In this document: piece after piece, positions 1 through 64,000 of the stretch
Numbering within the stretch: the first letter of the stretch is position 1
Layout of the letters: each line of letters begins with the position of its first letter
Assembly: GCF_036206005.1 (NCBI RefSeq)
Contig: NZ_CP108143.1
Coordinates: 3,610,001 to 3,674,000 of the forward strand
Direction: 5' to 3'
Source of the DNA: Streptomyces sp. NBC_00178
Lineage (GTDB): Bacteria > Actinomycetota > Actinomycetes > Streptomycetales > Streptomycetaceae
DNA length: 64,000 bases
Translations under genes and position numbers: made by a program
Notes under the pieces: generated by a model
What the model was told of the DNA's origin: nothing
The model's input: only the letters and a program-made list of their open reading frames with translations
Database searches by the model: none

Positions 1-16
1 GGGGCGGCTGAGCGGC

Positions 17-39
17 CCCTGCGGCTGACAACCGCAGGG
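17..39 (-). terminator. Terminator-like hairpin after the SDR gene
   Basis: Arms CCCTGCGG and CCGCAGGG enclose a 7-nt loop, 7 bases beyond the stop codon of the leftward SDR gene. There is no U-tract, which is usual for GC-rich actinomycete terminators. Confidence 0.6.
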
Positions 40-45
40 CGGGGA

Positions 46-810
46 TCACTGGTTGATGAAGCCGCCGTCCACCGCCATGACCGTGCCCGTGAGGAAGGGG
101 CACCGGTCGCTGAGCATCCACGCCACGGCGTTGGCGATCTCCTCGGGCTCGGCCGTACGCCCCTGCGGCGTACGGCTGTTGACCATCTCCTCCAGTCCGG
201 GGTTGCGTCCGAACCAGTCCGCGGTGATCTCGCTGCGCGTGGTGCCGGGGGCAACGGCGTTGATCCTGATGCCCTGTTGGGCGTACTCGTCCGCCGCGGC
301 CCGGGTGAGTCCGACGACCGCGTGCTTGGCGGCTATGTAGGGGGCGGCGGCCGGGATGGCCACCAGACCGCCCACGCTGCTGTTGTTCACGATGGAACAG
401 CCGCCCGTGTTCGGCAGCATGGCCGCTATCTCGGCGCGCAGGCTGTTCCAGACGCCGCGGACGTTCACGTCCATCACCGCGTCGTAGACGTCATCGCCCA
501 TGAGGTGCAGGGGAGTACGGTCGCCGCCGAGGCCGGCGTTGTTGAACGCCGAGTCCAGGCGCCCGTAGGTGTCGACCGCGAAGCCGACGGCTCTGGCCGC
601 GTCCTCGGCCACCGTGACGTCGCAGACCACGTACGAGGCTTGCGCCCCCTTGTCCTTCAATTCGTCCACGATCGCGGCCAGTCGTTCCTCCCGGCGGGCG
701 GCCAGGACGACCGTCGCACCTTCCTGGGAGAACACGCGTGCCGCCGCCGCTCCGATGCCGCTGCTCGCCCCGGTGATCAGGACGACTCTGCCGTTCAGTA
801 GATCGCTCAT
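46..810 (-). CDS. SDR family NAD(P)-dependent oxidoreductase
   Basis: This is a classical short-chain dehydrogenase/reductase of 254 residues, the usual family length. The dinucleotide-binding motif TGASSGIG lies at residues 13-20, the structural NNAG motif follows at about 85-90, and the active site has Ser in a NNSS context followed by YIAAK. The C-terminal MAVDGGF motif is typical of the FabG-like branch. The ATG at 810 begins MSDLLNGRVV directly before the first beta strand; upstream in-frame codons would add an unlikely Arg/Gly-rich tail. The fold suggests oxidation or reduction of an alcohol/ketone pair with NAD(P)(H), but the substrate cannot be told. The gene stands alone and points away from its right neighbour. 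Confidence 0.88.
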   Translation of the reverse strand: MSDLLNGRVVLITGASSGIGAAAARVFSQEGATVVLAARREERLAAIVDELKDKGAQASYVVCDVTVAEDAARAVGFAVDTYGRLDSAFNNAGLGGDRTPLHLMGDDVYDAVMDVNVRGVWNSLRAEIAAMLPNTGGCSIVNNSSVGGLVAIPAAAPYIAAKHAVVGLTRAAADEYAQQGIRINAVAPGTTRSEITADWFGRNPGLEEMVNSRTPQGRTAEPEEIANAVAWMLSDRCPFLTGTVMAVDGGFINQ

Positions 811-1208
811 GCGCGCAGTCTGGCAGGCCGGCGGGGTCGCGGCCATGGCCTGCCGGGCACCCGTCCCGCCGGCTCCGCGGACCGGCGGACGCCCTCGGCC
901 CGACCCGCACTGCATGACCGCGGGGCGTGTGCCCCCTCTCCGGCTCCGTCCCGTACGGTCCGGACAAGGCATGAAATCAACCGCAAACAAACCGCTTGTC
1001 CTGTTTTCTTCATCCCCTGCGGCCGCACTCCGTGACCGGTCATGGCCCGCAGTCCGGAGTCAGGACGGCACCACCGGCCGGCACCCGCGGCAGCGTGCGG
1101 CAGGCTCACCGTCCGGTTCTACCGCTTCGGCGGACCCGGCGTCCTCCCGCTGTTCACGGTCGGTGCGGGCCGGGAAGCCCTGGCCGGAGCGCGCCGGCGG
1201 CGTTGATC
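811..1208. other. Intergenic region, no gene seen
   Basis: These 398 bases separate the leftward SDR gene from a repeat element. Open frames here have no recognisable domain and no good ribosome binding site. A relatively AT-rich stretch near 970-1,010 could hold the SDR promoter, but I see no convincing -35/-10 pair. Confidence 0.5.
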
Positions 1209-1371
1209 AAGGGCTGTCCCGTCATCCCTGGTGGATCAGAGCACGGCGTCGGATGCGGTGCATCGCGAGACGGAAGGACGTCCGCATACTGGGCGCATTC
1301 GGGTATTCCGACGACGCGGCGAGGCGCCGTAGCTGTCGTCGCGCGCCGCCGGGGATCACGGGAGAGCCCTT
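1209..1371. repeat. MITE-like 160-bp element, copy 1
   Basis: The stretch begins AAGGGCTGTCCC and ends with the near-complement GGGAGAGCCCTT. It aligns along its whole length with a second copy at 26,333-26,502, at roughly 92% identity by eye with one single-base gap. It is too short to encode a transposase. A short leftward reading frame crosses it, but that frame has no domain and is not kept equivalently in copy 2. Its right end is only 11 bases from the ATG of the acyltransferase gene. Small size, inverted ends and dispersed copies suggest a non-autonomous mobile or REP-like element. No clean target duplication is visible. Confidence 0.75.
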
Positions 1372-1382
1372 AGGGTGACCGG

Positions 1383-2459
1383 ATGCCCTCCCCGACCTCG
1401 CGAGCCCCGGAACCGGCGGACACCGAAGCCGAGTCACCACCTGCGGCCCCGCGCCGGCCCGCCCGTGATCCGTACTTCGACAACGCGAAGTACCTGGCCA
1501 TCGTGCTGGTCGCGATGGGGCACGCCTGGGAGCCCCTGCCCGGAAGCGGACGCCTGGTCGAGACGCTCTACACCGTCGTCTACACCTTCCACATGCCGGT
1601 CTTCATCCTCATCGCCGGCTACTTCTCGCGCGGCTTCGACCTGCGTGCCGACCGGGTGTGGAAGCTCGTCACCAGCCTGGTGGTGCCGTACGCGGTGTTC
1701 GAGATCGCGTACACCGTCTTCGAGCGGCTCACGGGGGCTCCCGACTTCCCGCTGAGCCCGATGACCCCGTACTGGTTGCTGTGGTTCCTGCCCGCCCTGT
1801 TCCTCTGGCGCCTGACCACACCGTTCTGGCTGACGGTTCGGTGGCCCGTGGCGATCTCCCTGGTCGTCGCGGCCATGGGGGCGGTGACCAGCAACATAGG
1901 CGGAGATCTGCAGCTCCAGCGGATCCTGCAGTTCCTGCCGTACTACGTACTGGGCCTCCAGCTGCGGCCCGCCCACTTCGACTTCGTGCGCCGCCGTGCG
2001 GTGCGCATCGCATCGGTACCCGTGTGTCTGGTCGCGCTGGCCGCCGCCTACTGGGCCGTGCCGCGCACGACCACTTCGTGGTTCTTCCGCAGGTACGGCG
2101 CCGAGCAGCTCGGCGAACCCGCCTGGACCGGCGCCGTGGTGACCCTGTTCCTCTTCGCCTGCGCGCTGGTTCTCAGCGCCTGCTTCCTCGCCTGGGTGCC
2201 GAACCGCGGCCTGTGGATGACGGCTCTCGGCGCGGGCACGCTCTACGGCTATCTGCTGCACGGGTTCTTCATCAAGGGCGCGATCCGCCTGGATCTCTAC
2301 GACGCCTCCGTCGTCTCCACCCCGATGGGCCGGCTCCTGGTGTCCGCCGCCGCCGCCGCGCTGGTCACGCTCCTGTGCGCACCGCCCGTACGGCGCGTCT
2401 TCCGCCACGTCGTCGAACCCCGTCTCGGCTGGGCCAGGAAGCCGGAACCGGCCGCCTGA
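1383..2459 (+). CDS. Acyltransferase 3 family membrane protein
   Basis: The protein has 358 residues with about ten hydrophobic segments, the architecture of the acyltransferase-3 (OafA/YrhL-like) family, which moves acyl groups onto sugars, lipids or cell-wall components at the membrane. The N-terminal 25 residues are Pro/Ala-rich and probably cytoplasmic. The family pattern is visible in DNAKYLAIVLVAMGHAWEP, which holds the conserved catalytic-type His, and in FHMPVFILIAGYFSRGF. The ATG at 1,383 is preceded by AGGGTG, part of which comes from the edge of the adjacent repeat element. No partner gene indicates the acceptor. The family call is firm and the substrate unknown. Confidence 0.85.
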   Translation: MPSPTSRAPEPADTEAESPPAAPRRPARDPYFDNAKYLAIVLVAMGHAWEPLPGSGRLVETLYTVVYTFHMPVFILIAGYFSRGFDLRADRVWKLVTSLVVPYAVFEIAYTVFERLTGAPDFPLSPMTPYWLLWFLPALFLWRLTTPFWLTVRWPVAISLVVAAMGAVTSNIGGDLQLQRILQFLPYYVLGLQLRPAHFDFVRRRAVRIASVPVCLVALAAAYWAVPRTTTSWFFRRYGAEQLGEPAWTGAVVTLFLFACALVLSACFLAWVPNRGLWMTALGAGTLYGYLLHGFFIKGAIRLDLYDASVVSTPMGRLLVSAAAAALVTLLCAPPVRRVFRHVVEPRLGWARKPEPAA

Positions 2460-2585
2460 CCGCCATCACCCTCAGCCCGTCACGTGCGTCCCCCGAGGAC
2501 CGTGGCGTGCTGCCCACAACGCACCGCACCCCCGGCCCGTGAACGGCGCGGGGGTGCGGTGCGGTGCGGCCGGGTCCGGCCGTGC

Positions 2586-2894
2586 TCAGACGTCCTCGGG
2601 GCCACCGAGCAGGGCCGACGCGTTCTCCAGCGGCGTGAGGGGCGCCGCGGGCGCGGGCACCTCCGCGGGGCGGCAGGTGAAGCCGAGGCGCGACAGCGCC
2701 CTGGTCACCTCCGCCGCGCTGAAGTCGCGGCGGTCCTGCCGGGTGATGATCTCGCCCACCTGCTTGACGGGGTAGACCCGACGGGCGATGACCACCGCGT
2801 CACCGGTGACGGGCTCGGGCTTGACGCCCTTCATCGAGGCCTCGACCTCGTTCTTGAACAGATCGAAGGGGAAGCGGGCGATCACACAGCGCAT
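2586..2894 (-). CDS. Small conserved protein, SCO5918-like
   Basis: This 102-residue protein begins MRCVIARFPFDLFKNEVEAS. It has a mixed alpha/beta composition and no membrane segment, signal peptide or catalytic motif that I recognise. From memory it belongs to an uncharacterised actinomycete family named after SCO5918, which in S. coelicolor also lies beside a DEAD-box helicase gene. The ATG has GAGG about 5 bases upstream. It lies 54 bases downstream of the helicase stop on the same strand and may be cotranscribed with it. A role in RNA metabolism or cold response is inferred from position only. Confidence 0.75.
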   Translation of the reverse strand: MRCVIARFPFDLFKNEVEASMKGVKPEPVTGDAVVIARRVYPVKQVGEIITRQDRRDFSAAEVTRALSRLGFTCRPAEVPAPAAPLTPLENASALLGGPEDV

Positions 2895-2948
2895 GGTGCC
2901 TCAACAAGGTCGGAGAGATTGCCAGAGGGGGCCGGTCGGCCGTCCGTA

Positions 2949-4520
2949 CTACGCGGCCTTGTTGGCCCGGCGCTGTGCCGCCGCGGCACGTGCCTGCGGG
3001 GTGGCCGTGTTGGCGTTGGAACGGCGGCCCTGTCCGGGGCGCGCGCCTCGCCTGCTCCGGGGACCGGAACCGCCGCCCTTGCGCTCCGTCACCGGCGAGC
3101 TGATCACGACCGGGACGCCCGAGGGCGCCTGCGCCCCGGTGATGCGGCTGAGCTCGGCCTCGCCGGAGCGGACCTGGGCGATCTGCGGGGTGATCCCGGC
3201 GTCGGCCATCAGGCGGGTCATCTCACGGCGCTGGTTGGGCAGCACCAGCGTGACGACACTGCCCGACTCCCCGGCGCGCGCGGTACGGCCGCCACGGTGC
3301 AGGTAGTCCTTGTGGTCGCTCGGCGGGTCGACGTTGACCACGAGGTCCAGGTTGTCGACGTGGATGCCACGGGCCGCGACGTTGGTGGCGACCAGTACGG
3401 TGACGTGACCGGTCTTGAACCGGTCCAGGGTGCGGGTGCGCTGCGGCTGCGACTTGCCGCCGTGCAGCGCGGCCGCTCGCACACCGCTGTTCAGCAGGTG
3501 GTCGGTGAGCTTGTCCACGGCGTGCTTGGTGTCGAGGAACATGATCACCCGGCCTTCGCGGGCGGCGATCTCGGTCGTCGTGGCGTACTTGTCCGCGCCC
3601 TGGACGTAGAGCACGTGGTGCTCCATCGTCGTCACCGCACCGGCCGCCGGGTCCACGGAGTGGACGACGGGGTCGTGCAGGTAGCGACGGACCAGCAGGT
3701 CGACGTTGCGGTCGAGGGTGGCCGAGAACAGCATGCGCTGGCCGTCGGGGCCGACCTGGTCGAGCAGCTCGGTGACCTGGGGCATGAAGCCCATGTCGGC
3801 CATCTGGTCGGCCTCGTCGAGGACGGTGATCGCGACCCGGTCGAGCTTGCAGTCGCCGCGCTCGATGAGGTCCTTGAGGCGGCCCGGAGTGGCGACCACG
3901 ACTTCGGCGCCGCCGCGCAGCGCGCTGGCCTGGCGACCGATCGACATGCCGCCGACGACCGTCGCGAGCCGGAGCTTGAGGGACCGTGCGTACGGCGTCA
4001 GGGCGTCGGTGACCTGCTGGGCCAGCTCACGGGTCGGGACGAGCACCAGGGCCAGCGGCCGACGGGCGTCGGCACGCTTTCCGGCGGTCCGGGCGAGCAG
4101 GGCCAGACCGAAGGCCAGCGTCTTGCCCGAACCCGTACGGCCACGGCCCAGGACGTCCCGGCCGGCGAGCGAGTTCGGCAGGGTGGCGCCCTGGATGGGG
4201 AACGGCACGGTCACGCCCTCGGTGGCCAGCGCCGCCAGCAGGGGCTCCGGCATGTCCAGGTCCGCGAAGGTCTCGGCGGCCGGCAGCGCGGGGGTGATGG
4301 TCACCGGCAGGGCGAATTCGCCCGTGACGGCGGAGGAGCGGCGGCCCGGGCCACCGGACCGCCTGGGCGCGCCGGAGCGGCCCTGGTAGCCGCCGGAGGC
4401 GCCCTGCCTGCCGGAGCCCGCCGAACGGAATCCGTTCGCCGTGCGGCTGCCGCCCGCGGACCCGCCGGAGCGCGTACGCGAGAATCGTTCGTCAGTGCGA
4501 GATGTGCGATCGCGGTTCAA
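2949..4520 (-). CDS. DEAD-box ATP-dependent RNA helicase
   Basis: The product is a 523-residue RNA helicase that unwinds structured RNA using ATP. Visible core motifs in order are GRTGSGKT (Walker A), PTRELAQQ, TPGRL, VLDEAD, SAT, ATNVAARGIHVDNL, and HRGGRTARAG (motif VI, with Ala where the second Gly is more usual). Low-complexity Gly/Ser/Arg-rich tails of about 65 residues at the N terminus and a basic C terminus probably bind RNA. I chose the TTG at 4,520 because GGGAAAGG stands seven bases before it and it gives MNRDRTSRTDERFS; longer frames read into a low-GC leader. It lies downstream of a cold-shock gene and behind a long structured leader, which fits a cold-induced helicase of the CsdA/DeaD type. 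Confidence 0.93.
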   Translation of the reverse strand: MNRDRTSRTDERFSRTRSGGSAGGSRTANGFRSAGSGRQGASGGYQGRSGAPRRSGGPGRRSSAVTGEFALPVTITPALPAAETFADLDMPEPLLAALATEGVTVPFPIQGATLPNSLAGRDVLGRGRTGSGKTLAFGLALLARTAGKRADARRPLALVLVPTRELAQQVTDALTPYARSLKLRLATVVGGMSIGRQASALRGGAEVVVATPGRLKDLIERGDCKLDRVAITVLDEADQMADMGFMPQVTELLDQVGPDGQRMLFSATLDRNVDLLVRRYLHDPVVHSVDPAAGAVTTMEHHVLYVQGADKYATTTEIAAREGRVIMFLDTKHAVDKLTDHLLNSGVRAAALHGGKSQPQRTRTLDRFKTGHVTVLVATNVAARGIHVDNLDLVVNVDPPSDHKDYLHRGGRTARAGESGSVVTLVLPNQRREMTRLMADAGITPQIAQVRSGEAELSRITGAQAPSGVPVVISSPVTERKGGGSGPRSRRGARPGQGRRSNANTATPQARAAAAQRRANKAA

Positions 4521-4765
4521 TGCAGAACCTTTCCCTCGAATGGCACGTATCGAGGGATTCTTTCCGGGCGGCTGCAGCCATGTACGGCGCCAAGAATCGC
4601 AAGAACGAGCCGATGAAATATCGAATAACGAAGTCCGTCCGCCGGATGACCAGGCGGAATCGGCACCCCATATGACTGCAGATGAATCGGTGCGCGGGTT
4701 ATGCGCGACACCCGGAATTACCTCACGGCCGCGACGGCGGTGGTCACGGCCGGAAAAACACAACG
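4521..4765 (-). promoter_or_regulatory. Helicase mRNA leader with start-proximal hairpin and possible uORF
   Basis: This 245-base stretch is clearly less GC-rich than the flanking genes. Just before the helicase start, CCCTCGA (4,533-4,539) pairs with TCGAGGG (4,550-4,556) around a 10-base loop, so the ribosome binding site abuts the stem. A leftward frame from a GTG at 4,711, with GAGGT eight bases ahead, ends in a TGA that overlaps the TTG start of the helicase (4,517-4,520). Its codon use is unlike a normal gene, so it may be a leader ORF or chance. Translational control of the helicase is inferred. Confidence 0.5.
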
Positions 4766-4801
4766 AGCTGGGGCCCGCACCCCAAGGTGCGGGCCCCAGC
4801 T
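4766..4801 (-). terminator. Strong terminator after the cold-shock gene
   Basis: A perfect 16-bp stem (AGCTGGGGCCCGCACC and its complement) closes a 4-base CCAA loop, 19 bases after the stop of the leftward cold-shock gene. It separates that gene from the helicase. Confidence 0.85.
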
Positions 4802-4820
4802 GCGCCGTACGCCCGAGTGA

Positions 4821-5024
4821 TCAGGCGGGGGTGATGTTCTCGGCCTGCGGGCCCTTCTGGCCCTGCGTGACGTCGAAGTTCACCTTCTGGCCTTCCTGCA
4901 GCTCACGGAAGCCGGAGGAGGCGATGTTCGAGTAGTGGGCGAAGACGTCCGCGCCGCCACCCTCCTGCTCGATGAAGCCGAAGCCCTTTTCCGAGTTGAA
5001 CCACTTCACGGTACCGGTAGCCAT
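4821..5024 (-). CDS. CspA-family cold shock protein
   Basis: The product is a 67-residue single cold-shock domain, the standard length for the family. Both nucleic-acid-binding patches are present: KGFGFIEQE (RNP1) and DVFAHYSNI (RNP2), after the N-terminal [12 protein letters not shown] signature. Such proteins bind single-stranded RNA and DNA and act as RNA chaperones. The ATG at 5,024 has AGGAGA seven bases upstream. A strong terminator follows. Upstream lies a leader or promoter region of about 300 bases, usual for cold-shock mRNAs. Streptomycetes carry many paralogues, so a specific symbol is not assigned. Confidence 0.97.
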
Positions 5025-5329
5025 GTCATATCTCCTTCGGGGCGTTGCCCGTGGGCCCACACTGTGCGAGCCCTACGTCGCCGCAAATGATTGCCCCGTC
5101 CGGAAGAGACCGGAAATACAAAAGCGCGCCCACCGGAGTGAAAACGGCGAGAGCACTTGAAGTTTTGGGAACCACAACTGCAACTGAGATCAACAGTAGC
5201 ACGATTCGGGCACAACCGAGCTGTACGCCATATCACTGCCGCGGCGCTCCACCGCACACGACATAAACCCTCACCGGCCTTTGCGCGTATTTCTGTGCCC
5301 GCCGAAACAGATATGCGCCGGTGTGCCGG
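5025..5329 (-). promoter_or_regulatory. Cold-shock gene promoter and long 5' leader
   Basis: The 305 bases between the cold-shock ATG and the next stop codon hold no gene. The region is AT-rich for this genome and contains short A-runs on the + strand (T-runs in the leftward transcript). A long untranslated leader is typical of cspA-type mRNAs. I cannot place a -35/-10 pair with confidence. Confidence 0.45.
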
Positions 5330-5674
5330 TCAGGAATCGGCGCCACCGCTGCCGGCCGCGGGCCGCCGCAGCACCTCGTTGAGGCGCAGGGCCTCCTCGA
5401 GCTGGTCCTCCAGGATGACGATGCGGCACGCCGCTTCGATCGGCGTGCCGCTGTCGACCAGCTCACGGGCGCGTGCCGCGATCCTGAGCTGGTAGCGCGA
5501 GTAACGGCGGTGGCCGCCCTCGGAACGCAGGGGCGTGATCAGCCGGGCCTCACCGATGGCGCGGAGGAAACCCGGGGTCGCACCGATCATCTCCGCGGCT
5601 CTCCCCATGGTGTACGCGGGGTAGTCGTCGTCATCGAGACGGTCCGTGGCATGCGACGGGGACTCCGGGGGCAT
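5330..5674 (-). CDS. MerR-like helix-turn-helix regulator
   Basis: This protein of 114 residues carries a MerR-type winged helix: YTMGRAAEMIGATPGFLRAIGEARLITPLRSEGGHRRYSRYQL resembles the family signature of an HTH followed by the RRY wing. A helical stretch with VILEDQLEEALRLNEVLRR probably dimerises. There is no Cys-rich or ligand-binding C-terminal domain. The ATG at 5,674 is preceded by AGAAGAGG; extending upstream would add an unrelated Gly/Arg-rich stretch. It lies upstream of the cold-shock gene on the same strand. Its targets are unknown. Small MerR-like proteins of this size also include BldC-type regulators, though I see no specific evidence for that. Confidence 0.8.
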   Translation of the reverse strand: MPPESPSHATDRLDDDDYPAYTMGRAAEMIGATPGFLRAIGEARLITPLRSEGGHRRYSRYQLRIAARARELVDSGTPIEAACRIVILEDQLEEALRLNEVLRRPAAGSGGADS

Positions 5675-5914
5675 CTGCACCTCTTCTGCTGGGCACCGGG
5701 CCTCGATATGGCCTGGCTGCACAAGAAACCCTAGGCGCACGAATAGGTCATGTCTATTGCCACCGGAGCAGGTTTCCTCCACTCCGGCGGCGCCTGCTCG
5801 CCGCCCGGTGCCGGACGGCACGGCGGAGCGGCGGTCCGGGAACCCGCGAGCGGCCCAACAGCGCTGACCGACCGGTCAGTTGTCCGGCGCCCCGCGAGCG
5901 GTCATACTGCTCCG

Positions 5915-5950
5915 GTAGCCCTTCACGCATCCCCCGTCGTGAAGGGCTAC
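5915..5950. terminator. Strong orphan hairpin in a divergent intergenic region
   Basis: GTAGCCCTTCACG and its exact complement form a 13-bp stem around a 10-base loop. It lies between the start of the leftward MerR-like gene (5,674) and the rightward small membrane protein (6,054), so no annotated gene ends here. The 379-base region 5,675-6,053 otherwise shows no gene. The hairpin could end a small RNA, be an attenuator for 6,054, or be an operator. Confidence 0.5.
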
Positions 5951-6053
5951 TTCACGTGGTCCCGGCGATGGCCGGGCGGCCCCGATTGCGGACGCGTCCC
6001 CCAGCCGGTTACGTGGACAGGGGGCCGTGCAGTGATGCCACCGGAGGCCGCAG

Positions 6054-6269
6054 ATGCCCAGGACACCCACGAACTCCAAGGCCGGTCTGATCCTCAGCCT
6101 GGGCAGCAGCGCGTTCGCCGTCATCCGCTCGGTCAAGCAGATCCGCAGGACGCGCGGCGACCAGGACCGGCTGACGACGGCGAACGCCGTGGCGGGGCTG
6201 CTGCCCCTCGTCACGTCCGCCCTGCTCATCCTGCGCCGGCTGCGCGGACGTTCCCGGCAGCAGGCCTGA
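6054..6269 (+). CDS. Small putative membrane protein
   Basis: The 71-residue product contains two moderately hydrophobic stretches, AGLILSLGSSAFAVI and AVAGLLPLVTSALLIL, separated by a basic RSVKQIRRTR loop, and ends in a basic RRLRGRSRQQ tail. No family is recognised. The ATG has GGAGG seven bases upstream, a good ribosome binding site, and codon use is normal for the genome. Position gives no functional clue; it converges on the YunG-like gene. It is probably a small integral or peripheral membrane protein. Confidence 0.6.
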   Translation: MPRTPTNSKAGLILSLGSSAFAVIRSVKQIRRTRGDQDRLTTANAVAGLLPLVTSALLILRRLRGRSRQQA

Positions 6270-6310
6270 CCGGTAGCCGGACCGCGGCACCGGAGGCCCG
6301 GGGACGACCC

Positions 6311-6754
6311 TCACGAAGGTCCGGAAACGGAGGCCGCCGCCCGCACCGGCCAGGCGGGCGCACCTTCACCCGTCCGCGTCCCGAGCCGCTCCAGCACCCG
6401 GCCGCGCAGCAGCTCGTACTCCGCGCGCAGCCGCACGATCTCGGCGGGCCGCTCGATCACCACGCCGCCGGAGACGCGCTCGTGCGCCTCGAACTGCTCC
6501 CGCGTCAGGTCGACCTCGACGCCCATGCCCAGGCGGTTCCACCAGTGGAAGTCAACGCGCTCACCGTCCACCCGGACCTCGCCCCGGATCAGCTCACCGC
6601 CCAGGAGGTCGTGCAGCACCAGGGCGGTCACGCCGCACTGGTCCCGCGCGGGATTCGCCGCGTTCCAGCGGGGCCGGTGCTCCGGAGTGGTGGTGTCCGC
6701 GCCCCAGCTCGCGCGTACGGCGGCCTCGATGTCGGCGATGAGCAGAGGTTCCAT
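6311..6754 (-). CDS. YunG-like conserved protein
   Basis: The 147-residue soluble protein contains ARDQCGVTALVLHDLLGGELIRGEV and a central DFHWWNRLG, which I recall as the conserved core of the YunG family (a QCG Cys followed by a helix, then His and acidic residues). The QCGVTA Cys helix and the downstream His resemble a papain/NlpC-like Cys-His arrangement, but catalysis is not shown for the family. The ATG at 6,754 has a weak GAGGA upstream. It follows the phosphatase gene on the same strand with a 49-base gap, so cotranscription is possible. Confidence 0.65.
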   Translation of the reverse strand: MEPLLIADIEAAVRASWGADTTTPEHRPRWNAANPARDQCGVTALVLHDLLGGELIRGEVRVDGERVDFHWWNRLGMGVEVDLTREQFEAHERVSGGVVIERPAEIVRLRAEYELLRGRVLERLGTRTGEGAPAWPVRAAASVSGPS

Positions 6755-6803
6755 GCGGGGGATCCTCGCACCCGCCACCGACAACGCCCGGTGCGGCGGG
6801 GGT

Positions 6804-8507
6804 TCAGTGGCCCCGGCTCCGGGACACGAGCACGGCGATGTCGTCCTCCGCCGCGTCCGCGAACCGGTCCACGACCTCGTCCAGCAGGTCCTCCAGCCGT
6901 CCGCTGACCGGCATCGTGAGCCGGGAGAGCCGCTGGATGGAGACGTCGATGTCCTCGCCCCGGCGTTCCACGAGGCCGTCGGTGTACATGAAGAGCACCG
7001 TCCCCGGACCGCACGGCATGACCGCGGTCCTGTACCCGCCCATGCCCGTACCCAGCGGCGGCCCCACGGGTACACGTGCCACGCGCGCCCGGGGCTCCCC
7101 GGGGTCGATGAAGACGGGCGGCGGATGTCCGGCGCTGGCCACCTCGCAGATCCCCCGGCGCCGGTCGACGACCACCACCAGACAGGTCGCCGCCCGGTCC
7201 AGACCGGACTGTTCGACCGCCTTGTCGAGCCGTTCGAGGATGCGGTGGGGTGGCTGGTCGTCGTCGGCCATGATCCGCAGCATCGAGCGGTAGTTGCTCA
7301 TGGCGACGGCTGCCTCCACGCCGTGGCCCATGACGTCGCCCATCACCTTGAGGTGGCGTCCCCCTTGCAGCGGGATGGCGTCGTACCAGTCCCCGCCGAC
7401 CACCGCGCCGGCGCCGGCGGGCAGGTAGAGGGAGGCGATCTCGATGCCGTGGCCCGGCCCCCGCGGCTCGGACAGCAGGGACCGCTGGAGCTCCCGGGCG
7501 ACGTGGTGCTCGTGTGTGTAGCGATACGCGTGGTCCACGTCCACGGCGGCGCGGCCCGCCAGGGTCCGGGCGACGACGACGTCCAGCCCCTCGGTGAAGG
7601 GCGGCGAATCGCCCGCCCGCAGGAGGCTGAGTGCCCCGAGCGGGCGTCCGCGCGCCGTGAGCGGCACGACGACCGCGGAGTGCAGACCGATGGCCCGGTA
7701 GGCGGCGAACCGCTCCGGGGTGAGCAGCGAGCGGATGAACCGCTCGTCGCCCGCCAGGTTCTCGATGACCGGCTGGTCGGCCGCCAGGCAGCGGGGGACG
7801 GCGGTGCCCTCCTGGTACTCGACGTCCTCCCCCGCTCCGCCGAAACGGTCGACCAGGTCGGCGAGTTCGGGGACCGCGGCCACCCCGGCCCGCCGCAGCC
7901 GCAGCACCCCGGGCGGTGGCTCGCGCCGCGGGTGGCCGTCCTCGACGGGCACCGTCTCGACCACGGCGACGTCGGCCATGACCGGCACCACGAACTCGGC
8001 GAGTTCCTGGCACGTCGCCTGCACGTCGAGTGTCGTGCCGATGCTGACGGCGGCGGTGTCCAGAAGGGTCAGATAACTGCGCGCGCGCTCCAGCTCCTCG
8101 TGCTGGGTGCTGGTGGCCGTGATCTCCTGGGCGACGGCGACCAGGCCCCGGACCCGCCCGTCCTGTTCGAAGCGGTGGCAGGCGACCCGCCAGTACCTGC
8201 ACGGCGCGTCGAAGTCCGCCCAGGTGCGCCCGCTGGTGGTGAACTCGCGGGACCGTCCGTCGGCCAGCACCTGGGCCATGAGGTCGGTCCGCCCGTCGAC
8301 CTCGGGCAGTACCTCGGCCGGCGTCCTGCCCAGGTGCGCGGCGGCCGGCACGCCGTTGACCCGTTCGAGTGCGGCGTTCACGTAGACGTAGCGCAGCGCG
8401 GTGTCGAACACCGCCACCCCGGCCGGGCTGCCTCCGACGAGCCCGGCGAGCCCGGCCGGCGCTGTCGCGTCGGGGGGCGGCGGGTCGGCGTGCTCTTCGG
8501 CCTGCAA
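6804..8507 (-). CDS. PAS-GAF-SpoIIE (PP2C) phosphatase
   Basis: The 567-residue protein has a PAS domain (about 22-135, GVAVFDTALRYVYVNAALERVNG), a GAF-like sensor (about 140-315) and a C-terminal SpoIIE/PP2C phosphatase (about 335-560). Phosphatase metal-binding motifs are visible in VVGGDWYDAI, VMGDVMGHGVEAA, MYTDGLVERR and a final EDDIAVLV. Such proteins dephosphorylate anti-sigma-factor antagonists and so release stress sigma factors. The start is TTG at 8,507 with TGGAGG six bases ahead. No membrane segment is seen, so it should sense a cytoplasmic ligand or redox signal. A second SpoIIE phosphatase lies at 34,251. Confidence 0.92.
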   Translation of the reverse strand: MQAEEHADPPPPDATAPAGLAGLVGGSPAGVAVFDTALRYVYVNAALERVNGVPAAAHLGRTPAEVLPEVDGRTDLMAQVLADGRSREFTTSGRTWADFDAPCRYWRVACHRFEQDGRVRGLVAVAQEITATSTQHEELERARSYLTLLDTAAVSIGTTLDVQATCQELAEFVVPVMADVAVVETVPVEDGHPRREPPPGVLRLRRAGVAAVPELADLVDRFGGAGEDVEYQEGTAVPRCLAADQPVIENLAGDERFIRSLLTPERFAAYRAIGLHSAVVVPLTARGRPLGALSLLRAGDSPPFTEGLDVVVARTLAGRAAVDVDHAYRYTHEHHVARELQRSLLSEPRGPGHGIEIASLYLPAGAGAVVGGDWYDAIPLQGGRHLKVMGDVMGHGVEAAVAMSNYRSMLRIMADDDQPPHRILERLDKAVEQSGLDRAATCLVVVVDRRRGICEVASAGHPPPVFIDPGEPRARVARVPVGPPLGTGMGGYRTAVMPCGPGTVLFMYTDGLVERRGEDIDVSIQRLSRLTMPVSGRLEDLLDEVVDRFADAAEDDIAVLVSRSRGH

Positions 8508-8582
8508 CGGAGCCTCCAGACGGATCGTGGCCCGGCGGGTGCGGGGCCGTCGGCCCTCACGGGCGCTCCGGCACCCGGCTCC

Positions 8583-9326
8583 TCATCGTCTGCCGCCGCG
8601 CGCCGCCCCGCATCTCCGTGGCAGCGGCGCACCGGCGTCCAGCCGGTCCAGCGACAGGGTGCCCTCCGAGACGGCGGCCCCGGGAGGCAGCTCCAGGGCC
8701 GCCTCGACCCGCTCGGGTACCGGGGCCAGGCCCAGGAGACCGCTCACGAGCAGTCCGGCGAGGTGGTGCCAGGCCGGGGCCCGGCGGATCATCGCGTGGT
8801 CGCTGCCGGGGATCGTCACCAGGCAGGTGCGGGCGCCCGCACGGCGGGCCCTCGCCGTGAGCGACTGGGACGCCAGGGGGCTGGTCACCCGGTCCCGGGT
8901 GCTGTGCAGCAGCACGACGTCCCGGCCCGCCAGCTGGGTCACCGGGTCGCCCGGCGGGCACCAGGGGGCGAGGCCGACCACCGAGCGGACCAGGGGGTGG
9001 CCGGCCGCGTGCAGGGCTGCACGGGCGCCCATCGAGTGGCCGAGGAGGACGACGGGGATGTCACCCGCCTCGCGACGGAGGTCGTCCAGGACGCGCACGG
9101 CGTCGTGCAGGGGGTCCTTCCGGGCGCCGTTCCAGCCCCGGTGCGTGTAGCGCACGCGCTGCACCCGGACCCCGCGGTCGCCGCGGACCGCGTGCGCCAC
9201 CGCGCGCGATATCGGCAGCATGCGCAGACCGGGCAGGTTCAGAGCCCCCGGCGCGGGTGCGGCCAGGCCGGTCTCGTAACCGCCGTGGAGGATGAGCACC
9301 GCTGCCGAGGGCGGTCGTTCGGCCAC
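8583..9326 (-). CDS. Alpha/beta hydrolase fold protein
   Basis: The 247-residue protein opens with SAAVLILHGGYE, the first strand and oxyanion HG motif. It carries the nucleophile elbow VLLGHSMGAR, a putative acid in LLHSTRDRVTS and a putative base in IPGSDHAMIRR, so Ser-Asp-His is intact. It has no signal peptide. The GTG at 9,326 is chosen because AGGAGGT lies five bases upstream and the reading begins just before the first strand. The substrate is unknown; the size and spacing fit a dienelactone-hydrolase or lysophospholipase-like esterase. It diverges from the peroxiredoxin gene. Confidence 0.82.
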   Translation of the reverse strand: MAERPPSAAVLILHGGYETGLAAPAPGALNLPGLRMLPISRAVAHAVRGDRGVRVQRVRYTHRGWNGARKDPLHDAVRVLDDLRREAGDIPVVLLGHSMGARAALHAAGHPLVRSVVGLAPWCPPGDPVTQLAGRDVVLLHSTRDRVTSPLASQSLTARARRAGARTCLVTIPGSDHAMIRRAPAWHHLAGLLVSGLLGLAPVPERVEAALELPPGAAVSEGTLSLDRLDAGAPLPRRCGAARGGRR

Positions 9327-9486
9327 CTGTACCTCCTGGGCGGGTGCGGGGCCGGCACCCCGCGTTCTCCCTGTATTCGGTGCCGGACGGCCCGCGGATG
9401 GGTCGGACGTGTCGATGCGGGGGAAGTGCCGTTCACTGTACGAGGCATGGACCCCGTCCCGTACACCGACACAAGGAGCCTCCGAC

Positions 9487-9972
9487 ATGGCGTCAGGACC
9501 CCGAACCGGCCAGCAGGCACCCGACTTCACCCTCCCGGGCGGGGTGCTCACCGAGGGCGCCTTCGCCCGGTCCGACTACACGCTCTCCACCGCCCGCGGG
9601 CGGGCCGTCGTGCTCGCCTTCTACCCCGGTGACAACACGGCCGTCTGCACGAAGCAGCTGTGCTCGTACTCCTCGGGCTTCGAGACCTTCGAGGGACTCG
9701 ACGCGGAGGTCTGGGGAATCAGTCCACAGGGTGTGGACAGCCACGAGCACTTCGCCCGCGGTCACGGCCTGCGCATGCCGCTGCTGGCCGACGAGGCGCG
9801 GGAGACGGCCCGGGCGTACGGAGTCGCGGCGCCCGGCATCGGGGTGCGCCGTTCCGTCTTCCTGATCGGCCCGGACGGGGTGCTGAGGTGGAAGCACGTC
9901 GCCCTGCTCGGTGCCACGTTCCAGTCGATGGACACCCTCGCCGGGCAGCTTTCCGGCATCGCAACTCCCTGA
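9487..9972 (+). CDS. Peroxiredoxin (BCP/AhpC-TSA family)
   Basis: The 161-residue thioredoxin-fold peroxidase reduces hydrogen peroxide and organic peroxides. The peroxidatic Cys lies in FYPGDNTAVCTKQLC, with a second Cys five residues later, the spacing of atypical two-Cys bacterioferritin-comigratory proteins. The N-terminal APDFTLPGG motif is also typical. AAGGAG stands nine bases before the ATG at 9,487. The electron donor is probably thioredoxin or mycoredoxin, by family. It is transcribed away from the hydrolase gene and is followed by membrane genes. Confidence 0.93.
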   Translation: MASGPRTGQQAPDFTLPGGVLTEGAFARSDYTLSTARGRAVVLAFYPGDNTAVCTKQLCSYSSGFETFEGLDAEVWGISPQGVDSHEHFARGHGLRMPLLADEARETARAYGVAAPGIGVRRSVFLIGPDGVLRWKHVALLGATFQSMDTLAGQLSGIATP

Positions 9973-10077
9973 AGACTGCCGGACTCCGGCAGTATCCCCG
10001 CAGGGTCCGGCATGGGACCATTCAGGCAGTTCGACGGAAACGTTTCGGGGGAACAGCGACACCGGGGGAGTGATCGC

Positions 10078-10599
10078 TTGACCGTTTTTCTCGGTCTCGG
10101 CATTGCGGGAATCGCGCTTCTGACCCTGTCCCTGATCTTCGACGGGATCCTCGAAGGGCTCCTCGGTGATGCCTTGGGCGGCCTGCTCAACGGCTTCTTC
10201 GACGGCCTGCTCTCGCTGCCCGTCATCGCCGGATTCCTCTCGATGCTCGGCTTCGGCGGTGCGATCGTGCTCGGCACGACCGGTGCCGGGATACCGGTGG
10301 CTCTCGCCGCGGGCGCCGGTGCCGGGCTCGTCGCGGCCTGGCTGACCTGGAAGTTCAGCCAGGCCCTGATGAGGGATCAGACCACCGCCACGCCACGGGG
10401 CGACGATCTCATCGGCACCTCGGGGTCGGTGGTCACACCGATCCCGGCCGACGGCTACGGCGAAGTGCTGCTGCGACTCGCGGGCCAGACCGTCAAGTTC
10501 TCCGCGAAGAGCGCCGTGCCGGTCGAACGCGGCGCCGAGATCTGGGTGGAGGCCACACTCTCCACCACCTCGGTCACCGTGCGCCCCGTCGAGCGCTGA
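10078..10599 (+). CDS. NfeD-like membrane protein
   Basis: The 173-residue protein has two or three membrane segments (about 3-22, 45-65 and 75-98) and a C-terminal OB-fold-like domain (about 112-172) with the pattern DLIGTSGSVVTPIPADGYGEVLL. That layout matches short NfeD proteins. NfeD proteins pair with SPFH/flotillin proteins in membrane microdomains, and a flotillin gene follows 82 bases downstream. I favour the TTG at 10,078, eight bases after GGGGGAG; an in-frame ATG at 10,012 would add 22 mostly polar residues. Only the OB-fold half resembles the longer protease-type NfeD, so no proteolysis is expected. Confidence 0.78.
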   Translation: MTVFLGLGIAGIALLTLSLIFDGILEGLLGDALGGLLNGFFDGLLSLPVIAGFLSMLGFGGAIVLGTTGAGIPVALAAGAGAGLVAAWLTWKFSQALMRDQTTATPRGDDLIGTSGSVVTPIPADGYGEVLLRLAGQTVKFSAKSAVPVERGAEIWVEATLSTTSVTVRPVER

Positions 10600-10681
10600 C
10601 ACCACCGAGCGAGCCCGCCAGTCCGGAACTCGCGCAACCGAACAACTGCCGTCCCGTCGGGGGGCAGGGGGGACACCTTTC

Positions 10682-12121
10682 ATGAGTCCAGTACTGATCG
10701 CCATCGTCGGCGTCGTCGTCCTAGTCGTGCTCCTGGCCCTCGCCGTGATCACCCGGTACAAGGTCGCGGGCCCGAGCCAGGCCTTCATCATCACCGGGCG
10801 GCGCGGCAAGAAGTCCACCGATCCGGTGACCGGCCGCACCAGCATCGACAACAGCGGCCAGAAGGTCGTCGTGGGCGGCGGAGTCTTCGTCGTGCCGTTC
10901 GTCCAGCAGAAGTTCACGCTCGACCTCTCCAGCCGGCACATCCCCGTCGCCGTACGGGGCGCCGTCACGCTGCGCGGCGTGAAGTCCAACCTCGAAGGCG
11001 TCGCGATCGTCAAGGTCGGCGGCAGCGAGGACGCGATCCGGGCCGCGGCCCAGCGCTTCCTCCAGCAGCAGAACGGCATCGTCGGCTTCACCCAGGAGGT
11101 GCTGTCCGGCGCGCTGCGGGCCATCGTCGGCCGTATGTCCGTCGAGGACATCATCCGCGACCGTGCCGCGTTCGCCGGGCAGGTCGCCGAGGAGGCCGAG
11201 GCCAGCCTCTCCGGTCAGGGCCTCATCCTGGACGCCTTCCAGATCCAGGACATCACCACCGAGGGCTCCTACCTGGAGGACCTCGGCCGCCCGGAGGCCG
11301 CGCGCGCCAAGCAGGAGGCCGACATCGCCGAGGCCATCGCCCGGCGGGCGTCCGAGCAGGCCCGGCTGAAGGCGGCCGAGGAGATCGCCATCGCCGAGCG
11401 GACGTTCTACCTGAAGCAGGCCGAGATCAAGGCCGAGACCGAGGCCGCGGCGGCCAAGGCCAACGCGGCGGGTCCGCTCGCCGAGGCCGCCCGCCAGCAG
11501 GAGGTGCTCGCGGAGCAGGAGAAGGTCGCCGAGCGCCAGGCGGCCCTGACCGACCGCGAACTCGACACCAAGGTCCGCAAGCCCGCCGACGCGGCCCGCT
11601 ACCGCGCGGAGCAGGAGGCCGAGGCCCGCCGCATCGCACAGGTCAAGGAGGCCGAGGCCGACGCGGAGCGGTCCCGCCTGACCGGTCAGGGCGAGAAGCT
11701 GCACCGCTCGGCGCTCGCCGACGCCGTGCGCATCGAGGGCGAGTCCGAGGCCGCCGCCATCGCGGCGAAGGGTGCCGCCGAGGCCGAGGCCATGCAGAAG
11801 AAGGCTGACGCCTTCAAACAGTACGGGGACGCGGCCGTCCTGCAGATGCTGGTCGAGGTGCTCCCCCAGGTCGTCGCCAAGGCGGCCGAGCCGCTCAGCG
11901 CGATCGACAAGATGACCGTCATCTCGACGGACGGCGCCAGTCAGCTGTCCCGCACGGTCACCGACAACGTCGCGCAGGGGATCGAGCTCCTCAACTCCAC
12001 CACGGGTGTGGACCTGGGCGCGCTGCTGAAGAACCTCCAGGCCAAGGCCGCGGGCACCGCTCCACTTGCCGCGGTCCCGGCGCCCTCGGCCAACGGCGAG
12101 AAGATCGAGATCAAGGACTGA
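10682..12121 (+). CDS. Flotillin-like SPFH domain protein
   Basis: The 479-residue protein begins with one hydrophobic anchor (about 4-24), then an SPFH/band-7 domain (about 25-200, including GGGVFVVPFVQQKFTLDLSSRHIPV). A long Ala/Glu-rich coiled coil (about 205-390) follows, and a C-terminal assembly domain after that. This is flotillin architecture (YuaG/FloT, YqiK). Flotillins oligomerise on the inner face of the membrane and organise fluid microdomains that affect signalling and cell-wall enzymes. The ATG follows GGGGGGA. The partner NfeD-like gene is directly upstream, the arrangement known for many bacterial flotillins, and the pair probably forms an operon. Confidence 0.93.
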   Translation: MSPVLIAIVGVVVLVVLLALAVITRYKVAGPSQAFIITGRRGKKSTDPVTGRTSIDNSGQKVVVGGGVFVVPFVQQKFTLDLSSRHIPVAVRGAVTLRGVKSNLEGVAIVKVGGSEDAIRAAAQRFLQQQNGIVGFTQEVLSGALRAIVGRMSVEDIIRDRAAFAGQVAEEAEASLSGQGLILDAFQIQDITTEGSYLEDLGRPEAARAKQEADIAEAIARRASEQARLKAAEEIAIAERTFYLKQAEIKAETEAAAAKANAAGPLAEAARQQEVLAEQEKVAERQAALTDRELDTKVRKPADAARYRAEQEAEARRIAQVKEAEADAERSRLTGQGEKLHRSALADAVRIEGESEAAAIAAKGAAEAEAMQKKADAFKQYGDAAVLQMLVEVLPQVVAKAAEPLSAIDKMTVISTDGASQLSRTVTDNVAQGIELLNSTTGVDLGALLKNLQAKAAGTAPLAAVPAPSANGEKIEIKD

Positions 12122-12133
12122 CTCCGCGGGCCG

Positions 12134-12162
12134 GGCCGCGGTACCGACCCGGTGCCGCGGCC
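12134..12162 (+). terminator. Terminator between convergent genes
   Basis: GGCCGCGG and CCGCGGCC, extended by pairing of ACC with GGT, form a hairpin 13 bases after the flotillin stop, facing the leftward frameshifted gene. Confidence 0.6.
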
Positions 12163-12188
12163 GGCCCGGCACGGCCGGGCGGCAAGAC

Positions 12189-12649
12189 TCAGCCGCCGAC
12201 GACGGTGACGCCCCGCGCCGCGAGGATCCCGCGCTTCCCGGGGACCGTGATCATCTCCGTGCCGGAGACACGGGTGAGGCTGGGCAGCAGCGCCAGGTCG
12301 TCGAGCGAGTGGATGCCGAAGAGGGCGTCCTCGCCGTCCCACACCGGGGAGCACTCGTCGTACACCGGGGCGCCGCCGTCGACGACGAGTGTCTCCACGC
12401 CCGCCAGGAGTTCCTCGCCGATCTCCAGCGCCTCGAAGAAGGCGCGGGACTCGTCCAGCACCGTGTACTCCAGGCCGTTGCCGAACACGTGGGCGTGCAG
12501 ATCCGCGATGCCCCGCGCTCTCGCCCGTGCGTCGATGCCGGCGCAGGGGTGGGCGTCTCCTCCACGTACATGAGCTGCTCGACGACGAGCAGCTTGAAGT
12601 CGGAGTCCTCGAAGTCCTCGAAGTCCTTGAAGTCCTTGAAGTCGGCCAC
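12189..12649 (-). pseudogene. Frameshifted conserved hypothetical (DUF6892-like)
   Basis: From the GTG at 12,649 the frame reads MADFKDFKDFEDFEDSDFKL, then LLVVEQLMYVEETPTP, and then loses sense until a stop at 12,251. The frame one base over continues sensibly as GIDARARARGIADLHAHVFG and NGLEYTVLDESRAFFEALEI, through VDGGAPVYDECSPVWDGEDA, to a stop at 12,189. Joined, the two halves give a protein of about 150 residues. It resembles the small actinomycete proteins I remember as DUF6892, in which VDGGAPVY and a late SLDDLALLPSLTRV are conserved. The break lies near 12,546-12,553, at a C run in the leftward transcript, and fits loss of one C. It is either a real mutation or a homopolymer sequencing error. 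Confidence 0.7.
12606..12641. repeat. Four tandem 9-bp repeats in the frameshifted gene
   Basis: TCCTCGAAG occurs twice and TCCTTGAAG twice in exact tandem. They encode repeated Asp-Phe-Lys/Glu triplets at the N terminus of the frameshifted gene. The unit is a multiple of three, so changes in copy number keep the frame. Confidence 0.9.
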
Positions 12650-12804
12650 GGCGGACGATTACGGCGCCGCACCGACGGCTCCGCCGTGCCCGGGCCCCGT
12701 TCCCCGCCCCCGACAGCCGGAGGCCGGGTCCGGTTAGGGTAATGAGCAGCTAAAGAGATGATCAAAAGCGTGCCCTGCCGCCGCGCGCTCCTCGGGAGGA
12801 AGCC

Positions 12805-13275
12805 ATGGGAACCCACCGCACATCGCTGCCAGGAGTCGGCGTCCAGTACGACTACACGACGGAGTCGGGGCAGCACATCTCGGTCGTCGTGCACCACGAC
12901 GGACGCCGGTTCCTCGGCTTCTACGAACAGGACGATCCTGATTCGTGCGTGCTCTCCGTGCCCCTGACCACCGCCGAGGCCACCGGGCTCGCCCACCTCA
13001 TCGACGCGGCGCCGATCGACGCCGTACGCACCGAGGGCATCGACCTGGTCACCGAGCACATCCCGCTCGGGACCCGTTCGCCGTACGGCGGGCGGCTGCT
13101 CGGGGACACCCGGGCACGGACGAGGACGGGGGCGTCGATCGTCGCCGTCCTGCGGACGCACAGCGCGCACCCGTCGCCCGGACCGGACTTCCGGCTCGCC
13201 ATCGGGGACACGCTCGTCGTCGTCGGAACCCGTGAGGGCGTGGACACGCTCTCCGAGATCATCGCGGAGGGCTGA
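12805..13275 (+). CDS. Antiporter regulatory subunit (KhtT/TrkA-C type)
   Basis: The 156-residue soluble protein ends in an RCK C-terminal (TrkA-C) domain, about residues 75-155, with FRLAIGDTLVVVGTREGVDTL typical of the fold. The N-terminal half resembles KhtT, the regulatory partner of a K+/H+ antiporter that senses pH or a cyclic dinucleotide. The ATG has GGAGGAAG upstream. Its stop is two bases before the GTG of the antiporter gene, so the two are translationally coupled. By analogy with B. subtilis KhtTU it should gate cation efflux. Confidence 0.88.
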   Translation: MGTHRTSLPGVGVQYDYTTESGQHISVVVHHDGRRFLGFYEQDDPDSCVLSVPLTTAEATGLAHLIDAAPIDAVRTEGIDLVTEHIPLGTRSPYGGRLLGDTRARTRTGASIVAVLRTHSAHPSPGPDFRLAIGDTLVVVGTREGVDTLSEIIAEG

Positions 13276-13277
13276 CC

Positions 13278-14525
13278 GTGCACGACACGACCGCACTGCT
13301 GGTGGAGCTCGGCTCCGTCATCCTGGGACTCGGCATCATCGGACGGTTCGCCGGGCGGATAGGGCTCTCGCCGATCCCGCTCTACCTCCTCGCCGGACTC
13401 GCGTTCGGGGAGGGCGGCCTGCTGCCGCTCGGCGCGAGCGAGGAGTTCACCGCCATCGGGGCGGAGATCGGCGTCATCCTGCTCCTGCTGCTCCTCGGGC
13501 TCGAGTACAGCGCCTCGGAACTCGTCACCAGCCTCAAGACGCAGTACCCGTCCGGAGTCGTCGACTTCGTGCTCAACGCGACGCCCGGTGCGATCGCCGG
13601 TCTGCTGCTCGGGTGGGGGCCGGTCGGCGCGGTCGCGCTGGCCGGGGTCACCTGGATCTCGTCGTCGGGTGTGATCGCCAAGGTGATGACCGACATGGGA
13701 CGGCTCGGCAACCGGGAGACGCCCGTCATCCTGGGTGTCCTCGTCATCGAGGACCTCGCCATGGCCGTCTACCTGCCGCTGCTCACCGCGATGCTGGCGG
13801 GCGTCGGTCTGGCCGGCGGCAGCATCGCGCTGCTGATCGCGCTCGGCACCGTCGGGTTCGTGCTGTACCTCGCGCTGCGCCACGGCAGGCTCATCAGCCG
13901 GGCGGTGTCCTCCGACAACCCGGAGATGCTGCTGCTCGTCGTGCTCGGGCTCACCGTCCTGGTCGCCGGTGTGGCGCAGCAGCTCCAGGTGTCGGCGGCG
14001 GTCGGCGCGTTCCTGGTCGGCATCGCCCTGTCGGGCGAGGTCGCCGAGGGCGCCCGCAAGCTGCTGACGCCGCTGCGGGACCTGTTCGCCGCCGTCTTCT
14101 TCGTCTTCTTCGGCCTGTCGACCGATCCTGCGGAGATCCCGCCCGTGCTGCTCCCGGCGGCGCTGCTGGCGGTGGTGACGGTCTTCACGAAGATCGGCAC
14201 GGGCTGGTACGCGTCCCGGCGGGCCGGAATCGGTCCGCGCGGCCGGTGGCGCGCGGGCGGCACGCTGGTCGCGCGCGGGGAGTTCTCGATCGTCATCGCC
14301 GGTCTGGCCGTGGCGACGGAACCGCGGATCGGGCCCATCGCGACGGCGTACGTCCTGATCCTGGTGATCGCCGGGCCGCTCACGGCGCGGTGGACGGAAC
14401 CGGTCGCCTCCAGGCTGCAGGCGGCGCTGGCCGGCAAGCGGAAGAAGCCGGCCGCGGCGCGCGACGAGCCGATGCCGTCGCACGACGACCTGACGCCGGA
14501 GCACGCGGGGCGCGACTCCGACTGA
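13278..14525 (+). CDS. CPA2-type cation:proton antiporter (KhtU-like)
   Basis: The 415-residue integral membrane protein has about twelve segments of the Na+/H+ exchanger (CPA2) fold. Conserved features include LSPIPLYLLAGLAFGEGG near the N terminus, VLVIEDLAMAVYLPLL in the centre (acidic ion-binding site) and GTLVARGEFSIVIAGLA near the C terminus. The last 40 residues are a charged cytoplasmic tail. Start is GTG, coupled to the upstream regulatory subunit. The pair should export K+ or Na+ in exchange for protons, for pH or potassium homeostasis. Confidence 0.92.
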   Translation: MHDTTALLVELGSVILGLGIIGRFAGRIGLSPIPLYLLAGLAFGEGGLLPLGASEEFTAIGAEIGVILLLLLLGLEYSASELVTSLKTQYPSGVVDFVLNATPGAIAGLLLGWGPVGAVALAGVTWISSSGVIAKVMTDMGRLGNRETPVILGVLVIEDLAMAVYLPLLTAMLAGVGLAGGSIALLIALGTVGFVLYLALRHGRLISRAVSSDNPEMLLLVVLGLTVLVAGVAQQLQVSAAVGAFLVGIALSGEVAEGARKLLTPLRDLFAAVFFVFFGLSTDPAEIPPVLLPAALLAVVTVFTKIGTGWYASRRAGIGPRGRWRAGGTLVARGEFSIVIAGLAVATEPRIGPIATAYVLILVIAGPLTARWTEPVASRLQAALAGKRKKPAAARDEPMPSHDDLTPEHAGRDSD

Positions 14526-14573
14526 GAGTCCCGTCCGGGGCGTCCGCCGGATCGATCCTGCACGGCCCGCACG

Positions 14574-14598
14574 GCCCCGGGGCAACCGCCCCCGGGGC
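14574..14598 (+). terminator. Terminator after the antiporter operon
   Basis: GCCCCGGGG pairs exactly with CCCCGGGGC across a 7-base loop, 49 bases after the antiporter stop. The rest of the gap to 14,750 contains no gene. Confidence 0.65.
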
Positions 14599-14750
14599 TG
14601 TCGGCGTCTCCACGGGCCCGGCGCGTGTCCCCCGGTGGCCGGTTCCCGCCCCTGCCGCCGAGGTACGGCGGACCACCACGCCCGCGGTTTCTACACGGCT
14701 GTAGAGTTCGACTGGTTCCGCATCACAGGCACGCTACGTATGGAGACGTC

Positions 14751-15206
14751 ATGGCCCTTTGGGATCGGATCAAGGAATCCGCGTCGACGATGCAGACGCA
14801 GCTGGAGGCGAAGAAGAACGACCTCAAGAGCGGGGCGTTCCGGGACGCGAGCATGGCCATGTGCGCCCTCGTGGCGGCCGCCGACGGCTCCATCGACCCG
14901 TCCGAGCGGCAGCGCGTCGCCTCGCTGATCGCCGGCAACGACGTGCTGCGGAACTTCCCGGCGGACGACCTGCAGCGCCGCTTCAACGAGTACGTGGACA
15001 AGCTGACCGCGGACTTCGCCTTCGGCAAGGTCAGCGTGCTCCAGGAGATCGGCAAGGCCAGGAAGAAGCCCGCCGAGGCCCGCGCCGTCATCCAGATCGG
15101 CATCGTCATCGGCGGCGCCGACGGCGACTTCGACAAGTCCGAGCAGGCCGTCGTCCGGGAGGCGTGCTTCGCGCTGGACCTGCCGCCGCACGAGTTCGAC
15201 CTGTAG
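14751..15206 (+). CDS. TerB family tellurite-resistance protein
   Basis: The 151-residue helical protein matches TerB: MALWDRIKESASTMQTQLEA, then two acidic helix pairs, AALVAAADGSIDPSERQRV and IGIVIGGADGDFDKSEQAVV, which carry the DGxxxxxE metal-binding pattern. TerB proteins bind divalent metal and join membrane-associated stress complexes with TerC and TerD. No other ter gene is adjacent, though a VWA protein of Ter flavour lies at 27,613. ATG at 14,751, with GGAGAC upstream. Confidence 0.92.
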   Translation: MALWDRIKESASTMQTQLEAKKNDLKSGAFRDASMAMCALVAAADGSIDPSERQRVASLIAGNDVLRNFPADDLQRRFNEYVDKLTADFAFGKVSVLQEIGKARKKPAEARAVIQIGIVIGGADGDFDKSEQAVVREACFALDLPPHEFDL

Positions 15207-15217
15207 GACCGCGCCAC

Positions 15218-15286
15218 GGCGTACGGTCCGAAGCCACGGGCCGTACGCCCTCGGACCGTACGGTCCGAAGCCACGGGCCGTACGCC
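15218..15286. repeat. Direct 29-bp repeat forming tandem hairpins
   Basis: A 29-base unit at 15,221-15,249 is repeated exactly at 15,258-15,286. In the first copy GGCGTACGG pairs with CCGTACGCC, and the second copy forms a similar but weaker hairpin. The array lies between convergent genes (TerB rightward, PucR-type regulator leftward) and looks like a duplicated bidirectional terminator. Confidence 0.8.
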
Positions 15287-15301
15287 GCGGACCGCCGGGC
15301 G

Positions 15302-16363
15302 TCAGAGCTCCTTGGCGGGCCAGTCCAGCAGCCTGGCGCCGATCACCGCCGTCTGCAGCTTGTAGCGGTGCATCGGGTCGGCGGGGTCCGAACCGGTCAA
15401 CTGCTGTATCCGCTCCAGCCGGTAGGTCAGGGCGCGCACGCTCAGCGACAGCCTCCGGGCCGTCTCGGCCGCCACACACCCCGCCTCGAAGTAGACGGAC
15501 AGCGTCCGCAGCAGGGGTTCCGCCCCGCCCCTCGCCTCCCGCAGCGGGCCCAGCTCACTGCGCACCAGGTCGGCCATCGCCTGCCGGTCGCGGGTCAGCA
15601 CCGGATAGACCAGCAGGTCGCTCGCGTACAGCACCGGGTCGTCCAGGGCCATCCGCTTCGCCAGGTCGAGTGCGTCGAGCGCCTCGTCGTACGAGTGGAC
15701 GACCCCGCCGGGACCGCGGTGCGGGCGGCCCACCGCGACCTGGCCGCCGTCGGTGGCGGCGTGCGCCTGCTTCGCGAAGTACCTCAGGACGTCGGGCTGG
15801 CTTCCGGGGGCAATGCACACCATGCGCCCGTCCTTGGTGGTGGCCAGGATCTTCCGGCCGCCGAAGCGGCCCAGCAGAGCCGCCTCCACCCGGCGGGGCA
15901 CGGTGTCCGACTCGGTGTACGCCTCCGGGCCCGCGGCCACGGCCACGGCGTGGGCCCGCGAGAGCCGCAGCCCGAAACGGGTGGCCCGCTCGGCGAGCCG
16001 TCCCATGTCACTGCGCCCGTACAGCAGGTCGTCGATGAACTCCCGCCGCGCGGCCTCCTCCCGCCGCACGGTGAGCCGCTGCGCCCGCTCGAAGCCCTCC
16101 GCGAAGGCGTCCACCGCCTGTTCCACGGCGGCCAGCACCGCGTCGCTGCCGGCCGGACCGGTGAGCGGCCAGGCCGCGCGGGTCTCCGCGAGATGGATAC
16201 GGACCAGGGCGCGCAACTGGTGCCCCGCCTCCGCGGCTTCCCGGCCGAGCGTGCGCCGGGCCTCCAGTTCGTCACGCGTGAGCCGGCGCCCGCCGGCCGC
16301 CACCTCGGACAGGATCCGGGTGTAGTCCTCCAGGAACTTCCCGGGGATCTCGGGCTCCGCCAC
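15302..16363 (-). CDS. PucR/CdaR-type transcriptional regulator
   Basis: The 353-residue protein has a C-terminal PucR/CdaR helix-turn-helix, about residues 295-350, with CVAAETARRLSLSVRALTYRLERIQQLTG. It is preceded by a GGDEF-like module, about 130-270, of the sort seen in CdaR regulators. The N-terminal 110 residues are helical and may bind a ligand. There is no membrane segment. The start is GTG at 16,363. It is transcribed away from the OB-fold membrane gene, whose promoter region contains a G-quadruplex motif. The target is unknown; divergence makes the 16,668-19,374 operon a candidate. Confidence 0.85.
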   Translation of the reverse strand: MAEPEIPGKFLEDYTRILSEVAAGGRRLTRDELEARRTLGREAAEAGHQLRALVRIHLAETRAAWPLTGPAGSDAVLAAVEQAVDAFAEGFERAQRLTVRREEAARREFIDDLLYGRSDMGRLAERATRFGLRLSRAHAVAVAAGPEAYTESDTVPRRVEAALLGRFGGRKILATTKDGRMVCIAPGSQPDVLRYFAKQAHAATDGGQVAVGRPHRGPGGVVHSYDEALDALDLAKRMALDDPVLYASDLLVYPVLTRDRQAMADLVRSELGPLREARGGAEPLLRTLSVYFEAGCVAAETARRLSLSVRALTYRLERIQQLTGSDPADPMHRYKLQTAVIGARLLDWPAKEL

Positions 16364-16512
16364 GTCTCACTCCTCGTCACGTCACTCACAGTTCATCCCG
16401 TCCAACGCACACGGGACGATGCCGGTGCCCGGCAGCGTGACCCGGGGAACCCTGCCGGAACACGGCAATGCGCCGGGCGGCCCCGGCTGACACGATCGGT
16501 CCAGCAGCACAC

Positions 16513-16549
16513 GGGGGAAACAACGGGGGATCACGGGGGACCACGGGGG
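16513..16549 (+). promoter_or_regulatory. Four-tract G-quadruplex motif
   Basis: Four GGGGG tracts lie at 16,513-17, 16,525-29, 16,535-39 and 16,545-49, separated by 7, 5 and 5 bases, inside a repeat of the form ACGGGGGA. They sit in the 304-base divergent region (16,364-16,667), 118 bases before the OB-fold gene, on its coding strand. No gene is seen in this region. Confidence 0.75.
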
Positions 16550-16667
16550 AAGGAACCGGTTGCCGCGGGGCCGAGCACGGCCTCGTGGCGCCGGCACCCC
16601 GGCGTCCCGTCCGCCACCCGGCCTCCTGGACCGTACAGCCGCGCACGGCGTCGCAGGGGGTGGCCCG

Positions 16668-17306
16668 ATGACCGATCTCGTTTCCGCAGCGATCACCTTC
16701 CCGGCCGTGGTCTTCGGCGCGGCCCTGGTGGTCGTCGTCGGCTTCTGGCTGCTCGTGCTGGCCCGGGCGGTCGGGCACGACTCCTTCGACACCGACCTCG
16801 ACGCCGAGGCCGTCGGCTTCGCCGGGGTGCCGGTCGCCGTCTCGGTGTCGCTGTTCGTCGTCATCTCCTGGGTCACCGGCCTCGCCGGATCGGTCCTGGT
16901 CGTGCGCGGGGGCACCACGGGCACGCCGCGCGCCGCTCTCCACCTCGTCGTGCTCACCGGCGCGCTGCTGATCGCCTGGGGCGCGGTACGCCTGCTCGTA
17001 CGCCTCATCCGCCGGTGCCTCCCGGTACGGCCCGGCCCCTCGCGGCAGGACTTCGTCGGCCGGACCTGCACGATCCGCACGGACTTCGCCGCCTCCGGCT
17101 TCGGCCGGGCGGAGGTGGCCGCGGCCGACGGATCGACCGCGCTCGTGCGGGTGCGGCGGCCGGTGGGGCGCACCGCGCACGCCGCCGTACTCGCCTCCGG
17201 CAGCACCGGCCTCCTCCACGCCTACGACGCCGACGGCGAGTTCTTCTGGGTCGCACCGCACGAAGCGGCGCTCGCCCCCCGCTCTCTGCCGGACCGCGCC
17301 GCCTGA
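16668..17306 (+). CDS. OB-fold membrane protein (YqiJ/NfeD-like)
   Basis: The 212-residue protein has hydrophobic segments at about 6-30, 50-78 and 88-108. An OB-fold-like domain follows at about 125-200, beginning DFVGRTCTIRTDFAASGFGR. This arrangement recalls YqiJ and other NfeD-type partners of flotillins, although no SPFH gene is adjacent here. The ATG has CAGGGGG upstream. It lies 73 bases before a two-RCK membrane protein and is probably in the same operon. A chaperone or assembly role for that protein is inferred. Confidence 0.72.
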   Translation: MTDLVSAAITFPAVVFGAALVVVVGFWLLVLARAVGHDSFDTDLDAEAVGFAGVPVAVSVSLFVVISWVTGLAGSVLVVRGGTTGTPRAALHLVVLTGALLIAWGAVRLLVRLIRRCLPVRPGPSRQDFVGRTCTIRTDFAASGFGRAEVAAADGSTALVRVRRPVGRTAHAAVLASGSTGLLHAYDADGEFFWVAPHEAALAPRSLPDRAA

Positions 17307-17379
17307 CCCGCCCGTCCGCCCTCCGGGTCCGCCACGCGAAGATCACCGACCCGCCCGACCGAACCGGAGGGAGCACGGC

Positions 17380-19374
17380 ATGCTGGGATACGTGTCACCA
17401 CTTCCGCAGCAGCCCCAACGCCCGCCCCTCACCGGCCACATGGTCGTCTGCGGCGACGACGCCCTCGCCCGGCGGCTCGCCGTCGAGTTGCGCTACGTCT
17501 ACGGCGAGCGGGTCACCCTCCTGCTCCCGCCGGGCCGCGACACCAGCCGTCCGGAGCTGCCGCTGACCCAACGCGCCCGGGCGAGCGCACTGTTCGGACG
17601 CATGTCGGCGGCCATGAACCGCAACGGGACGGCCGGCGGGGGCGACGGCGACACCAACGCCGGGGTCGAGGCCGTCCGCATCATCGAGGCGCACGAGCCA
17701 TCCGACGAGGTGCTGGAGGAGGCCGGCGCCGACCGGGCGGCCGCGCTCGCGCTCGTCTACGACGACGACGAGCTCAACATCCGGGCCGCCCTGACGGCCC
17801 GCCGGCTCAATCCCCGTCTGCGGCTCGTCATCCGGCTGTACAACCGCAAGCTCGGGCAGCACCTGGAGACCCTTCTCGACCAGGCCGCCGCCGTCTCCAT
17901 GCCGGGCCTCGACCATGCGGCGCTCGACGCCTCCACGACCGTCCTGTCCGACGCCGACACGGCCGCCCCCGCGCTGGCCGCCACCGCGCTGACCGGCAGC
18001 AGCAAGGTCATCCAGGCCGAGGGTCTGCTGCTGCGCGCGGTCGAGCGCACGCCGCCCCGGCCCGGCGAACGCGCCGACCCGGGGCTGTGCACCCTCGCGC
18101 TGCTGTCCTCGACCAGCCAGGACCCGGCGGGCGCCGAGGGTTCCGACAGCAGCGGCGACGAAGGGCCACAACTGCTGCCCGACCGGGCGACGGTGCACGC
18201 GGCGACCGGCCGCGGCACGATCGTCCTGGAGGCGATCAGCCAGGCGGGCCCCGACCGCGCGCCCTCCCGGATGGGCGGCAGGGGCGCCCCGCTCGGCCAG
18301 GTCTTCTCACGCAGGCTGCGCTGGTCGGCGCTGGGCGTCGCGGCGGCCGTCGTCGCCCTCGCCGTGGCCTCGGTGATCACCACCGGCGACAGCCCGTTGC
18401 ACGCCGCCTACCTCACGATGCTCGACCTGCTGGCCATGGGCGACCCCGCCGTCGAGGACGGCGACCCCGCGTCCCGCCAGATCATCCAGCTGCTGTCCGG
18501 GACGGCCGGCCTCCTGCTGCTGCCCCTGCTGGTCGCCGCCGTCCTGGAGGCGTTCGGCTCGCTGCGCAACACCTCCGCGCTGCGCCGCCCGCCGCGCGGG
18601 CTGTCGGGCCACGTGGTCCTGCTGGGCCTCGGCAAGATCGGCACGAGGGTGCTCGTGCGGCTGCGTGAGCTGGACATACCCGTCGTCGTGGTGGAGGAGG
18701 ACCCGGAGGCCCGGGGCATCCCGCTGGCCCGCGGCCTGCACGTCCCGACGGTCCTGGGCGACGTCACCCAGGAGGGCGTCCTGGAGGCCGCCAAGATCCG
18801 CCGGGCCCGCGCCCTCCTCGCCCTGACCAGCGTCGACACGACGAACCTGGAGGCCGCGCTGTACGCCCGGTCGGTGAAGCCCGACCTTCGGGTGGCGCTG
18901 CGCCTGTTCGACGACGAGTTCGCGACCGCCGTCTACCGCACCCTGCGCACGGCGCACCCGCAGGCCCTGACCCGCTCCCGCTCGGTGTCCCACCTGGCCG
19001 CCCCGGCGTTCGCGGTGGCGATGATGGGCCGCCAGATCCTGGGGGCGGTGCCGGTCGAGCGGAAGGTGCTGCTGTTCGCGGCGCTGGAGGTGGCGGGCCA
19101 TCCGCAGCTGGAGGGCAGGACGGTCGACCAGGCGTTCCGGGCGGGCGCCTGGCGGGTCCTGGCCCTGGACGCGACCCCGCCGGCCGACCGCATCCCGGAC
19201 CTGGCCGCCGCGCCGCCGTTCGACCCGCTCGGACCGGGGCAGGTGGCCTCCGGCCTGGTCTGGGACCTGCACCCGGGCTACGTGCTGCGGGCCCAGGACC
19301 GGGTGGTGATCGCGGCGACGCGGCGCGGTCTGGCCGAACTGCTGCGCAGGCAGCGGTCGGTGATCCGGCGCTGA
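17380..19374 (+). CDS. Two-RCK membrane protein, ion-channel-like
   Basis: The 664-residue protein has an N-terminal RCK/TrkA-N-like domain (about 18-175, GHMVVCGDDALARRLAVELR). A two-helix membrane module follows (about 310-333 and 377-396), then a second TrkA-N domain (about 408-530) with an intact GLGKIGTR dinucleotide loop and a TrkA-C-like end. The order resembles ligand-gated K+ channels with cytosolic NAD-binding domains, or Castor/Pollux-like proteins. However, the pore-loop position reads YLTMLDLLAMGDP and lacks the TVGYG selectivity filter. It may be a non-selective or non-conducting channel relative. The upstream OB-fold protein probably works with it. Confidence 0.82.
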   Translation: MLGYVSPLPQQPQRPPLTGHMVVCGDDALARRLAVELRYVYGERVTLLLPPGRDTSRPELPLTQRARASALFGRMSAAMNRNGTAGGGDGDTNAGVEAVRIIEAHEPSDEVLEEAGADRAAALALVYDDDELNIRAALTARRLNPRLRLVIRLYNRKLGQHLETLLDQAAAVSMPGLDHAALDASTTVLSDADTAAPALAATALTGSSKVIQAEGLLLRAVERTPPRPGERADPGLCTLALLSSTSQDPAGAEGSDSSGDEGPQLLPDRATVHAATGRGTIVLEAISQAGPDRAPSRMGGRGAPLGQVFSRRLRWSALGVAAAVVALAVASVITTGDSPLHAAYLTMLDLLAMGDPAVEDGDPASRQIIQLLSGTAGLLLLPLLVAAVLEAFGSLRNTSALRRPPRGLSGHVVLLGLGKIGTRVLVRLRELDIPVVVVEEDPEARGIPLARGLHVPTVLGDVTQEGVLEAAKIRRARALLALTSVDTTNLEAALYARSVKPDLRVALRLFDDEFATAVYRTLRTAHPQALTRSRSVSHLAAPAFAVAMMGRQILGAVPVERKVLLFAALEVAGHPQLEGRTVDQAFRAGAWRVLALDATPPADRIPDLAAAPPFDPLGPGQVASGLVWDLHPGYVLRAQDRVVIAATRRGLAELLRRQRSVIRR

Positions 19375-19416
19375 GACCCGGCGGCGTCGGCCGGGCGGTG
19401 CGGACTCCCGGGCCGA

Positions 19417-19510
19417 CGCCCGCCGGTGGTCCCCTCCAGATGCCCGCCGGTGGGTCCCCGCCAGGCGCCGACGGTGGGTCCCCGCCCGGTGCCGAACGGT
19501 GGGCGGGTCC
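19417..19510. repeat. Imperfect tandem repeats, about 24 bp
   Basis: Three to four degenerate units built on CGGTGGGTCCCCGCC follow one another between the convergent RCK gene and trpS. A further duplicated GGGCGGTGCGAGG lies at about 19,520-19,555. No stable terminator hairpin or gene is seen in this 192-base gap. Confidence 0.6.
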
Positions 19511-19566
19511 CCCCTCCCACCGCCCGGGCGGTGCGAGGCGCGGGCGGTGCGAGGGACACCGGGAGT

Positions 19567-20625
19567 TCAGCCCGGCGTGCCCATGGCCTCGCGCACCTCG
19601 CGCAGGGTCGCGTCCGCCACGGCGTTCGCCCTCTCGTTGCCCGCGCGCAGTACCTCTCGTACGTACCCCATGTCCTGGGCGTACGCGGCCCGCCGGGCCC
19701 GGATCGGCGCCATGCGGGTGTTGACGGCCTCCGTCACGGTCCGCTTGAGGGCGGACGAGCCGCCGTCCCCGATCTCCTCGGCGACGTCGTACGGGTCGCG
19801 GTCGAGGCAGAGCGCGGCCAGCAGGACCAGGCTCGACACCCCGGGCCGTCTCTCCGGCTCGTAGGTGATGCGGCGTTCGGCATCGGTGGTGGCGCCCTTG
19901 ATCAGCCGGGCGGTCTCGTCGGCGGTCGCGCTCAGGGTGACGGAGTTGCCGCGGCTCTTGCTCATCTTGGTCGCGTCGGTGCCGAGTAGCAGGGGTGCGG
20001 CGGAGAGCAGCGCGTCGGGTTCGGGGAAGACGTGGCCGTACCGCTCGTTGAAGCGCCGGGCGATCGTGCGGGTGATCTCCAGGTGCGGCAGCTGGTCCTG
20101 GCCGACGGGCACGAGGTTGCCCTTGCAGAACAGGATGTCGGCGGCCTGATGCACCGGGTAGGTGTACATGAGCCCGCTGACGGCGGCCTGCCGGGAGTGC
20201 GCGATCTCGTCCTTCACGGTGGGGTTGCGGCCGAGTTCCGCGACGGAGACGAGGGAGAGGAACGGCAGCATCAGCTGGTTGAGCGCCGGGACGGCGCTGT
20301 GGCTGAAGACCGTGCTGCGGGCGGGGTCGATCCCGATGGCGAGGTGGTCCAGGAGCAGCCCCTCGACGTGCTCGGTGAGCCGGTCGGCGACGTCCCGGTC
20401 GGTGAGGACCTGGTAGTCGGCGACGAGGACGAAGACGTCCACGCCGAGGTCCTGGAGCCGTACCCGGTTCTGGAGGGTGCCGAAGTAGTGCCCGAGGTGC
20501 AGGGCCCCGGTGGGCCGGTCCCCGGTGAGGACGCGGAACGCGCCGGGGTCCCGGGCGAGCCGCTGTTCCAGCTCTGCGCTGCGGCGCGCGGCCGGGGCCG
20601 CGGGCAGGTCGGTGGTGATGGTCAC
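19567..20625 (-). CDS. trpS: Tryptophanyl-tRNA synthetase, auxiliary type
   Basis: The 352-residue class I synthetase charges tRNA-Trp. The first signature is TGALHLGHYFG and the second KMSKSRGN. The first reads GDRPTGALHLGH rather than the GIQPTAGSFHLGN that I recall for the housekeeping actinomycete enzyme, so it belongs to the auxiliary group that includes the indolmycin-resistant TrpRS1 of S. coelicolor. The GTG at 20,625 follows GAGGAG and opens MTITTDLPAA, a short extension before the catalytic core. Upstream is a complete Trp-codon attenuator, matching the reported ribosome-mediated control of trpRS1. Resistance is inferred, not read from a specific residue. Confidence 0.93.
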   Translation of the reverse strand: MTITTDLPAAPAARRSAELEQRLARDPGAFRVLTGDRPTGALHLGHYFGTLQNRVRLQDLGVDVFVLVADYQVLTDRDVADRLTEHVEGLLLDHLAIGIDPARSTVFSHSAVPALNQLMLPFLSLVSVAELGRNPTVKDEIAHSRQAAVSGLMYTYPVHQAADILFCKGNLVPVGQDQLPHLEITRTIARRFNERYGHVFPEPDALLSAAPLLLGTDATKMSKSRGNSVTLSATADETARLIKGATTDAERRITYEPERRPGVSSLVLLAALCLDRDPYDVAEEIGDGGSSALKRTVTEAVNTRMAPIRARRAAYAQDMGYVREVLRAGNERANAVADATLREVREAMGTPG

Positions 20626-20692
20626 GGGGGTTCTCCTCGCCGGTGGTGTACGCGTGGAGGACGGCCCGTCGCGGAGCGGTGGGGCAGGGGAA

Positions 20693-20719
20693 AGGGCCGT
20701 CCGTGTGTCGAACGGCCCT
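20693..20719 (-). terminator. Attenuator terminator of trpS
   Basis: AGGGCCGT and ACGGCCCT form an 8-bp stem with an 11-base loop. In the leftward transcript it is followed by UU and a run of C. It is the terminator arm pair of the attenuator. Confidence 0.8.
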
Positions 20720-20747
20720 GGTTCCGTGCTGGTGCAGGCGGCCGCTC

Positions 20748-20789
20748 CTAGGAGGAGCGCCACCAGGTGCGGCACGGTACGGAGGTCAT
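20748..20789 (-). CDS. Trp leader peptide MTSVPCRTWWRSS
   Basis: A 13-codon frame reads ATG to TAG with adjacent UGG codons at positions 9 and 10. It has no ribosome binding site; a -10-like TACAGT ends six bases before the ATG, so the transcript may begin at the A of ATG. Tandem Trp codons in a tiny leader ahead of a Trp-charging enzyme, with the correct hairpins, make chance unlikely. Confidence 0.85.
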   Translation of the reverse strand: MTSVPCRTWWRSS

Positions 20790-20984
20790 GGCCCGACTGT
20801 AGCCCGGCCCGGCGCCGTCCCGCTCGCTCCGGCGGCCCGGCGGGGCCGCGCCGCGCGGAGCGACCGCCTCCCGGAGTCCCGGGGCGGGACCCGGTGTGAG
20901 GGCGCCGGTGGTGCGTCGCGGGGTGGACCGCGAAGAGGCCGGAATAGAGCAGGGGGGTGTCCCGTTGTAGGGTGTGTTCACATA

Positions 20985-20998
20985 GTTCAACGTTCAAC
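20985..20998 (+). promoter_or_regulatory. Putative operator, GTTCAACGTTCAAC
   Basis: The 14-base direct repeat ends 25 bases before the ATG of the luciferase-like gene. The reverse complement, GTTGAACGTTGAAC, matches 13 of 14 bases of a site before the pirin gene (38,532-38,545). A shared MarR-like or other redox regulator is inferred. Confidence 0.6.
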
Positions 20999-21022
20999 CA
21001 AAGATACTTGGAGGCGGGCGCC

Positions 21023-22123
21023 ATGCAGTTCGGGATCTTCACCGTCGGGGACGTCACCACCGACCCCACGACCGGTACGACGCCGAGCGAGAACGAGCGG
21101 ATCAAGGCGACCCTGGCGATCGCGCTCAAGGCCGAGGAGGTGGGCCTGGACGTCTTCGCCACGGGCGAGCACCACAACCCGCCCTTCGTCCCGTCCTCGC
21201 CGACCACCACGCTCGGCTACATCGCCGCCCGCACCGAGAAGCTGATCCTCTCCACGTCCACCACGCTGATCACCACCAACGACCCGGTGAAGATCGCGGA
21301 GGACTACGCCACGCTCCAGCACCTGGCGGACGGCCGCGTCGACCTGATGATGGGCCGCGGCAACACCGGACCGGTCTACCCCTGGTTCGGCAAGGACATC
21401 CGCCAGGGCATCCCGCTCGCGGTCGAGAACTACGCCCTCCTGCACAAGCTGTGGCGCGAGGACGTCGTCGACTGGGAAGGGAAGTTCCGCACCCCGCTGC
21501 AGTCCTTCACCTCGACCCCGCGCCCCCTGGACGGCGTCCCGCCCTTCGTCTGGCACGGCTCCATCCGCTCTCCGGAGATCGCCGAGCAGGCCGCCTACTA
21601 CGGCGACGGCTTCTTCCACAACAACATCTTCTGGCCCATGGAGCACACCAGGAAGATGGTCGACCTCTACCGGCGCCGGTACGCCCACTACGGGCACGGC
21701 ACCGCGGAGCAGGCCATCGTCGGCCTCGGCGGCCAGGTCTTCATGCGGAAGAACTCGCAGGACGCGGTGCGGGAGTTCCGCCCGTACTTCGACAACGCCC
21801 CGGTCTACGGCCACGGGCCCTCGCTGGAGGACTTCACCCAGCAGACACCGCTGACCGTCGGCTCCCCGCAGGAGGTCATCGAGCGGACCCTGTCCTTCCG
21901 TGAGGACGTCGGCGACTACCAGCGCCAGCTGTTCCTCATGGACCACGCGGGACTGCCGCTGAAGACGGTCCTGGAGCAGCTCGACATCCTGGGCGAGGAG
22001 GTCGTGCCCGTGCTGCGCAAGGAGTTCGCCCGCCTGCGCCCGGCCGGTGTGCCGGACGCCCCCGTCCACCCCGCGGTCGCCGCGGCCCGCGCCGCCGCCA
22101 CCGCCGACCCGAAGGAGCTCTGA
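21023..22123 (+). CDS. Luciferase-like flavin monooxygenase (CE1758 family)
   Basis: The 366-residue TIM-barrel protein belongs to the LLM class that uses reduced FMN and oxygen. It begins MQFGIFTVGDVTTDPTTG; VDLMMGRGNTGPVYPWFGKD and QEVIERTLSFREDVGDYQRQ are barrel elements I recognise from the CE1758-type group. The ATG at 21,023 has TTGGAGG 10 bases upstream; an earlier ATG would add a Cys-rich stretch unlike the family. A matching FMN reductase follows after 5 bases, so the two form a two-component system. The substrate is unknown. A putative operator shared with the pirin gene lies just upstream. Confidence 0.93.
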   Translation: MQFGIFTVGDVTTDPTTGTTPSENERIKATLAIALKAEEVGLDVFATGEHHNPPFVPSSPTTTLGYIAARTEKLILSTSTTLITTNDPVKIAEDYATLQHLADGRVDLMMGRGNTGPVYPWFGKDIRQGIPLAVENYALLHKLWREDVVDWEGKFRTPLQSFTSTPRPLDGVPPFVWHGSIRSPEIAEQAAYYGDGFFHNNIFWPMEHTRKMVDLYRRRYAHYGHGTAEQAIVGLGGQVFMRKNSQDAVREFRPYFDNAPVYGHGPSLEDFTQQTPLTVGSPQEVIERTLSFREDVGDYQRQLFLMDHAGLPLKTVLEQLDILGEEVVPVLRKEFARLRPAGVPDAPVHPAVAAARAAATADPKEL

Positions 22124-22128
22124 GGACC

Positions 22129-22788
22129 GTGCTCGCCACCGCCCCCCTGAAGATCGTCGCCGTCGCGGCCGGGCTCAGCAGCCCCTCGTCCACCCGGCTG
22201 CTGGCAGACCGGCTCGCGGAGTCCGCGCGCGAGCAGCTCGCGGCCGGCCAGGACCGGCGGGTCGAGGTCCAGGTCGTCGAACTGCGCGATCTCGCCGTCG
22301 ACATCGCCAACCACCTGGTCACCGGCTTCCCGCCGGCGGGCCTGAAGGCGGCGCTGGACGCGGTGACCGGGGCGGACGGCCTGATCGCCGTGTCGCCGGT
22401 GTTCACCGCCTCGTACAGCGGGCTGTTCAAGTCCTTCTTCGACCTGGTCGGGAACACCGAGCTGACCGGCAAGCCCGTCGTGATCGCGGCGACCGGCGGA
22501 ACGCCGCGGCACTCGCTGGTCCTGGAGCACGCGATGCGCCCGCTCTTCGCCTACCTGCGGGCGGTCGTCCTGCCGACGTCCGTGTACGCGGCGTCGGAGG
22601 ACTGGGGCTCGCAGGGCGACGAGTACACCGAGGGCCTGCCGTCCCGCATCCGGCGCGCGGGTGGCGAACTGGCCTCCGCCGTCACGGGGCACGCCGTCTC
22701 GGGCGCCCGCCGCGAGCCGACGCTCGACGACGGGGAGGACGCCCTGGTCCCGTTCGAGCAGCAGCTCGCCGCGCTGCGGACCGGCTGA
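22129..22788 (+). CDS. NAD(P)H:FMN reductase (CE1759 family)
   Basis: The 219-residue flavodoxin-fold protein supplies reduced FMN to its monooxygenase partner. The FMN loop reads GLSSPSSTRLLADRL and the second flavin contact VSPVFTASYSGLFKSFFDL. Start is GTG at 22,129, five bases after the monooxygenase stop, so the genes are coupled. The C-terminal 40 residues are variable. The pairing and family names are from memory of corynebacterial CE1758/CE1759; the physiological substrate of the pair is not known. Confidence 0.92.
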   Translation: MLATAPLKIVAVAAGLSSPSSTRLLADRLAESAREQLAAGQDRRVEVQVVELRDLAVDIANHLVTGFPPAGLKAALDAVTGADGLIAVSPVFTASYSGLFKSFFDLVGNTELTGKPVVIAATGGTPRHSLVLEHAMRPLFAYLRAVVLPTSVYAASEDWGSQGDEYTEGLPSRIRRAGGELASAVTGHAVSGARREPTLDDGEDALVPFEQQLAALRTG

Positions 22789-22793
22789 CCCCG

Positions 22794-22822
22794 CCGCCGG
22801 GGGCCACCACGGCCCCCGGCGG
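22794..22822 (+). terminator. Terminator after the FMN reductase
   Basis: CCGCCGGGGGCC pairs exactly with its complement around a 5-base loop and is followed by TTGTTTTG, close to a classical intrinsic terminator. Confidence 0.9.
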
Positions 22823-22880
22823 TTGTTTTGACTAGAGTCGTTGCCGAATGACGGAAATGTTCGAGCAGCGGGAGGCAGAC

Positions 22881-23303
22881 ATGGGCAGGATCGTCGTCGG
22901 GGTGGACGGGTCGGACGCGTCGCTCAAGGCCCTGCGCTGGGCGGTGCGCCAGGGTGAACTGACCGGTGACACCGTCGAGGCGGTGAACAGCTGGGAGTAC
23001 CCCGCGACCAGCTGGGCGTCCATGATGCCGGGCCTGCCCGAGGACTTCGACCCGCAGGCGGTGGCGACCGCCGCGCTCGACGAGGCGCTGGAGGAGGCCC
23101 TCGGCGCCGACGGCGCGGCGGCGATCGAGCGGATCGTCGTGATCGGCAACCCGGCCCAGTCGCTGCTGGACCGCTCCGAGGGCGCGAACCTGCTCGTGGT
23201 CGGCGCCCGCGGCCGCAGCGGCTTCAAGGCGACGCTGCTCGGCTCGGTCAGCCTCCACGTCACCCAGCACGCGGCCTGCCCGGTCACCGTCGTCCACGAC
23301 TGA
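22881..23303 (+). CDS. Universal stress protein (UspA)
   Basis: The 140-residue single Usp domain starts MGRIVVGVDGSDASLKALRW and ends with the ATP-binding signature GARGRSGFKATLLGSVS. The preferred ATG at 22,881 has GGGAGG six bases upstream; an in-frame ATG at 22,848 would add an 11-residue N-terminal extension without a better site. Usp proteins accumulate under starvation or respiratory stress and bind ATP. The gene follows a terminator and is probably monocistronic. Confidence 0.93.
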   Translation: MGRIVVGVDGSDASLKALRWAVRQGELTGDTVEAVNSWEYPATSWASMMPGLPEDFDPQAVATAALDEALEEALGADGAAAIERIVVIGNPAQSLLDRSEGANLLVVGARGRSGFKATLLGSVSLHVTQHAACPVTVVHD

Positions 23304-23349
23304 CCCACGGCGGGCCCCCGCGGCGGACTGTCCGGGGCCCGCACACGTG

Positions 23350-23380
23350 CACGGCCGCCGGACGGAGTCCGGCGGCCGTG
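23350..23380. terminator. Bidirectional terminator
   Basis: CACGGCCGCCGGA and its exact complement flank a 5-base loop between the convergent Usp and membrane-protein genes. Confidence 0.85.
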
Positions 23381-23402
23381 GCGTTCCCGCTCACTCTCCA
23401 GG

Positions 23403-23813
23403 TCATTCCTCGCGCGTGTAGATCATGTAGAACATCGTGACGAACATGCCCGCGCCGACGACGAGCCCCAGGCCGCTCGACGAGAAGACGCTGTTGCCGT
23501 TGAGGCTGAAGAGGTAACCGATCGCACCCCCGGCCAGCAGCGCGTACCCGGCGGCCCGCAGCTCGCGGGGAAGCGCCCGCCGGATCATGACGAAGGCGTA
23601 GCAGAGCACGGCGTAGGCGACCCCGGAGACGACGCCGAGCACGATCTGGCCGTCGGTCGTCGTCCCGCCGTCCCGCTTGATGTAGAAGGCCCAGAAGCCG
23701 AGGATGATGCCCAGCGACACCGGCACCGCCCAGGCGAGCGGGCTGTGGCCCTCACGCGCCGGGGTGCGGGCATGCTGTCGGCGACGGGTCGGCATCGTCG
23801 CGTGTGTGGCCAT
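23403..23813 (-). CDS. Four-helix integral membrane protein
   Basis: The 136-residue protein has a basic N-terminal tail of about 25 residues (MPTRRRQHARTPAREGHS) followed by four hydrophobic segments at about 28-45, 55-76, 86-103 and 110-131. There are no charged motifs that suggest transport. The ATG at 23,813 has AAGGAG nine bases upstream. It shares a divergent promoter with the next membrane protein, and the two proteins may meet at the membrane. I do not recognise a named family. Confidence 0.75.
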   Translation of the reverse strand: MATHATMPTRRRQHARTPAREGHSPLAWAVPVSLGIILGFWAFYIKRDGGTTTDGQIVLGVVSGVAYAVLCYAFVMIRRALPRELRAAGYALLAGGAIGYLFSLNGNSVFSSSGLGLVVGAGMFVTMFYMIYTREE

Positions 23814-23940
23814 GGCGCACAGCTCCTTACCTCGCCCCCGTCCCGGTGTCCCTCCAGCGCACACCCGGAGCCGCCGGGCGGCAACTCGAACGGCCCACGG
23901 CCCGGAGCGTCCCGTCGCCGGACGGGCTTGGCTGGTCGTT

Positions 23941-24810
23941 GTGCGGACCTACCTCTCAGCGGCCCTGTCGGCGGTGCTCCTCGTCCTGCTCACCCTGCTG
24001 GTCCCGGTCAGCGCCTTCTCGGCCTGGGTCGACCTCGAGCTCGACGACACCGACCGCTATCTCGCAGCCGTCTCCCCGCTGGCCACCGACCCGGACGTCA
24101 GGGCCACGGTGGCCACGCTCGTCACGGACGAGGCGATGAAGAGCATCGACGCGGGGCCGCTGCAGGACACGGTCGAGGACTTCCTGCACGAGGCCGCCCT
24201 GTCGTTCACCACCGCCCCGGCCTTCCGGCGGGCCTGGGACAGCGCCAACCGCACGGCGCACCGGGCCGTGAGCTCCGCGCTGCACGGCGACGACGGGCAG
24301 GCCGTGACCATCGACCTCGCGCCGGTGATCGCCGAGGTCAAGCAGCAGCTCGTCACCGACGGGGTGCCCTTCGCCGACGGCATCCCGGTCAGGGAGACCT
24401 CGATCACCGTGCTGTCCGCCGACCGGGCCGACGAACTGCGGTCCTCGTTCCAGTGGCTGCGGTACTGCAGCGTCTGGCCCACCGTCGGGACGGTGGTGCT
24501 GCTCGTCCTGGTGCTGGGCCTCACGCTCGTCCGAGGCGGTGCGCGGACCGCCCTCACGACGGCTGCCGTGGCCGGGGCCGGGCTCCTGCTCGGCGCTGTA
24601 CTCCTGCGCATCGCTGTGGCCGTCGCCCGGGCCAGGGTCCTGGACCAGGTCCCGGGCACCGACAGGGACGCCGCCGCCGCGGTGTACGACGCGCTGACCG
24701 CCTCGCTCCGGACGACGGTGTGGACCGCGCTCGGCGTGGGAGCGGTCATGGCGGCCGGGGGACTGGCCGGGCGGATCGTCGCGGCCCGTCGGCGGCGGCA
24801 CGCCGCGTGA
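23941..24810 (+). CDS. Integral membrane protein with extracytoplasmic helical domain
   Basis: The product of about 289 residues has an N-terminal membrane segment (about 7-30), then a soluble region of about 145 residues starting WVDLELDDTDRYLAAVSPLA, and two or three C-terminal membrane segments. Similar actinomycete membrane proteins exist, but I recall no function. The start is uncertain: GTG at 23,941 begins just before the first membrane helix but lacks a strong ribosome binding site, and longer in-frame starts would overlap the divergent gene. Confidence 0.68.
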   Translation: MRTYLSAALSAVLLVLLTLLVPVSAFSAWVDLELDDTDRYLAAVSPLATDPDVRATVATLVTDEAMKSIDAGPLQDTVEDFLHEAALSFTTAPAFRRAWDSANRTAHRAVSSALHGDDGQAVTIDLAPVIAEVKQQLVTDGVPFADGIPVRETSITVLSADRADELRSSFQWLRYCSVWPTVGTVVLLVLVLGLTLVRGGARTALTTAAVAGAGLLLGAVLLRIAVAVARARVLDQVPGTDRDAAAAVYDALTASLRTTVWTALGVGAVMAAGGLAGRIVAARRRRHAA

Positions 24811-24828
24811 GGGGCGAGGGCGCGGAGG

Positions 24829-24950
24829 CGTGACCGCGTCCGTGGCAGGACGGGCTTGGTGGCGGTGACGGTGTCCGTGCGGGGACGGGCTCCGTGGCGG
24901 TGACGGTGTCGTGGCGGGACAGGCTCCGTGGCGGTGACGGGATCGGCGGC
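24829..24950. repeat. Three imperfect 35-bp tandem repeats
   Basis: Units built on GGACGGGCTCCGTGGCGGTG, about 34-35 bases long, start at about 24,848, 24,883 and 24,917, with a partial unit before them. They lie between two rightward genes in a 263-base gap with no other feature. Confidence 0.75.
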
Positions 24951-25073
24951 GGAGGGGGATCGGCGGCCCCGCACGGCTGCTGATCCCGCGCTCCGGCCCC
25001 GACGTGCGCGGGCCCGTGGGCCGGGCGAGAGTGGGAATCGTGAGAGCAGGGGGGCGACTGAGAGGTCTGCCGT

Positions 25074-26015
25074 ATGCGAGCCATCGCTGTCAGCGCGTTC
25101 CGTGCGGAGCCCTGTCTCGTCGAGGTGCCGAAGCCCGACCCCGGGCCCGGCGAGGTGCGGGTGAAGGTCGAGTACGCGGCCCTGAACCCGCTCGACTGGC
25201 AGACCGCGGACGGCGCCCTGGAGGGGACCTCCCCGCACGTCTTCCCGCTCGTCCTGGGTACGGACTTCGCGGGCCGCGTGGACATGATCGGCGGCGGCTG
25301 GAACCGCTTCCGGGTCGGCGACCCGGTCTTCGGGCGCGTGACGGCACCGCCCGTCGGGCTCTGCGGGGCGTACGGCGAGTACCTCTGCGTTCACCAGGAC
25401 TCCCCGGTCACGCTGGTCCCGCGCGACATGCCGCTCAGGACCGCGGCCGCCCTGCCGTCCGCGGGGGCGACCGCCGCGCAGATCGTGTCGAGCACCGCCG
25501 TACGCAGCGGGCTGAGCCTGCTGGTCATCGGAGCAGCCGGAGGCGTCGGGAGCTTCCTGACCCAGCTGGCTGCCGCGCGCGGCATCGGGGTCGTCGCCGC
25601 GGTGAGAGGGGACGAACGGCGGCGGATGGCGGCCCTGGGCGCCACCACCTCCGTCGACACCGTCAACGGCACCGCGGCGCTCGAAACGGCGGTACGCGAG
25701 CTGTATCCCGGCGGTGTCGACGCGCTCGTCGACCTCGTTTCCACCGATCCGGCCTCCTTCGGCCGCCACACCGCCCTGCTGCGCGAGGGGGGAGTCGCCG
25801 TCACCACCCGCGGGGTCGCCGCGCCGGCCGGCGTGGCCTGGGCCGACTTCCGGCTCGCCGTCACCCCCGGGCTCCTCGACGAACTGGCCGCGCTGGTGGC
25901 GGACGGGAAGCTGGAGGTCCCCGTCGACATGGAACTGCCCCTGGAGAAGGCACCGCAGGCGCTCGTCCAGAACCGCGCGGGCGGAGCGCGCGGGAAGACC
26001 GTGTTCGCGGTCTGA
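25074..26015 (+). CDS. MDR family NADP-dependent oxidoreductase
   Basis: The 313-residue zinc-independent quinone-oxidoreductase-like enzyme has an N-terminal GroES-like domain (about 1-120, LGTDFAGRVDMIGGG) and a Rossmann domain with IGAAGGVGSFLTQLAAARG at about 145-163. The canonical zinc-binding Cys cluster is absent. It should reduce enones or quinones with NADPH. The ATG at 25,074 follows GAGAGG. The next gene is 76 bases downstream on the same strand, so they could be transcribed together. Confidence 0.9.
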   Translation: MRAIAVSAFRAEPCLVEVPKPDPGPGEVRVKVEYAALNPLDWQTADGALEGTSPHVFPLVLGTDFAGRVDMIGGGWNRFRVGDPVFGRVTAPPVGLCGAYGEYLCVHQDSPVTLVPRDMPLRTAAALPSAGATAAQIVSSTAVRSGLSLLVIGAAGGVGSFLTQLAAARGIGVVAAVRGDERRRMAALGATTSVDTVNGTAALETAVRELYPGGVDALVDLVSTDPASFGRHTALLREGGVAVTTRGVAAPAGVAWADFRLAVTPGLLDELAALVADGKLEVPVDMELPLEKAPQALVQNRAGGARGKTVFAV

Positions 26016-26091
26016 CGAGGCCGACCGGCTTCGTCGGACCGCGTCCGCCCACAACCACGTCATCCGACAGGAAACGGACCGGGAGAGGCTC

Positions 26092-26337
26092 ATGGCCGAC
26101 CAGGACATCTTCGACAACATCGACGGGCTGATCAGCGAGGAGCGGGCCCTGCGCACGCGCTCGACCGCCGATCTGGGCCTCTCCGCGGAGGAGAGGTCAC
26201 GGCTGCGCGAGGTGGAGGTGCAGCTGGACCAGTGCTGGGACCTGCTGCGACAGCGGCGGGCGCTCAGCGAGTTCGGCGAGGACCCGTCGAAGGCGCGGGT
26301 GCGCCCCGCCGACGAGGTGGAGGGCTACCAGGGCTGA
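26092..26337 (+). CDS. DUF2630 family protein
   Basis: The 81-residue helical protein begins MADQDIFDNIDGLISEERAL and contains a long amphipathic coiled-coil-like helix ending DQCWDLLRQRRALSEFGEDP. This matches the short actinomycete DUF2630 family of unknown function. ATG at 26,092 with GGGAGAGG upstream. Its stop codon lies inside the inverted terminal repeat of the MITE-like element copy 2, so the element sits directly against the coding end. Confidence 0.93.
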   Translation: MADQDIFDNIDGLISEERALRTRSTADLGLSAEERSRLREVEVQLDQCWDLLRQRRALSEFGEDPSKARVRPADEVEGYQG

Positions 26338-26502
26338 GGGCTGTCCCGTGATCCCTGGTGGATCAGCGCGCGGCGTCGGATGCGGTGCATCGCAAGGCGG
26401 AGGGACGTCCGCATACGGGGTGTATTCGGGCGTTCCGACGACGCGGCGAGGCGCCGTAGCTGTCGTCGCGCGCCCGCCGGGGATCACGGGACAGCCCTCA
26501 GC
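26333..26502. repeat. MITE-like 160-bp element, copy 2
   Basis: The 23-base ends at 26,333-26,355 and 26,480-26,502 are perfect inverted repeats, and imperfect pairing continues inward. The interior matches copy 1 (1,209-1,371) along its length. The left terminal repeat overlaps the DUF2630 stop codon. No transposase is encoded. It is probably a non-autonomous element. It may also serve as a terminator for the DUF2630 gene. Confidence 0.8.
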
Positions 26503-26613
26503 GCTTCCCGCCCGGATCGTGCGGGGCCCGCTCCCGGACCGGACGAAGGCCGGGGGGGCGGCGCTCCCGCCCGAACGACCGCGTGCCGGGGCTTCACGTC
26601 CCGGCACCCCGCG

Positions 26614-27042
26614 TCAGCTCCTGCCGGGGCGGGCATCCGGGTCCGGGTCCGGGCCGCGGCCCTGGAGGCGTTCCATCTCGCGGCGGTCCCGCTTGGTCGG
26701 CCGTCCCGTGCCCCGGTCCCGCACCGGCACCTGCAGCGCGATCTCGCGCGGCGGCGGGGGCGGGCTGTTGTCGACGAAGCACTCCGCGGCGACCGGCGGC
26801 CCCACGCGCTTCCTGACGATCCTGGACACGACGACGACCCTGTCCCGGCCAGCGTGCCGCAGCCGTACCTCGTCACCCGCGCGCACCGTCGTCGCGGGCT
26901 TCGCGCGCTCACCGCCGACCCGCACGTGTCCCGCGCGGCAGGCGGCAGCGGCCTGCGAACGGGTCTTCGTCAGCCGTACCGCCCAGATCCAGGCATCGAC
27001 CCGGACGCTTCCCTCCGCCTGCGGCGCCTCACCGGAAACCAT
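26614..27042 (-). CDS. S4-domain RNA-binding protein (Hsp15-like)
   Basis: The 142-residue protein has an S4 RNA-binding domain at about 13-75, [20 protein letters not shown] followed by [10 protein letters not shown], and a basic Arg/Pro-rich tail ([15 protein letters not shown]). This is the layout of Hsp15 (HslR), which recycles 50S subunits stalled with nascent chains. The ATG at 27,042 opens [12 protein letters not shown]. It is a lone gene converging on the MITE-like element. Confidence 0.9.
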
Positions 27043-27612
27043 GCGTCCGACTCTAATCCGGTGGGGCGCCGTTCACGACGGCTCCCGCATCGGATGCAGA
27101 AATCCCTTCCGTCCTCGCGCCGGATCGTGGCGGCCGACGCGCGGACGGTCCTGGTCCCTCGTACCCCGTCGCTGCGGCGCTCCTCCAGGACGACGGCCAC
27201 GGAGAGTCCGCGCGCGGCCCGGGCCGTCTCGGCCTGCCCACAGGGCGGGTTGGCCGGATCGTTTCCAGCGGGTCAACGCGGAGTGCCCGCCCGGGGCGGA
27301 GACGAGGAGAGACGAGGAGCAGCGGCAGATCGCGCACGAGCTCCATCGAAGTCCGGGGCACCACCGCACTGTCGTCGCGGGCACCGCCCCAACTCGTGGT
27401 GCGGCCGTGAGGGCCCCGGGGAGCTTCCGTGTGCCCCCCGGGGCCCTTTCGGGTCCCGGCCCCGGTTCGGGCGGCGCGCTGTTGACACGGGGGCGGGCCG
27501 CGCCACCGAACGGCCGGATCCGGCCGCTAACCTTACGTATCCGCCCTGGCCAGGGATCAATTCCCGCAGTACGGACATTTATCGCACCCAACTCATGCGA
27601 AAGGCCTCGCCC
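27043..27612. other. Long intergenic region, no gene seen
   Basis: In these 570 bases, every open frame on either strand lacks a recognisable domain, a ribosome binding site and genome-like codon use. The only clear structure is the hairpin at 27,410-27,447. The region may hold a small RNA or a decayed gene. Confidence 0.5.
27410..27447 (+). terminator. Orphan strong terminator
   Basis: A 12-bp stem (AGGGCCCCGGGG and its complement) with a 14-base loop is followed by TTTCG on the + strand. No annotated gene ends just upstream, so it may terminate an unannotated rightward transcript beginning after 27,042. Confidence 0.65.
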
Positions 27613-29319
<1,707 letters not shown>

Positions 29320-29340
29320 TCCGCCGGCCTCCGCGCGGTC

Positions 29341-29375
29341 ACGGCGGTACCCGCCTCAGGGCCGGGTACCGCCGT
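29341..29375 (+). terminator. Terminator after the VWA gene
   Basis: ACGGCGGTACCCG and its exact complement form a 13-bp stem with a 9-base loop, 21 bases after the stop codon, before metG. Confidence 0.85.
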
Positions 29376-29480
29376 TGCCGTGTACGCCGCCGGCCGGCGC
29401 GGCCGGGCGCACGGCCGGGAGGCCGGGGCCCGCCGCAATCGATGTGAGTGGATCTCCCACGGACCGTTAGGATTTCGACC

Positions 29481-31085
29481 ATGGCGGCCACTGGATCCGA
29501 GAAGCAGGGGGCGACGGCGTACTACGTCTCGACCCCCATCTACTACGTCAACGACGCTCCTCACCTGGGCCACGCCTACACGACCGTCGCAGGCGACGTG
29601 CTCACCCGCTGGCACCGCCAGCGCGGCGAGAAGGTGTGGTACCTCACCGGCACGGACGAGCACGGTCAGAAGATCATGCGCACGGCCGAAGCGAACAACG
29701 TCACCCCCCAGGCCTGGTGCGACAAGCTCGTCGAAGAGGCCTGGAAGCCCCTCTGGGCGCACCTGAACATCGCGAACGACGACTTCATCCGCACCACGGA
29801 GAAGCGGCACACGGACCGTGTGCAGGAGTTCGTGCAGGACCTGTACGACAAGGACCAGATCTACAAGGGCGGGTACGAAGGCCCGTACTGCGTGGGCTGC
29901 GAGGAGTACAAGCTCCCCGGGGACCTGATCGAGGCCGAGGACGGCACGAAGCTGTGCTCGATCCACAAGAAGCCGGTGGAGCTCCTCAAGGAGGAGAACT
30001 ACTTCTTCAAGCTGAGCGAGTACGGCCCGAAGCTCATGGAGTTCTACGCGGCCAACCCGGACTTCATCCAGCCCGAGTCGGCCCGCAACGAGATCGTGAA
30101 CTTCGTCAAGCAGGGCCTCCAGGACCTGTCGATCTCGCGGTCCACCTTCGACTGGGGCGTCCCGGTGCCGTGGGACCCGAAGCACGTCATCTACGTGTGG
30201 ATCGACGCGCTGCTGAACTACGCGACGGCCGTCGGCTACGGCGCCAACCAGGAGAAGTTCGACGGCACCTTCCCGGCGAACGTCCACCTGATCGGCAAGG
30301 ACATCCTCCGGTTCCACTCGGTGATCTGGCCCGCCATGCTGATGGCACAGGGCCTGCCGCTGCCGGGCAAGGTCGTCGCCAACGGCTGGCTGATGGTCGG
30401 CGGCGAGAAGATGTCCAAGTCGAACCTGACGGGCATCAAGCCGCAGGACCTGACCTCCCACTTCGGCGTGGACGCCTACCGCTGGTACTTCCTGCGCGCC
30501 ATCGCGTACGGCAGCGACGGCTCGTTCTCCTGGGAGGACTTCAGCGCCCGCTACACCTCCGAGCTCGCCAACGACTACGGGAACCTCGCCTCGCGCGTCG
30601 CGGCCATGGTCGGCAAGTACTTCGGCGGCGCGCTGCCCGAGGCCACGGCGCCGGGTGACGCGGAACGCGCGGTCCAGGAGGGCCTGGCCCGGGCCGTCAC
30701 CGCGGCCGACCTGAAGATCGGCGAGGAGCTGGACTTCCAGGGCGGCATCCTGGCGGTCTTCGACTTCGTGAAGCAGGTCAACGGTTACATCACCGAGCAG
30801 GAGCCCTGGAAGGTCGCCAAGGACACGTCGCCGGAGGGCCAGGCCCGCCTCGCGACCATCCTGTACACGGCCGCCGAGTCCCTGCGCGGGGTCTCGGTCC
30901 TGCTGAACGCCGTCATGCCCGACACCTCGCAGAAGCTGTGGGAGTCCCTGGGCGCCGAGGCGTCCCTGGGCGCCTTGGCCGAGCAGCGGGTGCAGGACGC
31001 GGGCCGCTGGGGACAGCTGCCCGCCGGCGCGACGGTCACCAAGGGTGCGGTGCTGTTCCCGCGCCTGGAGGAGAAGCCCGCGTAA
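29481..31085 (+). CDS. metG: Methionyl-tRNA synthetase
   Basis: This is a 534-residue class I synthetase without the C-terminal tRNA-binding domain of E. coli MetRS, typical of the short actinomycete form. The HIGH-type motif reads PHLGHAY at about 27-33 and the second signature is GEKMSKSN at about 306-313. The connecting domain has CVGCEEYK and an additional Cys in LCSIHKK, in a partly reduced zinc-knuckle region. The anticodon-binding helical domain occupies about 380-520. ATG at 29,481 is preceded by GTTAGGATTTC, with no clear Shine-Dalgarno sequence. A terminator follows. Confidence 0.97.
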   Translation: MAATGSEKQGATAYYVSTPIYYVNDAPHLGHAYTTVAGDVLTRWHRQRGEKVWYLTGTDEHGQKIMRTAEANNVTPQAWCDKLVEEAWKPLWAHLNIANDDFIRTTEKRHTDRVQEFVQDLYDKDQIYKGGYEGPYCVGCEEYKLPGDLIEAEDGTKLCSIHKKPVELLKEENYFFKLSEYGPKLMEFYAANPDFIQPESARNEIVNFVKQGLQDLSISRSTFDWGVPVPWDPKHVIYVWIDALLNYATAVGYGANQEKFDGTFPANVHLIGKDILRFHSVIWPAMLMAQGLPLPGKVVANGWLMVGGEKMSKSNLTGIKPQDLTSHFGVDAYRWYFLRAIAYGSDGSFSWEDFSARYTSELANDYGNLASRVAAMVGKYFGGALPEATAPGDAERAVQEGLARAVTAADLKIGEELDFQGGILAVFDFVKQVNGYITEQEPWKVAKDTSPEGQARLATILYTAAESLRGVSVLLNAVMPDTSQKLWESLGAEASLGALAEQRVQDAGRWGQLPAGATVTKGAVLFPRLEEKPA

Positions 31086-31116
31086 CACCGCGTACGCACC
31101 GCCTTCCCGTGCGACG

Positions 31117-31155
31117 GAGGAGCCCGGGACCCGTGGATCGGGTCCCGGGCTCCTC
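31117..31155 (+). terminator. Strong terminator after metG
   Basis: A perfect 17-bp stem with a 5-base TGGAT loop lies 31 bases after the metG stop and before the convergent L,D-transpeptidase-like gene. It should work in both directions. Confidence 0.92.
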
Positions 31156-31178
31156 CATGCGCCCCGGCGGGCCCCCGC

Positions 31179-31934
31179 TCACCTCTCCAGCGCTGCGGCG
31201 TCCCCCATCACGATCACGGGGTACTTGTCGGGGTCGAGCGTGAGGAGCAGTTCCCGCATGCGGTCCTCGGTGAGCGAGACGCAGGCCTGCGTGGGGCCGC
31301 CGTGGTCCACATGGACCCAGATGCCGCCGCCCCTCTCCTCACCGAGGGGCCGGTCGCGGTCCAGCGGGGACGTGCCCGGGGTGCGGTTGTAGTCGATGGC
31401 GATGACGTAGTCGAAGGAGCCCTCCAGCGGCTCGCCCAGGAAGCCCTCGCCGCTCACGGCGAAGCGGGGCTCCTCGTCGTAGGGCAGCAGGGTGCCCGGG
31501 TCGGGCAGCCGGCCGCCCGCGTCGGAGAGGCCGAAGACCCCGATCGGCGAGCGGAGGTCGTTGGCGAGGTGGTGGTCCGTCCAGCCCTCCATGCCGTTGT
31601 GTGCGGGCCAGGGACCCGCGATCGGTCTCCACCCGCGTGCGGGGTCGTCGCGGCTGTAGAGCACGGCCGTGGAGCGGTTGGAGTCGGGACCGAGGCCGGT
31701 CACGACGAGTGCCTGCCTCGCCGTGTCGGGGATGCGGTCCCTCGTCCCGGGCCCGGTTCCCGGGATGTCGGCCGGGGGCATGAGCGGCTCCACGGCAAGG
31801 GGCTCGGGCGCGGCCTGCGGACCGGCCGCGCCCTTGGGCTCCGGGGTGGTGGTCCGCACCGCGCCGGCCGAGCAGCCGATCACGAGCAGGAAGAGAAGGA
31901 CGAGCAGGACGTACGGACGGCGCGCGACGGACAC
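31179..31934 (-). CDS. Lipoprotein with L,D-transpeptidase-like domain
   Basis: The 251-residue protein starts with MSVARRPYVLLVLLFLLVIGC, a signal peptide with a lipobox whose Cys is at about 21. The C-terminal half resembles the YkuD/L,D-transpeptidase-like fold: WVHVDHGGPTQACVSLT provides the conserved His-Gly-...-Cys, with the nucleophile Cys in QACVSL. Such enzymes cross-link or modify peptidoglycan, although single-copy lipoproteins of this type in actinomycetes are mostly uncharacterised. GTG at 31,934 with GAGGAG nine bases ahead. Longer in-frame starts would hide the signal peptide. It converges on metG. Confidence 0.82.
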   Translation of the reverse strand: MSVARRPYVLLVLLFLLVIGCSAGAVRTTTPEPKGAAGPQAAPEPLAVEPLMPPADIPGTGPGTRDRIPDTARQALVVTGLGPDSNRSTAVLYSRDDPARGWRPIAGPWPAHNGMEGWTDHHLANDLRSPIGVFGLSDAGGRLPDPGTLLPYDEEPRFAVSGEGFLGEPLEGSFDYVIAIDYNRTPGTSPLDRDRPLGEERGGGIWVHVDHGGPTQACVSLTEDRMRELLLTLDPDKYPVIVMGDAAALER

Positions 31935-32180
31935 GGTGCGGGGCTCCTCGGTGGCGGGGCGGACGAGCACTTCCGGGTGCCAGTCCTCGCCGGGCCCGCA
32001 GGCACCGAATCCGAACCGGGACGCTCCGGATGTACCCGGTCCGTGTACCCGGGGCCCGGGAAGTTCCCCACCCTCACCCGTACGCAGGAGCGAGCCCGGT
32101 GCCACCACGGCTCCGTGCCCCGGCGGTGAGGTCCTGCCCGGGCGCCCCGTGCGCGCGAGGGGCGCCCTGGCGTACGGAAA

Positions 32181-32205
32181 AGCCCCCGGCCGGTGACCGG
32201 GGGCT
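32181..32205 (-). terminator. Terminator after aspS
   Basis: AGCCCCCGG and CCGGGGGCT form a 9-bp stem, 34 bases after the aspS stop in the leftward direction. A parS-like site abuts it on the aspS side. Confidence 0.8.
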
Positions 32206-32219
32206 GTTTCACGTGGAAC
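32206..32219. other. parS-like site (one mismatch)
   Basis: GTTTCACGTGGAAC differs at one base from the streptomycete ParB-binding consensus GTTTCACGTGAAAC. It touches the aspS terminator hairpin. ParB sites cluster around oriC in Streptomyces, and a perfect copy lies 13.9 kb away at 46,065. Confidence 0.75.
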
Positions 32220-32238
32220 CGAAGCGGAACCGCGGCGC

Positions 32239-34065
32239 CTACTTCGCGCCGGTGTCCCTCGCCACAGAGTCCTTGGCGTCGGCGGCCTTGGCTCCGCCCT
32301 TCGCCGAGGCGACGGGCTTGCGGAGCTGGATGTTCAGCTCACGCAGCCGCGTCTCGTCCAGCTCGCTCGGAGCGCCCATCATCAGGTCCTGGGCGTTGCC
32401 GTTCAGCGGGAAGGCGATCGTCTCGCGGATGTTGGGCTCGTCGGCCAGCAGCATGACGATGCGGTCGACACCCGGGGCGATGCCGCCGTGCGGCGGGGCG
32501 CCGAGGCGGAAGGCGCGGAGCATGCCCGCGAACTCCCTCTCGACGGTCTCCGCCTCGTAGCCGGCGATCGCGAAGGCCTTCAGCATGACCTCGGGCTCGT
32601 GGTTCCGGATGGCGCCGGAGGACAGTTCGATGCCGTTGCAGACGATGTCGTACTGCCAGGCCAGGATGTCGAGCGGGTCCTTCTCCTCCAGGTCCTTCAT
32701 GCCGCCCTGGGGCATGGAGAAGGGGTTGTGCGAGAAGTCGATCTTCCCGGTCTCCTCGTCCTTCTCGTACATCGGGAAGTCGACGATCCAGCAGAAGCGG
32801 AAGACGTCCTCCTCGAATCGGCCGGCGCGCTTGGCGGCCTCGACGCGGACGACGGACATGATCTTGGAGACCTCGTCGAACTCGCCCGCGCCGAAGAAGA
32901 CCGCGTGGCCGGGAACGAGGGACAGACGCTCGGTGAGGGTCTTGACGTCCGCCTCGGTGAGGAACTTGGCGATGGGACCGGCGAGCGTGCCGTCCTCGCC
33001 GACGCGGATCCAGGCGAGGCCCTTGGCGCCGTGCTCGACCGCGTAGGCGCCGAGGCCGTCGAAGAACTTACGGGACTGGCCCGCCGTGTCCGGCACCGGA
33101 AGGGCGCGGACGTGCTTGCCGGCGAAGGCCTTGAACTCCGAGTCCGCGAAGATGTCGGAGATGTCGACGAGCTCCAGCTGGGCCCGCAGGTCCGGCTTGT
33201 CGTTGCCGTACTTCAGCATCGACTCGCGGAACGGGATGCGCGGGAACGGCGAGGTCACCGGGCGGCCGTTGCCGTACTCCTCGAAGAGCTCGGTCATGAG
33301 CTTCTCGATCGGCTGGAAGACGTCCTCCTGCTCGACGAACGACATCTCGACGTCGAGCTGGTAGAACTCGCCGGGCGAGCGGTCGGCGCGGGCGTCCTCG
33401 TCGCGGAAGCAGGGCGCGATCTGGAAGTAGCGGTCGAAGCCGGAGATCATCAGCAGCTGCTTGAACTGCTGCGGCGCCTGCGGGAGCGCGTAGAACTTGC
33501 CCGGGTTCAGGCGGGAGGGGACCACGAAGTCACGGGCGCCCTCGGGGGAGGTCGCGGCGAGGATCGGGGTCGCCATCTCGTTGAAGCCGAGGGCCACCAT
33601 CTTGGAGCGGATGGACGCGATCACGGACGAGCGCAGCATGATGTTGCGGTGCATGCGCTCGCGGCGCAGGTCGAGGAAGCGGTACTCCAGGCGCCGCTCC
33701 TCGTTGACCCCGTCCTCGGCGTTGATCGTGAAGGGCAGCGGGGCGGCCTCGCCCAGCACCTCGACCTCGGTGACCTCGATCTCGATCTCGCCGGTCGGGA
33801 GCTCCGGGTTGACGTTGTCGGCGCCGCGCGCGGAGACCTTGCCGTCGATCCGGACGACGGTCTCCTTGGTCAGCTTCGCCAGGGCGTCGTTGCCCGCGGT
33901 GCCGGGGCGGGCGACGAGCTGCACGAGACCGTAGTGGTCGCGCAGATCGATGAAGAGGATGCCGCCCAGGTCTCGGCGATTGTGCAGCCAGCCGCTCAGC
34001 CGGACGTCGGTGCCGACGTCAGAGGCGCGGAGCTCGCCGCAGGTGTGGGACCTGTACCGATGCAT
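32239..34065 (-). CDS. aspS: Aspartyl-tRNA synthetase
   Basis: The 608-residue bacterial-type class IIb synthetase charges tRNA with Asp, and possibly tRNA-Asn in organisms using the amidotransferase route. An N-terminal OB-fold anticodon domain (about 1-105, [20 protein letters not shown]) precedes the catalytic core with class II motifs: [19 protein letters not shown] (motif 2) and [20 protein letters not shown] (motif 3). The bacterial insertion domain lies at about 290-420. The C-terminal 40 residues are Lys/Ala-rich and variable. The ATG at 34,065 is the only good start. It shares a 185-base divergent region with the phosphatase gene. Confidence 0.97.
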
Positions 34066-34250
34066 CGTCGTTCATCCAGTCTTCGCGGTCGGGGTGGATT
34101 GACACCCCAGGCTACCGCCCGTAGGCGCACCACTTCATTGGCATTGCTGCCGCACGGTCCTCCGGGACGCGCGTACGAACGTCCCGGGGGTCCTGCCGGG
34201 CGGCCGTCCCTCGGTGGCGTCCACGGAGAACATCTTCCTAAAGTGGGGCA

Positions 34251-36371
34251 ATGCGTACCGAGGAGATCCTGGCTGCGATCGGGACGGGTCTGTGGAGCTG
34301 GGACAGCTCCTCGGGCACGGTCTCGCTCGACGCCGAGGCCGCCCGGTTGCTCGGACTGCCCGCCGAGCCCGTGGTGCGCCCCGGCGAGGAGGTGCGCCCC
34401 CGCTTCCACCCCGCCGACTGGGAGGAGATCGACGGGGTGGTGAACTTCGCGATCGCCGAGGACACCGTCGCCGAGGCCCGCATGCGGATCGTGGACGAGG
34501 CCGGCAGGGTCGTACGGACGGTGCGCACCCGTTCCAAGCCGGTGCCGGTCGACTCCCCCGGCCGCCACACGTACGTGCTGATGGGCATCCTCCAGGAGGT
34601 CGCGCAGCCCCCGGAGACCATCGCGTCCCACACCCCGCTCACCGGGGACTGGCGCCGCTCCCGGGAGGCGTTCCTGCTCGACGCGGGGCGGGCGCTGGCC
34701 GAGGCGGGGTCCACGGCGGAGGTGCTGCGGGTCGCCGGTTCGCTGTCCATGCCCGGCTTCTCGCCGGACGGGCTCGCCGTCTTCGGCGTCTCCGGCGACC
34801 ACTTGACGGTCGTCGGACACCACGGGCACAACATCGGCGCCGAGAAGCCGTTCATCGACATGCCCCTGGAGACGGACTACCCGGCGGCCGAGGTCGTGCG
34901 GACCGGACAGGCGATCTACCTGTCGTCCCCCGAGGAGTACCGGAAGCGGTTCCCGGCCACCTGGCCGCTGGCCCGCGACTTCGGACGCCGGTCGTGGGCG
35001 TTCCTGCCGCTGGTGTCGTCGGGGCACACCACAGGGGCGTGGATGGCCGGGTTCCGGCACAGCGTGGCCTTCTCGCCGGACGAGCGCTCGGTGCTGACCA
35101 CGGTGGCCAGGATGCTCGCGCAGGCCCTCACCCGCGCCGGCGCCGCCGAGACGGAGCGGGAGCTCTCGCTGGGCCTCCAGAAGGCGATGATGCCCTCCCT
35201 CGGTCCGGGCGTCGACGGCATGACGATCGCGGCGCGCTACGTCCCCACGGGAGGCGGCCTCCAGGTCGGCGGCGACTGGTACGACGTCATCGCGCTCCCG
35301 AACGGACGCATCGCGCTCGCCATCGGCGACGTCCAGGGCCACGACGTCCGTGCCGCGGGCCTGATGGGCCAGTTGCGGATCGCCCTGCGCGCCTACGCCG
35401 CCGAGGGCCACCGCCCGGACGCCGTGCTCTCCAGGGCATCGCGCTTCCTGTCCGGCCTGACCGACGCGTACGAGCCCGCCGACGGGGAGGACGGATCCGA
35501 CGCGACCCGCTTCGCCACGTGTCTGTACGCGGAGGCCGACCCGGAGACCGGCACCCTCGACATCGCCCGGGCCGGCCACCCGGACCCGGTCGTGATCAGC
35601 GTCGACGGCACCGCGGTGATCCGGCAGACCGCGGGAGGACTGCCCCTCGGCATCGAGACGGACGCCGACTACCCGACGACCCGGGTCGTGCTGGGACCGG
35701 GCGAGACGATCATGCTGTGCACGGACGGGCTCATCGAGACCGGCGGGCACGACATGGCCACCGGCTGGACCAGGCTCCGGCCCGTCCTGGAGAAGCCCGC
35801 GGAGGACCTGGAGGAGCTCGCCGACGCCCTCGTCCAGGCCGTGCACGGCCCCGGCTCGCACTACACGACCGGGCCCCTCGTGGACCGGCGCGAGGACGAC
35901 ATCGCGGTGCTCGTACTGCGCCGGGAGGCCGCCCGGACCCGGAAGCCGCCCGGGCGGCGCTCGGCGATGACGATCGCCCAGGCCGAGCCCGAGCGGATCG
36001 CCGCGGCCCGGCAGCAGGTGCGGGAACTGCTGCACGACTGGGCGGACGCGGAGCAGGTCGACTCCGCGGAGCTCATGGTCTCCGAGATGTCCACGAACGT
36101 GCTGGTCCACACGGACGGCGACGCCCTGCTCCTGGCGGAGGTGACCGGCCCGCGCGGCGAGCGGAGGCTGCGCGTGGAGGTGGCCGACGCGAGCGACGAG
36201 CTGCCGCACAAGCGGCGGCCCGGCGAGATGGCGTCCAGCGGCCGCGGGCTGGTGCTGATGGAGATGCTGGCCGACGCCTGGGGCGTCGACCCACGCGGCG
36301 AGGGGAAGTCGATCTGGTTCGAGCTGTACGAGTCCGAGGATCCGCCGGAGCTCGGCCGGTCCGCCTCATGA
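34251..36371 (+). CDS. SpoIIE phosphatase fused to anti-sigma kinase domain
   Basis: The 706-residue protein has a PAS-like N-terminal domain (about 5-115), a GAF domain (about 140-295), a SpoIIE/PP2C phosphatase (about 315-560, with GGDWYDVIALPNGR, AIGDVQGHDVRAAG, LCTDGLIETGG and REDDIAVLVLRR) and a C-terminal GHKL ATPase of the RsbW type (about 585-700, MVSEMSTNVLVH and SSGRGLVLMEML). One polypeptide thus combines an anti-sigma-antagonist phosphatase with an anti-sigma kinase, a fusion found in streptomycete signal proteins. It has no membrane segment. ATG at 34,251 with AAGTGGGG upstream. Its 3' end overlaps the convergent transporter gene by 6 bases. Confidence 0.93.
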   Translation: MRTEEILAAIGTGLWSWDSSSGTVSLDAEAARLLGLPAEPVVRPGEEVRPRFHPADWEEIDGVVNFAIAEDTVAEARMRIVDEAGRVVRTVRTRSKPVPVDSPGRHTYVLMGILQEVAQPPETIASHTPLTGDWRRSREAFLLDAGRALAEAGSTAEVLRVAGSLSMPGFSPDGLAVFGVSGDHLTVVGHHGHNIGAEKPFIDMPLETDYPAAEVVRTGQAIYLSSPEEYRKRFPATWPLARDFGRRSWAFLPLVSSGHTTGAWMAGFRHSVAFSPDERSVLTTVARMLAQALTRAGAAETERELSLGLQKAMMPSLGPGVDGMTIAARYVPTGGGLQVGGDWYDVIALPNGRIALAIGDVQGHDVRAAGLMGQLRIALRAYAAEGHRPDAVLSRASRFLSGLTDAYEPADGEDGSDATRFATCLYAEADPETGTLDIARAGHPDPVVISVDGTAVIRQTAGGLPLGIETDADYPTTRVVLGPGETIMLCTDGLIETGGHDMATGWTRLRPVLEKPAEDLEELADALVQAVHGPGSHYTTGPLVDRREDDIAVLVLRREAARTRKPPGRRSAMTIAQAEPERIAAARQQVRELLHDWADAEQVDSAELMVSEMSTNVLVHTDGDALLLAEVTGPRGERRLRVEVADASDELPHKRRPGEMASSGRGLVLMEMLADAWGVDPRGEGKSIWFELYESEDPPELGRSAS

Positions 36372-37448
36372 GCCCCCGGCGGCCTCGTGTCCCAGGGGTT
36401 CCGTGCCGTCGCCGTGGTGCGTGCGCAGCACCCCGATCACGCTGAAGAGCGCGGCGCACAGCGGCACCGCCAGCAGGAGGCCCAGCAGCCCGGCGACGCC
36501 GGCCCCCGCGGTCAGGGCGATCATGATCATGGCGGGATGCATCTGGACGGTCCTGCTCTGGACGACGGGCTGGAGCACGTGCCCTTCCAGCACCTGGACG
36601 GCGAGCACCACGCCCAGCGCCCACAGGGCGATCGCGAACCCCCGGTCGGCCAGTGCGACGAGCACCGCCACACCGCCGGAGAGGACGGCGCCCAGGTAGG
36701 GGATGTAGGCGGCGACGAAGACGAGCGCGCCCAGTCCCACCGCGCCCGGAACCCGCAGGATCAGCAGGCCCACGGTGATGCACAGGGCATCGATCAGGGC
36801 GATGACCGTCGTGCCCCGCATGAAGCCCTCGACGGCCTCGAAGGCCCTGCGCCCCATGGCCTCCACGAGGTGGCCGGTGCCACGCGGCGCGAGGCTGTGG
36901 GCGAGCCTCGCGGCACGGTCGGAGTCCCGCAGGAAGAAGAAGGTCAGCAGCAGGGCCAGGACGGCCGTCGTCACGAGCGACCCGAGCAGTCCGATCCCGC
37001 TGAGCAGTCCGCCCGCCGCGCTCGCGCCGAACTTCTCGACGAGTTTCCTGGCGTTGTCCTCGAAGTCGTCCACGTCGGCCGCACCGCCGATGTCGAAGTG
37101 GTCGACGACCCACTGCCCGGCTTCCTTGAGGGAGTCCACGATCTGGTCGCCGGTGTCGACGAGGGCGGTGACCACGATGTATCCGGCGCCCCCGACCACC
37201 GCGACGAGCGCGGCGCAGGTGAGACCTGCGGCCAGGGATCTGTTCACCCCGCGCGCGCTCAGCCATCGGTGGACGGGCCCGAGCAGCGCCGTACCGAGCA
37301 GCGCCAGCAGGATCGGCGTGACCGCGGTCTTGAGGGCGACGCAGAGCCAGATCGCCACCGCCGCGACCCCGGCGGCCAGGAGCAGGACACCGCACCATGC
37401 GGCCGTCCGCCGCGCGACCTCGGGCAGGAGGGGCTTCCGGGTAGGCAC
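36366..37448 (-). CDS. AI-2E family transporter
   Basis: The 360-residue membrane protein has about eight hydrophobic segments arranged as in the AI-2E/PerM family: two pairs at the N terminus, a cytoplasmic stretch of about 75 residues around DQIVDSLKEAGQWVVDHFDI, then GLLSGIGLLGSLVTTAVLAL and AAYIPYLGAVLSGGVAVLVAL near the C terminus. Members were named for autoinducer-2 export, but most are now thought to be antiporters or other transporters. GTG start at 37,448 with a weak GGGTGGG upstream. It converges with, and slightly overlaps, the phosphatase gene. Confidence 0.87.
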   Translation of the reverse strand: MPTRKPLLPEVARRTAAWCGVLLLAAGVAAVAIWLCVALKTAVTPILLALLGTALLGPVHRWLSARGVNRSLAAGLTCAALVAVVGGAGYIVVTALVDTGDQIVDSLKEAGQWVVDHFDIGGAADVDDFEDNARKLVEKFGASAAGGLLSGIGLLGSLVTTAVLALLLTFFFLRDSDRAARLAHSLAPRGTGHLVEAMGRRAFEAVEGFMRGTTVIALIDALCITVGLLILRVPGAVGLGALVFVAAYIPYLGAVLSGGVAVLVALADRGFAIALWALGVVLAVQVLEGHVLQPVVQSRTVQMHPAMIMIALTAGAGVAGLLGLLLAVPLCAALFSVIGVLRTHHGDGTEPLGHEAAGGS

Positions 37449-37489
37449 CCGCCCACCCGATCACGGGCCGGGACCGGTGTCCCTCCCGC

Positions 37490-37528
37490 AGCGGCGTACG
37501 GGTGACGGACCGTCACCCGTACGCCGCT
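37490..37528. terminator. Very strong palindrome, pirin terminator
   Basis: Arms of 19 bases (37,490-37,508 and 37,510-37,528) are exact complements around a single base. It lies 10 bases beyond the pirin stop codon and upstream of the transporter gene. In DNA it could extrude as a cruciform. Confidence 0.85.
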
Positions 37529-37538
37529 ACGGGGCCTT

Positions 37539-38495
37539 TCACATGCCGTGGACGGCGGGGACCTTGCCGAGGCGGCCGGCCTGGAAGTCCTCGAAGGCCT
37601 GCTTGAGCTCGTCCTGGGTGTTCATCACGAACGGCCCGTAGTGCGCCATCGGCTCACGGATCGGACGCCCGCCGAGGAGCACGACCTCCAGGTCCGGCGT
37701 GTTGCCGTCCTGGTTCTCGTCGGCGCGGACGGTCAGCGAGGACCCCTTGCCGAAGACCGCGGTCTGCCCGGTACGCACGGGGCGGCGCTCCGCGCCGACG
37801 CTGCCGCGTCCTGCGAGGACGTAGGCGAGGCCGTTGAAGTCCTCGCGCCAGGGCAGGGTCACCTCGGCACCGGGCCGGACCGTGGCGTGGACCATGGTGA
37901 TCGGGGTGTGCGTGATGCCCGGTCCCTCGTGGCCGTCCAGGTCACCGGCGATGACCCGCAGCAGCGCGCCGCCGTCGGGGGAGGCGAGGAGCTGGACCTG
38001 TCCGCCGCGGATGTCCTGGTAGCGCGGGGCCATCATCTTGTCGGCCTTGGGCAGGTTCACCCAGAGCTGGAGGCCGTGGAAGAGCCCGCCGGACATGACG
38101 AGCGCCTCCGGGGGCGTCTCGATGTGCAGGAGGCCCGAGCCGGCCGTCATCCACTGGGTGTCGCCGTTCTCGATGGCTCCGCCACCGCCGTGGCTGTCCT
38201 GGTGGATGAAGCTCCCGTCGATGATGTACGTGACGGTCTCGAAGCCGCGGTGCGGGTGCCAGGGAGTGCCCTTGGGCTCACCGGCCGCGTACTCCACCTC
38301 ACCCATCTGGTCCATCATGATGAACGGGTCGAGGTGCCGGTAGTTGATCCCGGCGAAGGCGCGCCGCACCGGGAACCCCTCGCCCTCGAAACCGCTCGGG
38401 GCGGTCGTGACGGTGAGCACGGGGCGGGCCACGGCGTCGCCCGGAGCTGCGATCTTGGGCAGGGTCAGCGGGTTTTCGACGGTCACTGCGGGCAT
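37539..38495 (-). CDS. Pirin family protein
   Basis: The 318-residue bicupin has the iron-binding motif of pirins in the N-terminal cupin: WHPHRGFETVTYIIDG, followed by HQDSHGG and LLHIETP (three His and one Glu). Bacterial pirins act as quercetinases or as redox-sensing modulators of enzymes such as pyruvate dehydrogenase and acyl-CoA dehydrogenases; in S. coelicolor a pirin was reported to interact with an acyl-CoA dehydrogenase. An acyl-CoA dehydrogenase gene lies less than 1 kb away. The ATG at 38,495 has GGAGG nine bases upstream, which excludes the nearer GTG at 38,504. A putative operator lies at 38,532. Confidence 0.94.
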   Translation of the reverse strand: MPAVTVENPLTLPKIAAPGDAVARPVLTVTTAPSGFEGEGFPVRRAFAGINYRHLDPFIMMDQMGEVEYAAGEPKGTPWHPHRGFETVTYIIDGSFIHQDSHGGGGAIENGDTQWMTAGSGLLHIETPPEALVMSGGLFHGLQLWVNLPKADKMMAPRYQDIRGGQVQLLASPDGGALLRVIAGDLDGHEGPGITHTPITMVHATVRPGAEVTLPWREDFNGLAYVLAGRGSVGAERRPVRTGQTAVFGKGSSLTVRADENQDGNTPDLEVVLLGGRPIREPMAHYGPFVMNTQDELKQAFEDFQAGRLGKVPAVHGM

Positions 38496-38531
38496 GGGAG
38501 CCACCTCCGGAAGTCTTCTGCACCCAATTTA

Positions 38532-38545
38532 GTTGAACGCTGAAC
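38532..38545 (-). promoter_or_regulatory. Putative operator before pirin, GTTGAACGCTGAAC
   Basis: A direct repeat TTGAAC-GC-TGAAC lies 37 bases before the pirin ATG. It matches 13 of 14 bases with the reverse complement of the site before the luciferase-like gene (20,985-20,998). The surrounding bases are AT-rich, as in a promoter. Confidence 0.6.
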
Positions 38546-38610
38546 ATCTTGCAAGCGCACGCGCGCCCCGGTCGCCGGAGACCGGCGCTCCGGTCCCTCG
38601 CCCGGACAGA

Positions 38611-38645
38611 CCGAGGGCCCGCACCTGCTCGGTGCGGGCCCTCGG
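38611..38645 (-). terminator. Terminator after the SseB-like gene
   Basis: CCGAGGGCCCGCACC and its exact complement form a 15-bp stem with a 5-base loop, 24 bases beyond the stop codon. Confidence 0.9.
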
Positions 38646-38668
38646 GCCACCTCGTGCGCGGACGCCCG

Positions 38669-39109
38669 TCAGCCGTACATGCGGCGCATGGCGAAGTCCA
38701 CCATCTGCTCGACCGCCTTGGCGTCGAAGACCATGCGGTGATCACCCTCCATGTCCAGGACGAAGCCGTACCCGGTCGGGAGCAGGTCGATCACCTCGGC
38801 GCCGGTGATCACGAAGTACTTGGACTCCTTGCCCGCGTAGCGCCTCAGCTCCTTGAGCGTGGTGAACATCGGGATCACCGGCTGCTGGGTGTTGTGGAGG
38901 GCGAGGAAGCCCGGGTTGTCACCGCGCGGGCAGTAGACCTTCGCCGTGGCGAAGATCTGCTGGAAGTCCTCCGCGGACAGGGATCCGGTCGTGAAGGCCC
39001 GTACCGCGTCGGCCAGGGAGGGCGGCGAGGGCTCGGGGTACAACGGCTGCTCGCCGTAGCCGCCGCCCATCTGCTGCTGTGCACCCGCGTGCTGGTCGTA
39101 GCCATACAT
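38669..39109 (-). CDS. SseB family protein
   Basis: The 146-residue soluble protein has a Gln/Gly-rich N terminus (MYGYDQHAGAQQQMGGGYGE), then an SseB-like domain with VYCPRGDNPGFLALHNTQQP and IPMFTTLKELRRYAGKESKY, a pattern common in actinomycetes. Function is unknown. The start is uncertain: ATG at 39,109 has no clear ribosome binding site, while ATG at 39,133, with CGAGG upstream, would add eight residues (MCPITLCG). It is transcribed away from the acyl-CoA dehydrogenase gene. Confidence 0.82.
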   Translation of the reverse strand: MYGYDQHAGAQQQMGGGYGEQPLYPEPSPPSLADAVRAFTTGSLSAEDFQQIFATAKVYCPRGDNPGFLALHNTQQPVIPMFTTLKELRRYAGKESKYFVITGAEVIDLLPTGYGFVLDMEGDHRMVFDAKAVEQMVDFAMRRMYG

Positions 39110-39280
39110 GCCGCAAAGAGTAATCGGACACATCTGTGCCTCGGGGGGTTGCGTCTTATTACTGACGGGTAGCATCATCGTGGGGGTCAGGTGGGACACC
39201 CACGCCAGGCCGTCCGTCGCCCGATCCTCACTCCTCCCCGGGGCGCTGCGCGCCACTGCTATTGATTACGGAGCCTTCCC

Positions 39281-41107
39281 ATGGGGCACTACAAGTCGAA
39301 TCTCCGCGACATCGAGTTCAACCTCTTCGAGGTCCTCGGGCGCGACAAGCTCTACGGCACCGGCCCGTTCGCGGAGATGGACGTCGACACCGCGAAGAGC
39401 ATCCTGGACGAGGTCACCCGCCTCGCGGAGAACGAGCTGGCCGACTCCTACGCCGACTCCGACCGCAACCCGCCGGTCTTCGACCCCGAGACCAACACCG
39501 CGCCCGTCCCGGCCTCCTTCAAGAAGTCGTACCAGGCGTTCATGGACTCCGAGTACTGGCGCCTGGGCCTGCCCGAGGAGATCGGCGGCACCACCTCCCC
39601 GCGCTCCCTGATCTGGGGCTACGCGGAGCTCCTGCTCGGCGCCAACCCGGCCGTCTGGATGTACTCCTCCGGCCCGGCGTTCGCCGGCATCCTCTTCGAC
39701 GAGGGCAACGAGGCGCAGAAGAAGGTCGCCGAGATCGCCGTCGAGAAGCAGTGGGGCTCGACGATGGTGCTGACCGAGCCGGACGCCGGTTCGGACGTCG
39801 GCGCGGGCCGCACCAAGGCCGTCGAGCAGGAGGACGGCTCCTGGCACATCGAGGGTGTGAAGCGCTTCATCACCTCGGGCGAGCACGACATGTCCGAGAA
39901 CATCCTCCACTACGTCCTGGCACGCCCCGAGGGCGCCGGCCCCGGCACCAAGGGACTCTCCCTCTTCCTGGTCCCGAAGTTCCACTTCGACTGGACCACC
40001 GGCGAACTCGGCGCGCGCAACGGTGTGTACGCGACGAACGTCGAGCACAAGATGGGCCTCAAGGCCTCCAACACCTGCGAGATGACCTTCGGCGACCAGC
40101 ACCCCGCCAAGGGCTGGCTGATCGGCGACAAGCACGACGGCATCCGCCAGATGTTCCGCATCATCGAGTTCGCCCGCATGATGGTCGGCACGAAGGCCAT
40201 CGCCGCCCTCTCCACGGGCTACCTCAACGCCCTGGAGTACGCCAAGGAGCGCGTCCAGGGCACCGACCTGTCGCAGTTCATGGACAAGGCGGCCCCCAAG
40301 GTCACCATCACGCACCACCCCGACGTGCGCCGCTCCCTCATGACGCAGAAGGCCTACGCCGAGGGCATGCGCTCGCTCGTGCTGTACACCGCCTCGGTCC
40401 AGGACGCGATCCAGGTCAAGGAGGCCGCCGGCGAGGACGCCAAGGCGCTCAACGGCCTCAACGACCTGCTGCTCCCGATCGTGAAGGGCTACGGCTCGGA
40501 GAAGTCCTACGAGCAGCTCGCGCAGTCGCTCCAGACCTTCGGCGGCTCCGGGTACCTCCAGGAGTACCCGATCGAGCAGTACATCCGCGACGCCAAGATC
40601 GACACCCTGTACGAGGGCACGACGGCCATCCAGGGCCAGGACTTCTTCTTCCGGAAGATCGTCCGCGACCAGGGCGCCTCGCTGAACGCCCTCTCCGAGG
40701 AGATCAAGAAGTTCCTCGCGGGTGCCCAGGGCGACGAGGAGCTGTCCGGCTCGCTGGACCACCTCGCCAAGGCCGCGGTCGACCTGGAGGCGATCGTCGG
40801 CACGATGATCACCGACCTCACCGCGACCGGTGAGGACGTCAAGAACATCTACAAGGTGGGCCTCAACACCACCCGCCTGCTGATGGCCTCCGGTGACGTC
40901 GTCGTCGGCTACCTGCTCCTCAAGGGCGCGGCCGTGGCCTCCGAGAAGCTGCGCAACGCCTCCCCGAAGGACGCCGCCTTCTACCAGGGCAAGATCGCCG
41001 CCGCGAAGTTCTTCGCCGCGAACGTCCTGCCGGGCGTCTCCGCCGAGCGCGCGCTCGCCGAGTCGGTCGACAACTCGCTGATGGAGCTGGACGAGGCCGC
41101 TTTCTAG
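39281..41107 (+). CDS. Acyl-CoA dehydrogenase (FadE5-like, long form)
   Basis: The 608-residue flavoprotein oxidises acyl-CoA to enoyl-CoA. It has an extra N-terminal segment of about 70 residues ([20 protein letters not shown]) and a C-terminal extension after the core, as in mycobacterial FadE5. FAD/substrate motifs include [19 protein letters not shown] and [20 protein letters not shown]; the catalytic Glu is in [13 protein letters not shown] at 39,281 follows GGAG. A terminator follows. A pirin gene lies nearby, and interaction of a pirin with an acyl-CoA dehydrogenase has been reported for S. coelicolor, to my memory. Confidence 0.95.
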
Positions 41108-41137
41108 CCCCGCCGTTCCACGTCCGTCACGCAGTAC

Positions 41138-41177
41138 AGGTGCGGCCCGCCCCCGTAGCAGGGGGCGGGCCGCACCT
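41138..41177 (+). terminator. Strong terminator after acyl-CoA dehydrogenase
   Basis: A perfect 17-bp stem closes a 6-base GTAGCA loop, 30 bases after the stop codon. Confidence 0.92.
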
Positions 41178-41210
41178 ATGATCCCGGTGACTACCGAGGG
41201 GGATGAGGTC

Positions 41211-41846
41211 ATGGGCACCACACCGATGAGGACGGCGGGCATACGGTGGGCGGCCACCGGGGCGGCCGCGCTGCTGCTTGCCGGCTGCGGAGCCGCCGAG
41301 GACGCGGCGACGGCCCTGGACAAGGCGCAGGTCGCCTCGGTGCTGCCGGACGAGGACGCGCTGCCCGGGTGGGGCATCACGAAGAAGCCGTCGGCCGCCG
41401 CCATGGACGAGGTCGGCCCCGGGGCCGTCTGCCTGTCCGCGAAGAACGAGGGCTGTGAGGACTCCGCCTTCCTCGGCTCCGTCTCCTTCCAGCGGGACGA
41501 CGAGAACGCGCGTGCCAGCTTCTGGATGGTCGCGTACAAGGACGAGAAGGCCACCGAGGCCGCGTACGACGTCCTGTGGAAGCAGACCGCACGCACCGCG
41601 GGCAAGGACGAGGCCGACCTGGGTTCCCCCGGCGCGGAACGCGACGCCGCGGCCGGCCCCATGGGCTACGACGGGGCGTACGCCGTGACCGGGCAGATCC
41701 GGGTGGGGACGGCACTGCTCTGGGTCTCGTCCGACGCCCGGAGCGAGAAGGCGCTCGACAGGGATCTCGTGAAGGACCTCGCGGCCCTGTTCTCCGACCG
41801 CGCACAGCAGGCACAGAACGGCGAGGAGCCCTCCGCGCGGCTCTGA
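41211..41846 (+). CDS. Putative secreted lipoprotein
   Basis: The 211-residue protein starts MGTTPMRTAGIRWAATGAAA and has the lipobox LLLAGC, so it should be lipid-anchored outside the membrane. The mature part contains two Cys (AVCLSAKNEGCED) likely to form a disulfide. Its alpha/beta composition resembles sensor-like lipoproteins such as PknH sensor domains, but I cannot assign a family. ATG at 41,211 with GGGGGATGAGG directly upstream; an in-frame ATG at 41,178 would add 11 residues before the signal peptide. Confidence 0.8.
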   Translation: MGTTPMRTAGIRWAATGAAALLLAGCGAAEDAATALDKAQVASVLPDEDALPGWGITKKPSAAAMDEVGPGAVCLSAKNEGCEDSAFLGSVSFQRDDENARASFWMVAYKDEKATEAAYDVLWKQTARTAGKDEADLGSPGAERDAAAGPMGYDGAYAVTGQIRVGTALLWVSSDARSEKALDRDLVKDLAALFSDRAQQAQNGEEPSARL

Positions 41847-41940
41847 CGGCTCCGGGACGGGCGCTTTACGGACGGCTGCCGCGGGCATGGCGGCCGTCCG
41901 CCGTGAACCGTCCCGGGCGGCCGTCGTTAAAGTGAAGAAC

Positions 41941-43239
41941 ATGAGCTCTTCCCTCCGCTTCGACCGCGGGCACACCGACGACCTGATGGCCTTCCTGATG
42001 GCCAGCCCCTCCCCGTACCACGCCGTGGCCACCGCGGCCGCGCGGCTGGAGAAGGCCGGTTTCCGGCAGGTCGAGGAGACGGCCGCGTGGGACGGCTCCA
42101 CGGGTGGCAGGTACGTCCTGCGGGGCGGCGCGATCGTGGCCTGGTACGTGCCGGAGGGGGCAAGTGCCCACACCCCCTTCCGGATCGTGGGGGCCCACAC
42201 CGACTCCCCCAACCTCCGCGTCAAGCCGCTGCCCGACACCGGGGCGTACGGCTGGCGCCAGGTCGCCGTCGAGATCTACGGCGGAACCCTCCTGAACACC
42301 TGGCTCGACCGCGACCTCGGCCTGGCCGGGCGGATCTCGCTGCGCGACGGCACCCACCGGCTCGTGAACATCGACCGCCCGCTGCTGCGGGTGCCCCAGC
42401 TGGCCGTCCACCTGGACCGCTCCGCCAACCCCGACGGCCTCAAGCTGGACCGCCAGAAGCACATGCAGCCGATCTGGGGACTCGGCGACGTCGAGGAGGG
42501 CGACCTCATCCGCTTCGTCGCCGAGGAGGCCGGCGTCGACCCCGCCGAGGTGACCGGCTGGGACCTGATGCCGCACCCCGTCGAGCCGCCGGCCTACCTC
42601 GGCCGGGACCGCGAACTGCTCGCCGGGCCCCGGATGGACAACCTGCTCTCGGTGCACGCCGCGACGGCCGCACTGGCCGCCGTCGCCGGGCAGCCGGACG
42701 AGGAGATCCCGTACATCCCCGTCATGGCCGCCTTCGACCACGAGGAGAACGGCTCCCAGTCCGACACCGGTGCGGACGGTCCGCTGCTCGGCACGGTCCT
42801 GGAGCGCTCCGTGTTCGCCCGTGGCGGTTCGCTGGAGGACCGTGCCCGCGCCCTCGCCGGCACCGTCTGCCTCTCCTCGGACACCGGCCACGCCGTGCAC
42901 CCCAACTACGCCGAGCGGCACGACCCGACGCACCACCCGGTCGCCAACGGCGGCCCGATCCTCAAGGTCAACGTCAACATGCGGTACGCGACCGACGGCA
43001 GCGGCCGCGCCGTGTTCGCGACGGCCTGCGAGAAGGCGGGCGTGCCGTGGCAGACGTTCGTCTCCAACAACGCGATGCCGTGCGGCACCACGATCGGCCC
43101 CATCACCGCGGCCCGGCACGGCATCAAGACCGTCGACGTCGGCGTGGCCATCCTGTCGATGCACAGCGCGCGCGAACTCTGCGGCGCCGACGACCCCTAC
43201 CTCCTGGCCAACGCGCTGGCCGCGTTCCTCGCGGGCTGA
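41941..43239 (+). CDS. M18 family aminopeptidase
   Basis: The 432-residue zinc aminopeptidase of the aspartyl aminopeptidase family removes N-terminal Asp or Glu from peptides in the cytoplasm. Metal ligands are visible in IVGAHTDSPNLRVK, RMDNLLSVH, AAFDHEENGSQ and LSSDTGHAVHPNY, and the last ligand His lies in VDVGVAILSMHSARE. The length matches the family. ATG at 41,941 with only a weak GAAG upstream. The usual symbol would be apeB, but naming varies in actinomycetes, so I leave it out. Confidence 0.94.
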   Translation: MSSSLRFDRGHTDDLMAFLMASPSPYHAVATAAARLEKAGFRQVEETAAWDGSTGGRYVLRGGAIVAWYVPEGASAHTPFRIVGAHTDSPNLRVKPLPDTGAYGWRQVAVEIYGGTLLNTWLDRDLGLAGRISLRDGTHRLVNIDRPLLRVPQLAVHLDRSANPDGLKLDRQKHMQPIWGLGDVEEGDLIRFVAEEAGVDPAEVTGWDLMPHPVEPPAYLGRDRELLAGPRMDNLLSVHAATAALAAVAGQPDEEIPYIPVMAAFDHEENGSQSDTGADGPLLGTVLERSVFARGGSLEDRARALAGTVCLSSDTGHAVHPNYAERHDPTHHPVANGGPILKVNVNMRYATDGSGRAVFATACEKAGVPWQTFVSNNAMPCGTTIGPITAARHGIKTVDVGVAILSMHSARELCGADDPYLLANALAAFLAG

Positions 43240-43339
43240 AACACGTCCCAACCGCCTTCCCGGACATGCTTGTTGCCGGGCCGGGTACGCGGTCCGTACA
43301 CCGGCCCGGATTCACCGGGCCGTCGAGGAGGCGGAAATC

Positions 43340-43561
43340 ATGGGACTCGGAGGATGCATTCTCCTGATCGGTGCCGGGGCGATTCTGGCGTTCGCCACGG
43401 ACTGGGAGATGGACACCGTCAACGTCGACCTCGTCGGCTGGATCATGATGCTCGTCGGCCTCGTCGGGGTCTTCGTCTACGTGAGCATCGCGCGGCGCCG
43501 CCGCATGGTCGTGCCGCCCACCACCACGGTCGTCACGGAGGACGAGCGCCGCTACCAGTGA
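43340..43561 (+). CDS. DUF6458-like small membrane protein
   Basis: The 73-residue protein has two membrane segments, LGGCILLIGAGAILAFAT and VGWIMMLVGLVGVFVYV, separated by DWEMDTVNVD. It ends in a charged tail with VVTEDERRY. This pattern (short, two-helix, MGLGGxIxLIxxGAIL start) is a family common in actinomycetes, which I remember as DUF6458. The function is unknown. ATG at 43,340 has GGAGGCGGA upstream. Confidence 0.87.
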   Translation: MGLGGCILLIGAGAILAFATDWEMDTVNVDLVGWIMMLVGLVGVFVYVSIARRRRMVVPPTTTVVTEDERRYQ

Positions 43562-43612
43562 CGGCGCGCGGAACGCACCCCGCCTGCCCGGAACGGCCCC
43601 CCGCCCGGGCGA

Positions 43613-43641
43613 GCGGGACCACTCATGCCGTGAGGTCCCGC
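43613..43641. terminator. Hairpin between convergent genes
   Basis: GCGGGACC and GGTCCCGC pair across a 13-base loop between the small membrane protein and the thioredoxin-NHL gene. Confidence 0.5.
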
Positions 43642-43672
43642 CCCGCATCCCGGGGACGGGACGCACGGCCCG

Positions 43673-45484
43673 TCAGGCCTGCTCGTCCATCCCGGCCAGC
43701 ACCAGCGGAAGCCGGGACGTACCTCCCGCGGTGACGCTGACGGGAACGCCCCAGTCCTGCTGGTGCACGTGGCAGGCCGGGTACTCGTTCGCCGGGTCGT
43801 CGTCGCAGGAGGCCGCCATCGCGGAGACGTGGAGGACGCCCTCGGTGAACCCGTCCGCGAGGACCAGGTCACGGCTCAGGTCCGTCCCCTGGCCCGCGCC
43901 CTCGGCCAGGAGTTCCGGCGGGGTCGAGGAGACCAGGAGTCGCGTCGAGGGCCCGTAACGGACATCCAGTTTCTGCCCGGCGGGCGCCTGGAAGACCACG
44001 TCCAGCCGCAGCGTGCCGGCGGCGACCTCGGTGGCCGCCCGCTGCGTGCGGTGCGCCCGGTCCGCGACGCGCACGGCCTCCTCGGGCAGCCGCAGCCGGG
44101 TCAGCCGGTGCCGGGCGGACTCGACGACGACCAGGTCGCCGTCCACAAGGACCGCGTCGCTCGGCTCCCGCAGGTCCGTCGCCAGCGTCGTGACCTCACC
44201 GCTCTCCGGGTCGAACCGGCGCAGCGCGTGGTTGTAGGTGTCGCTGACGGCCACGGAGCCGTCCGGGAGGGCCGTGACGCCCAGGGGGTGCTGGAAAAGC
44301 GCCTGGCCTGCCTCCCCGTCACGGTGTCCGAAGTCGAAGAGCCCCGTGCCGACGGCCGTGTGCACGGCGCCGTCCAGGTCCACGTACCGCAGGGCCGAGG
44401 TCTCCGAGTCGGCGACCCAGAGCCGGTCCCCGGCCGCCGCGAGACCGGAGGGCTGCGCGAACCACGCCTCGGGACCGGGCCCGTCTACCAGACCCTCGTT
44501 CGTCGTACCGGCGGCGACCCGCACGGTCCCCTGCTCGGGGTCGTAGGTCCACAGCTGGTGCACGCCGGCCATGGCGATCCACAGCCGGTCGCCGAACCAG
44601 GCGATGTCCCACGGCGAGGACAGGTCCACCTCGGCGGCCGGGCCGCTGGTGGGGGAGCCCTGCCACCACTGGCGACCGGTCCCGGCGAGCGTCGTCGTGA
44701 CGCCCGTCGCGAGGTCGAGGGCCCTGATGGCGTGGTTGACCGTGTCCGCGACGGCGATGCGGCCGTCCGGGAGGAGGGCGAGGCCCTGGGGCTCGCTGAA
44801 CCGCGCGTCGGACCGGCCGCCGTCGGCGAACCCGCGCTCGCCGCTGCCGTAGTGCCCGCGCACGGTCTCACCGTCGGCGTCGAGCTCGACCAGGCGGTGG
44901 CGCGTGGTGTCGGAGACCAGGAATCCCCCGTCGGGAAGGACGAGTGCCTTGCCGGGGAAACGCAGATGGGTGGCGACCGGCTCCGGTGCCACGTACGGGC
45001 CGTCGCCACGCCGCAGCGTGCCCTTCTCGGTGTGCTCGGCCTCCAGCTCCTCGATCAGCTTCCCGATGGCGTGCGCGTGCCCCTCACCGGCGTGCTGGGC
45101 GACCACGTAACCCTCGGGATCCACCACGACGAGGGTCGGCCACGCCCGCACGGCGTACTGCTTCCAGGTGGCGAGCTCGGGGTCGTCGAGGACCGGGTGG
45201 TGCACCCCGTACCGCTCGACGGCGTCGACCACGGCCTCGTGCTCGGCCTCGTGGACGAACTTCGGCGAGTGGACGCCGATGATCACCACGGTGTCGCGGT
45301 GCTTCTCCTCCAGCTCGCGCAGCTCGTCGAGCACGTGCAGGCAGTTCACACAGCAAAAGGTCCAGAAATCCAGGATGACAATGCGTCCCCGCAGGTCAGC
45401 CAAGGTGTACTGCCGGTCGCCTGTATTGAGCCAGCCGCCCTTGCCGATCAGTTCGGGGGCGCGGACACGTGCACGTGCTGTCAT
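43673..45484 (-). CDS. Thioredoxin-NHL repeat protein
   Basis: The 603-residue protein joins an N-terminal thioredoxin-like domain (about 1-155) to an NHL beta-propeller (about 165-470) and a C-terminal domain of about 130 residues. The redox motif is WTFCCVNCLHV (CVNC). Propeller repeats are seen as RFSEPQGLALLPDGRIAVAD, VNHAIRALD and QHPLGVTALPDGSVAVSDTY. No signal peptide is present. Eukaryotic NHLRC2 has the same architecture, with unknown biochemical role. I chose ATG at 45,484 (MTARARVRAP); a GTG at 45,502 would add six residues. It has no Shine-Dalgarno sequence, so the transcript may be leaderless. Confidence 0.92.
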   Translation of the reverse strand: MTARARVRAPELIGKGGWLNTGDRQYTLADLRGRIVILDFWTFCCVNCLHVLDELRELEEKHRDTVVIIGVHSPKFVHEAEHEAVVDAVERYGVHHPVLDDPELATWKQYAVRAWPTLVVVDPEGYVVAQHAGEGHAHAIGKLIEELEAEHTEKGTLRRGDGPYVAPEPVATHLRFPGKALVLPDGGFLVSDTTRHRLVELDADGETVRGHYGSGERGFADGGRSDARFSEPQGLALLPDGRIAVADTVNHAIRALDLATGVTTTLAGTGRQWWQGSPTSGPAAEVDLSSPWDIAWFGDRLWIAMAGVHQLWTYDPEQGTVRVAAGTTNEGLVDGPGPEAWFAQPSGLAAAGDRLWVADSETSALRYVDLDGAVHTAVGTGLFDFGHRDGEAGQALFQHPLGVTALPDGSVAVSDTYNHALRRFDPESGEVTTLATDLREPSDAVLVDGDLVVVESARHRLTRLRLPEEAVRVADRAHRTQRAATEVAAGTLRLDVVFQAPAGQKLDVRYGPSTRLLVSSTPPELLAEGAGQGTDLSRDLVLADGFTEGVLHVSAMAASCDDDPANEYPACHVHQQDWGVPVSVTAGGTSRLPLVLAGMDEQA

Positions 45485-45548
45485 GCCAACAGTCAACAGC
45501 ACCGTGCCCTGCGCGCATTCCGGTCAGGCGTCGGGGAACCTGTGATCC

Positions 45549-46040
45549 ATGAGACTTCTCGTACGTGAGCGGCTGTTCGGCGTCGGCGACGACTACTGGA
45601 TCGAGGACGCGGACGGGCGCAAGCTCTTCCTCGTCGACGGCAAGGCCATGCGGCTCCGCGACACCTTCGAGCTGAAGGACACGGACGGCCGGGTGCTGGT
45701 GGAGATCCGCCAGAAGCTGATCAGCCTGCGCGACACCATGCTCATCGAACGGGACGGCGACGAGCTGGCCAAGGTCAAGCGGAAGCGGCTCTCGCTGCTG
45801 CGCAACCACTACCGGGTGACCCTGGTGGACGGCACGGAGCTGGACGTCAGCGGCAAGATCCTGGACCGCGAGTTCGCCATCGACTACGACGGCGAACTGC
45901 TCGCCCAGATCTCCCGGCGCTGGCTCACCGTCCGGGACACGTACGGCGTCGACATCGTGCGGGAGGACGCCGACGTGCCGCTGCTGATCGCGGTCGCGGT
46001 GTGCGTGATCGTGCTCGCCGACAAGGAGCACGAGGACTGA
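45549..46040 (+). CDS. LURP-one-related (Tubby C2-like) protein
   Basis: The 163-residue protein consists of repeated beta hairpins with the pattern DYWIEDADGRKLFLVDGKAM and LRDTMLIERDG, typical of LURP-one/phospholipid-scramblase-like folds. A hydrophobic C-terminal stretch (VPLLIAVAVCVIVLAD) may touch the membrane. Bacterial members are uncharacterised. ATG at 45,549 lies 64 bases from the divergent thioredoxin-NHL gene, so the two share a promoter region. The convergent terminator downstream carries a parS site. Confidence 0.9.
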   Translation: MRLLVRERLFGVGDDYWIEDADGRKLFLVDGKAMRLRDTFELKDTDGRVLVEIRQKLISLRDTMLIERDGDELAKVKRKRLSLLRNHYRVTLVDGTELDVSGKILDREFAIDYDGELLAQISRRWLTVRDTYGVDIVREDADVPLLIAVAVCVIVLADKEHED

Positions 46041-46047
46041 GCACCGG

Positions 46048-46095
46048 CGCGGCACCCGGGCCCGGTTTCACGTGAAACCGGGCCCGGGTGCCGCG
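46048..46095. terminator. 48-bp perfect palindrome: terminator containing parS
   Basis: Positions 46,048-46,071 and 46,072-46,095 are exact reverse complements, with no spacer. It lies between convergent genes, 7 bases after one stop codon and 3 bases after the other, and should act as a bidirectional terminator. Its centre is the parS site. Confidence 0.9.
46065..46078. other. parS, ParB-binding site (perfect)
   Basis: GTTTCACGTGAAAC is identical to the 14-bp palindromic parS consensus of Streptomyces. ParB binds these sites around oriC to segregate chromosomes during sporulation. Its presence puts this window in the origin-proximal part of the chromosome. It forms the centre of a larger palindrome. 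Confidence 0.93.
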
Positions 46096-46098
46096 TCC

Positions 46099-46890
46099 TC
46101 AGCGCGGCGGCGCGAGACCGAGGCGGCGGTCCTTCAGGGCCGGGAACTGCTCCCGGGTGGTGGCGGTCCTCGCCGGGTCGAACTCGACGGTGAGCACCTC
46201 CTCGGCCGCTCCGGCCTCGGCGAGCACCTCGCCCCAGGGGTCCACGACGATGCTGTGGCCCGCCTGCTCGACTCCTCCGTTGGTGCCCGACGAGCCGACC
46301 GCCAGGACGTACGCCTGGTTCTCGACGGCGCGGGCCTGCGCCAGCAGGGTCCAGTGCGCGCGCCGGCGCTCAGGCCAGCCGGCCGGGACGACCAGGATCT
46401 CGGCGCCGGCGTCGACGAGCCCCCGGAACTGCTCGGGGAAGCGCAGGTCGTAGCACGTGGCGAGGCCGAGGGTGGTCTCGGGCAGTGCGACGGTGACGAG
46501 TTCCTCGCCCGCTCCCATCATCACCGCCTCGCCCTTGTCGAACCCGAACCGGTGGATCTTGCGGTACGCGGCGACGCGCTCCCCCTCGGGGGAGAGGACG
46601 AGCGAGGTGTTGTAGAGGGTGCCGTCATCGGCGCGCTCGACGAAGGAACCCGCGTGCAGCCAGACGCCGGCCTCGGCGGCGGCCTTCGCCATGACGTCGT
46701 GCGTGGGGCCCCGCAGCGGTTCTGCCGCGTCCTCGAACGCGGTGTAGGCGAACGCTCCGACAGGCCAGAGTTCGGGCAGGACGACCAGGTCCGCGCCCCG
46801 CTGGGCCACGACCAGTGAAGCCGCGCGCTCTCTACGGGAATTGATCGATTCATCCGGGTTTGCAGCGATCTGGATGAGGGAGGCGTGCAC
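46099..46890 (-). CDS. Carbon-nitrogen hydrolase (nitrilase/amidase family)
   Basis: The 263-residue enzyme has the nitrilase triad: Glu in LVVLPELWP, Lys in YRKIHRFGFDKG, and Cys in LATCYDLRFPEQF. The size and motifs fit omega-amidase or deaminated-glutathione amidase members that cleave amide bonds in the cytoplasm. Start is GTG at 46,890, with GAGGGAG overlapping just downstream and no clear upstream site, so the start is somewhat uncertain. It shares a divergent region of about 200 bases with the mycothiol-dependent isomerase-like gene. Confidence 0.92.
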   Translation of the reverse strand: MHASLIQIAANPDESINSRRERAASLVVAQRGADLVVLPELWPVGAFAYTAFEDAAEPLRGPTHDVMAKAAAEAGVWLHAGSFVERADDGTLYNTSLVLSPEGERVAAYRKIHRFGFDKGEAVMMGAGEELVTVALPETTLGLATCYDLRFPEQFRGLVDAGAEILVVPAGWPERRRAHWTLLAQARAVENQAYVLAVGSSGTNGGVEQAGHSIVVDPWGEVLAEAGAAEEVLTVEFDPARTATTREQFPALKDRRLGLAPPR

Positions 46891-47089
46891 ACTACCACCG
46901 TCCTGGCATGGAAGCCGTCAACGCGGGCCTACGATCGTCACACGAAAGCACTGCCGGGGTGCCTGCTCGCAGCGTAACTTAGCGAGCGAACCTCCCACGC
47001 AGCCCGCAGACAGCGCCGTCGCTGCCGGCCCTCCCGTCGGCAGTCCCTGCTCGCCAGCCCATGCACCGCAGAACCGCACGAGGGGTCCC

Positions 47090-47914
47090 GTGACCGTCCA
47101 TCCCAGCCTCCAGACCTACGCCGACGCCTGGACCCACTCCGTCGAGTCGATATCCGAGCTGGTCAAGCCACTCGCCGAGGGGGAGTGGAACCGCCGAACC
47201 CCCTGCCCGGGCTGGTCGGTCCGCGACATCGTCTCGCACGTCATCGGCATGGAGTGCGAGCAGCTCGGCGACCCCCGGCCGATCCACACCCTGCCGCGCG
47301 ACCTCTACCACGTGCAGAACGACAAGCAGCGCTACATGGAGATGCAGGTAGACGTCCGGCGTCACCACACCGCGCCGGAGATGACCTCGGAGCTGGAGTA
47401 CACGCTCATCCGCAGGATGCGTCAGCTCCGCAACGAGTCGCGCGACCCCGGGACCATGGTGCGGGCCCCTCTCGGTGCCGAGCAGACCCTGGAACTCGCA
47501 CTGCGCATGCGGGCCTTCGACGTATGGGTGCACGAACAGGACCTGCGGACGACGCTGGGGCAGCCGGGCAACCTCGACTCCCCCGGCGCCCTGCTCGCCA
47601 GGGACGTCCTGCTGATCGGGCTGGCGAAGGTGGTCGCCAAGGACGCGGGCGCGCCGCCGAATTCCGCCGTGGTCTTCGACGTGCACGGCCCGGTGGAGTT
47701 CCTGCGCACGGTGCGGGTCGACGGCGAGGGGCGCGGCTCGGTCGACGGTGCGCCGTCCCTCGGTCCCGCCGCGACGCTGGCGATGGACTGGGAGACGTAC
47801 TACCGCCTGGCGTGCGGCCGGGTGCGTCCGCACGCCGTGGAGGACCGGATCAAGATCGACGGGGACCAGGACCTGGCGGCAGAGATCCTGCGGAACTTCG
47901 CCGTCACCCCGTGA
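47090..47914 (+). CDS. Maleylpyruvate isomerase-like, mycothiol-dependent protein
   Basis: The 274-residue protein belongs to the DinB-like MDMPI family: an N-terminal four-helix domain with LVKPLAEGEWNRRTPCPGWS and VRDIVSHVIGMECEQLGDP (the metal-binding His), and a C-terminal MDMPI-C-like domain. The enzyme type uses mycothiol as cofactor, but most paralogues have unknown reactions. GTG at 47,090 has GAGGGG seven bases upstream and begins MTVHPSLQTYADAW. It is probably monocistronic, ending at a strong hairpin. Confidence 0.87.
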   Translation: MTVHPSLQTYADAWTHSVESISELVKPLAEGEWNRRTPCPGWSVRDIVSHVIGMECEQLGDPRPIHTLPRDLYHVQNDKQRYMEMQVDVRRHHTAPEMTSELEYTLIRRMRQLRNESRDPGTMVRAPLGAEQTLELALRMRAFDVWVHEQDLRTTLGQPGNLDSPGALLARDVLLIGLAKVVAKDAGAPPNSAVVFDVHGPVEFLRTVRVDGEGRGSVDGAPSLGPAATLAMDWETYYRLACGRVRPHAVEDRIKIDGDQDLAAEILRNFAVTP

Positions 47915-47960
47915 CGCCCGGCCGGCGACGCGCCCGTCCGGCTGTGGACGGGGCGGGCGC

Positions 47961-47997
47961 ACCGCCGGGCCGGCCGCGCGGGCACCGGCCCGGCGGT
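47961..47997. terminator. Bidirectional terminator overlapping the MFS stop
   Basis: ACCGCCGGGCCGG pairs exactly with its complement around an 11-base loop. The left arm is 46 bases beyond the isomerase-like stop, and the right arm reaches the last base of the leftward MFS gene's stop codon. Confidence 0.8.
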
Positions 47998-49304
47998 CAG
48001 GCGGGTACGTGCACGGCCTCCACGCGGCTGACGACGTGGTGGTCGCGTTCCCTGTGGGTCGCCCTGCCGTGCAGCCGGAGGATCTGCACGACGCCGAGCG
48101 CCTCCAGGACGAAGACCGAAGCGAACGCGACGCGGTAGTCGTCGCCCGTCGCGTCCAGCAGGACGCCGACCGCGAACAGTGTCGTCATCGAGGCGATGAA
48201 CCCGCCCATGTTGACGATTCCCGACGCGGTGCCCTGGCGCTCCGGCGGGTTCGCGGGCCGGCCGAAGTCGAAGCCGATCATGGACGCGGGGCCGCACGAG
48301 CCGAGCACGAGGCACAGCGTGACGAGCAGCCACATCGGCGCGTGGCCACCGGGGTAGAAGATCGTGGAGCCCCAGAGCAGCGCCGTCATGGCGACCGTGC
48401 CGAGGGCGAGCGGGGCGCGTGCCGCGTGGTGGCGGGCGATCACCTGGCCGTAGACGAGTCCCACGACCATGTTGGAGAGCACCACCAGCGTGAGCAGTTC
48501 GCCCGCCGTGCCCCGGCTCAGTCCCTGGGCCTCGACGAGGAACGGCATGCCCCACAGCAGCAGGAAGACCATGGCGGGGAACTGCGTGGTGAAGTGGACC
48601 CACATGCCGAGCCTCGTGCCGGGTTCCCGCCAGGCGGCGGCGATCTGCCTGCGCACGTACGCGGCGCCGGCGTGCTCGGCGGGCGGAGGCTCGTGACCTT
48701 CGGGGTGGTCCTTGAGGAAGGCGAGCAGGAGCATCAGCACCAGTACACCGGCGGCGGCGCTGCCGACGAAGGTGGCCGTCCAGCCGTAGCCGTGCAGGGC
48801 GCGGGCGATGAAGAGCGTCGACACGAGGTTGCCGGCCATACCGAAGAGCGCGGCGACCTGGCCGATCATCGGCCCTCGGCGGGCGGGGAACCACCGGGCG
48901 CCCAGCCGCAGCACGCTGATGAAGGTCATCGCGTCACCGCAGCCGAGCAGCGCACGGGACGCGAGCGCCATGCCGTACGAGGGCGAGAGCGCGAAGCCGA
49001 GCTGTCCGAGCGTGAACAGCACGGCTCCGAGGGTGAGGACCTTCTTGGTGCCGAACCGGTCGACCATCAGTCCCACGGGTATCTGCATGCCCGCGTAGAC
49101 CAGCAGTTGCAGGATGGAGAAGGTCGACAGGGCGGAGGCGTTGACGTCGAACCGGTCGGCGGCGTCCAGCCCGGCGACACCGAGGCTGGTGCGGAAGATG
49201 ATGGCGACGAAGTAGACGGCGACGCCGATGCCCCAGATCCAGGCGGCCCGGCGGCCACCGGGCGGATCTCCGGGCAGCGACAGGGCCGGGGCGGCGGAGC
49301 TCAT
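47997..49304 (-). CDS. MFS transporter
   Basis: The 435-residue protein has twelve hydrophobic segments in two halves. The motif between helices 2 and 3 reads GLMVDRFGTKKVLTLG, the major facilitator signature. The large central loop (about 200-235) is charged. The resemblance is to nitrate/oxalate- or hexuronate-type importers, but substrate cannot be stated. Its ATG overlaps the stop of the GntR gene as ATGA, so the two are translationally coupled and the regulator probably controls this transporter. Confidence 0.92.
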   Translation of the reverse strand: MSSAAPALSLPGDPPGGRRAAWIWGIGVAVYFVAIIFRTSLGVAGLDAADRFDVNASALSTFSILQLLVYAGMQIPVGLMVDRFGTKKVLTLGAVLFTLGQLGFALSPSYGMALASRALLGCGDAMTFISVLRLGARWFPARRGPMIGQVAALFGMAGNLVSTLFIARALHGYGWTATFVGSAAAGVLVLMLLLAFLKDHPEGHEPPPAEHAGAAYVRRQIAAAWREPGTRLGMWVHFTTQFPAMVFLLLWGMPFLVEAQGLSRGTAGELLTLVVLSNMVVGLVYGQVIARHHAARAPLALGTVAMTALLWGSTIFYPGGHAPMWLLVTLCLVLGSCGPASMIGFDFGRPANPPERQGTASGIVNMGGFIASMTTLFAVGVLLDATGDDYRVAFASVFVLEALGVVQILRLHGRATHRERDHHVVSRVEAVHVPA

Positions 49305-49987
49305 CGGTCATCACCCCGGACCAGCACCCTGACCCGGCTGACGTGGCGGCGTACGACCTGCGCGGCGCCTTCGGCGTCACCGGACCTGATGGCCTCCAGC
49401 AGTTCACCGTGTTCGGTGATGTTGGCGGCGATCCTGTCGGGGTGTGCCTCCATCACGGCGACGCCCATCCGCAACTGCCGGTCACGGAGCTGGTCGTAGA
49501 GGCGCGAGAGGATCTCGTTGCCCGCGTTCTTCACGATCTCGGCGTGGAAGCAGCGGTCCTTGACGGACACGGCGGCCAGGTCCCCCGCCCCGGCGAGTTC
49601 CCGCTGTTCCTCCAGGAGTTGTTCCAGGCGGGCGATCAGGCCCGGGGAGGCCGGCACGGCCTTGCGGGCCGCGAACTCCTCGACCAGCAGCCGTGTCTCG
49701 ACGACGTCCGCGATCTCCTGGGCGGAGACGGGGAGCACGAGGGCCCCCTTCTTCGGGTAGAGCTTGATCAGCCCTTCGGCCTCCAGTCGCAGCAGCGCCT
49801 CCCGGACCGGGGTCCGGGAGACTCCCACGGCCTCGGCGAGGTCTCCCTCGGTGAGGAGCGTGCCGCCCTCGTAGCGGCGGTCGAGCACCGCCGTCTTGAT
49901 GTGCGTGTAGACGCGCTCGGCGGCGGGGGGCGACTTGGGGTCCGTCTTGTTGCGGACGGCGGGCGGCACGAGGGAAGCGGCTGGCAT
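49301..49987 (-). CDS. GntR family regulator (FCD/FadR type)
   Basis: The 228-residue repressor has a winged helix (about 20-90, GGTLLTEGDLAEAVGVSRTP, VREALLRLEAEGLIKLYPKK) and an all-helical FCD domain (about 98-215) with the metal-binding pattern of Asp and two His (RCFHAEIVKNAGN and ITEHGELLEAI). Ligands of this class are small carboxylic acids. The ATG at 49,987 has no Shine-Dalgarno sequence, and the AT-rich block just upstream, ATACAACATA, may be promoter and operator. It is coupled to the MFS gene. Confidence 0.9.
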   Translation of the reverse strand: MPAASLVPPAVRNKTDPKSPPAAERVYTHIKTAVLDRRYEGGTLLTEGDLAEAVGVSRTPVREALLRLEAEGLIKLYPKKGALVLPVSAQEIADVVETRLLVEEFAARKAVPASPGLIARLEQLLEEQRELAGAGDLAAVSVKDRCFHAEIVKNAGNEILSRLYDQLRDRQLRMGVAVMEAHPDRIAANITEHGELLEAIRSGDAEGAAQVVRRHVSRVRVLVRGDDR

Positions 49988-49995
49988 GCGCACAG

Positions 49996-50012
49996 CATAG
50001 ATACAACATAGG
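49996..50012 (-). promoter_or_regulatory. Candidate GntR operator / promoter
   Basis: CATAGATACAACATAGG is an AT-rich island 9 bases before the regulator start, with an imperfect TATGTTGTATC core on the coding strand. FadR-type regulators often bind TNGTATACNA-like sites over their own promoters. The match is only partial. Confidence 0.4.
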
Positions 50013-50362
50013 TGCGTCCGCCGAGGCGTCCGCGATCCGGACCCGCCCCCTCTCCGGCGCGGCCTGTCCCGGCCCTGGGAGCGCCCGCCTTCCGCCCCCG
50101 GGGCGCCTGCCGTCCGGCCGCTTCCGGTCCCCGGCCGGTGCCTGCCGAGCGGCAGGCGCCGGCCTCGGCGGCCCGGGCGTGTCCGAACTCCACACTTCCG
50201 GCACACCGAGGGGGTTCGGGCGAAGGCTTCGGTTCGTATAATCCGTGCAGCCGGAATCGATCTCACCCGTACGTGAGCACATCCATTCGGCACCCTCGCG
50301 AGTCTCACCACCAAGCGGCACTCTCACGTGACCGCATTTCAGGTGTATTTGGAGCGTTTGAC
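50013..50362 (+). promoter_or_regulatory. Upstream region of the K15-like PBP, with TATAAT -10
   Basis: TATAAT at 50,237-50,242 is a perfect -10 box for the housekeeping sigma factor, in TTCGGTTCGTATAATCC. There is no good TTGACA; the best -35 is TTCGGG, 16 bases before it. The first half of the region is GC-rich and shows no gene. Confidence 0.55.
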
Positions 50363-51262
50363 TTGAAAACCGGTCTTAAGGGCATAAACCGCGCAACCGT
50401 TGCCGCCACCGTGGCCCTCACCGCAGGTGCCCTCCTCGCGGGCAGCACGTCCGCCTCAGCAGCCCAGGCAGCGACCCTGCCGACGCCCACGATCACCGCC
50501 AAGGGCGGGTTCGTGATGAACAACGGCACCGCGAAGACGCTTTACAGCAAGTCGGCGGACACCCGCCGGTCCACCGGTTCCACCACCAAGATAATGACCG
50601 CCAAGGTGGTGCTGTCCCAGAAGAACCTGAACCTCGATTCCAAGGTGACGGTCCAGAAGGCGTACAGCGACTACATCGTCAAGAACACCGCCTCGTCGGC
50701 TCGTCTGATCGTCGGCGACAAGGTGACGGTCCGTCAGCTCCTCTACGGTCTGATGCTGCCGTCGGGCTGCGACGCCGCCTACGCGCTGGCCGACAAGTTC
50801 GGTTCCGGCACCACGCGTGCCGCCCGGGTGAAGTCGTTCCTCGGCAAGATGAACGCCACCGCGAAGTCGCTGGGCATGACGAACAGCCACTTCGACTCGT
50901 TCGACGGCATCGGCAACGGCTCGAACTACTCGACGCCGCGCGACCTCACCAAGCTCGCCAGCTCCGCGATGAAGAGCTCCACGTTCCGCGCGATCGTGAA
51001 GACGAAGTCGACGAAGCAGAAGGTCACCACGAAGACCGGCGGCTACCGCTACATGTCGTGGACCAACACCAACCTGCTGCTGGGCAGCTACAGCGGCACG
51101 ATCGGCGTGAAGACCGGCTCCGGCCCGACCGCCAAGTACTGCCTGGTCTTCGCCGCGACCCGCAACGGAAAGACGGTCATCGGCACCGTTCTCACCGCGA
51201 CGTCCTCGACGACCCGCACGACCGACGCGAAGAAGCTCATGGACTACAGCTTCAAGAAGTAG
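50363..51262 (+). CDS. Serine D-Ala-D-Ala carboxypeptidase/transpeptidase, K15-like
   Basis: The 299-residue secreted penicillin-binding protein has a Tat/Sec-like signal peptide ending about SASAAQA (residues 30-36). The active site holds S73-T-T-K76, S134-G-C136 and K250-T-G252. The middle motif is SGC rather than the usual SGN; to my memory this is the hallmark of the Streptomyces K15 DD-transpeptidase. It trims or cross-links peptidoglycan stem peptides outside the membrane. Start is TTG at 50,363, seven bases after GGAGCG, giving MKTGLKGINRATVA. A strong terminator follows. Confidence 0.92.
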   Translation: MKTGLKGINRATVAATVALTAGALLAGSTSASAAQAATLPTPTITAKGGFVMNNGTAKTLYSKSADTRRSTGSTTKIMTAKVVLSQKNLNLDSKVTVQKAYSDYIVKNTASSARLIVGDKVTVRQLLYGLMLPSGCDAAYALADKFGSGTTRAARVKSFLGKMNATAKSLGMTNSHFDSFDGIGNGSNYSTPRDLTKLASSAMKSSTFRAIVKTKSTKQKVTTKTGGYRYMSWTNTNLLLGSYSGTIGVKTGSGPTAKYCLVFAATRNGKTVIGTVLTATSSTTRTTDAKKLMDYSFKK

Positions 51263-51275
51263 TCCGGTCCGCACA

Positions 51276-51320
51276 CGCGCGAAGGGGCCCGCCGCATCCT
51301 GCGGCGGGCCCCTTCGCGCG
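51276..51320. terminator. Strong bidirectional terminator, 20-bp stem
   Basis: A perfect 20-bp stem (51,276-51,295 with 51,301-51,320) and a 5-base loop separate the convergent PBP and bkdC genes. It lies 13 bases after one stop codon and 5 bases after the other. Confidence 0.93.
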
Positions 51321-51325
51321 GCCGG

Positions 51326-52729
51326 TCAGGCCCAGGTGATCAGACGCTTCGGCTGCTCCAGGATGGCCGCGACGTCCGCGAGCACCTTGGAACCGAGCTC
51401 GCCGTCGACCAGACGGTGGTCGAACGACAGCGCCAGCGTGGTCACCTGACGCGGCTTCACCTTGCCCTTGTGCACCCAGGGCTGGAGCTTGATCGCGCCC
51501 ACCGCGAGGATCGCGGACTCGCCGGGGTTCAGGATCGGCGTACCCGTGTCGACGCCGAAGACGCCCACATTGGTGATCGTCACGGTGCCGCCCGCCATGG
51601 CCGCGGGGGCCGTCTTCCCCTCGCGCGCCGTGGTGACCAGCTCGCCCAGCGCCCCGGCGAGCTCGGGCAGCGCCATGGCGTGCGCGTCCTTGATATTCGG
51701 CACGATCAGGCCGCGCGGGGTGGCGGCCGCGATGCCCAGGTTCACGTAGTGCTTCTGCACGATCTCCTGGTTGGCCTCGTCCCAGGCGGCGTTGACCCCG
51801 GGGTTGCGCCTGATCGCGACCAGCAGGGCCTTGGCGATGATCAGGAGCGGATTGACCCGCACCCCCGCCATGTCCTTGTCCTCCTTGAGCTCCGCCACCA
51901 GCTTCATCGTGCGCGTGACGTCGAGCGTCACGAACTCGGTGACGTGCGGCGCGGTGAAGGCACTGCCGACCATGGCCTGCGCGATGGCCTTGCGCACCCC
52001 CTTGACCGGGATACGGGTCTCACGGCCGGCCGCGTCCGCGGGCACGGCGACCGGTGCGGGGGCGACGGGCGCCGCCACCGGCTGCGCGGGGACCTCGGCG
52101 GGGGCCGGGGCGGCCGCCGCGTGGACGTCCTCGCGGGTGATGATCCCGCCCTCGCCGGTCGGGGTGACCGTGGCCAGGTCGATGCCCAGGTCCTTCGCCA
52201 GCTTGCGCACGGGCGGCTTGGCGAGCGGACGGGTCTCCGGAACAGCCGCGGCGCGGCCGTTCATCTCGGCCTGGACCGCGGCGGCGGCCGGACCCGGGAC
52301 CTCGACGCCCTTGCGGGCGCGGCGCTTGGTGGAGGACTCGGCCACGCCGTAGCCGACCAGCACCGGCTGCCGCCCCTTGGGGGCTTCCGGCTCGGCTTCC
52401 GGCTGTGCCGGGGTCACGGGCTGCTGGACGGTCTCCGCGGGGGCCGGGGCGTCACCGCTGCCGGGCGCCACGTCCACCGCGATGATCACCTGGCCGACGT
52501 CCACGGTCGTGCCCTCGGGGAAGCGGAGCTCGTGCACCACCCCGTCGAAGGGGATCGGCAGCTCCACCGCCGCCTTGGCGGTCTCCACCTCGCACACGAC
52601 CTGGCCGTCGGAGACGGTGTCGCCGGGCTGGACGAACCACTTGAGGATCTCGGCCTCGGTGAGGCCCTCTCCCACGTCCGGCATCTTGAACTCGCGGAAA
52701 CGAGCAGACGTATCGGTCATCGTCGTCAC
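51326..52729 (-). CDS. bkdC: Branched-chain keto acid dehydrogenase E2
   Basis: The 467-residue dihydrolipoamide acyltransferase has one lipoyl domain (about 10-85, with the lipoylated Lys in EVETAKAAVEL), a peripheral-subunit-binding domain (about 170-205, VRKLAKDLGIDLATVTPTGE) and a catalytic domain (about 240-467) ending in LSFDHRLVDGELG, whose His and Asp are catalytic. Linkers are Ala/Pro-rich. It transfers branched acyl groups to CoA, giving primers for iso/anteiso fatty acids and polyketides. Start is GTG at 52,729 after GAGAGGG. It is the last gene of bkdABC and lies 11 bases after bkdB. Confidence 0.95.
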   Translation of the reverse strand: MTTMTDTSARFREFKMPDVGEGLTEAEILKWFVQPGDTVSDGQVVCEVETAKAAVELPIPFDGVVHELRFPEGTTVDVGQVIIAVDVAPGSGDAPAPAETVQQPVTPAQPEAEPEAPKGRQPVLVGYGVAESSTKRRARKGVEVPGPAAAAVQAEMNGRAAAVPETRPLAKPPVRKLAKDLGIDLATVTPTGEGGIITREDVHAAAAPAPAEVPAQPVAAPVAPAPVAVPADAAGRETRIPVKGVRKAIAQAMVGSAFTAPHVTEFVTLDVTRTMKLVAELKEDKDMAGVRVNPLLIIAKALLVAIRRNPGVNAAWDEANQEIVQKHYVNLGIAAATPRGLIVPNIKDAHAMALPELAGALGELVTTAREGKTAPAAMAGGTVTITNVGVFGVDTGTPILNPGESAILAVGAIKLQPWVHKGKVKPRQVTTLALSFDHRLVDGELGSKVLADVAAILEQPKRLITWA

Positions 52730-52740
52730 GATCCCTCTCC

Positions 52741-53721
52741 TCAGTACGCCAGCGAGCGGTCGACGGCGTCGAGCACCCGGTCGAGACCCGGCAGGTACTC
52801 GTCCTCGAGCCTGGCCGGCGGGTAGGGGGCGTGGTAGCCGCCGACCCTCAGCACCGGTGCCTCGAGGTGGTAGAAGCAGCGCTCCGTGATCCGGGCGGCG
52901 ATCTCGGCGCCCGATCCGTAGAACACCGGCGCCTCGTGGACCACGACCAGGCGGCCCGTCTTCTCGACCGACGTCTGCACGGCGTCGAAGTCGATCGGGG
53001 ACATCGACCGCAGGTCGAGCACCTCGACGGACTTGCCCTCCTCCTGCGCCGCGGCGGCGGCCTCCAGGCAGACCTTCACCATCGGGCCGTACGCGGCGAG
53101 CGTGAGGTCGGAGCCCGCACGTGCCACGACGGCCTTGTGCAGAGGGAGGGGGATGGACTCGGTGTCGAGGTCGCCCTTGTCCCAGTACCGCCGCTTGGGC
53201 TCGAAGAAGATGATCGGGTCGTCGCTCTGGACGGCCTGCTGCATCATCCAGTAGGCGTCGCTCGCGTTGGACGGCGAGACGACCTTCAGGCCCGCCACGT
53301 GTGCGAACAACGCCTCGGGGGACTCGCTGTGGTGCTCGACGGCACCGATGCCCCCGCCGTACGGGATGCGGATGACGACCGGCATCTTGATCTTGCCGAG
53401 CGCGCGGGCGTGCATCTTGGCGAGCTGCGTGACGATCTGGTCGTACGCGGGGAAGACGAAGCCGTCGAACTGGATCTCCACGATCGGCCGGTAGCCGCGC
53501 AGGGCCAGGCCGATCGCCGTGCCCACGATGCCGGACTCGGCGAGCGGGGTGTCGATGACACGGTCCTCGCCGAAGTCCTTCTGGAGCCCGTCCGTGATGC
53601 GGAAGACCCCGCCGAGCTTGCCGACGTCCTCACCCATGATGAGGACCTTGGGGTCGGTCTCGAGAGCCTTGCGGAGCGACTCGTTGAGCGCCTTCGCGAT
53701 GGACAACTTCTGGGCTGCCAT
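52741..53721 (-). CDS. bkdB: Branched-chain keto acid dehydrogenase E1 beta
   Basis: The 326-residue transketolase-fold subunit contains the GEDVGKLGGVFRITDGL and DTPLAESGIVGTAIGLALRG motifs typical of E1 beta subunits, and a C-terminal domain ending near GGYHAPYPPARLEDEYLPGL. With the alpha subunit it decarboxylates branched-chain 2-oxo acids using thiamine diphosphate. The ATG at 53,721 is two bases after the bkdA stop, and the GAGGAGGG ribosome binding site sits inside the end of bkdA, so the genes are coupled. Confidence 0.95.
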   Translation of the reverse strand: MAAQKLSIAKALNESLRKALETDPKVLIMGEDVGKLGGVFRITDGLQKDFGEDRVIDTPLAESGIVGTAIGLALRGYRPIVEIQFDGFVFPAYDQIVTQLAKMHARALGKIKMPVVIRIPYGGGIGAVEHHSESPEALFAHVAGLKVVSPSNASDAYWMMQQAVQSDDPIIFFEPKRRYWDKGDLDTESIPLPLHKAVVARAGSDLTLAAYGPMVKVCLEAAAAAQEEGKSVEVLDLRSMSPIDFDAVQTSVEKTGRLVVVHEAPVFYGSGAEIAARITERCFYHLEAPVLRVGGYHAPYPPARLEDEYLPGLDRVLDAVDRSLAY

Positions 53722-53723
53722 GA

Positions 53724-54872
53724 CTAGTTGCCCTCCTCGGCGAACGATGCCTGGTAGGCGGCGAACTGGGCGCGCTCCTCGTCGACGAGCGGGTTGCCGT
53801 CGGCGTAGGTGTGGTCGAAGATCGCCATCCGGTCGGGGTCGGGCATGGCCCGCACCGCCTCACGCACCCGCTTGCCGAGGGTCTCGCTCTCCTCCTCCAG
53901 CGCGGCGAAGAACGCCGCGTCGGCGAGGTCCTGCTTCTCCAGGTACGTACGCAGCCGCAGGATCGGGTCCTTGGCCTCCCACGCGGCCCGCTCCTCGTCC
54001 GCCCGGTACTTGGTCGGGTCGTCGGAGGTGGTGTGGGCGCCCATGCGGTAGGTGAACGCCTCGACGAGGGTGGGCCCCTCGCCCCGGCGGGCGCGCTCCA
54101 GGGCCGACCTGGTGACGGCCAGGCACGCCAGTACGTCGTTGCCGTCGACCCGGACACCGGGGAAGCCGAAGCCCTGTGCGCGCTGGTACAGCGGCACGCG
54201 CATCTGCTTCTCGGTCGGCTCGGAGATCGCCCACTGGTTGTTCTGGCAGAAGAACACGACGGGGGCGTTGTAGACGGCGGAGAAGGTGAAGGCCTCCGCG
54301 ACGTCGCCCTGGCTGGAGGCACCGTCACCGAAGTACGCGACCACGGCCGAGTCCGCACCGTCCTTGGCGACGCCCATGGCGTAGCCGGTGGCGTGCAGCG
54401 TCTGCGAGCCGATGACGATCGTGTACAGGTGGAAGTTGTTGGTGGTCGGGTCCCAGCCGCCGTGGTTCACCCCGCGGAACATCCCGAGCAGGTTCGTCGG
54501 GTCGACACCCCGGCACCACGCGACACCGTGTTCCCGGTAGGTCGGGAAGACGTAGTCGTCGTCGCGCAGGGCGCGGCCCGAGCCGATCTGTGCGGCTTCC
54601 TGGCCGAGCAGCGAGGCCCACAGGCCCAGCTCGCCCTGACGCTGCAGCGCGGTGGCCTCGGCGTCGAAGCGCCGGGTCAGGACCATGTCCCGGTACAGGC
54701 CGCGGAGCTCGTCCGGGCTCAGGTCGATCTCGAAGTCCGGGTGCTCGACGCGCTCACCCTCCGGCGTCAGCAGCTGAACCAGCTGGGGCTCGGAAGTCTG
54801 TGGCGTCTTCGCGGCGCTGGTCCGCTTGCTGCTGCGTCGCGGTTTGCGCGCGGCAGTGCTCTCCACGGTCAC
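53724..54872 (-). CDS. bkdA: Branched-chain keto acid dehydrogenase E1 alpha
   Basis: The 382-residue thiamine-diphosphate enzyme subunit has the cofactor motif GDGASSQGD followed by CQNNQWAIS (the GDG-NN pattern) at about 185-225 and the phosphorylation-loop-like YRMGAHTTSDDPTKYR. The N-terminal 35 residues are basic and Ser/Lys-rich (ARKPRRSSKRTSAA), longer than in many homologues. GTG at 54,872 has GGAGGAG nine bases ahead. It is first in the operon. From memory this corresponds to the second bkd cluster of S. coelicolor (SCO3815-3817). A large dyad lies upstream in the region shared with the response regulator. Confidence 0.95.
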   Translation of the reverse strand: MTVESTAARKPRRSSKRTSAAKTPQTSEPQLVQLLTPEGERVEHPDFEIDLSPDELRGLYRDMVLTRRFDAEATALQRQGELGLWASLLGQEAAQIGSGRALRDDDYVFPTYREHGVAWCRGVDPTNLLGMFRGVNHGGWDPTTNNFHLYTIVIGSQTLHATGYAMGVAKDGADSAVVAYFGDGASSQGDVAEAFTFSAVYNAPVVFFCQNNQWAISEPTEKQMRVPLYQRAQGFGFPGVRVDGNDVLACLAVTRSALERARRGEGPTLVEAFTYRMGAHTTSDDPTKYRADEERAAWEAKDPILRLRTYLEKQDLADAAFFAALEEESETLGKRVREAVRAMPDPDRMAIFDHTYADGNPLVDEERAQFAAYQASFAEEGN

Positions 54873-55050
54873 GTGCGTGCTCCTCCGTCGGTCCGGCCCC
54901 CGGGATGGCCGGGGAACCAGTGCGGCTCGCCTGTGTCCGGACCCGTGCACGGGGTGGGTGCCGCTGGCCGGGAACAGGCGTGACAGGTGCCCCGGCGAGC
55001 GTCCTGTCATAAGCACGTTACCCAGTGCACCGCACAACTGCGAAACACCT

Positions 55051-55116
55051 TGTGACCTGCGATTTTGCTTGGATTTCCAAGTAAATCGCAAAAACCGCGA
55101 AGTCTTGCTGGTCACA
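55051..55116. promoter_or_regulatory. Nested dyad in the bkdA/response-regulator divergent region
   Basis: The inner dyad pairs TGCGATTT (55,058-55,065) with AAATCGCA (55,083-55,090) and CTTGGA (55,068-55,073) with TCCAAG (55,076-55,081). An outer repeat pairs TGTGACC (55,051-55,057) with GGTCACA (55,110-55,116). The region is much more AT-rich than its surroundings. It is probably an operator and promoter; Lrp/AsnC-type BkdR regulators control bkd genes in streptomycetes. The remaining parts of the 329-base gap (54,873-55,201) show no gene. Confidence 0.65.
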
Positions 55117-55201
55117 GCACTGGAAACAGCCTGGCAGGCGGCCGGAACAACGGCACGTTATCCCGCGCCGCTAGTGCCAGGGAAGGGCGGACGAGAAAGG
55201 A

Positions 55202-55879
55202 GTGTGTGAGACTTCGAATGTGCGCGAAGAAGGAAAAATCACGGTATTCCTGCTCGATGATCACGAAGTGGTGAGGCGCGGCGTCCACGAGCTGCTTTCC
55301 GCCGAGGGGGACATCGAAGTCGTCGGCGAGGCCGGCACGGCGGCGGACGCACTCGCCCGGATCCCGGCGACCCGCCCCGACGTGGCGGTCCTCGACGTAC
55401 GGCTGCCCGACGGCAGCGGTGTGGAGGTCTGCCGCGAGGTCCGCTCGGCGGACGACCGCATCAAGTGCCTCATGCTCACCTCGTACGCCGACGACGAGGC
55501 GCTCTTCGACGCGATCATGGCGGGGGCCTCGGGGTACGTCCTGAAGGCGATCCGCGGCAACGAGCTGCTCAGCGCCGTCCGGGACGTGGCCGCGGGGAAA
55601 TCCCTGCTCGACCCCGTCGCCACCGCCCGCGTGCTGGAGCGGCTGCGCGAGGGGAAGAACGGCAAGGGGGACGACCGGCTCGCCGGTCTGACCGAGCAGG
55701 AGCGCAAGATCCTCGACCTGATCGGCGAGGGCCTGACGAACCGCGTGATCGGCGAGCGGCTGCACCTCGCCGAGAAGACCATCAAGAACTACGTCTCCAG
55801 CCTGCTCGCCAAACTGGGGATGGAGCGGCGGTCGCAGGCGGCGGCCTACGTGGCGAGGCTCCAGGCCGAGAGGCGCTGA
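55202..55879 (+). CDS. LuxR-family response regulator (orphan)
   Basis: The product is a response regulator of about 220 residues with a receiver domain (about 12-130) and LuxR/FixJ-type HTH (about 160-222). Receiver acidic residues are FLLDDHE, the phosphoacceptor Asp is in [11 protein letters not shown], and the conserved Lys is in GYVLKAIRG. The HTH reads [20 protein letters not shown] then [19 protein letters not shown]. No sensor kinase is adjacent. The start is uncertain: GTG at 55,202 touches AAAGG, while GTG at 55,220 is too far from it. It diverges from bkdA. Confidence 0.92.
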
Positions 55880-55966
55880 GCGCCGGCGCGACCGGGACCT
55901 TCGTCCCCTGCCGCGGGGGCCCCGGACCCTTACCCCGCGGCGGCGGCGTGGCGGAGAGTGGAGCGC

Positions 55967-56506
55967 ATGCTCTTCTCCAGCCCCCGTGCCGCCGGGCCCG
56001 TCGCCCGGCCGGCCTCCGCCACCGGTTCCGCTTCCGGTCCGGTCCGCGGCCCCTCCGGTCCGCCCGGCCGCGAGCGCGGCCCCGCCCCCGTGTCCGGCTT
56101 CACGCACGGCAGGTCCCGTGCCATCGAGCTGCTGGCCAGTGTGTGCCACGGCCGCATCGCCATGAGCATGCGCGCCCTGCCGTTCCTGGCCGTGGCCCGG
56201 CACCTGGTGGTCGAAGGACGCGTCGTCCTGCGGATGCACAGGGGGCTCGGCTTCCACGAGTCGTGCGACGGCAGCGTCGTGGCCTACGGGGCGGACAACC
56301 TCGACGCCTCGGCGTCCGGTGCGGACGGCCGGTGGTCGGTGCAGTTCACCGGGCCCGCGGAGATCGTCCACCCCGCCTTCGACCAGCGTGAACTCTTCGG
56401 TTCCGGCCCGTCGGAGGTCAACGGCGAGCGCTTCGATCCGGTGTACCTCCGTATCGATCCGCAGCTCGCACGGATGCACACTCTGAGCTACAGCGCAAGT
56501 CCGTAA
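55967..56506 (+). CDS. PNPOx-like flavin-binding protein
   Basis: The 179-residue protein contains a split-barrel domain of the pyridoxamine-phosphate-oxidase superfamily, with GRIAMSMRALPFLAVARHLV, VVEGRVVLRMHRGLGFHES and a C-terminal YLRIDPQLARMHTLSYSAS. Typical members bind FMN or F420. The N-terminal 55 residues are Gly/Pro/Arg-rich and probably disordered. ATG at 55,967 with GGAGAGTGGAG upstream; a GTG at 55,958 would add three residues. It lies between the response regulator and a phosphotransferase. The substrate is unknown. Confidence 0.8.
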   Translation: MLFSSPRAAGPVARPASATGSASGPVRGPSGPPGRERGPAPVSGFTHGRSRAIELLASVCHGRIAMSMRALPFLAVARHLVVEGRVVLRMHRGLGFHESCDGSVVAYGADNLDASASGADGRWSVQFTGPAEIVHPAFDQRELFGSGPSEVNGERFDPVYLRIDPQLARMHTLSYSASP

Positions 56507-56531
56507 ATCCAGCCACGCAGCGTCACCTAAC

Positions 56532-57587
56532 ATGTGGCGAGTGCTGCGCTCATCTGTGACCCTTCCACCTGTTCCTCCGGTCGGCGAGGTGCTGCGCCGC
56601 TACCCCGCCGCCGGTGAGCCCCTCGCCTGCGAACCCCTGACCAAGGGCCTGCTCAACCACGGTTACCGCGTGTCCACCACCCGGGGTTCGTACTTCCTCA
56701 AGCACCACCTGGACAAGCACCACCTCGACGACGCCAGCGGTGACCACGACACGATCGTGAGACAGCACCGGGCGACACAGCAGTTGCACTCGCTCGGTGT
56801 GCCCGTCGCGCCGCCCCTGGCGGACACGCACGGTGACACCGTGACCGTCATCGACGGGCAGCGGTACGCCCTGCACCACTGGGTGGACGGCCTCCACCGG
56901 GACGGCGCCCAGTTGACGACCGCCCAGTCGCGGCGGCTCGGAGCACTGCTCGGCGCCGTGCACAACGGCCTCGAACAGGTCATGGGCGACGACCGGCCGC
57001 CTTCCGTGCGGGGACAGAGCCCCCATCCCGCCGACACGTTCGCGCTGATCGACGAGCTGCTGACGGCCGCCGGGGGCCTCGGCCCCCGGGACGCCTTCGA
57101 CGAACTCGCCGTGCACCGGCTCGTCGAACGCCGTGCCCTGCTGGAACAGCACGCGCACCGCAGGCCGCCCACGCCCGGGGGTTCCGCGCGGGGCTGGGTG
57201 CACGGTGACTTCCACCCGCTGAACCTGCTCTACCGGGGCGCCGACCCCGTCGCGATCGTGGACTGGGACCGGCTCGGCGTGCAGCCGCGTGCGGAGGAGG
57301 CGGTGCGGGCGGCCGCCATCTTCTTCGTACGGCCCGACGGGGAGCTCGAGCTGGAGAAGGTGCGGGCGTACGCGCGCGCCTACCGGCGGGCGGCCGGTGC
57401 CGGAGCCGCCGAGATGACGGCCGCGGTGCACAGGGTCTGGTGGGAACGGCTCAACGACTTCTGGATACTGCGCTGGCGCTACAGCCTGCACGACCGCAGG
57501 GCCGACCCGCAGTTCCCTGCGGTGTCGGCCCTGGCGGTGTGGTGGACGCGCGAGTACGAGGCGGTCGGCGAGGCCTTCACCGGGTGA
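56532..57587 (+). CDS. Aminoglycoside phosphotransferase-fold protein
   Basis: The 351-residue kinase-fold protein has the APH catalytic loop WVHGDFHPLNLLYRG and the metal-binding VDWDRLGVQPRAEE, with an N-lobe Lys in YFLKHHLD. A His/Asp-rich stretch, KHHLDKHHLDDASGDHD (about 57-73), appears to be an internal duplication of KHHLD that is unusual for the family. APH-fold enzymes phosphorylate small molecules (homoserine, choline, sugars or aminoglycosides); the role here is unknown. ATG at 56,532 lacks a Shine-Dalgarno sequence. It converges on the Ser/Thr kinase gene, with only 19 bases between. Confidence 0.86.
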   Translation: MWRVLRSSVTLPPVPPVGEVLRRYPAAGEPLACEPLTKGLLNHGYRVSTTRGSYFLKHHLDKHHLDDASGDHDTIVRQHRATQQLHSLGVPVAPPLADTHGDTVTVIDGQRYALHHWVDGLHRDGAQLTTAQSRRLGALLGAVHNGLEQVMGDDRPPSVRGQSPHPADTFALIDELLTAAGGLGPRDAFDELAVHRLVERRALLEQHAHRRPPTPGGSARGWVHGDFHPLNLLYRGADPVAIVDWDRLGVQPRAEEAVRAAAIFFVRPDGELELEKVRAYARAYRRAAGAGAAEMTAAVHRVWWERLNDFWILRWRYSLHDRRADPQFPAVSALAVWWTREYEAVGEAFTG

Positions 57588-57606
57588 GGCCCCGCCCCCG
57601 CGGCCG

Positions 57607-59211
57607 TCAGGTGCCGGCGGTGGTGCCCGTCGTCGTGCCCGCCGCGGCGCCCGCCGAGGTCCCCGCGGGGGTCCCGGCCGTGGCGCCGTCCGTGGTCCCG
57701 CCGTCGGGCTCTCCGGCGCTGCCCTCGTCGGTGCCGCCCTCGGTGGTGCCGCCGTCGTCACTGGTGCCGCCGTCCGTCGTGGCGCCACCGTCGGTCGTGC
57801 CCGGGGCGGACGACGAGGGCGTCTCGGTCGGCTTCCGGGTCGGCTCGGTCGGATCGTCCGACGGCTTGTACGTCGGCTCCCTGGTGGGCCACGTCTGACC
57901 GCTCGTGGAGTCCTGGGGCTCCTCGGACTCCTCCGTCTCCTCGTCCGTGGGATCGGGCGACTCCGGCGACTCGGTCGGGGAGACCGAGGTGGAGGGGCTG
58001 GACGGGGTCTTCTTGTTCTTGTCGTTGTCGTTCGCCGCGTTGACGGCGAAGGCGACGCCCGCACCGATCGCGATGAGCGCGAGCAGGACGAAGAGCCACA
58101 TCTTGTTGCGGCCGCCGCCGTTGTGGTGCCCGCCGGCGTACGCCCCGTCGTCCGGGTTCATGGGCGGCAGGATCGGGCCCTGCGAGGTCTCCCCGTGCAT
58201 CGGGTGACCCATCGCGGCGGTGCCGCCGCCGATGTTCATCGCCGTCGTACGGCCGCCTTCGTGCACGGTGACCGGACCCGTGTTCCACGTGCCGGTGTGC
58301 CCGCCCTGCACCTGCAGCATCTGCAGGCTGTACTGGACGAGGCCGCGCATCTCCTCGGCGCTCTGGAACCGGTCGTCCGGGTCCTTGGCCAGGGAGCGCA
58401 TGACGAGGCCGTCCAGCTCCGGCGGGACGGCTCCGGCTGCCTCGGAGGGCGGGAGCGGCATGTCCTGCACGTGCTGGTACACGACGGAGAGCGGCGTCTC
58501 ACCGGTGAACGGGGGCCGCAGGGCCAGGAGTTCGTAGAGCAGGCAGCCGGTCGCGTACAGGTCGGAGCGGTGGTCGACCGCCTTGCCGAGCGCCTGCTCG
58601 GGGGAGAGGTACTGCGGGGTGCCCATGACCATGCCGGTCTGCGTCATCGTCGACTGCGCTCCGTGCAGCGCGCGGGCGATGCCGAAGTCCATCACCTTGA
58701 CCGCGCCGGAGTGCGTGATGATCACGTTCGCCGGCTTGATGTCACGGTGCACGATGCCGTGCTGGTGCGAGTACGCCAGGGCCTCCAGCACACCGGAGAC
58801 GATGATCAGCGCCTGCTCGGGCGGCGGCGCCTCGGCCTCCAGCAGCAGGTCGCGGATGGTGTTGCCCTCGACCAGCTCCATCACGATGTAGGGCACGGTC
58901 GAGCCCCCCACGACGTCCTCGCCGGAGTCGTACACCGCCACGATCGCGTGGTGGTTCAGCCCCGCGACCGACTGTGCCTCGCGCGTGAAACGCGCCTTCG
59001 AGACGGGGTCCTCGGCGAGATCGGAGCGCAGCAGTTTCACCGCGACCGTCCTCCCCAGACGGACGTCCTCCGCGGCGTAGACCTCGGCCATGCCGCCGCG
59101 GCCGAGCCGGTGCGTCATGCGGTAGCGGCCGTCTCCGACCACACCGCCGACACCCCAGGAGTCGGTGCCATCCGAAACTCCGCCGCCGTTTGCTTCGGAT
59201 CCGGGTGCCAT
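57607..59211 (-). CDS. Membrane Ser/Thr protein kinase with Thr/Ser/Gly-rich tail
   Basis: The 534-residue eukaryotic-type kinase has a kinase domain at about 28-290: GRGGMAEVY (Gly loop), VAVKLL (Lys), HRDIKPANV (catalytic loop), DFGIAR and GTPQYLSPEQ. One membrane segment follows (about 370-390, MWLFVLLALIAIGAGVAFAV). The extracytoplasmic tail of about 145 residues is made of Thr, Ser, Pro, Glu and Gly with no PASTA domain, so it may be glycosylated or contact the wall. ATG at 59,211. It diverges from a PASTA-bearing paralogue; from memory the pair corresponds to SCO3820/SCO3821. Confidence 0.94.
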   Translation of the reverse strand: MAPGSEANGGGVSDGTDSWGVGGVVGDGRYRMTHRLGRGGMAEVYAAEDVRLGRTVAVKLLRSDLAEDPVSKARFTREAQSVAGLNHHAIVAVYDSGEDVVGGSTVPYIVMELVEGNTIRDLLLEAEAPPPEQALIIVSGVLEALAYSHQHGIVHRDIKPANVIITHSGAVKVMDFGIARALHGAQSTMTQTGMVMGTPQYLSPEQALGKAVDHRSDLYATGCLLYELLALRPPFTGETPLSVVYQHVQDMPLPPSEAAGAVPPELDGLVMRSLAKDPDDRFQSAEEMRGLVQYSLQMLQVQGGHTGTWNTGPVTVHEGGRTTAMNIGGGTAAMGHPMHGETSQGPILPPMNPDDGAYAGGHHNGGGRNKMWLFVLLALIAIGAGVAFAVNAANDNDKNKKTPSSPSTSVSPTESPESPDPTDEETEESEEPQDSTSGQTWPTREPTYKPSDDPTEPTRKPTETPSSSAPGTTDGGATTDGGTSDDGGTTEGGTDEGSAGEPDGGTTDGATAGTPAGTSAGAAAGTTTGTTAGT

Positions 59212-59505
59212 CAGTCCTCGCCGTCGTATCTGTCCGCGCGTCCGCGGGTTCTCACGGTGCCTTGCTGCATTGCCACGTCACGCTACAGCCTCCGTGGGGC
59301 CCGGCTCGTCTCGAGAGTGACGGGCCATCCAATCGGCTGGCGCGCCGCCTGCGCAAATTCCATGTTCATCGTGTAACGCTTCCGAGACGCTTCTTGTGCG
59401 TAGGGTCACGGAACGGGCACCCGGCTTGACGTGTCGTACCCCTCGGGCAGACTTGGCGCGTACGAGGGATCACGCGTCCGCCGGGCGCCGAGGGGGATGC
59501 AAGTC
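59212..59505. promoter_or_regulatory. Divergent promoter region of the two kinases
   Basis: These 294 bases between the kinase starts contain no gene. AT-richer tracts near 59,360-59,400 and 59,205-59,235 are plausible promoters for each side. No clear operator is seen. Confidence 0.5.
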
Positions 59506-61131
59506 ATGAGCCACGACGGCGCACAGGGGCGGTACGCGGGCGGTTCCGTGGCCGGCGGCCGCTACCAGCTCCGCGACCTGCTCGGCGAAGGCGGGATGGC
59601 GTCCGTCTACCTCGCGTACGACTCCGCCCTCGACCGCCAGGTCGCCATCAAGACGCTCCACACCGAGCTGGGGCGTGAGCAGTCCTTCCGCGAGCGTTTC
59701 CGGCGCGAGGCCCAGGCGGTCGCCAAGCTCCAGCACACCAACATCGTCTCGGTGTTCGACACGGGCGAGGACGAACTCGGCGGCGCCCTCATGCCGTACA
59801 TCGTGATGGAGTACGTCGAGGGGCAGCCGCTCGGCTCCGTACTCCAGTCGGACATACGGCAGTTCGGCGCGATGCCGGCCGACAAGGCGCTCAAGGTGAC
59901 GGCCGACGTGCTGGCCGCCCTGGAGACCAGCCACGAGATGGGCCTGGTCCACCGCGACATCAAGCCCGGCAACGTGATGATGACCAGGCGCGGCGTGGTC
60001 AAGGTCATGGACTTCGGCATCGCCCGGGCCATGCAGTCCGGCGTCACCTCGATGACCCAGACCGGCATGGTCGTCGGCACCCCCCAGTACCTCTCCCCCG
60101 AGCAGGCGCTCGGCCGCGGCGTCGACGCGCGCTCCGACCTGTACTCGGTCGGCATCATGCTCTTCCAGCTGCTGACGGGGCGCCTCCCCTTCGACGCGGA
60201 CTCCCCGCTCGCCATCGCGTACGCGCATGTGCAGGAGGAGCCGGTCGCACCGTCGAGCATCAACCGGTCGGTCACGCCCGCGATGGACGCCCTGGTCGCC
60301 CGTGCGCTGAAAAAGAACCCGAACGAGCGCTTCCCCAGTGCCGCGGCCATGCAGGACGAGATCGCCCGCGTGCTCAGCGCGAGCGGTCCCGCCGGTGCTC
60401 CGGCGATCGTCGGCGGCAGCGGCCCGGCGAACAGCGGCTCGGGGGTGGGTTCGGCGGTCTTCCCGCCCGTCGGCCAGACCACGCCGCCGCAGCACAGCGT
60501 GCAGACGCCCTACCAGCCGCAGCCCCACCAGCAGCACCAGCCCGGCCCGTACGGCCCGCCGGCCCCCGCCCCCACGCAGGGATACGGCTACCCGCAGGCA
60601 CCCCAGCAGTACGGGGCGCCCGCGCATCTCGGGCAGGGGACGCCGCCTCCGTACAGCATGTCGCCGCAGACCGCGGCGGGCCGCAGCGGCGGGTCCGGCC
60701 GGAACATGCCGGTCGTCGCCGGCGCGATCGTGGTCGCCCTCGTCGCGGTCGGCGGGCTGATCGCGTTCCTCACCATGGACGGCGACGCGGACAACGGCAA
60801 GGGCGGAGACCCGGGCTCCAGCGAGTCCGCGGCGGCCGGCGAGCACAAGCCGCCGGAGCGCAACCGGACGATGGACACCGAGGACTGCACCGACGCCTCG
60901 GAGGACACCGACGACCCGGCCAAGGTCCAGGCCCCGAACTTCGTCTACAAGGACATCATCTCCGCGAAGTCCTGTGCCGCGGCGGCCGGTTGGACGGTCA
61001 AGGTCATCGAGGTGGAGGGCAACACCTACGCCGAGGACCAGGTCGTCGACCAGTTCCCGACCCCGGGGGCCGCGGTGGCGGAGCGTGGCGCCCACTTCGA
61101 GCTCCGTATCGCGACGGGCGACCCGGCCTGA
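59506..61131 (+). CDS. Membrane Ser/Thr protein kinase with one PASTA domain
   Basis: The 541-residue kinase has the domain at about 22-285: GEGGMASVY, VAIKTL, HRDIKPGNVM, DFGIARAM and GTPQYLSPEQ. A Pro/Gln-rich linker (about 310-395) leads to a membrane helix (about 402-423). The short outer region ends in a single PASTA domain (about 474-541). That region has two Cys, in TEDCTDA and SAKSCAAAAGW, able to form a disulfide. PASTA domains sense muropeptides or lipid II. The ATG at 59,506 is preferred because GAGGGGG lies about 10 bases upstream; an ATG at 59,497 overlaps it. Confidence 0.94.
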   Translation: MSHDGAQGRYAGGSVAGGRYQLRDLLGEGGMASVYLAYDSALDRQVAIKTLHTELGREQSFRERFRREAQAVAKLQHTNIVSVFDTGEDELGGALMPYIVMEYVEGQPLGSVLQSDIRQFGAMPADKALKVTADVLAALETSHEMGLVHRDIKPGNVMMTRRGVVKVMDFGIARAMQSGVTSMTQTGMVVGTPQYLSPEQALGRGVDARSDLYSVGIMLFQLLTGRLPFDADSPLAIAYAHVQEEPVAPSSINRSVTPAMDALVARALKKNPNERFPSAAAMQDEIARVLSASGPAGAPAIVGGSGPANSGSGVGSAVFPPVGQTTPPQHSVQTPYQPQPHQQHQPGPYGPPAPAPTQGYGYPQAPQQYGAPAHLGQGTPPPYSMSPQTAAGRSGGSGRNMPVVAGAIVVALVAVGGLIAFLTMDGDADNGKGGDPGSSESAAAGEHKPPERNRTMDTEDCTDASEDTDDPAKVQAPNFVYKDIISAKSCAAAAGWTVKVIEVEGNTYAEDQVVDQFPTPGAAVAERGAHFELRIATGDPA

Positions 61132-61329
61132 TCCGCCGGTAGCCGGGGGTCGGGGGCGGTCCGGTCCGGCCTGCGGGGTGCCGGGCTCACGGGGGTTCCC
61201 GCTGAGCGCGCGCCGCGCTTCGGCGGAGCCGGGCCGTTCATGCAGCTCAGCAAGCGTGGGGCCGGTCGGCGTGCGGCCATCGGCCGCGCTCCGAGTGCCG
61301 GACACATCAGCCCATGTGACGCTGATCTC

Positions 61330-61995
61330 ATGCCTCCAGGACTCCTGGTCTCGCGGCCGTCACGCTATGCGGCCTGTCTGGTGTTGGCGGCCGGGGCGGC
61401 GCTCGGGCCACCCACCTGGGCCCACGCATACGACGGCGCCTCCTCGTCCCAGCGGATCCGTCCGGGATCCGCGGCGATCACAGCACCTGCGGCCGTCACG
61501 GCGCGCGCGGCAGCCGGGGCGCACGTGGCAGTCGGGGCGCACGTGGCAGTCGAAACGCAGGCGGCGTTCGTCGGACCCGGCACGGCGGTGGACGCCTCCC
61601 GAGCACCCGGACCTTCCGGAGCAGGCACGGTGTCCGTGATGTTCGGGCGCCCTTCGGCGTCTCCGGGCGGGAGCGCCTCCGCCGAGGAATCACCACTCGC
61701 GGGGCGGCAGGCCGGGGAGGGCAGGGCGCGGCCGGGCCGGTCGCTGTCACCCGTCGAGATCGCGGACTCCGAGGCGGCGGCGGACGAGATGCCGCCGGAC
61801 TCGGACCCGGCCGGGGTCCCCGAGTTCACGCCGCCGCCGGACGCGTTCCCCGAGCCCGGCGAGACGGCGAGGCAGAAGCGGGCGCTGGACGTGGCCGCCG
61901 TGCGGCAGGTCCGGGACGTGTCGCTGGGCAGCGGGATCGCACTGGTCGGGCTGGGCCTGGCCTTCCTGGCGCTCCGCATCCGCCGGACGGCCTGA
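61330..61995 (+). CDS. Secreted or membrane-anchored Ala/Pro-rich protein
   Basis: The 221-residue protein has a signal peptide (RPSRYAACLVLAAGAALG then PPTWAHAYD), a low-complexity Ala/Ser/Pro region with a near-repeated AAGAHVAVGAHVAVE motif (about 55-75), and a C-terminal hydrophobic helix followed by RIRRTA. This layout of signal peptide, disordered body, one transmembrane helix and basic end resembles wall-exposed actinomycete proteins. No catalytic domain is visible. ATG at 61,330 without a clear Shine-Dalgarno sequence. It is downstream of the PASTA kinase and could be its substrate, which is inference. Confidence 0.68.
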   Translation: MPPGLLVSRPSRYAACLVLAAGAALGPPTWAHAYDGASSSQRIRPGSAAITAPAAVTARAAAGAHVAVGAHVAVETQAAFVGPGTAVDASRAPGPSGAGTVSVMFGRPSASPGGSASAEESPLAGRQAGEGRARPGRSLSPVEIADSEAAADEMPPDSDPAGVPEFTPPPDAFPEPGETARQKRALDVAAVRQVRDVSLGSGIALVGLGLAFLALRIRRTA

Positions 61996-62108
61996 CAGCG
62001 GTCCCGGCCTGACGGGGTCCCGGCCTGACCGGGGCCCCGGCCAGACAGCGGTCCCGGCCTGACGGGGTCCCGGCCTGACCGGGGTCCGGGCCTCACAGCG
62101 GTCCCGGA
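61995..62108. repeat. 50-bp tandem repeat, 2.3 copies
   Basis: Units start at 61,995, 62,045 and 62,095 (partial), each beginning ACAGCGGTCCCGG. The first two differ only near their ends. Within each, CCCGGCCTGAC is itself repeated. The array begins at the last base of the preceding stop codon. Confidence 0.88.
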
Positions 62109-62236
62109 GCGGCCGACCGCACCGGCAGCCACACGCACCCCATGGCCGGACCTCCGGCCTTCCCGGCAGGTCGGAGAGGCCGGAGGTGCGGGCGAAGCCC
62201 CGGCTCGAACCCTCCCCCAAGATCTTGCGCTGATCA

Positions 62237-62264
62237 ACATACTGGGTATACATACTCAGTATGT
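62237..62264 (+). promoter_or_regulatory. PadR operator overlapping the start codon
   Basis: ACATACTG and CAGTATGT are perfect inverted arms separated by 12 AT-rich bases that contain GTATAC. The right arm contains the ATG of the PadR gene at 62,261. PadR repressors bind dyads of the ATAC...GTAT type at their own promoters. Autoregulation is very likely, and the transcript may be nearly leaderless. Confidence 0.75.
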
Positions 62265-62872
62265 CGATCCGCCACGGGCTGCTGGCCCTCCTTGAGCAGG
62301 GGCCGCGGTACGGCTCCCAGCTCCGCACCGAGTTCGAGTCGCGCACCGGCGCCACCTGGCCGCTGAACGTCGGCCAGGTCTACACGACCCTCAGCCGCCT
62401 GGAACGGGACGGCATGGTCACCCAGGACGGCAAGGACGACGCGGGCCACGCCCTTCACGCGATCACGGACGCCGGCCGGACCGAGCTGCGCAGCTGGTTC
62501 GAGACGCCCGTGGACCGCAGCAGCCCGCCCCGCGACGAACTGGCCATCAAACTCGCGATGGCGGTCGGCGCTCCGGGCGTCGACATCACGGCGATCATCC
62601 AGTCGCAGCGCAGCCACACGCTGAAGGCCATGCAGGACTACACGCGGCTCAAGGCACAGGCACTCGCCGAGGATCCGGCCGACCGCGACGGAGTGGCCTG
62701 GCTGCTCGTCGTCGAGCAGCTGATCTTCCAGGCCGAGGCGGAAGCGCGCTGGCTGGACCACTGCGAGTCCCGTCTCGTCCGGCTGGCGGCGGCCGCGGCC
62801 ACCGAACCCGCCCCGGCCGGCGGCCGGGGCTCCGCCCGCACCGCCGGACCCCGGCGCCCCGTCCGGCGCTGA
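62261..62872 (+). CDS. PadR family transcriptional regulator
   Basis: The 203-residue regulator has the PadR winged helix at the N terminus (about 1-85: MSIRHGLLALLEQGPRYGSQ, WPLNVGQVYTTLSRLERDGM) and the C-terminal helical dimerisation domain of the Vir-like subgroup (about 100-185). The last 20 residues are Arg/Pro-rich. PadR proteins repress transporter or stress genes until a phenolic or drug ligand binds. An ABC exporter operon follows on the same strand after 189 bases, the usual target. The ATG is embedded in a candidate operator. Confidence 0.93.
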   Translation: MSIRHGLLALLEQGPRYGSQLRTEFESRTGATWPLNVGQVYTTLSRLERDGMVTQDGKDDAGHALHAITDAGRTELRSWFETPVDRSSPPRDELAIKLAMAVGAPGVDITAIIQSQRSHTLKAMQDYTRLKAQALAEDPADRDGVAWLLVVEQLIFQAEAEARWLDHCESRLVRLAAAAATEPAPAGGRGSARTAGPRRPVRR

Positions 62873-63061
62873 GCGCCGAACGGGAGTCCCGTAACGGCGG
62901 ACTCCCGGGCCCGGCCACGCCACCGGCCCGCCCCTCCACCAGACACACAGCCCGACCCACCGGGCGCACCTCGCACCGAGCACCTCGCCCGACACAGGCG
63001 GCGCGCCGTCGCGCGCCCCGTCGTTCCTGGCCTCGCCGTTCCTAGGGGGGAACACCTCACC

Positions 63062-63826
63062 ATGCCCTCGTCCGTCACCTCGCCGTACGCCGCTCCGCCG
63101 GCGGACGCGCCCGTACTCGAACTGCGGTCGCTCACCCGCACCCACGGCTCCGGCGTCGCCGAGGTCCACGCACTGCGCGGGGTCAGCCTCTCCGTGCGAG
63201 CCGGCGAGCTCGTCGCCGTGATGGGGCCCTCCGGCTCCGGAAAGTCCACGCTCCTGACCCTGGCCGGCGGTCTCGACACCGCGACCGGCGGCCAGGTCGT
63301 GATCGAGGGCCAGGACATCTCCGCGCTCGGCCGCAAAGGCCTCGCGGCGCTGCGCCGTCGCAGCGTCGGCTACGTGTTCCAGGACTACAACCTGATCCCG
63401 GCCCTCACCGCCGCGGAGAACATCGCCCTGCCACGCGAGCTGGACGGAGTCTCCGTGCGCAAGGCCCGCAAGGAAGCCCTCGCCGCGCTGGAGGAGATGC
63501 GGCTCTCCGGGATCGCGGACCGTTTCCCGGACGAGATGTCCGGCGGCCAGCAGCAGCGTGTCGCCATAGCCCGGGCCCTGGTGGGCGACCGTCGTCTGGT
63601 CCTCGCGGACGAGCCGACCGGTGCGCTCGACTCCGAGACCGGCGAAGCCGTCCTCGCCCTGCTGCGCAGGCGATGCGACCAGGGAGCGGCGGGCATCATG
63701 GTGACCCACGAGCCCCGCTACGCGGCCTGGGCGGACCGCGTCGTCTTCCTCCGTGACGGGTCGGTCGTGGACCAGACCCTCTCCTCCGGCGCCGAGTCGC
63801 TGCTGGCCGGAGAGGGCGCCGCGTGA
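63062..63826 (+). CDS. ABC transporter ATP-binding protein (MacB-like)
   Basis: The 254-residue ATPase has Walker A GPSGSGKST, Q-loop FQDYNLIPALTA, the ABC signature MSGGQQQRVAIARAL and Walker B RLVLADEPTGALDS. The sequence clusters with MacB/LolD-type ATPases that energise FtsX-fold permeases for peptide, drug or lipoprotein export. The N-terminal 20 residues are extra. ATG at 63,062 with GGGGGGAA upstream. Its stop overlaps the GTG of the permease by GTGA, so the genes are translationally coupled. Confidence 0.94.
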   Translation: MPSSVTSPYAAPPADAPVLELRSLTRTHGSGVAEVHALRGVSLSVRAGELVAVMGPSGSGKSTLLTLAGGLDTATGGQVVIEGQDISALGRKGLAALRRRSVGYVFQDYNLIPALTAAENIALPRELDGVSVRKARKEALAALEEMRLSGIADRFPDEMSGGQQQRVAIARALVGDRRLVLADEPTGALDSETGEAVLALLRRRCDQGAAGIMVTHEPRYAAWADRVVFLRDGSVVDQTLSSGAESLLAGEGAA

Positions 63827-64000
63827 GCTTCCTGAGCGGGTGGCGTGCCGCCCTGCGGATCGCGCGCCGTGACGCCCTGCGCGCCAAGGGACGCAGCGCG
63901 CTCGTCGTCGCGATGATCGCCCTCCCCGTACTCGGTGTGACCGCTCTCGACGTCACCCACCGCAGCTCCACGCCCACGACCGCCGAGAAGCTGACGGCCG
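63823..64000 (+). CDS. FtsX-like ABC transporter permease, 5' part
   Basis: The frame opens with GTG at 63,823, overlapping the ATPase stop, and reads MSFLSGWRAALRIARRDALR, then AKGRSALVVAMIALPVLGVT, to the window end. The amphipathic basic N terminus followed by a first membrane helix is typical of FtsX/MacB permeases of actinomycetes. The remaining protein, expected to be over 800 residues in this family, lies beyond the window. Confidence 0.85.
   Translation, partial: MSFLSGWRAALRIARRDALRAKGRSALVVAMIALPVLGVTALDVTHRSSTPTTAEKLTA

Follow-up and report, generated by a model that had tools for sequence, protein, structure and literature searches.

A candidate Trp-codon attenuator upstream of an auxiliary tryptophanyl-tRNA synthetase gene and its conservation among actinobacteria

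The genome in which this locus lies holds two tryptophanyl-tRNA synthetases (TrpRS), the auxiliary one being encoded by the trpS studied here, and the question is how this second gene is controlled. A preliminary description of the sequence had proposed ribosome-mediated attenuation sensing Trp-tRNA. Comparison with homologous loci supports this proposal and makes it very likely that the leader acts as a transcription attenuator of that type. This kind of system is already known, from candidates published in 2005 and from an experimental paper of 2010, as far as the accessible part of the latter tells. What is added here is its conservation over the whole clade of this trpS, a corrected set of hairpins, the separation of the gene from the one with an S. 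lividans-type leader, and an element close to the Shine-Dalgarno (SD) sequence.

Parts of the trpS leader

The window, i.e. the whole stretch of 64,000 nucleotides that was analysed, carries the attenuator and trpS on its minus strand, and all the parts are read at the positions previously given for them (Table 1). The leader is about 165 nt long and includes a conserved coding ORF, the announced 13-residue peptide with adjacent UGG codons. The Trp codons are covered by a hairpin (1:2) in which GGUGGC/GCCGCC is stacked on GCUCCU/AGGAGC, with one bulged G and the stop codon at the loop. The preliminary description had drawn this hairpin as CUGGUG (20766-20761) paired with CACCAG (20734-20729). 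These letters are complementary, but they can pair in only 4 of the 99 homologous leaders described below, and the conserved and minimum-energy form is GGUGGC-GCUCCU/AGGAGC-G-GCCGCC. The GCGGCC element that had been suggested to pair with the 5' arm of the terminator is found inside 20745-20740, within the longer GAGCGGCC. Since GAGCGGCC belongs to the 3' strand of 1:2 and also pairs with the 5' arm of the terminator, helices 1:2, 2:3 (antiterminator) and 3:4 (terminator) are mutually exclusive. The terminator itself is present as claimed, with GC-rich arms followed by UUU only (UUU CCCC).

Table 1. Features of the trpS leader region (window coordinates)
Feature	Position	Strand	Basis
-10 box TACAGT, its end 6 bases 5' of the leader ATG	20796..20801	-	Predicted leaderless promoter
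Leader peptide ORF MTSVPCRTWWRSS, 13 codons + UAG (ATG at 20789; UAG at 20750-20748)	20748..20789	-	Sequence; homologous leaders at 99 distinct loci
Adjacent regulatory codons UGG UGG	20760..20765	-	Sequence
1:2 hairpin over the Trp codons	20737..20764	-	Minimum-energy fold; compensated versions among homologues
2:3 antiterminator, GAGCGGCC (20747-20740) with GGCCGUUC (20717-20710)	20710..20747	-	Pairing over aligned homologues
3:4 intrinsic terminator, AGGGCCGUUCG/CGGACGGCCCU (arms 20719-20709 / 20703-20693)	20693..20719	-	11-bp stem in fold
Element 5, GGGCCGUCCUCCACGC	20652..20667	-	Complementarity; conservation in relatives
Shine-Dalgarno sequence GAGGAG of trpS	20633..20638	-	Sequence; predicted paired
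Auxiliary trpS, GTG start at 20625, 352 aa, SGR_3809 clade	19567..20625	-	TIGR00233; identity

One possibility is that these parts are a chance or decayed arrangement without function, as GC-rich sequence folds easily: dinucleotide shuffles of the leader average -65.5 kcal/mol. The leader itself reaches -76.9 kcal/mol (z = -2.96) and is more stable than all 200 shuffles. When the window was scanned for the full grammar (a short ORF with two adjacent Trp codons, a codon-covering helix, an antiterminator and a terminator), exactly one site was found, namely the trpS leader. The same grammar occurs 0.025 times per 64 kb of Markov-1 random sequence, and its combination with a -10 box in none of 40 random sequences. 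Together with this control, the cross-genus conservation and the compensatory changes reported in the next section leave a chance origin practically no credibility; the comparison already refutes it.

A covariance model built from the leader alignment recovers the trpS leader as the sole strong match in the 7.4-Mb genome (80.6 bits, E = 7e-15). The next-best match scores 29.8 bits and has no WW leader, and no match of this kind lies 5' of the housekeeping trpS (locus L002 and Streptomyces housekeeping loci). Searched against Rfam, the window gives no match at gathering score and the leader gives only chance hits (E up to 10); the enteric Trp_leader model (RF00513) does not match the leader either. 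These results bear on another explanation, in which the leader would be a tRNA-binding T-box or would bind some other ligand. Many synthetase genes are regulated by T-boxes, and in Actinobacteria ileS is preceded by unusual members of this class (PMC1262725). Nevertheless, the T-box covariance model is matched neither in the window nor in the leader, and the short leader with its conserved coding ORF also argues against such a reading; a T-box or known riboswitch was thus rejected as extremely improbable.

Conservation of the leader and the proposed mechanism

Homologous trpS genes were collected at 80 loci from named genomes and in 150 Streptomyces genomes, 28 of which carry a trpS of this clade at a minimum identity of 74%; all 28 also have a second TrpRS-like match. 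Nearly all the homologous genes are preceded by a Trp leader. After removal of duplicates, 99 distinct leaders remain, from Streptomyces, Kitasatospora, Actinomadura, Kutzneria, Paeniglutamicibacter and others, and thus from several actinobacterial families. The leader peptides end in WWRSx or WWPS with few exceptions; the Trp codons are adjacent in 92 of the 99, the other seven having a single one. The three helices are all possible in 94 of 99 leaders. The TACAGT box noticed earlier at six bases from the ATG has its counterpart in a TANNNT box 6 or 7 bases 5' of the leader start codon in every one of the 97 homologues with enough upstream sequence. Because of this fixed distance, the leader ATG is the predicted start of transcription, which would give a leaderless transcript; a start downstream of the leader peptide, which had been named as a refutation of the attenuator, is not expected.

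Covariation of the hairpins among homologues had been proposed as a test, and compensatory changes were indeed found. Helix pairing was scored on an alignment of 75 sequences, some of them related to each other, and the counted pairs should not be read as independent events. The antiterminator is paired in 98.5% of cells, against 26-55% when one strand is slid by 1-3 columns, and columns 30-79 show a GC/AU double change; its complementarity is therefore specific to the register and covarying. The terminator is paired in 99.3% of cells and the outer helix of 1:2 in 89%. The inner helix of 1:2 shifts register between leader types and was counted per sequence: it occurs in five compensated versions (GCUCC/GGAGC, CGUC/GACG, GCCUC/GAGGC, GUUCC/GGAAC and GUCCC/GGGAC), all of them complementary.

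In the proposed mechanism, RNA polymerase would begin transcription at the leader ATG or very close to it, and a ribosome would load onto the leaderless message immediately. With ample Trp-tRNA, the ribosome would pass the two UGG codons and reach the UAG at the loop of 1:2, where it would cover GAGCGGCC, so that terminator 3:4 would form and transcription would end about 100 nt in. If Trp-tRNA ran short because the cell is starved or because an inhibitor of TrpRS (e.g. indolmycin) is present, the ribosome would stall on UGG UGG and block 1:2. In that case, GAGCGGCC would pair with GGCCGUUC before the 3' arm of the terminator is made, and the polymerase would read into trpS. In equilibrium folding the terminator remains the preferred form even when a stalled ribosome is modelled, which implies that antitermination would have to be kinetic, the antiterminator being made first. 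In other attenuators too, the antiterminator wins by being made first. The leader would then amount to a ready-made sensor of uncharged tRNA-Trp.

Some features speak against attenuation. The U-tract is weak, with three U behind the 11-bp stem here and a mean of 4.2 T in the 8 nt after the terminator across homologues; the seven leaders with a single Trp codon and the three Streptomyces copies of this trpS from which the attenuator is absent (L100, L103 and L106; the model matches the other 25 of 28) point in the same direction. The weak U-tract could be taken to mean that the leader ORF is a mere upstream ORF, or a device coupling transcription and translation, and that no termination is involved. 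Yet a stem of at least 8 bp is kept in 98 of 99 homologues, and the antiterminator retains its complementarity to the 5' arm of this stem; both make sense only if 3:4 matters, which makes a leader of this sort very unlikely and attenuation the favored interpretation.

Some further loci deserve mention. At one of the three Streptomyces loci that lack the attenuator (L153 of genome G012, 7356-11134), a TrpRS of this clade is encoded 5' of a cyclodipeptide synthase (PF16715) and a cytochrome P450. This neighbourhood suggests a natural product cluster that consumes Trp-tRNA, and a constitutive or cluster-controlled expression of its trpS is plausible. At locus L096 (885-955, minus strand), part of the terminator region is present as an inverted copy that scores 38.6 bits with the model; it lacks a Trp leader and lies near the promoter of the divergent gene. 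On one contig of Streptomyces sp. ERV7, this trpS occurs twice within about 8 kb, the two copies having identical leaders (L029 and L030). The phylum-wide model search also gave weak matches, among them leaders before chorismate-binding genes (trpE-like, as judged by eye) at L124, L126 and L134. These leaders of related actinobacteria fit the already known trp-operon attenuators; the remaining matches mostly look like chance.

The auxiliary synthetase and known attenuators

The trpS product is a TrpRS by NCBIfam TIGR00233 (231.8 bits over the cut-off), and its nearest relative among solved structures is the Deinococcus TrpRS II. On the opposite strand, the divergent neighbours at 20957-22788 (+) encode a luciferase-like monooxygenase (PF00296) and an NADPH-dependent FMN reductase (PF03358). 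Three groups of TrpRS were compared: the housekeeping enzymes, a group with an S. lividans-like leader (L123) and the auxiliary clade with S. griseus. The auxiliary TrpRS is 84-87% identical to the S. griseus homologue L009 (87% in the homologue collection) and about 35% identical to the housekeeping and L123 groups alike. L009 is preceded by a leader of this kind too, MTSVPCRNWWRSS. In the auxiliary enzyme, GDRPTG and ADYQVLT stand in place of the motifs GIQPT and DLHAIT of the housekeeping one, at positions that we take to be those of the indolmycin contacts Gln9 and His43 of the Bacillus enzyme. These differences in the active site are only suggestive of indolmycin resistance; the auxiliary TrpRS is probably antibiotic-resistant. 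Since its motifs differ from those of the housekeeping enzyme, its likely purpose would be to restore Trp-tRNA while the housekeeping enzyme is inhibited. Of the two TrpRS genes of S. griseus, SGR_3809 is the indolmycin-resistant one (PMC6804068, reviewing Vecchione and Sello 2009), and a published S. griseus data set lists 79 premature transcription units (PMC8914203); from the species and the presence of these two genes, L009 would be the SGR_3809 orthologue, which places SGR_3809 in the clade of this trpS.

Vecchione and Sello (2010, J Bacteriol 192:3565, cited in PMC4787780) reported that an auxiliary trpRS gene conferring antibiotic resistance is under ribosome-mediated attenuation, and the S. 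lividans trpL2-trpS leader, leaderless and with two hairpins, was identified from RNA-seq (PMC8079986). The present leader resembles the S. lividans one and, to the extent covered by the accessible part of the 2010 paper, the one reported there: a short leaderless Trp leader with alternative hairpins precedes a second trpS. Nevertheless, the S. lividans leader, MMTRTCTQLWRAA, contains a single Trp codon, unlike the UGG UGG found here, and lacks a U-rich stretch. A near-identical leader of the S. lividans type, MTTRTCTQLWWPA, precedes the L123 gene, whose TrpRS is only distantly related to the auxiliary one (see above). As the TrpRS with this type of leader belongs to a different clade and has its own leader, the S. 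coelicolor precedent cited in the preliminary description probably concerns a paralogue and not a gene of the SGR_3809 clade. Two distantly related clades of auxiliary TrpRS would thus both use such a switch.

Candidate attenuators were earlier described for the Streptomyces and Corynebacterium trp operons and for S. avermitilis trpS2 (Seliverstov 2005, PMC1262725). The leader shares with them tandem UGG codons, a GC-rich terminator and a GGCC / GC / GGCC triple common to both hairpins; that study predates most genomes and includes only one trpS case. The enteric trp operon attenuator (RF00513) follows the same three-helix logic with tandem Trp codons. Unlike it, the present leader has a predicted leaderless start and would control a synthetase instead of a biosynthetic operon. 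If the proposed control holds, a probably antibiotic-resistant spare synthetase answers to Trp-tRNA in many actinomycetes through a single conserved RNA absent from Rfam.

An element close to the Shine-Dalgarno sequence

Between the terminator and trpS lies element 5. Its first nine bases are the exact complement of GGACGGCCC in the 3' arm of the terminator, a match that exceeds nearly all shuffles, and its CUCCACGC complements the SD region GCGAGGAG. Among the 33 relatives with MTS- or MNS-type leaders, the core GGGCCGUCC / GGGCCGTCC is intact in 31. In these relatives the element lies 18-22 bases 5' of the SD and 26-71 bases 3' of the terminator, with a poorly conserved spacer. The conservation of the element is solid, and a literature search found no report of GGGCCGUCC.

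This element raises the possibility that the switch has two tiers, attenuation being combined with translational control of the read-through message. Formation of 2:3 would free GGACGGCCC, which would pair with GGGCCGUCC and so alter a conserved hairpin in which CUCC pairs with the SD. The fixed distance to the SD beside a diverging spacer to the terminator is in line with this, as is the perfect complementarity of GGGCCGUCC to the 3' arm but not to region 2, where an A-C mismatch occurs. When the antiterminator is forced, the 3' arm is predicted to pair with element 5 in most species (mean 0.65-0.74), a pairing that would stabilise the antiterminated fold by about 10 kcal/mol. The SD is predicted to be paired in 29 relatives, with a mean accessibility of about 0.18. 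Nevertheless, this value hardly rises in the antiterminated state (0.18 to 0.24), the 3' arm is invariant in the clade and so offers no covariation to read, and the element is missing from the Actinomadura/Kitasatospora (WWPS) type. Such a two-tier switch seems rather unlikely beside plain attenuation. That element 5 captures the 3' arm after antitermination, so that one folding event would gate both transcription and translation of trpS, is a shade more doubtful still. This conserved element would make it easy to test whether attenuators of this group control translation as well.

Leaders of the WWPS type often have instead a copy of GGACGGCC, from the terminator 3' arm, near the SD (e.g. L038, L053, L072 and L076). 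At L072 and L076, this copy can form a second terminator-like hairpin between the terminator and the SD.

Follow-up and report, generated by a model that had tools for sequence, protein, structure and literature searches.

An exact parS site at the apex of a predicted 3′-end hairpin between convergent Streptomyces genes

By ChIP-seq, ParB of Streptomyces venezuelae is found at 16–17 parS sites near the origin (PMC4852455, PMC12511625), and in the ParABS systems of S. coelicolor and S. venezuelae, as described in the parts of the literature accessible to us, parS is an exact 14-mer present in multiple clustered copies. The sites that we describe here are like these in both respects, but the published Streptomyces sites are treated as bare palindromes, and hairpin arms, terminators and placement at 3′ ends go unmentioned in the accessible text. 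Separately, Term-seq in Streptomyces has revealed U-poor, highly stable 3′-end hairpins, termed "I-shaped terminators" or "protected 3′ ends," as well as bidirectional 3′ ends (PMC8269248, PMC8914203, PMC12207403; accessible portions). The hairpin described below resembles these in its long GC-rich stem near stop codons, its lack of a U-tract, and its position between convergent genes; unlike them, its loop region is a parS site, and parS has 0 occurrences in the accessible portions of the S. griseus and atlas papers.

In Pseudomonas aeruginosa, parS3 and parS4 also lie within a gene-expression signal, and ParB represses the genes beside them (PMC7022226, in part), but those sites overlap upstream gene regions, whereas the Streptomyces sites described here overlap 3′ ends and avoid divergent gaps. 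Each of these elements, parS itself, U-poor terminators, and promoter-adjacent parS, is already known. In literature searches and in the accessible portions of PMC5157956, PMC4852455, PMC12511625, PMC8743542, PMC7022226, PMC13245405, and PMC7083940, we found no account of a parS that is part of a terminator or abuts one.

A 48-bp palindrome between convergent stop codons

A palindrome scan of the 64,000-nt stretch of Streptomyces sp. NBC_00178 analyzed here (hereafter the window) identified a perfect 48-bp palindrome at 46048–46095, with arms of 24; the other perfect even palindromes of the window have arms of at most 9, that is, the next longest is 18 bp. At its center, at 46065–46078, lies an exact copy of the 14-mer GTTTCACGTGAAAC, the Streptomyces-type parS core. 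The site matches this core at 14/14 positions and the longer 16-mer consensus TGTTTCACGTGAAACA at 14/16, with both mismatches in the outermost pair, which is G-C instead of T-A; it is a predicted ParB loading site, and the genome has 17 such exact copies in all. On one side, a LURP-one-related protein gene (45549–46040, + strand, Pfam LOR) has its stop codon at 46038–46040, 7 nt upstream of the palindrome start, and on the other, a carbon-nitrogen hydrolase gene (46099–46890, − strand, Pfam CN_hydrolase) has its stop codon at 46099–46101, 3 nt from the palindrome end, so that the two genes are convergent. The sequence-only reading had described a perfect parS centered in a 48-bp palindrome 3–7 bases from two convergent stops, and its coordinates are borne out.

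RNA folding of positions 46040–46110 gives one hairpin at −58.9 kcal/mol, for which the z-score relative to dinucleotide shuffles is −7.1, with 0/200 shuffles as good; when parS was kept intact and only the flanks were shuffled, the z-score was −6.9, with 0/150 as good. A scan of 45000–47000 for canonical terminators, consisting of a hairpin followed by a T-run, gave 0 matches, a U-tract is absent on both sides of the palindrome, and an Rfam search over 45000–47200 gave no match. What the palindrome does have are the features of the I-shaped or structured U-poor 3′-end hairpins: a stable, GC-rich, U-poor stem-loop soon after a stop codon and, as the covariation at the LURP-one locus described below indicates, a stem held by compensatory change. 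Judged on these features, the window hairpin fits the published Streptomyces U-poor class, and we propose that 46048–46095 acts as a bidirectional 3′-end hairpin or terminator with parS at its apex, formed in RNA from either strand.

Long hairpins of this kind are an ordinary 3′-end structure in this chromosome. Within 450 kb of it, we counted 72 hairpins with a stem of at least 11 and a loop of at most 10, of which 60 fall between convergent or co-directional genes, 8 inside genes, and 4 in divergent gaps, and most have ordinary loops of 2–7 nt. The two longest in this stretch, at C1:3814389–3814449 (27-bp stem) and C1:3744609–3744662 (26 bp), contain no parS.

The window also contains a second arrangement, with parS beside rather than within a 3′-end hairpin. 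At the 3′ end of a − strand gene at 32239–34065, presumably that of aspartyl-tRNA synthetase, a degenerate parS with 1 mismatch, GTTTCACGTGGAAC, at 32206–32219 is directly abutted by a 9-bp hairpin at 32181–32205, the stem of which was read from the sequence. Because the equivalent gene end in two other genomes, G005 (L215:11170) and G023 (L169:1514), has an intact parS beside a hairpin, the window copy looks decayed.

Hairpins at parS sites of nine Streptomyces genomes

The 17 exact parS copies of the source genome all lie within 3.556–3.798 Mb of the 7.3-Mb contig, and together with 3 one-mismatch copies they span 3.556–3.899 Mb, a region that we take to be the origin region. Four of the 17 are centered in long palindromes (arms of 16, 24, 18, and 18), 2 are within hairpins with shorter or displaced arms, and 3 abut a hairpin of at least 11 bp, so that 9/17 are in or against a hairpin and 8/17 are without one. 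Among the 16 intergenic copies, 9 are in convergent gaps, which make up 16% of called intergenic bases, and 1 is in a divergent gap, a context that makes up 31%; the convergent excess has a binomial p of 3e-4, with the reservation that neighboring sites in the same gap are not independent.

We then considered all 159 exact parS of nine Streptomyces genomes (this one and eight others), which have 14–22 copies each, concentrated in one region. One genome, G031, carries four tandem parS in a stretch of roughly 90 bp immediately upstream of a gene start (L190:1558–1648). Gene contexts came from a home-made gene caller, which assigned 78% of the 450-kb stretch to coding sequence, and because of this some contexts, chiefly "inside gene" and the more distant co-directional ones, may be wrong. 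Many of the 159 sites are orthologous between genomes, so the counts that follow are not counts of independent events, though the arm sequences differ.

The sequence-only reading had raised the question of whether other parS sites also sit in terminator-like hairpins, and many do. At 27/159 parS, each palindrome arm extends over 13 bp or more; exchanging the left and right parS flanks between genomes gives an expectation of 0.82. Of these 27, 25 are at gene 3′ ends. By context, such arms occur at 20/66 sites in convergent gaps, 5/35 co-directional sites at most 90 nt from a 3′ end, 1/34 co-directional sites farther away, 1/16 sites inside called genes, and 0/8 divergent sites, giving 25/101 near 3′ ends versus 2/58 elsewhere (Fisher p 3e-4).

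A further 16/159 parS are adjoined by a hairpin with a stem of at least 11 and a loop of at most 10. The edges of hairpins near parS are concentrated at distances of no more than about 5 nt, peaking sharply at zero, and are rare elsewhere up to 150 nt; because they cluster at parS and are scarce at other distances, this abutting class is not an effect of parS symmetry. The 17 such hairpins that we listed have stems of 11–22, and most have a loop of 4. When centered hairpins (with a cut-off of 12) are combined with asymmetric and abutting ones, leaving out of the latter two any stem made with another parS, 62/159 parS have a hairpin and 97/159 do not, with 39/66 in convergent gaps, 19/69 co-directional, 4/16 inside genes, and 0/8 in divergent gaps. 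The design is thus frequent but not obligatory. A count of sites with a fold z of −3 or below, also 62/159, was not used for classification; it includes tandem parS pairs folding on each other, and for this reason the combined classification is preferred.

These counts bear on an explanation in which the two elements are not coupled: parS would be tolerated in 3′ gaps, where its palindromic core is a cheap seed for a terminator stem, and both functions would be present with nothing gained by combining them. The avoidance of promoters by parS in the source genome, the commonness of parS-free hairpins at the same kind of place, and the 97 parS without a hairpin all agree with it, but growth from a seed fails to explain the abutting class, which places a stem within 6 nt of parS without using its core, and we consider this explanation unlikely although it deserves to be kept in mind.

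Outside Streptomyces, arms of at least 13 are found at 2/66 distinct parS in other Actinomycetes, among the subset of sites listed for those genomes, and so the design looks mainly, but not only, streptomycete. One of these non-Streptomyces actinomycete parS, L266:1501, carries a 19-bp arm, so that Streptomyces is not the only genus with the arrangement.

Covariation at the LURP-one and cca loci

We collected 80 loci around relatives of the LURP-one protein and placed them with the window locus on a tree of 81 rows. A parS is present at the LURP-one junction in 44/46 of the closest loci (all except L087 and L101) and in 0/34 of the next, a distribution that takes 3 changes on the tree, as a single gain followed by two losses would. 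With the window sequence counted in, 45 sequences bear parS; they were aligned without gaps, and the 14 core columns are invariant by row selection. Across these sequences, the 13 flanking pairs are 63.4% paired versus 48.0% when shuffled, and the stem has a covariation score of 0.442, compared with 0.218 for shuffled alignments (0/500 as high) and 0.11–0.19 when the pairing was slid. Arms of at least 13 are present in 17/45 sequences, versus a mean of 1.2 and a maximum of 6 in 2000 permutations. The nearest relative, L058, has a 50-bp palindrome with an outer arm sequence unlike that of the window.

At three loci (L060, L084, and L095), parS is displaced into one arm and an uninterrupted stem of 15, 13, and 10 pairs, respectively, is kept, and because the hairpin persists there with parS displaced, hairpin and parS are separable. 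In L084 and L095, a long hairpin of which parS occupies one arm is restored by an extra half-parS-like stretch next to the intact parS, and the hairpin of L095 is maintained through two G-U pairs. Most arms in one sub-clade, which comprises about 14 loci, have decayed to 7–8 bp, and folding there is mostly no better than shuffled, with z-scores near 0.

A raw comparison, in which hairpins of at least 11 are present in 24/45 parS loci versus 2/36 others, was set aside because parS itself supplies 7 pairs, which biases it, and the corrected counts are weaker. For these, we counted only pairs beyond parS and left out of the 81 L115 and L136, where no downstream gene was called, and L130 and L135, where the downstream gene is on the + strand. 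An extra-parS stem of at least 9 is then present in 17/45 parS loci versus 2/32 parS-less orthologs (p 0.001), and 16/41 versus 2/16 when gap length is matched (p 0.06); with a threshold of at least 8 the counts are 19/45 versus 10/32 (p 0.35), and with at least 11 they are 11/45 versus 2/32 (p 0.06). The stem excess over parS-less orthologs is thus threshold-dependent once pairs inside parS are discounted. An independent-pairs test of parS against hairpin presence on the tree has 3 informative pairs only.

The same pattern is seen after the gene for a CCA-adding/polyA-polymerase-type enzyme (cca), which is followed by two or three parS in all nine genomes, with a cca match at 9/9 loci and an MFS gene on the opposite side at 8/9. 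One parS at this place has arms of 16–25 in 8/9 genomes, and G031 has three parS with arms of 7, 7, and 13. The stem covariation score there is 0.519 (19 sites, nine genomes), compared with 0.203 for shuffled (0/500 as high) and 0.07–0.22 for slid alignments; the alignment A2 left out G031, and the effect remains in A3, which includes its three parS. The cca locus is independent of the LURP-one locus, and at both the comparison among relatives indicates a parS core that is invariant and a stem rewritten by compensatory changes.

Two further explanations of the arms would dispense with selection on an RNA hairpin. The first is mutational: where a site is palindromic and bound by protein, template switching would turn one arm into a copy of the other. 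Many arms are indeed perfect and lack the wobble pairs and mismatches that old RNA stems usually show, and perfect arms of 24–25 bp recur, but a copying process of this kind sits poorly with 25 of the 27 long arms being at 3′ ends and none at the divergent sites, or with the displaced-parS and abutting hairpins, which are not centered on parS, and we regard it as improbable. The second, that the palindrome acts as duplex or cruciform DNA in loading ParB or SMC, is more improbable still: the two strands of a perfect DNA palindrome read alike, and covariation cannot tell such a palindrome from an RNA stem, but the arm sequences vary between species, which implies no base-specific contact, long arms are biased to 3′ ends, non-centered forms exist, and ParB recognizes parS as a duplex that cruciform extrusion would remove.

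A possible insulating role for the hairpin

The reading that we prefer, with a probability of roughly 0.6, is that 46065–46078 is a genuine parS of the Streptomyces origin region lying at the apex of a long, GC-rich, U-poor, I-shaped bidirectional hairpin that would end two convergent transcripts, with insulation of parS from transcription as the likely benefit. The sequence-only reading had proposed that one sequence serves partition and termination at once. What stands of this, at the level of sequence, is that parS and a long 3′-end hairpin share one stretch, that this stretch meets two constraints which can be separated, one on the ParB core and one on the re-paired stem, and that this recurs at gene 3′ ends with compensatory stems; ParB binding at 46065–46078 and termination at the stem are predictions from it.

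As a mechanism, we propose that selection would hold the 14-bp core for ParB and, separately, the base pairing of the arms for an RNA hairpin. Transcripts of both convergent genes would end at the stem, and RNA polymerases arriving from either side would stop at or before parS and be released before crossing the loading site. If polymerases do stop there, ParB clamps, and SMC loaded with them, would therefore be swept off less often.

The alternative offered in the sequence-only reading, that ParB acts on RNA polymerase, has lost ground, since B. subtilis ParB had no effect on the processivity of E. coli RNA polymerase in vitro (PMC10681803, accessible portions). Termination that keeps polymerase off the ParB site would fit better. 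In the same paper, so far as it was accessible, RNA polymerase and ParB condensates coexist in vitro, and because of this insulation may not be needed; strong motors are argued there to strip ParB clamps, which reload rapidly. The null result on processivity together with rapid clamp reloading argues against ParB aiding termination. In Caulobacter, head-on transcription, that is, transcription oriented against SMC, hinders SMC translocation from parS (PMC5583512, in part).

More generally, and tentatively, since we would put it at rather less than even odds, Streptomyces centromere sites may commonly be transcriptionally insulated modules, with parS at transcript 3′ ends, either merged with a terminator hairpin or directly adjoining one. 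If so, ParB clamping and SMC loading would start where RNA polymerase crosses from neither side, which would resolve conflicts between transcription and segregation at the level of sequence. Chromosome segregation and transcription termination may be coupled at such sites. There is debate over how the loading of ParB and SMC is reconciled with transcription close to the origin (PMC5583512, PMC10681803; accessible portions), and parS with and without built-in hairpins, which occur both within one genome and at orthologous positions, form a natural library that makes this debate directly testable. The window itself holds five long 3′-end hairpins without parS, at 51276–51320 (stem 21), 31116–31156 (18), 37490–37528 (19), 41138–41177 (17), and 38611–38645 (15), which are possible internal controls for the mapping of transcript ends.
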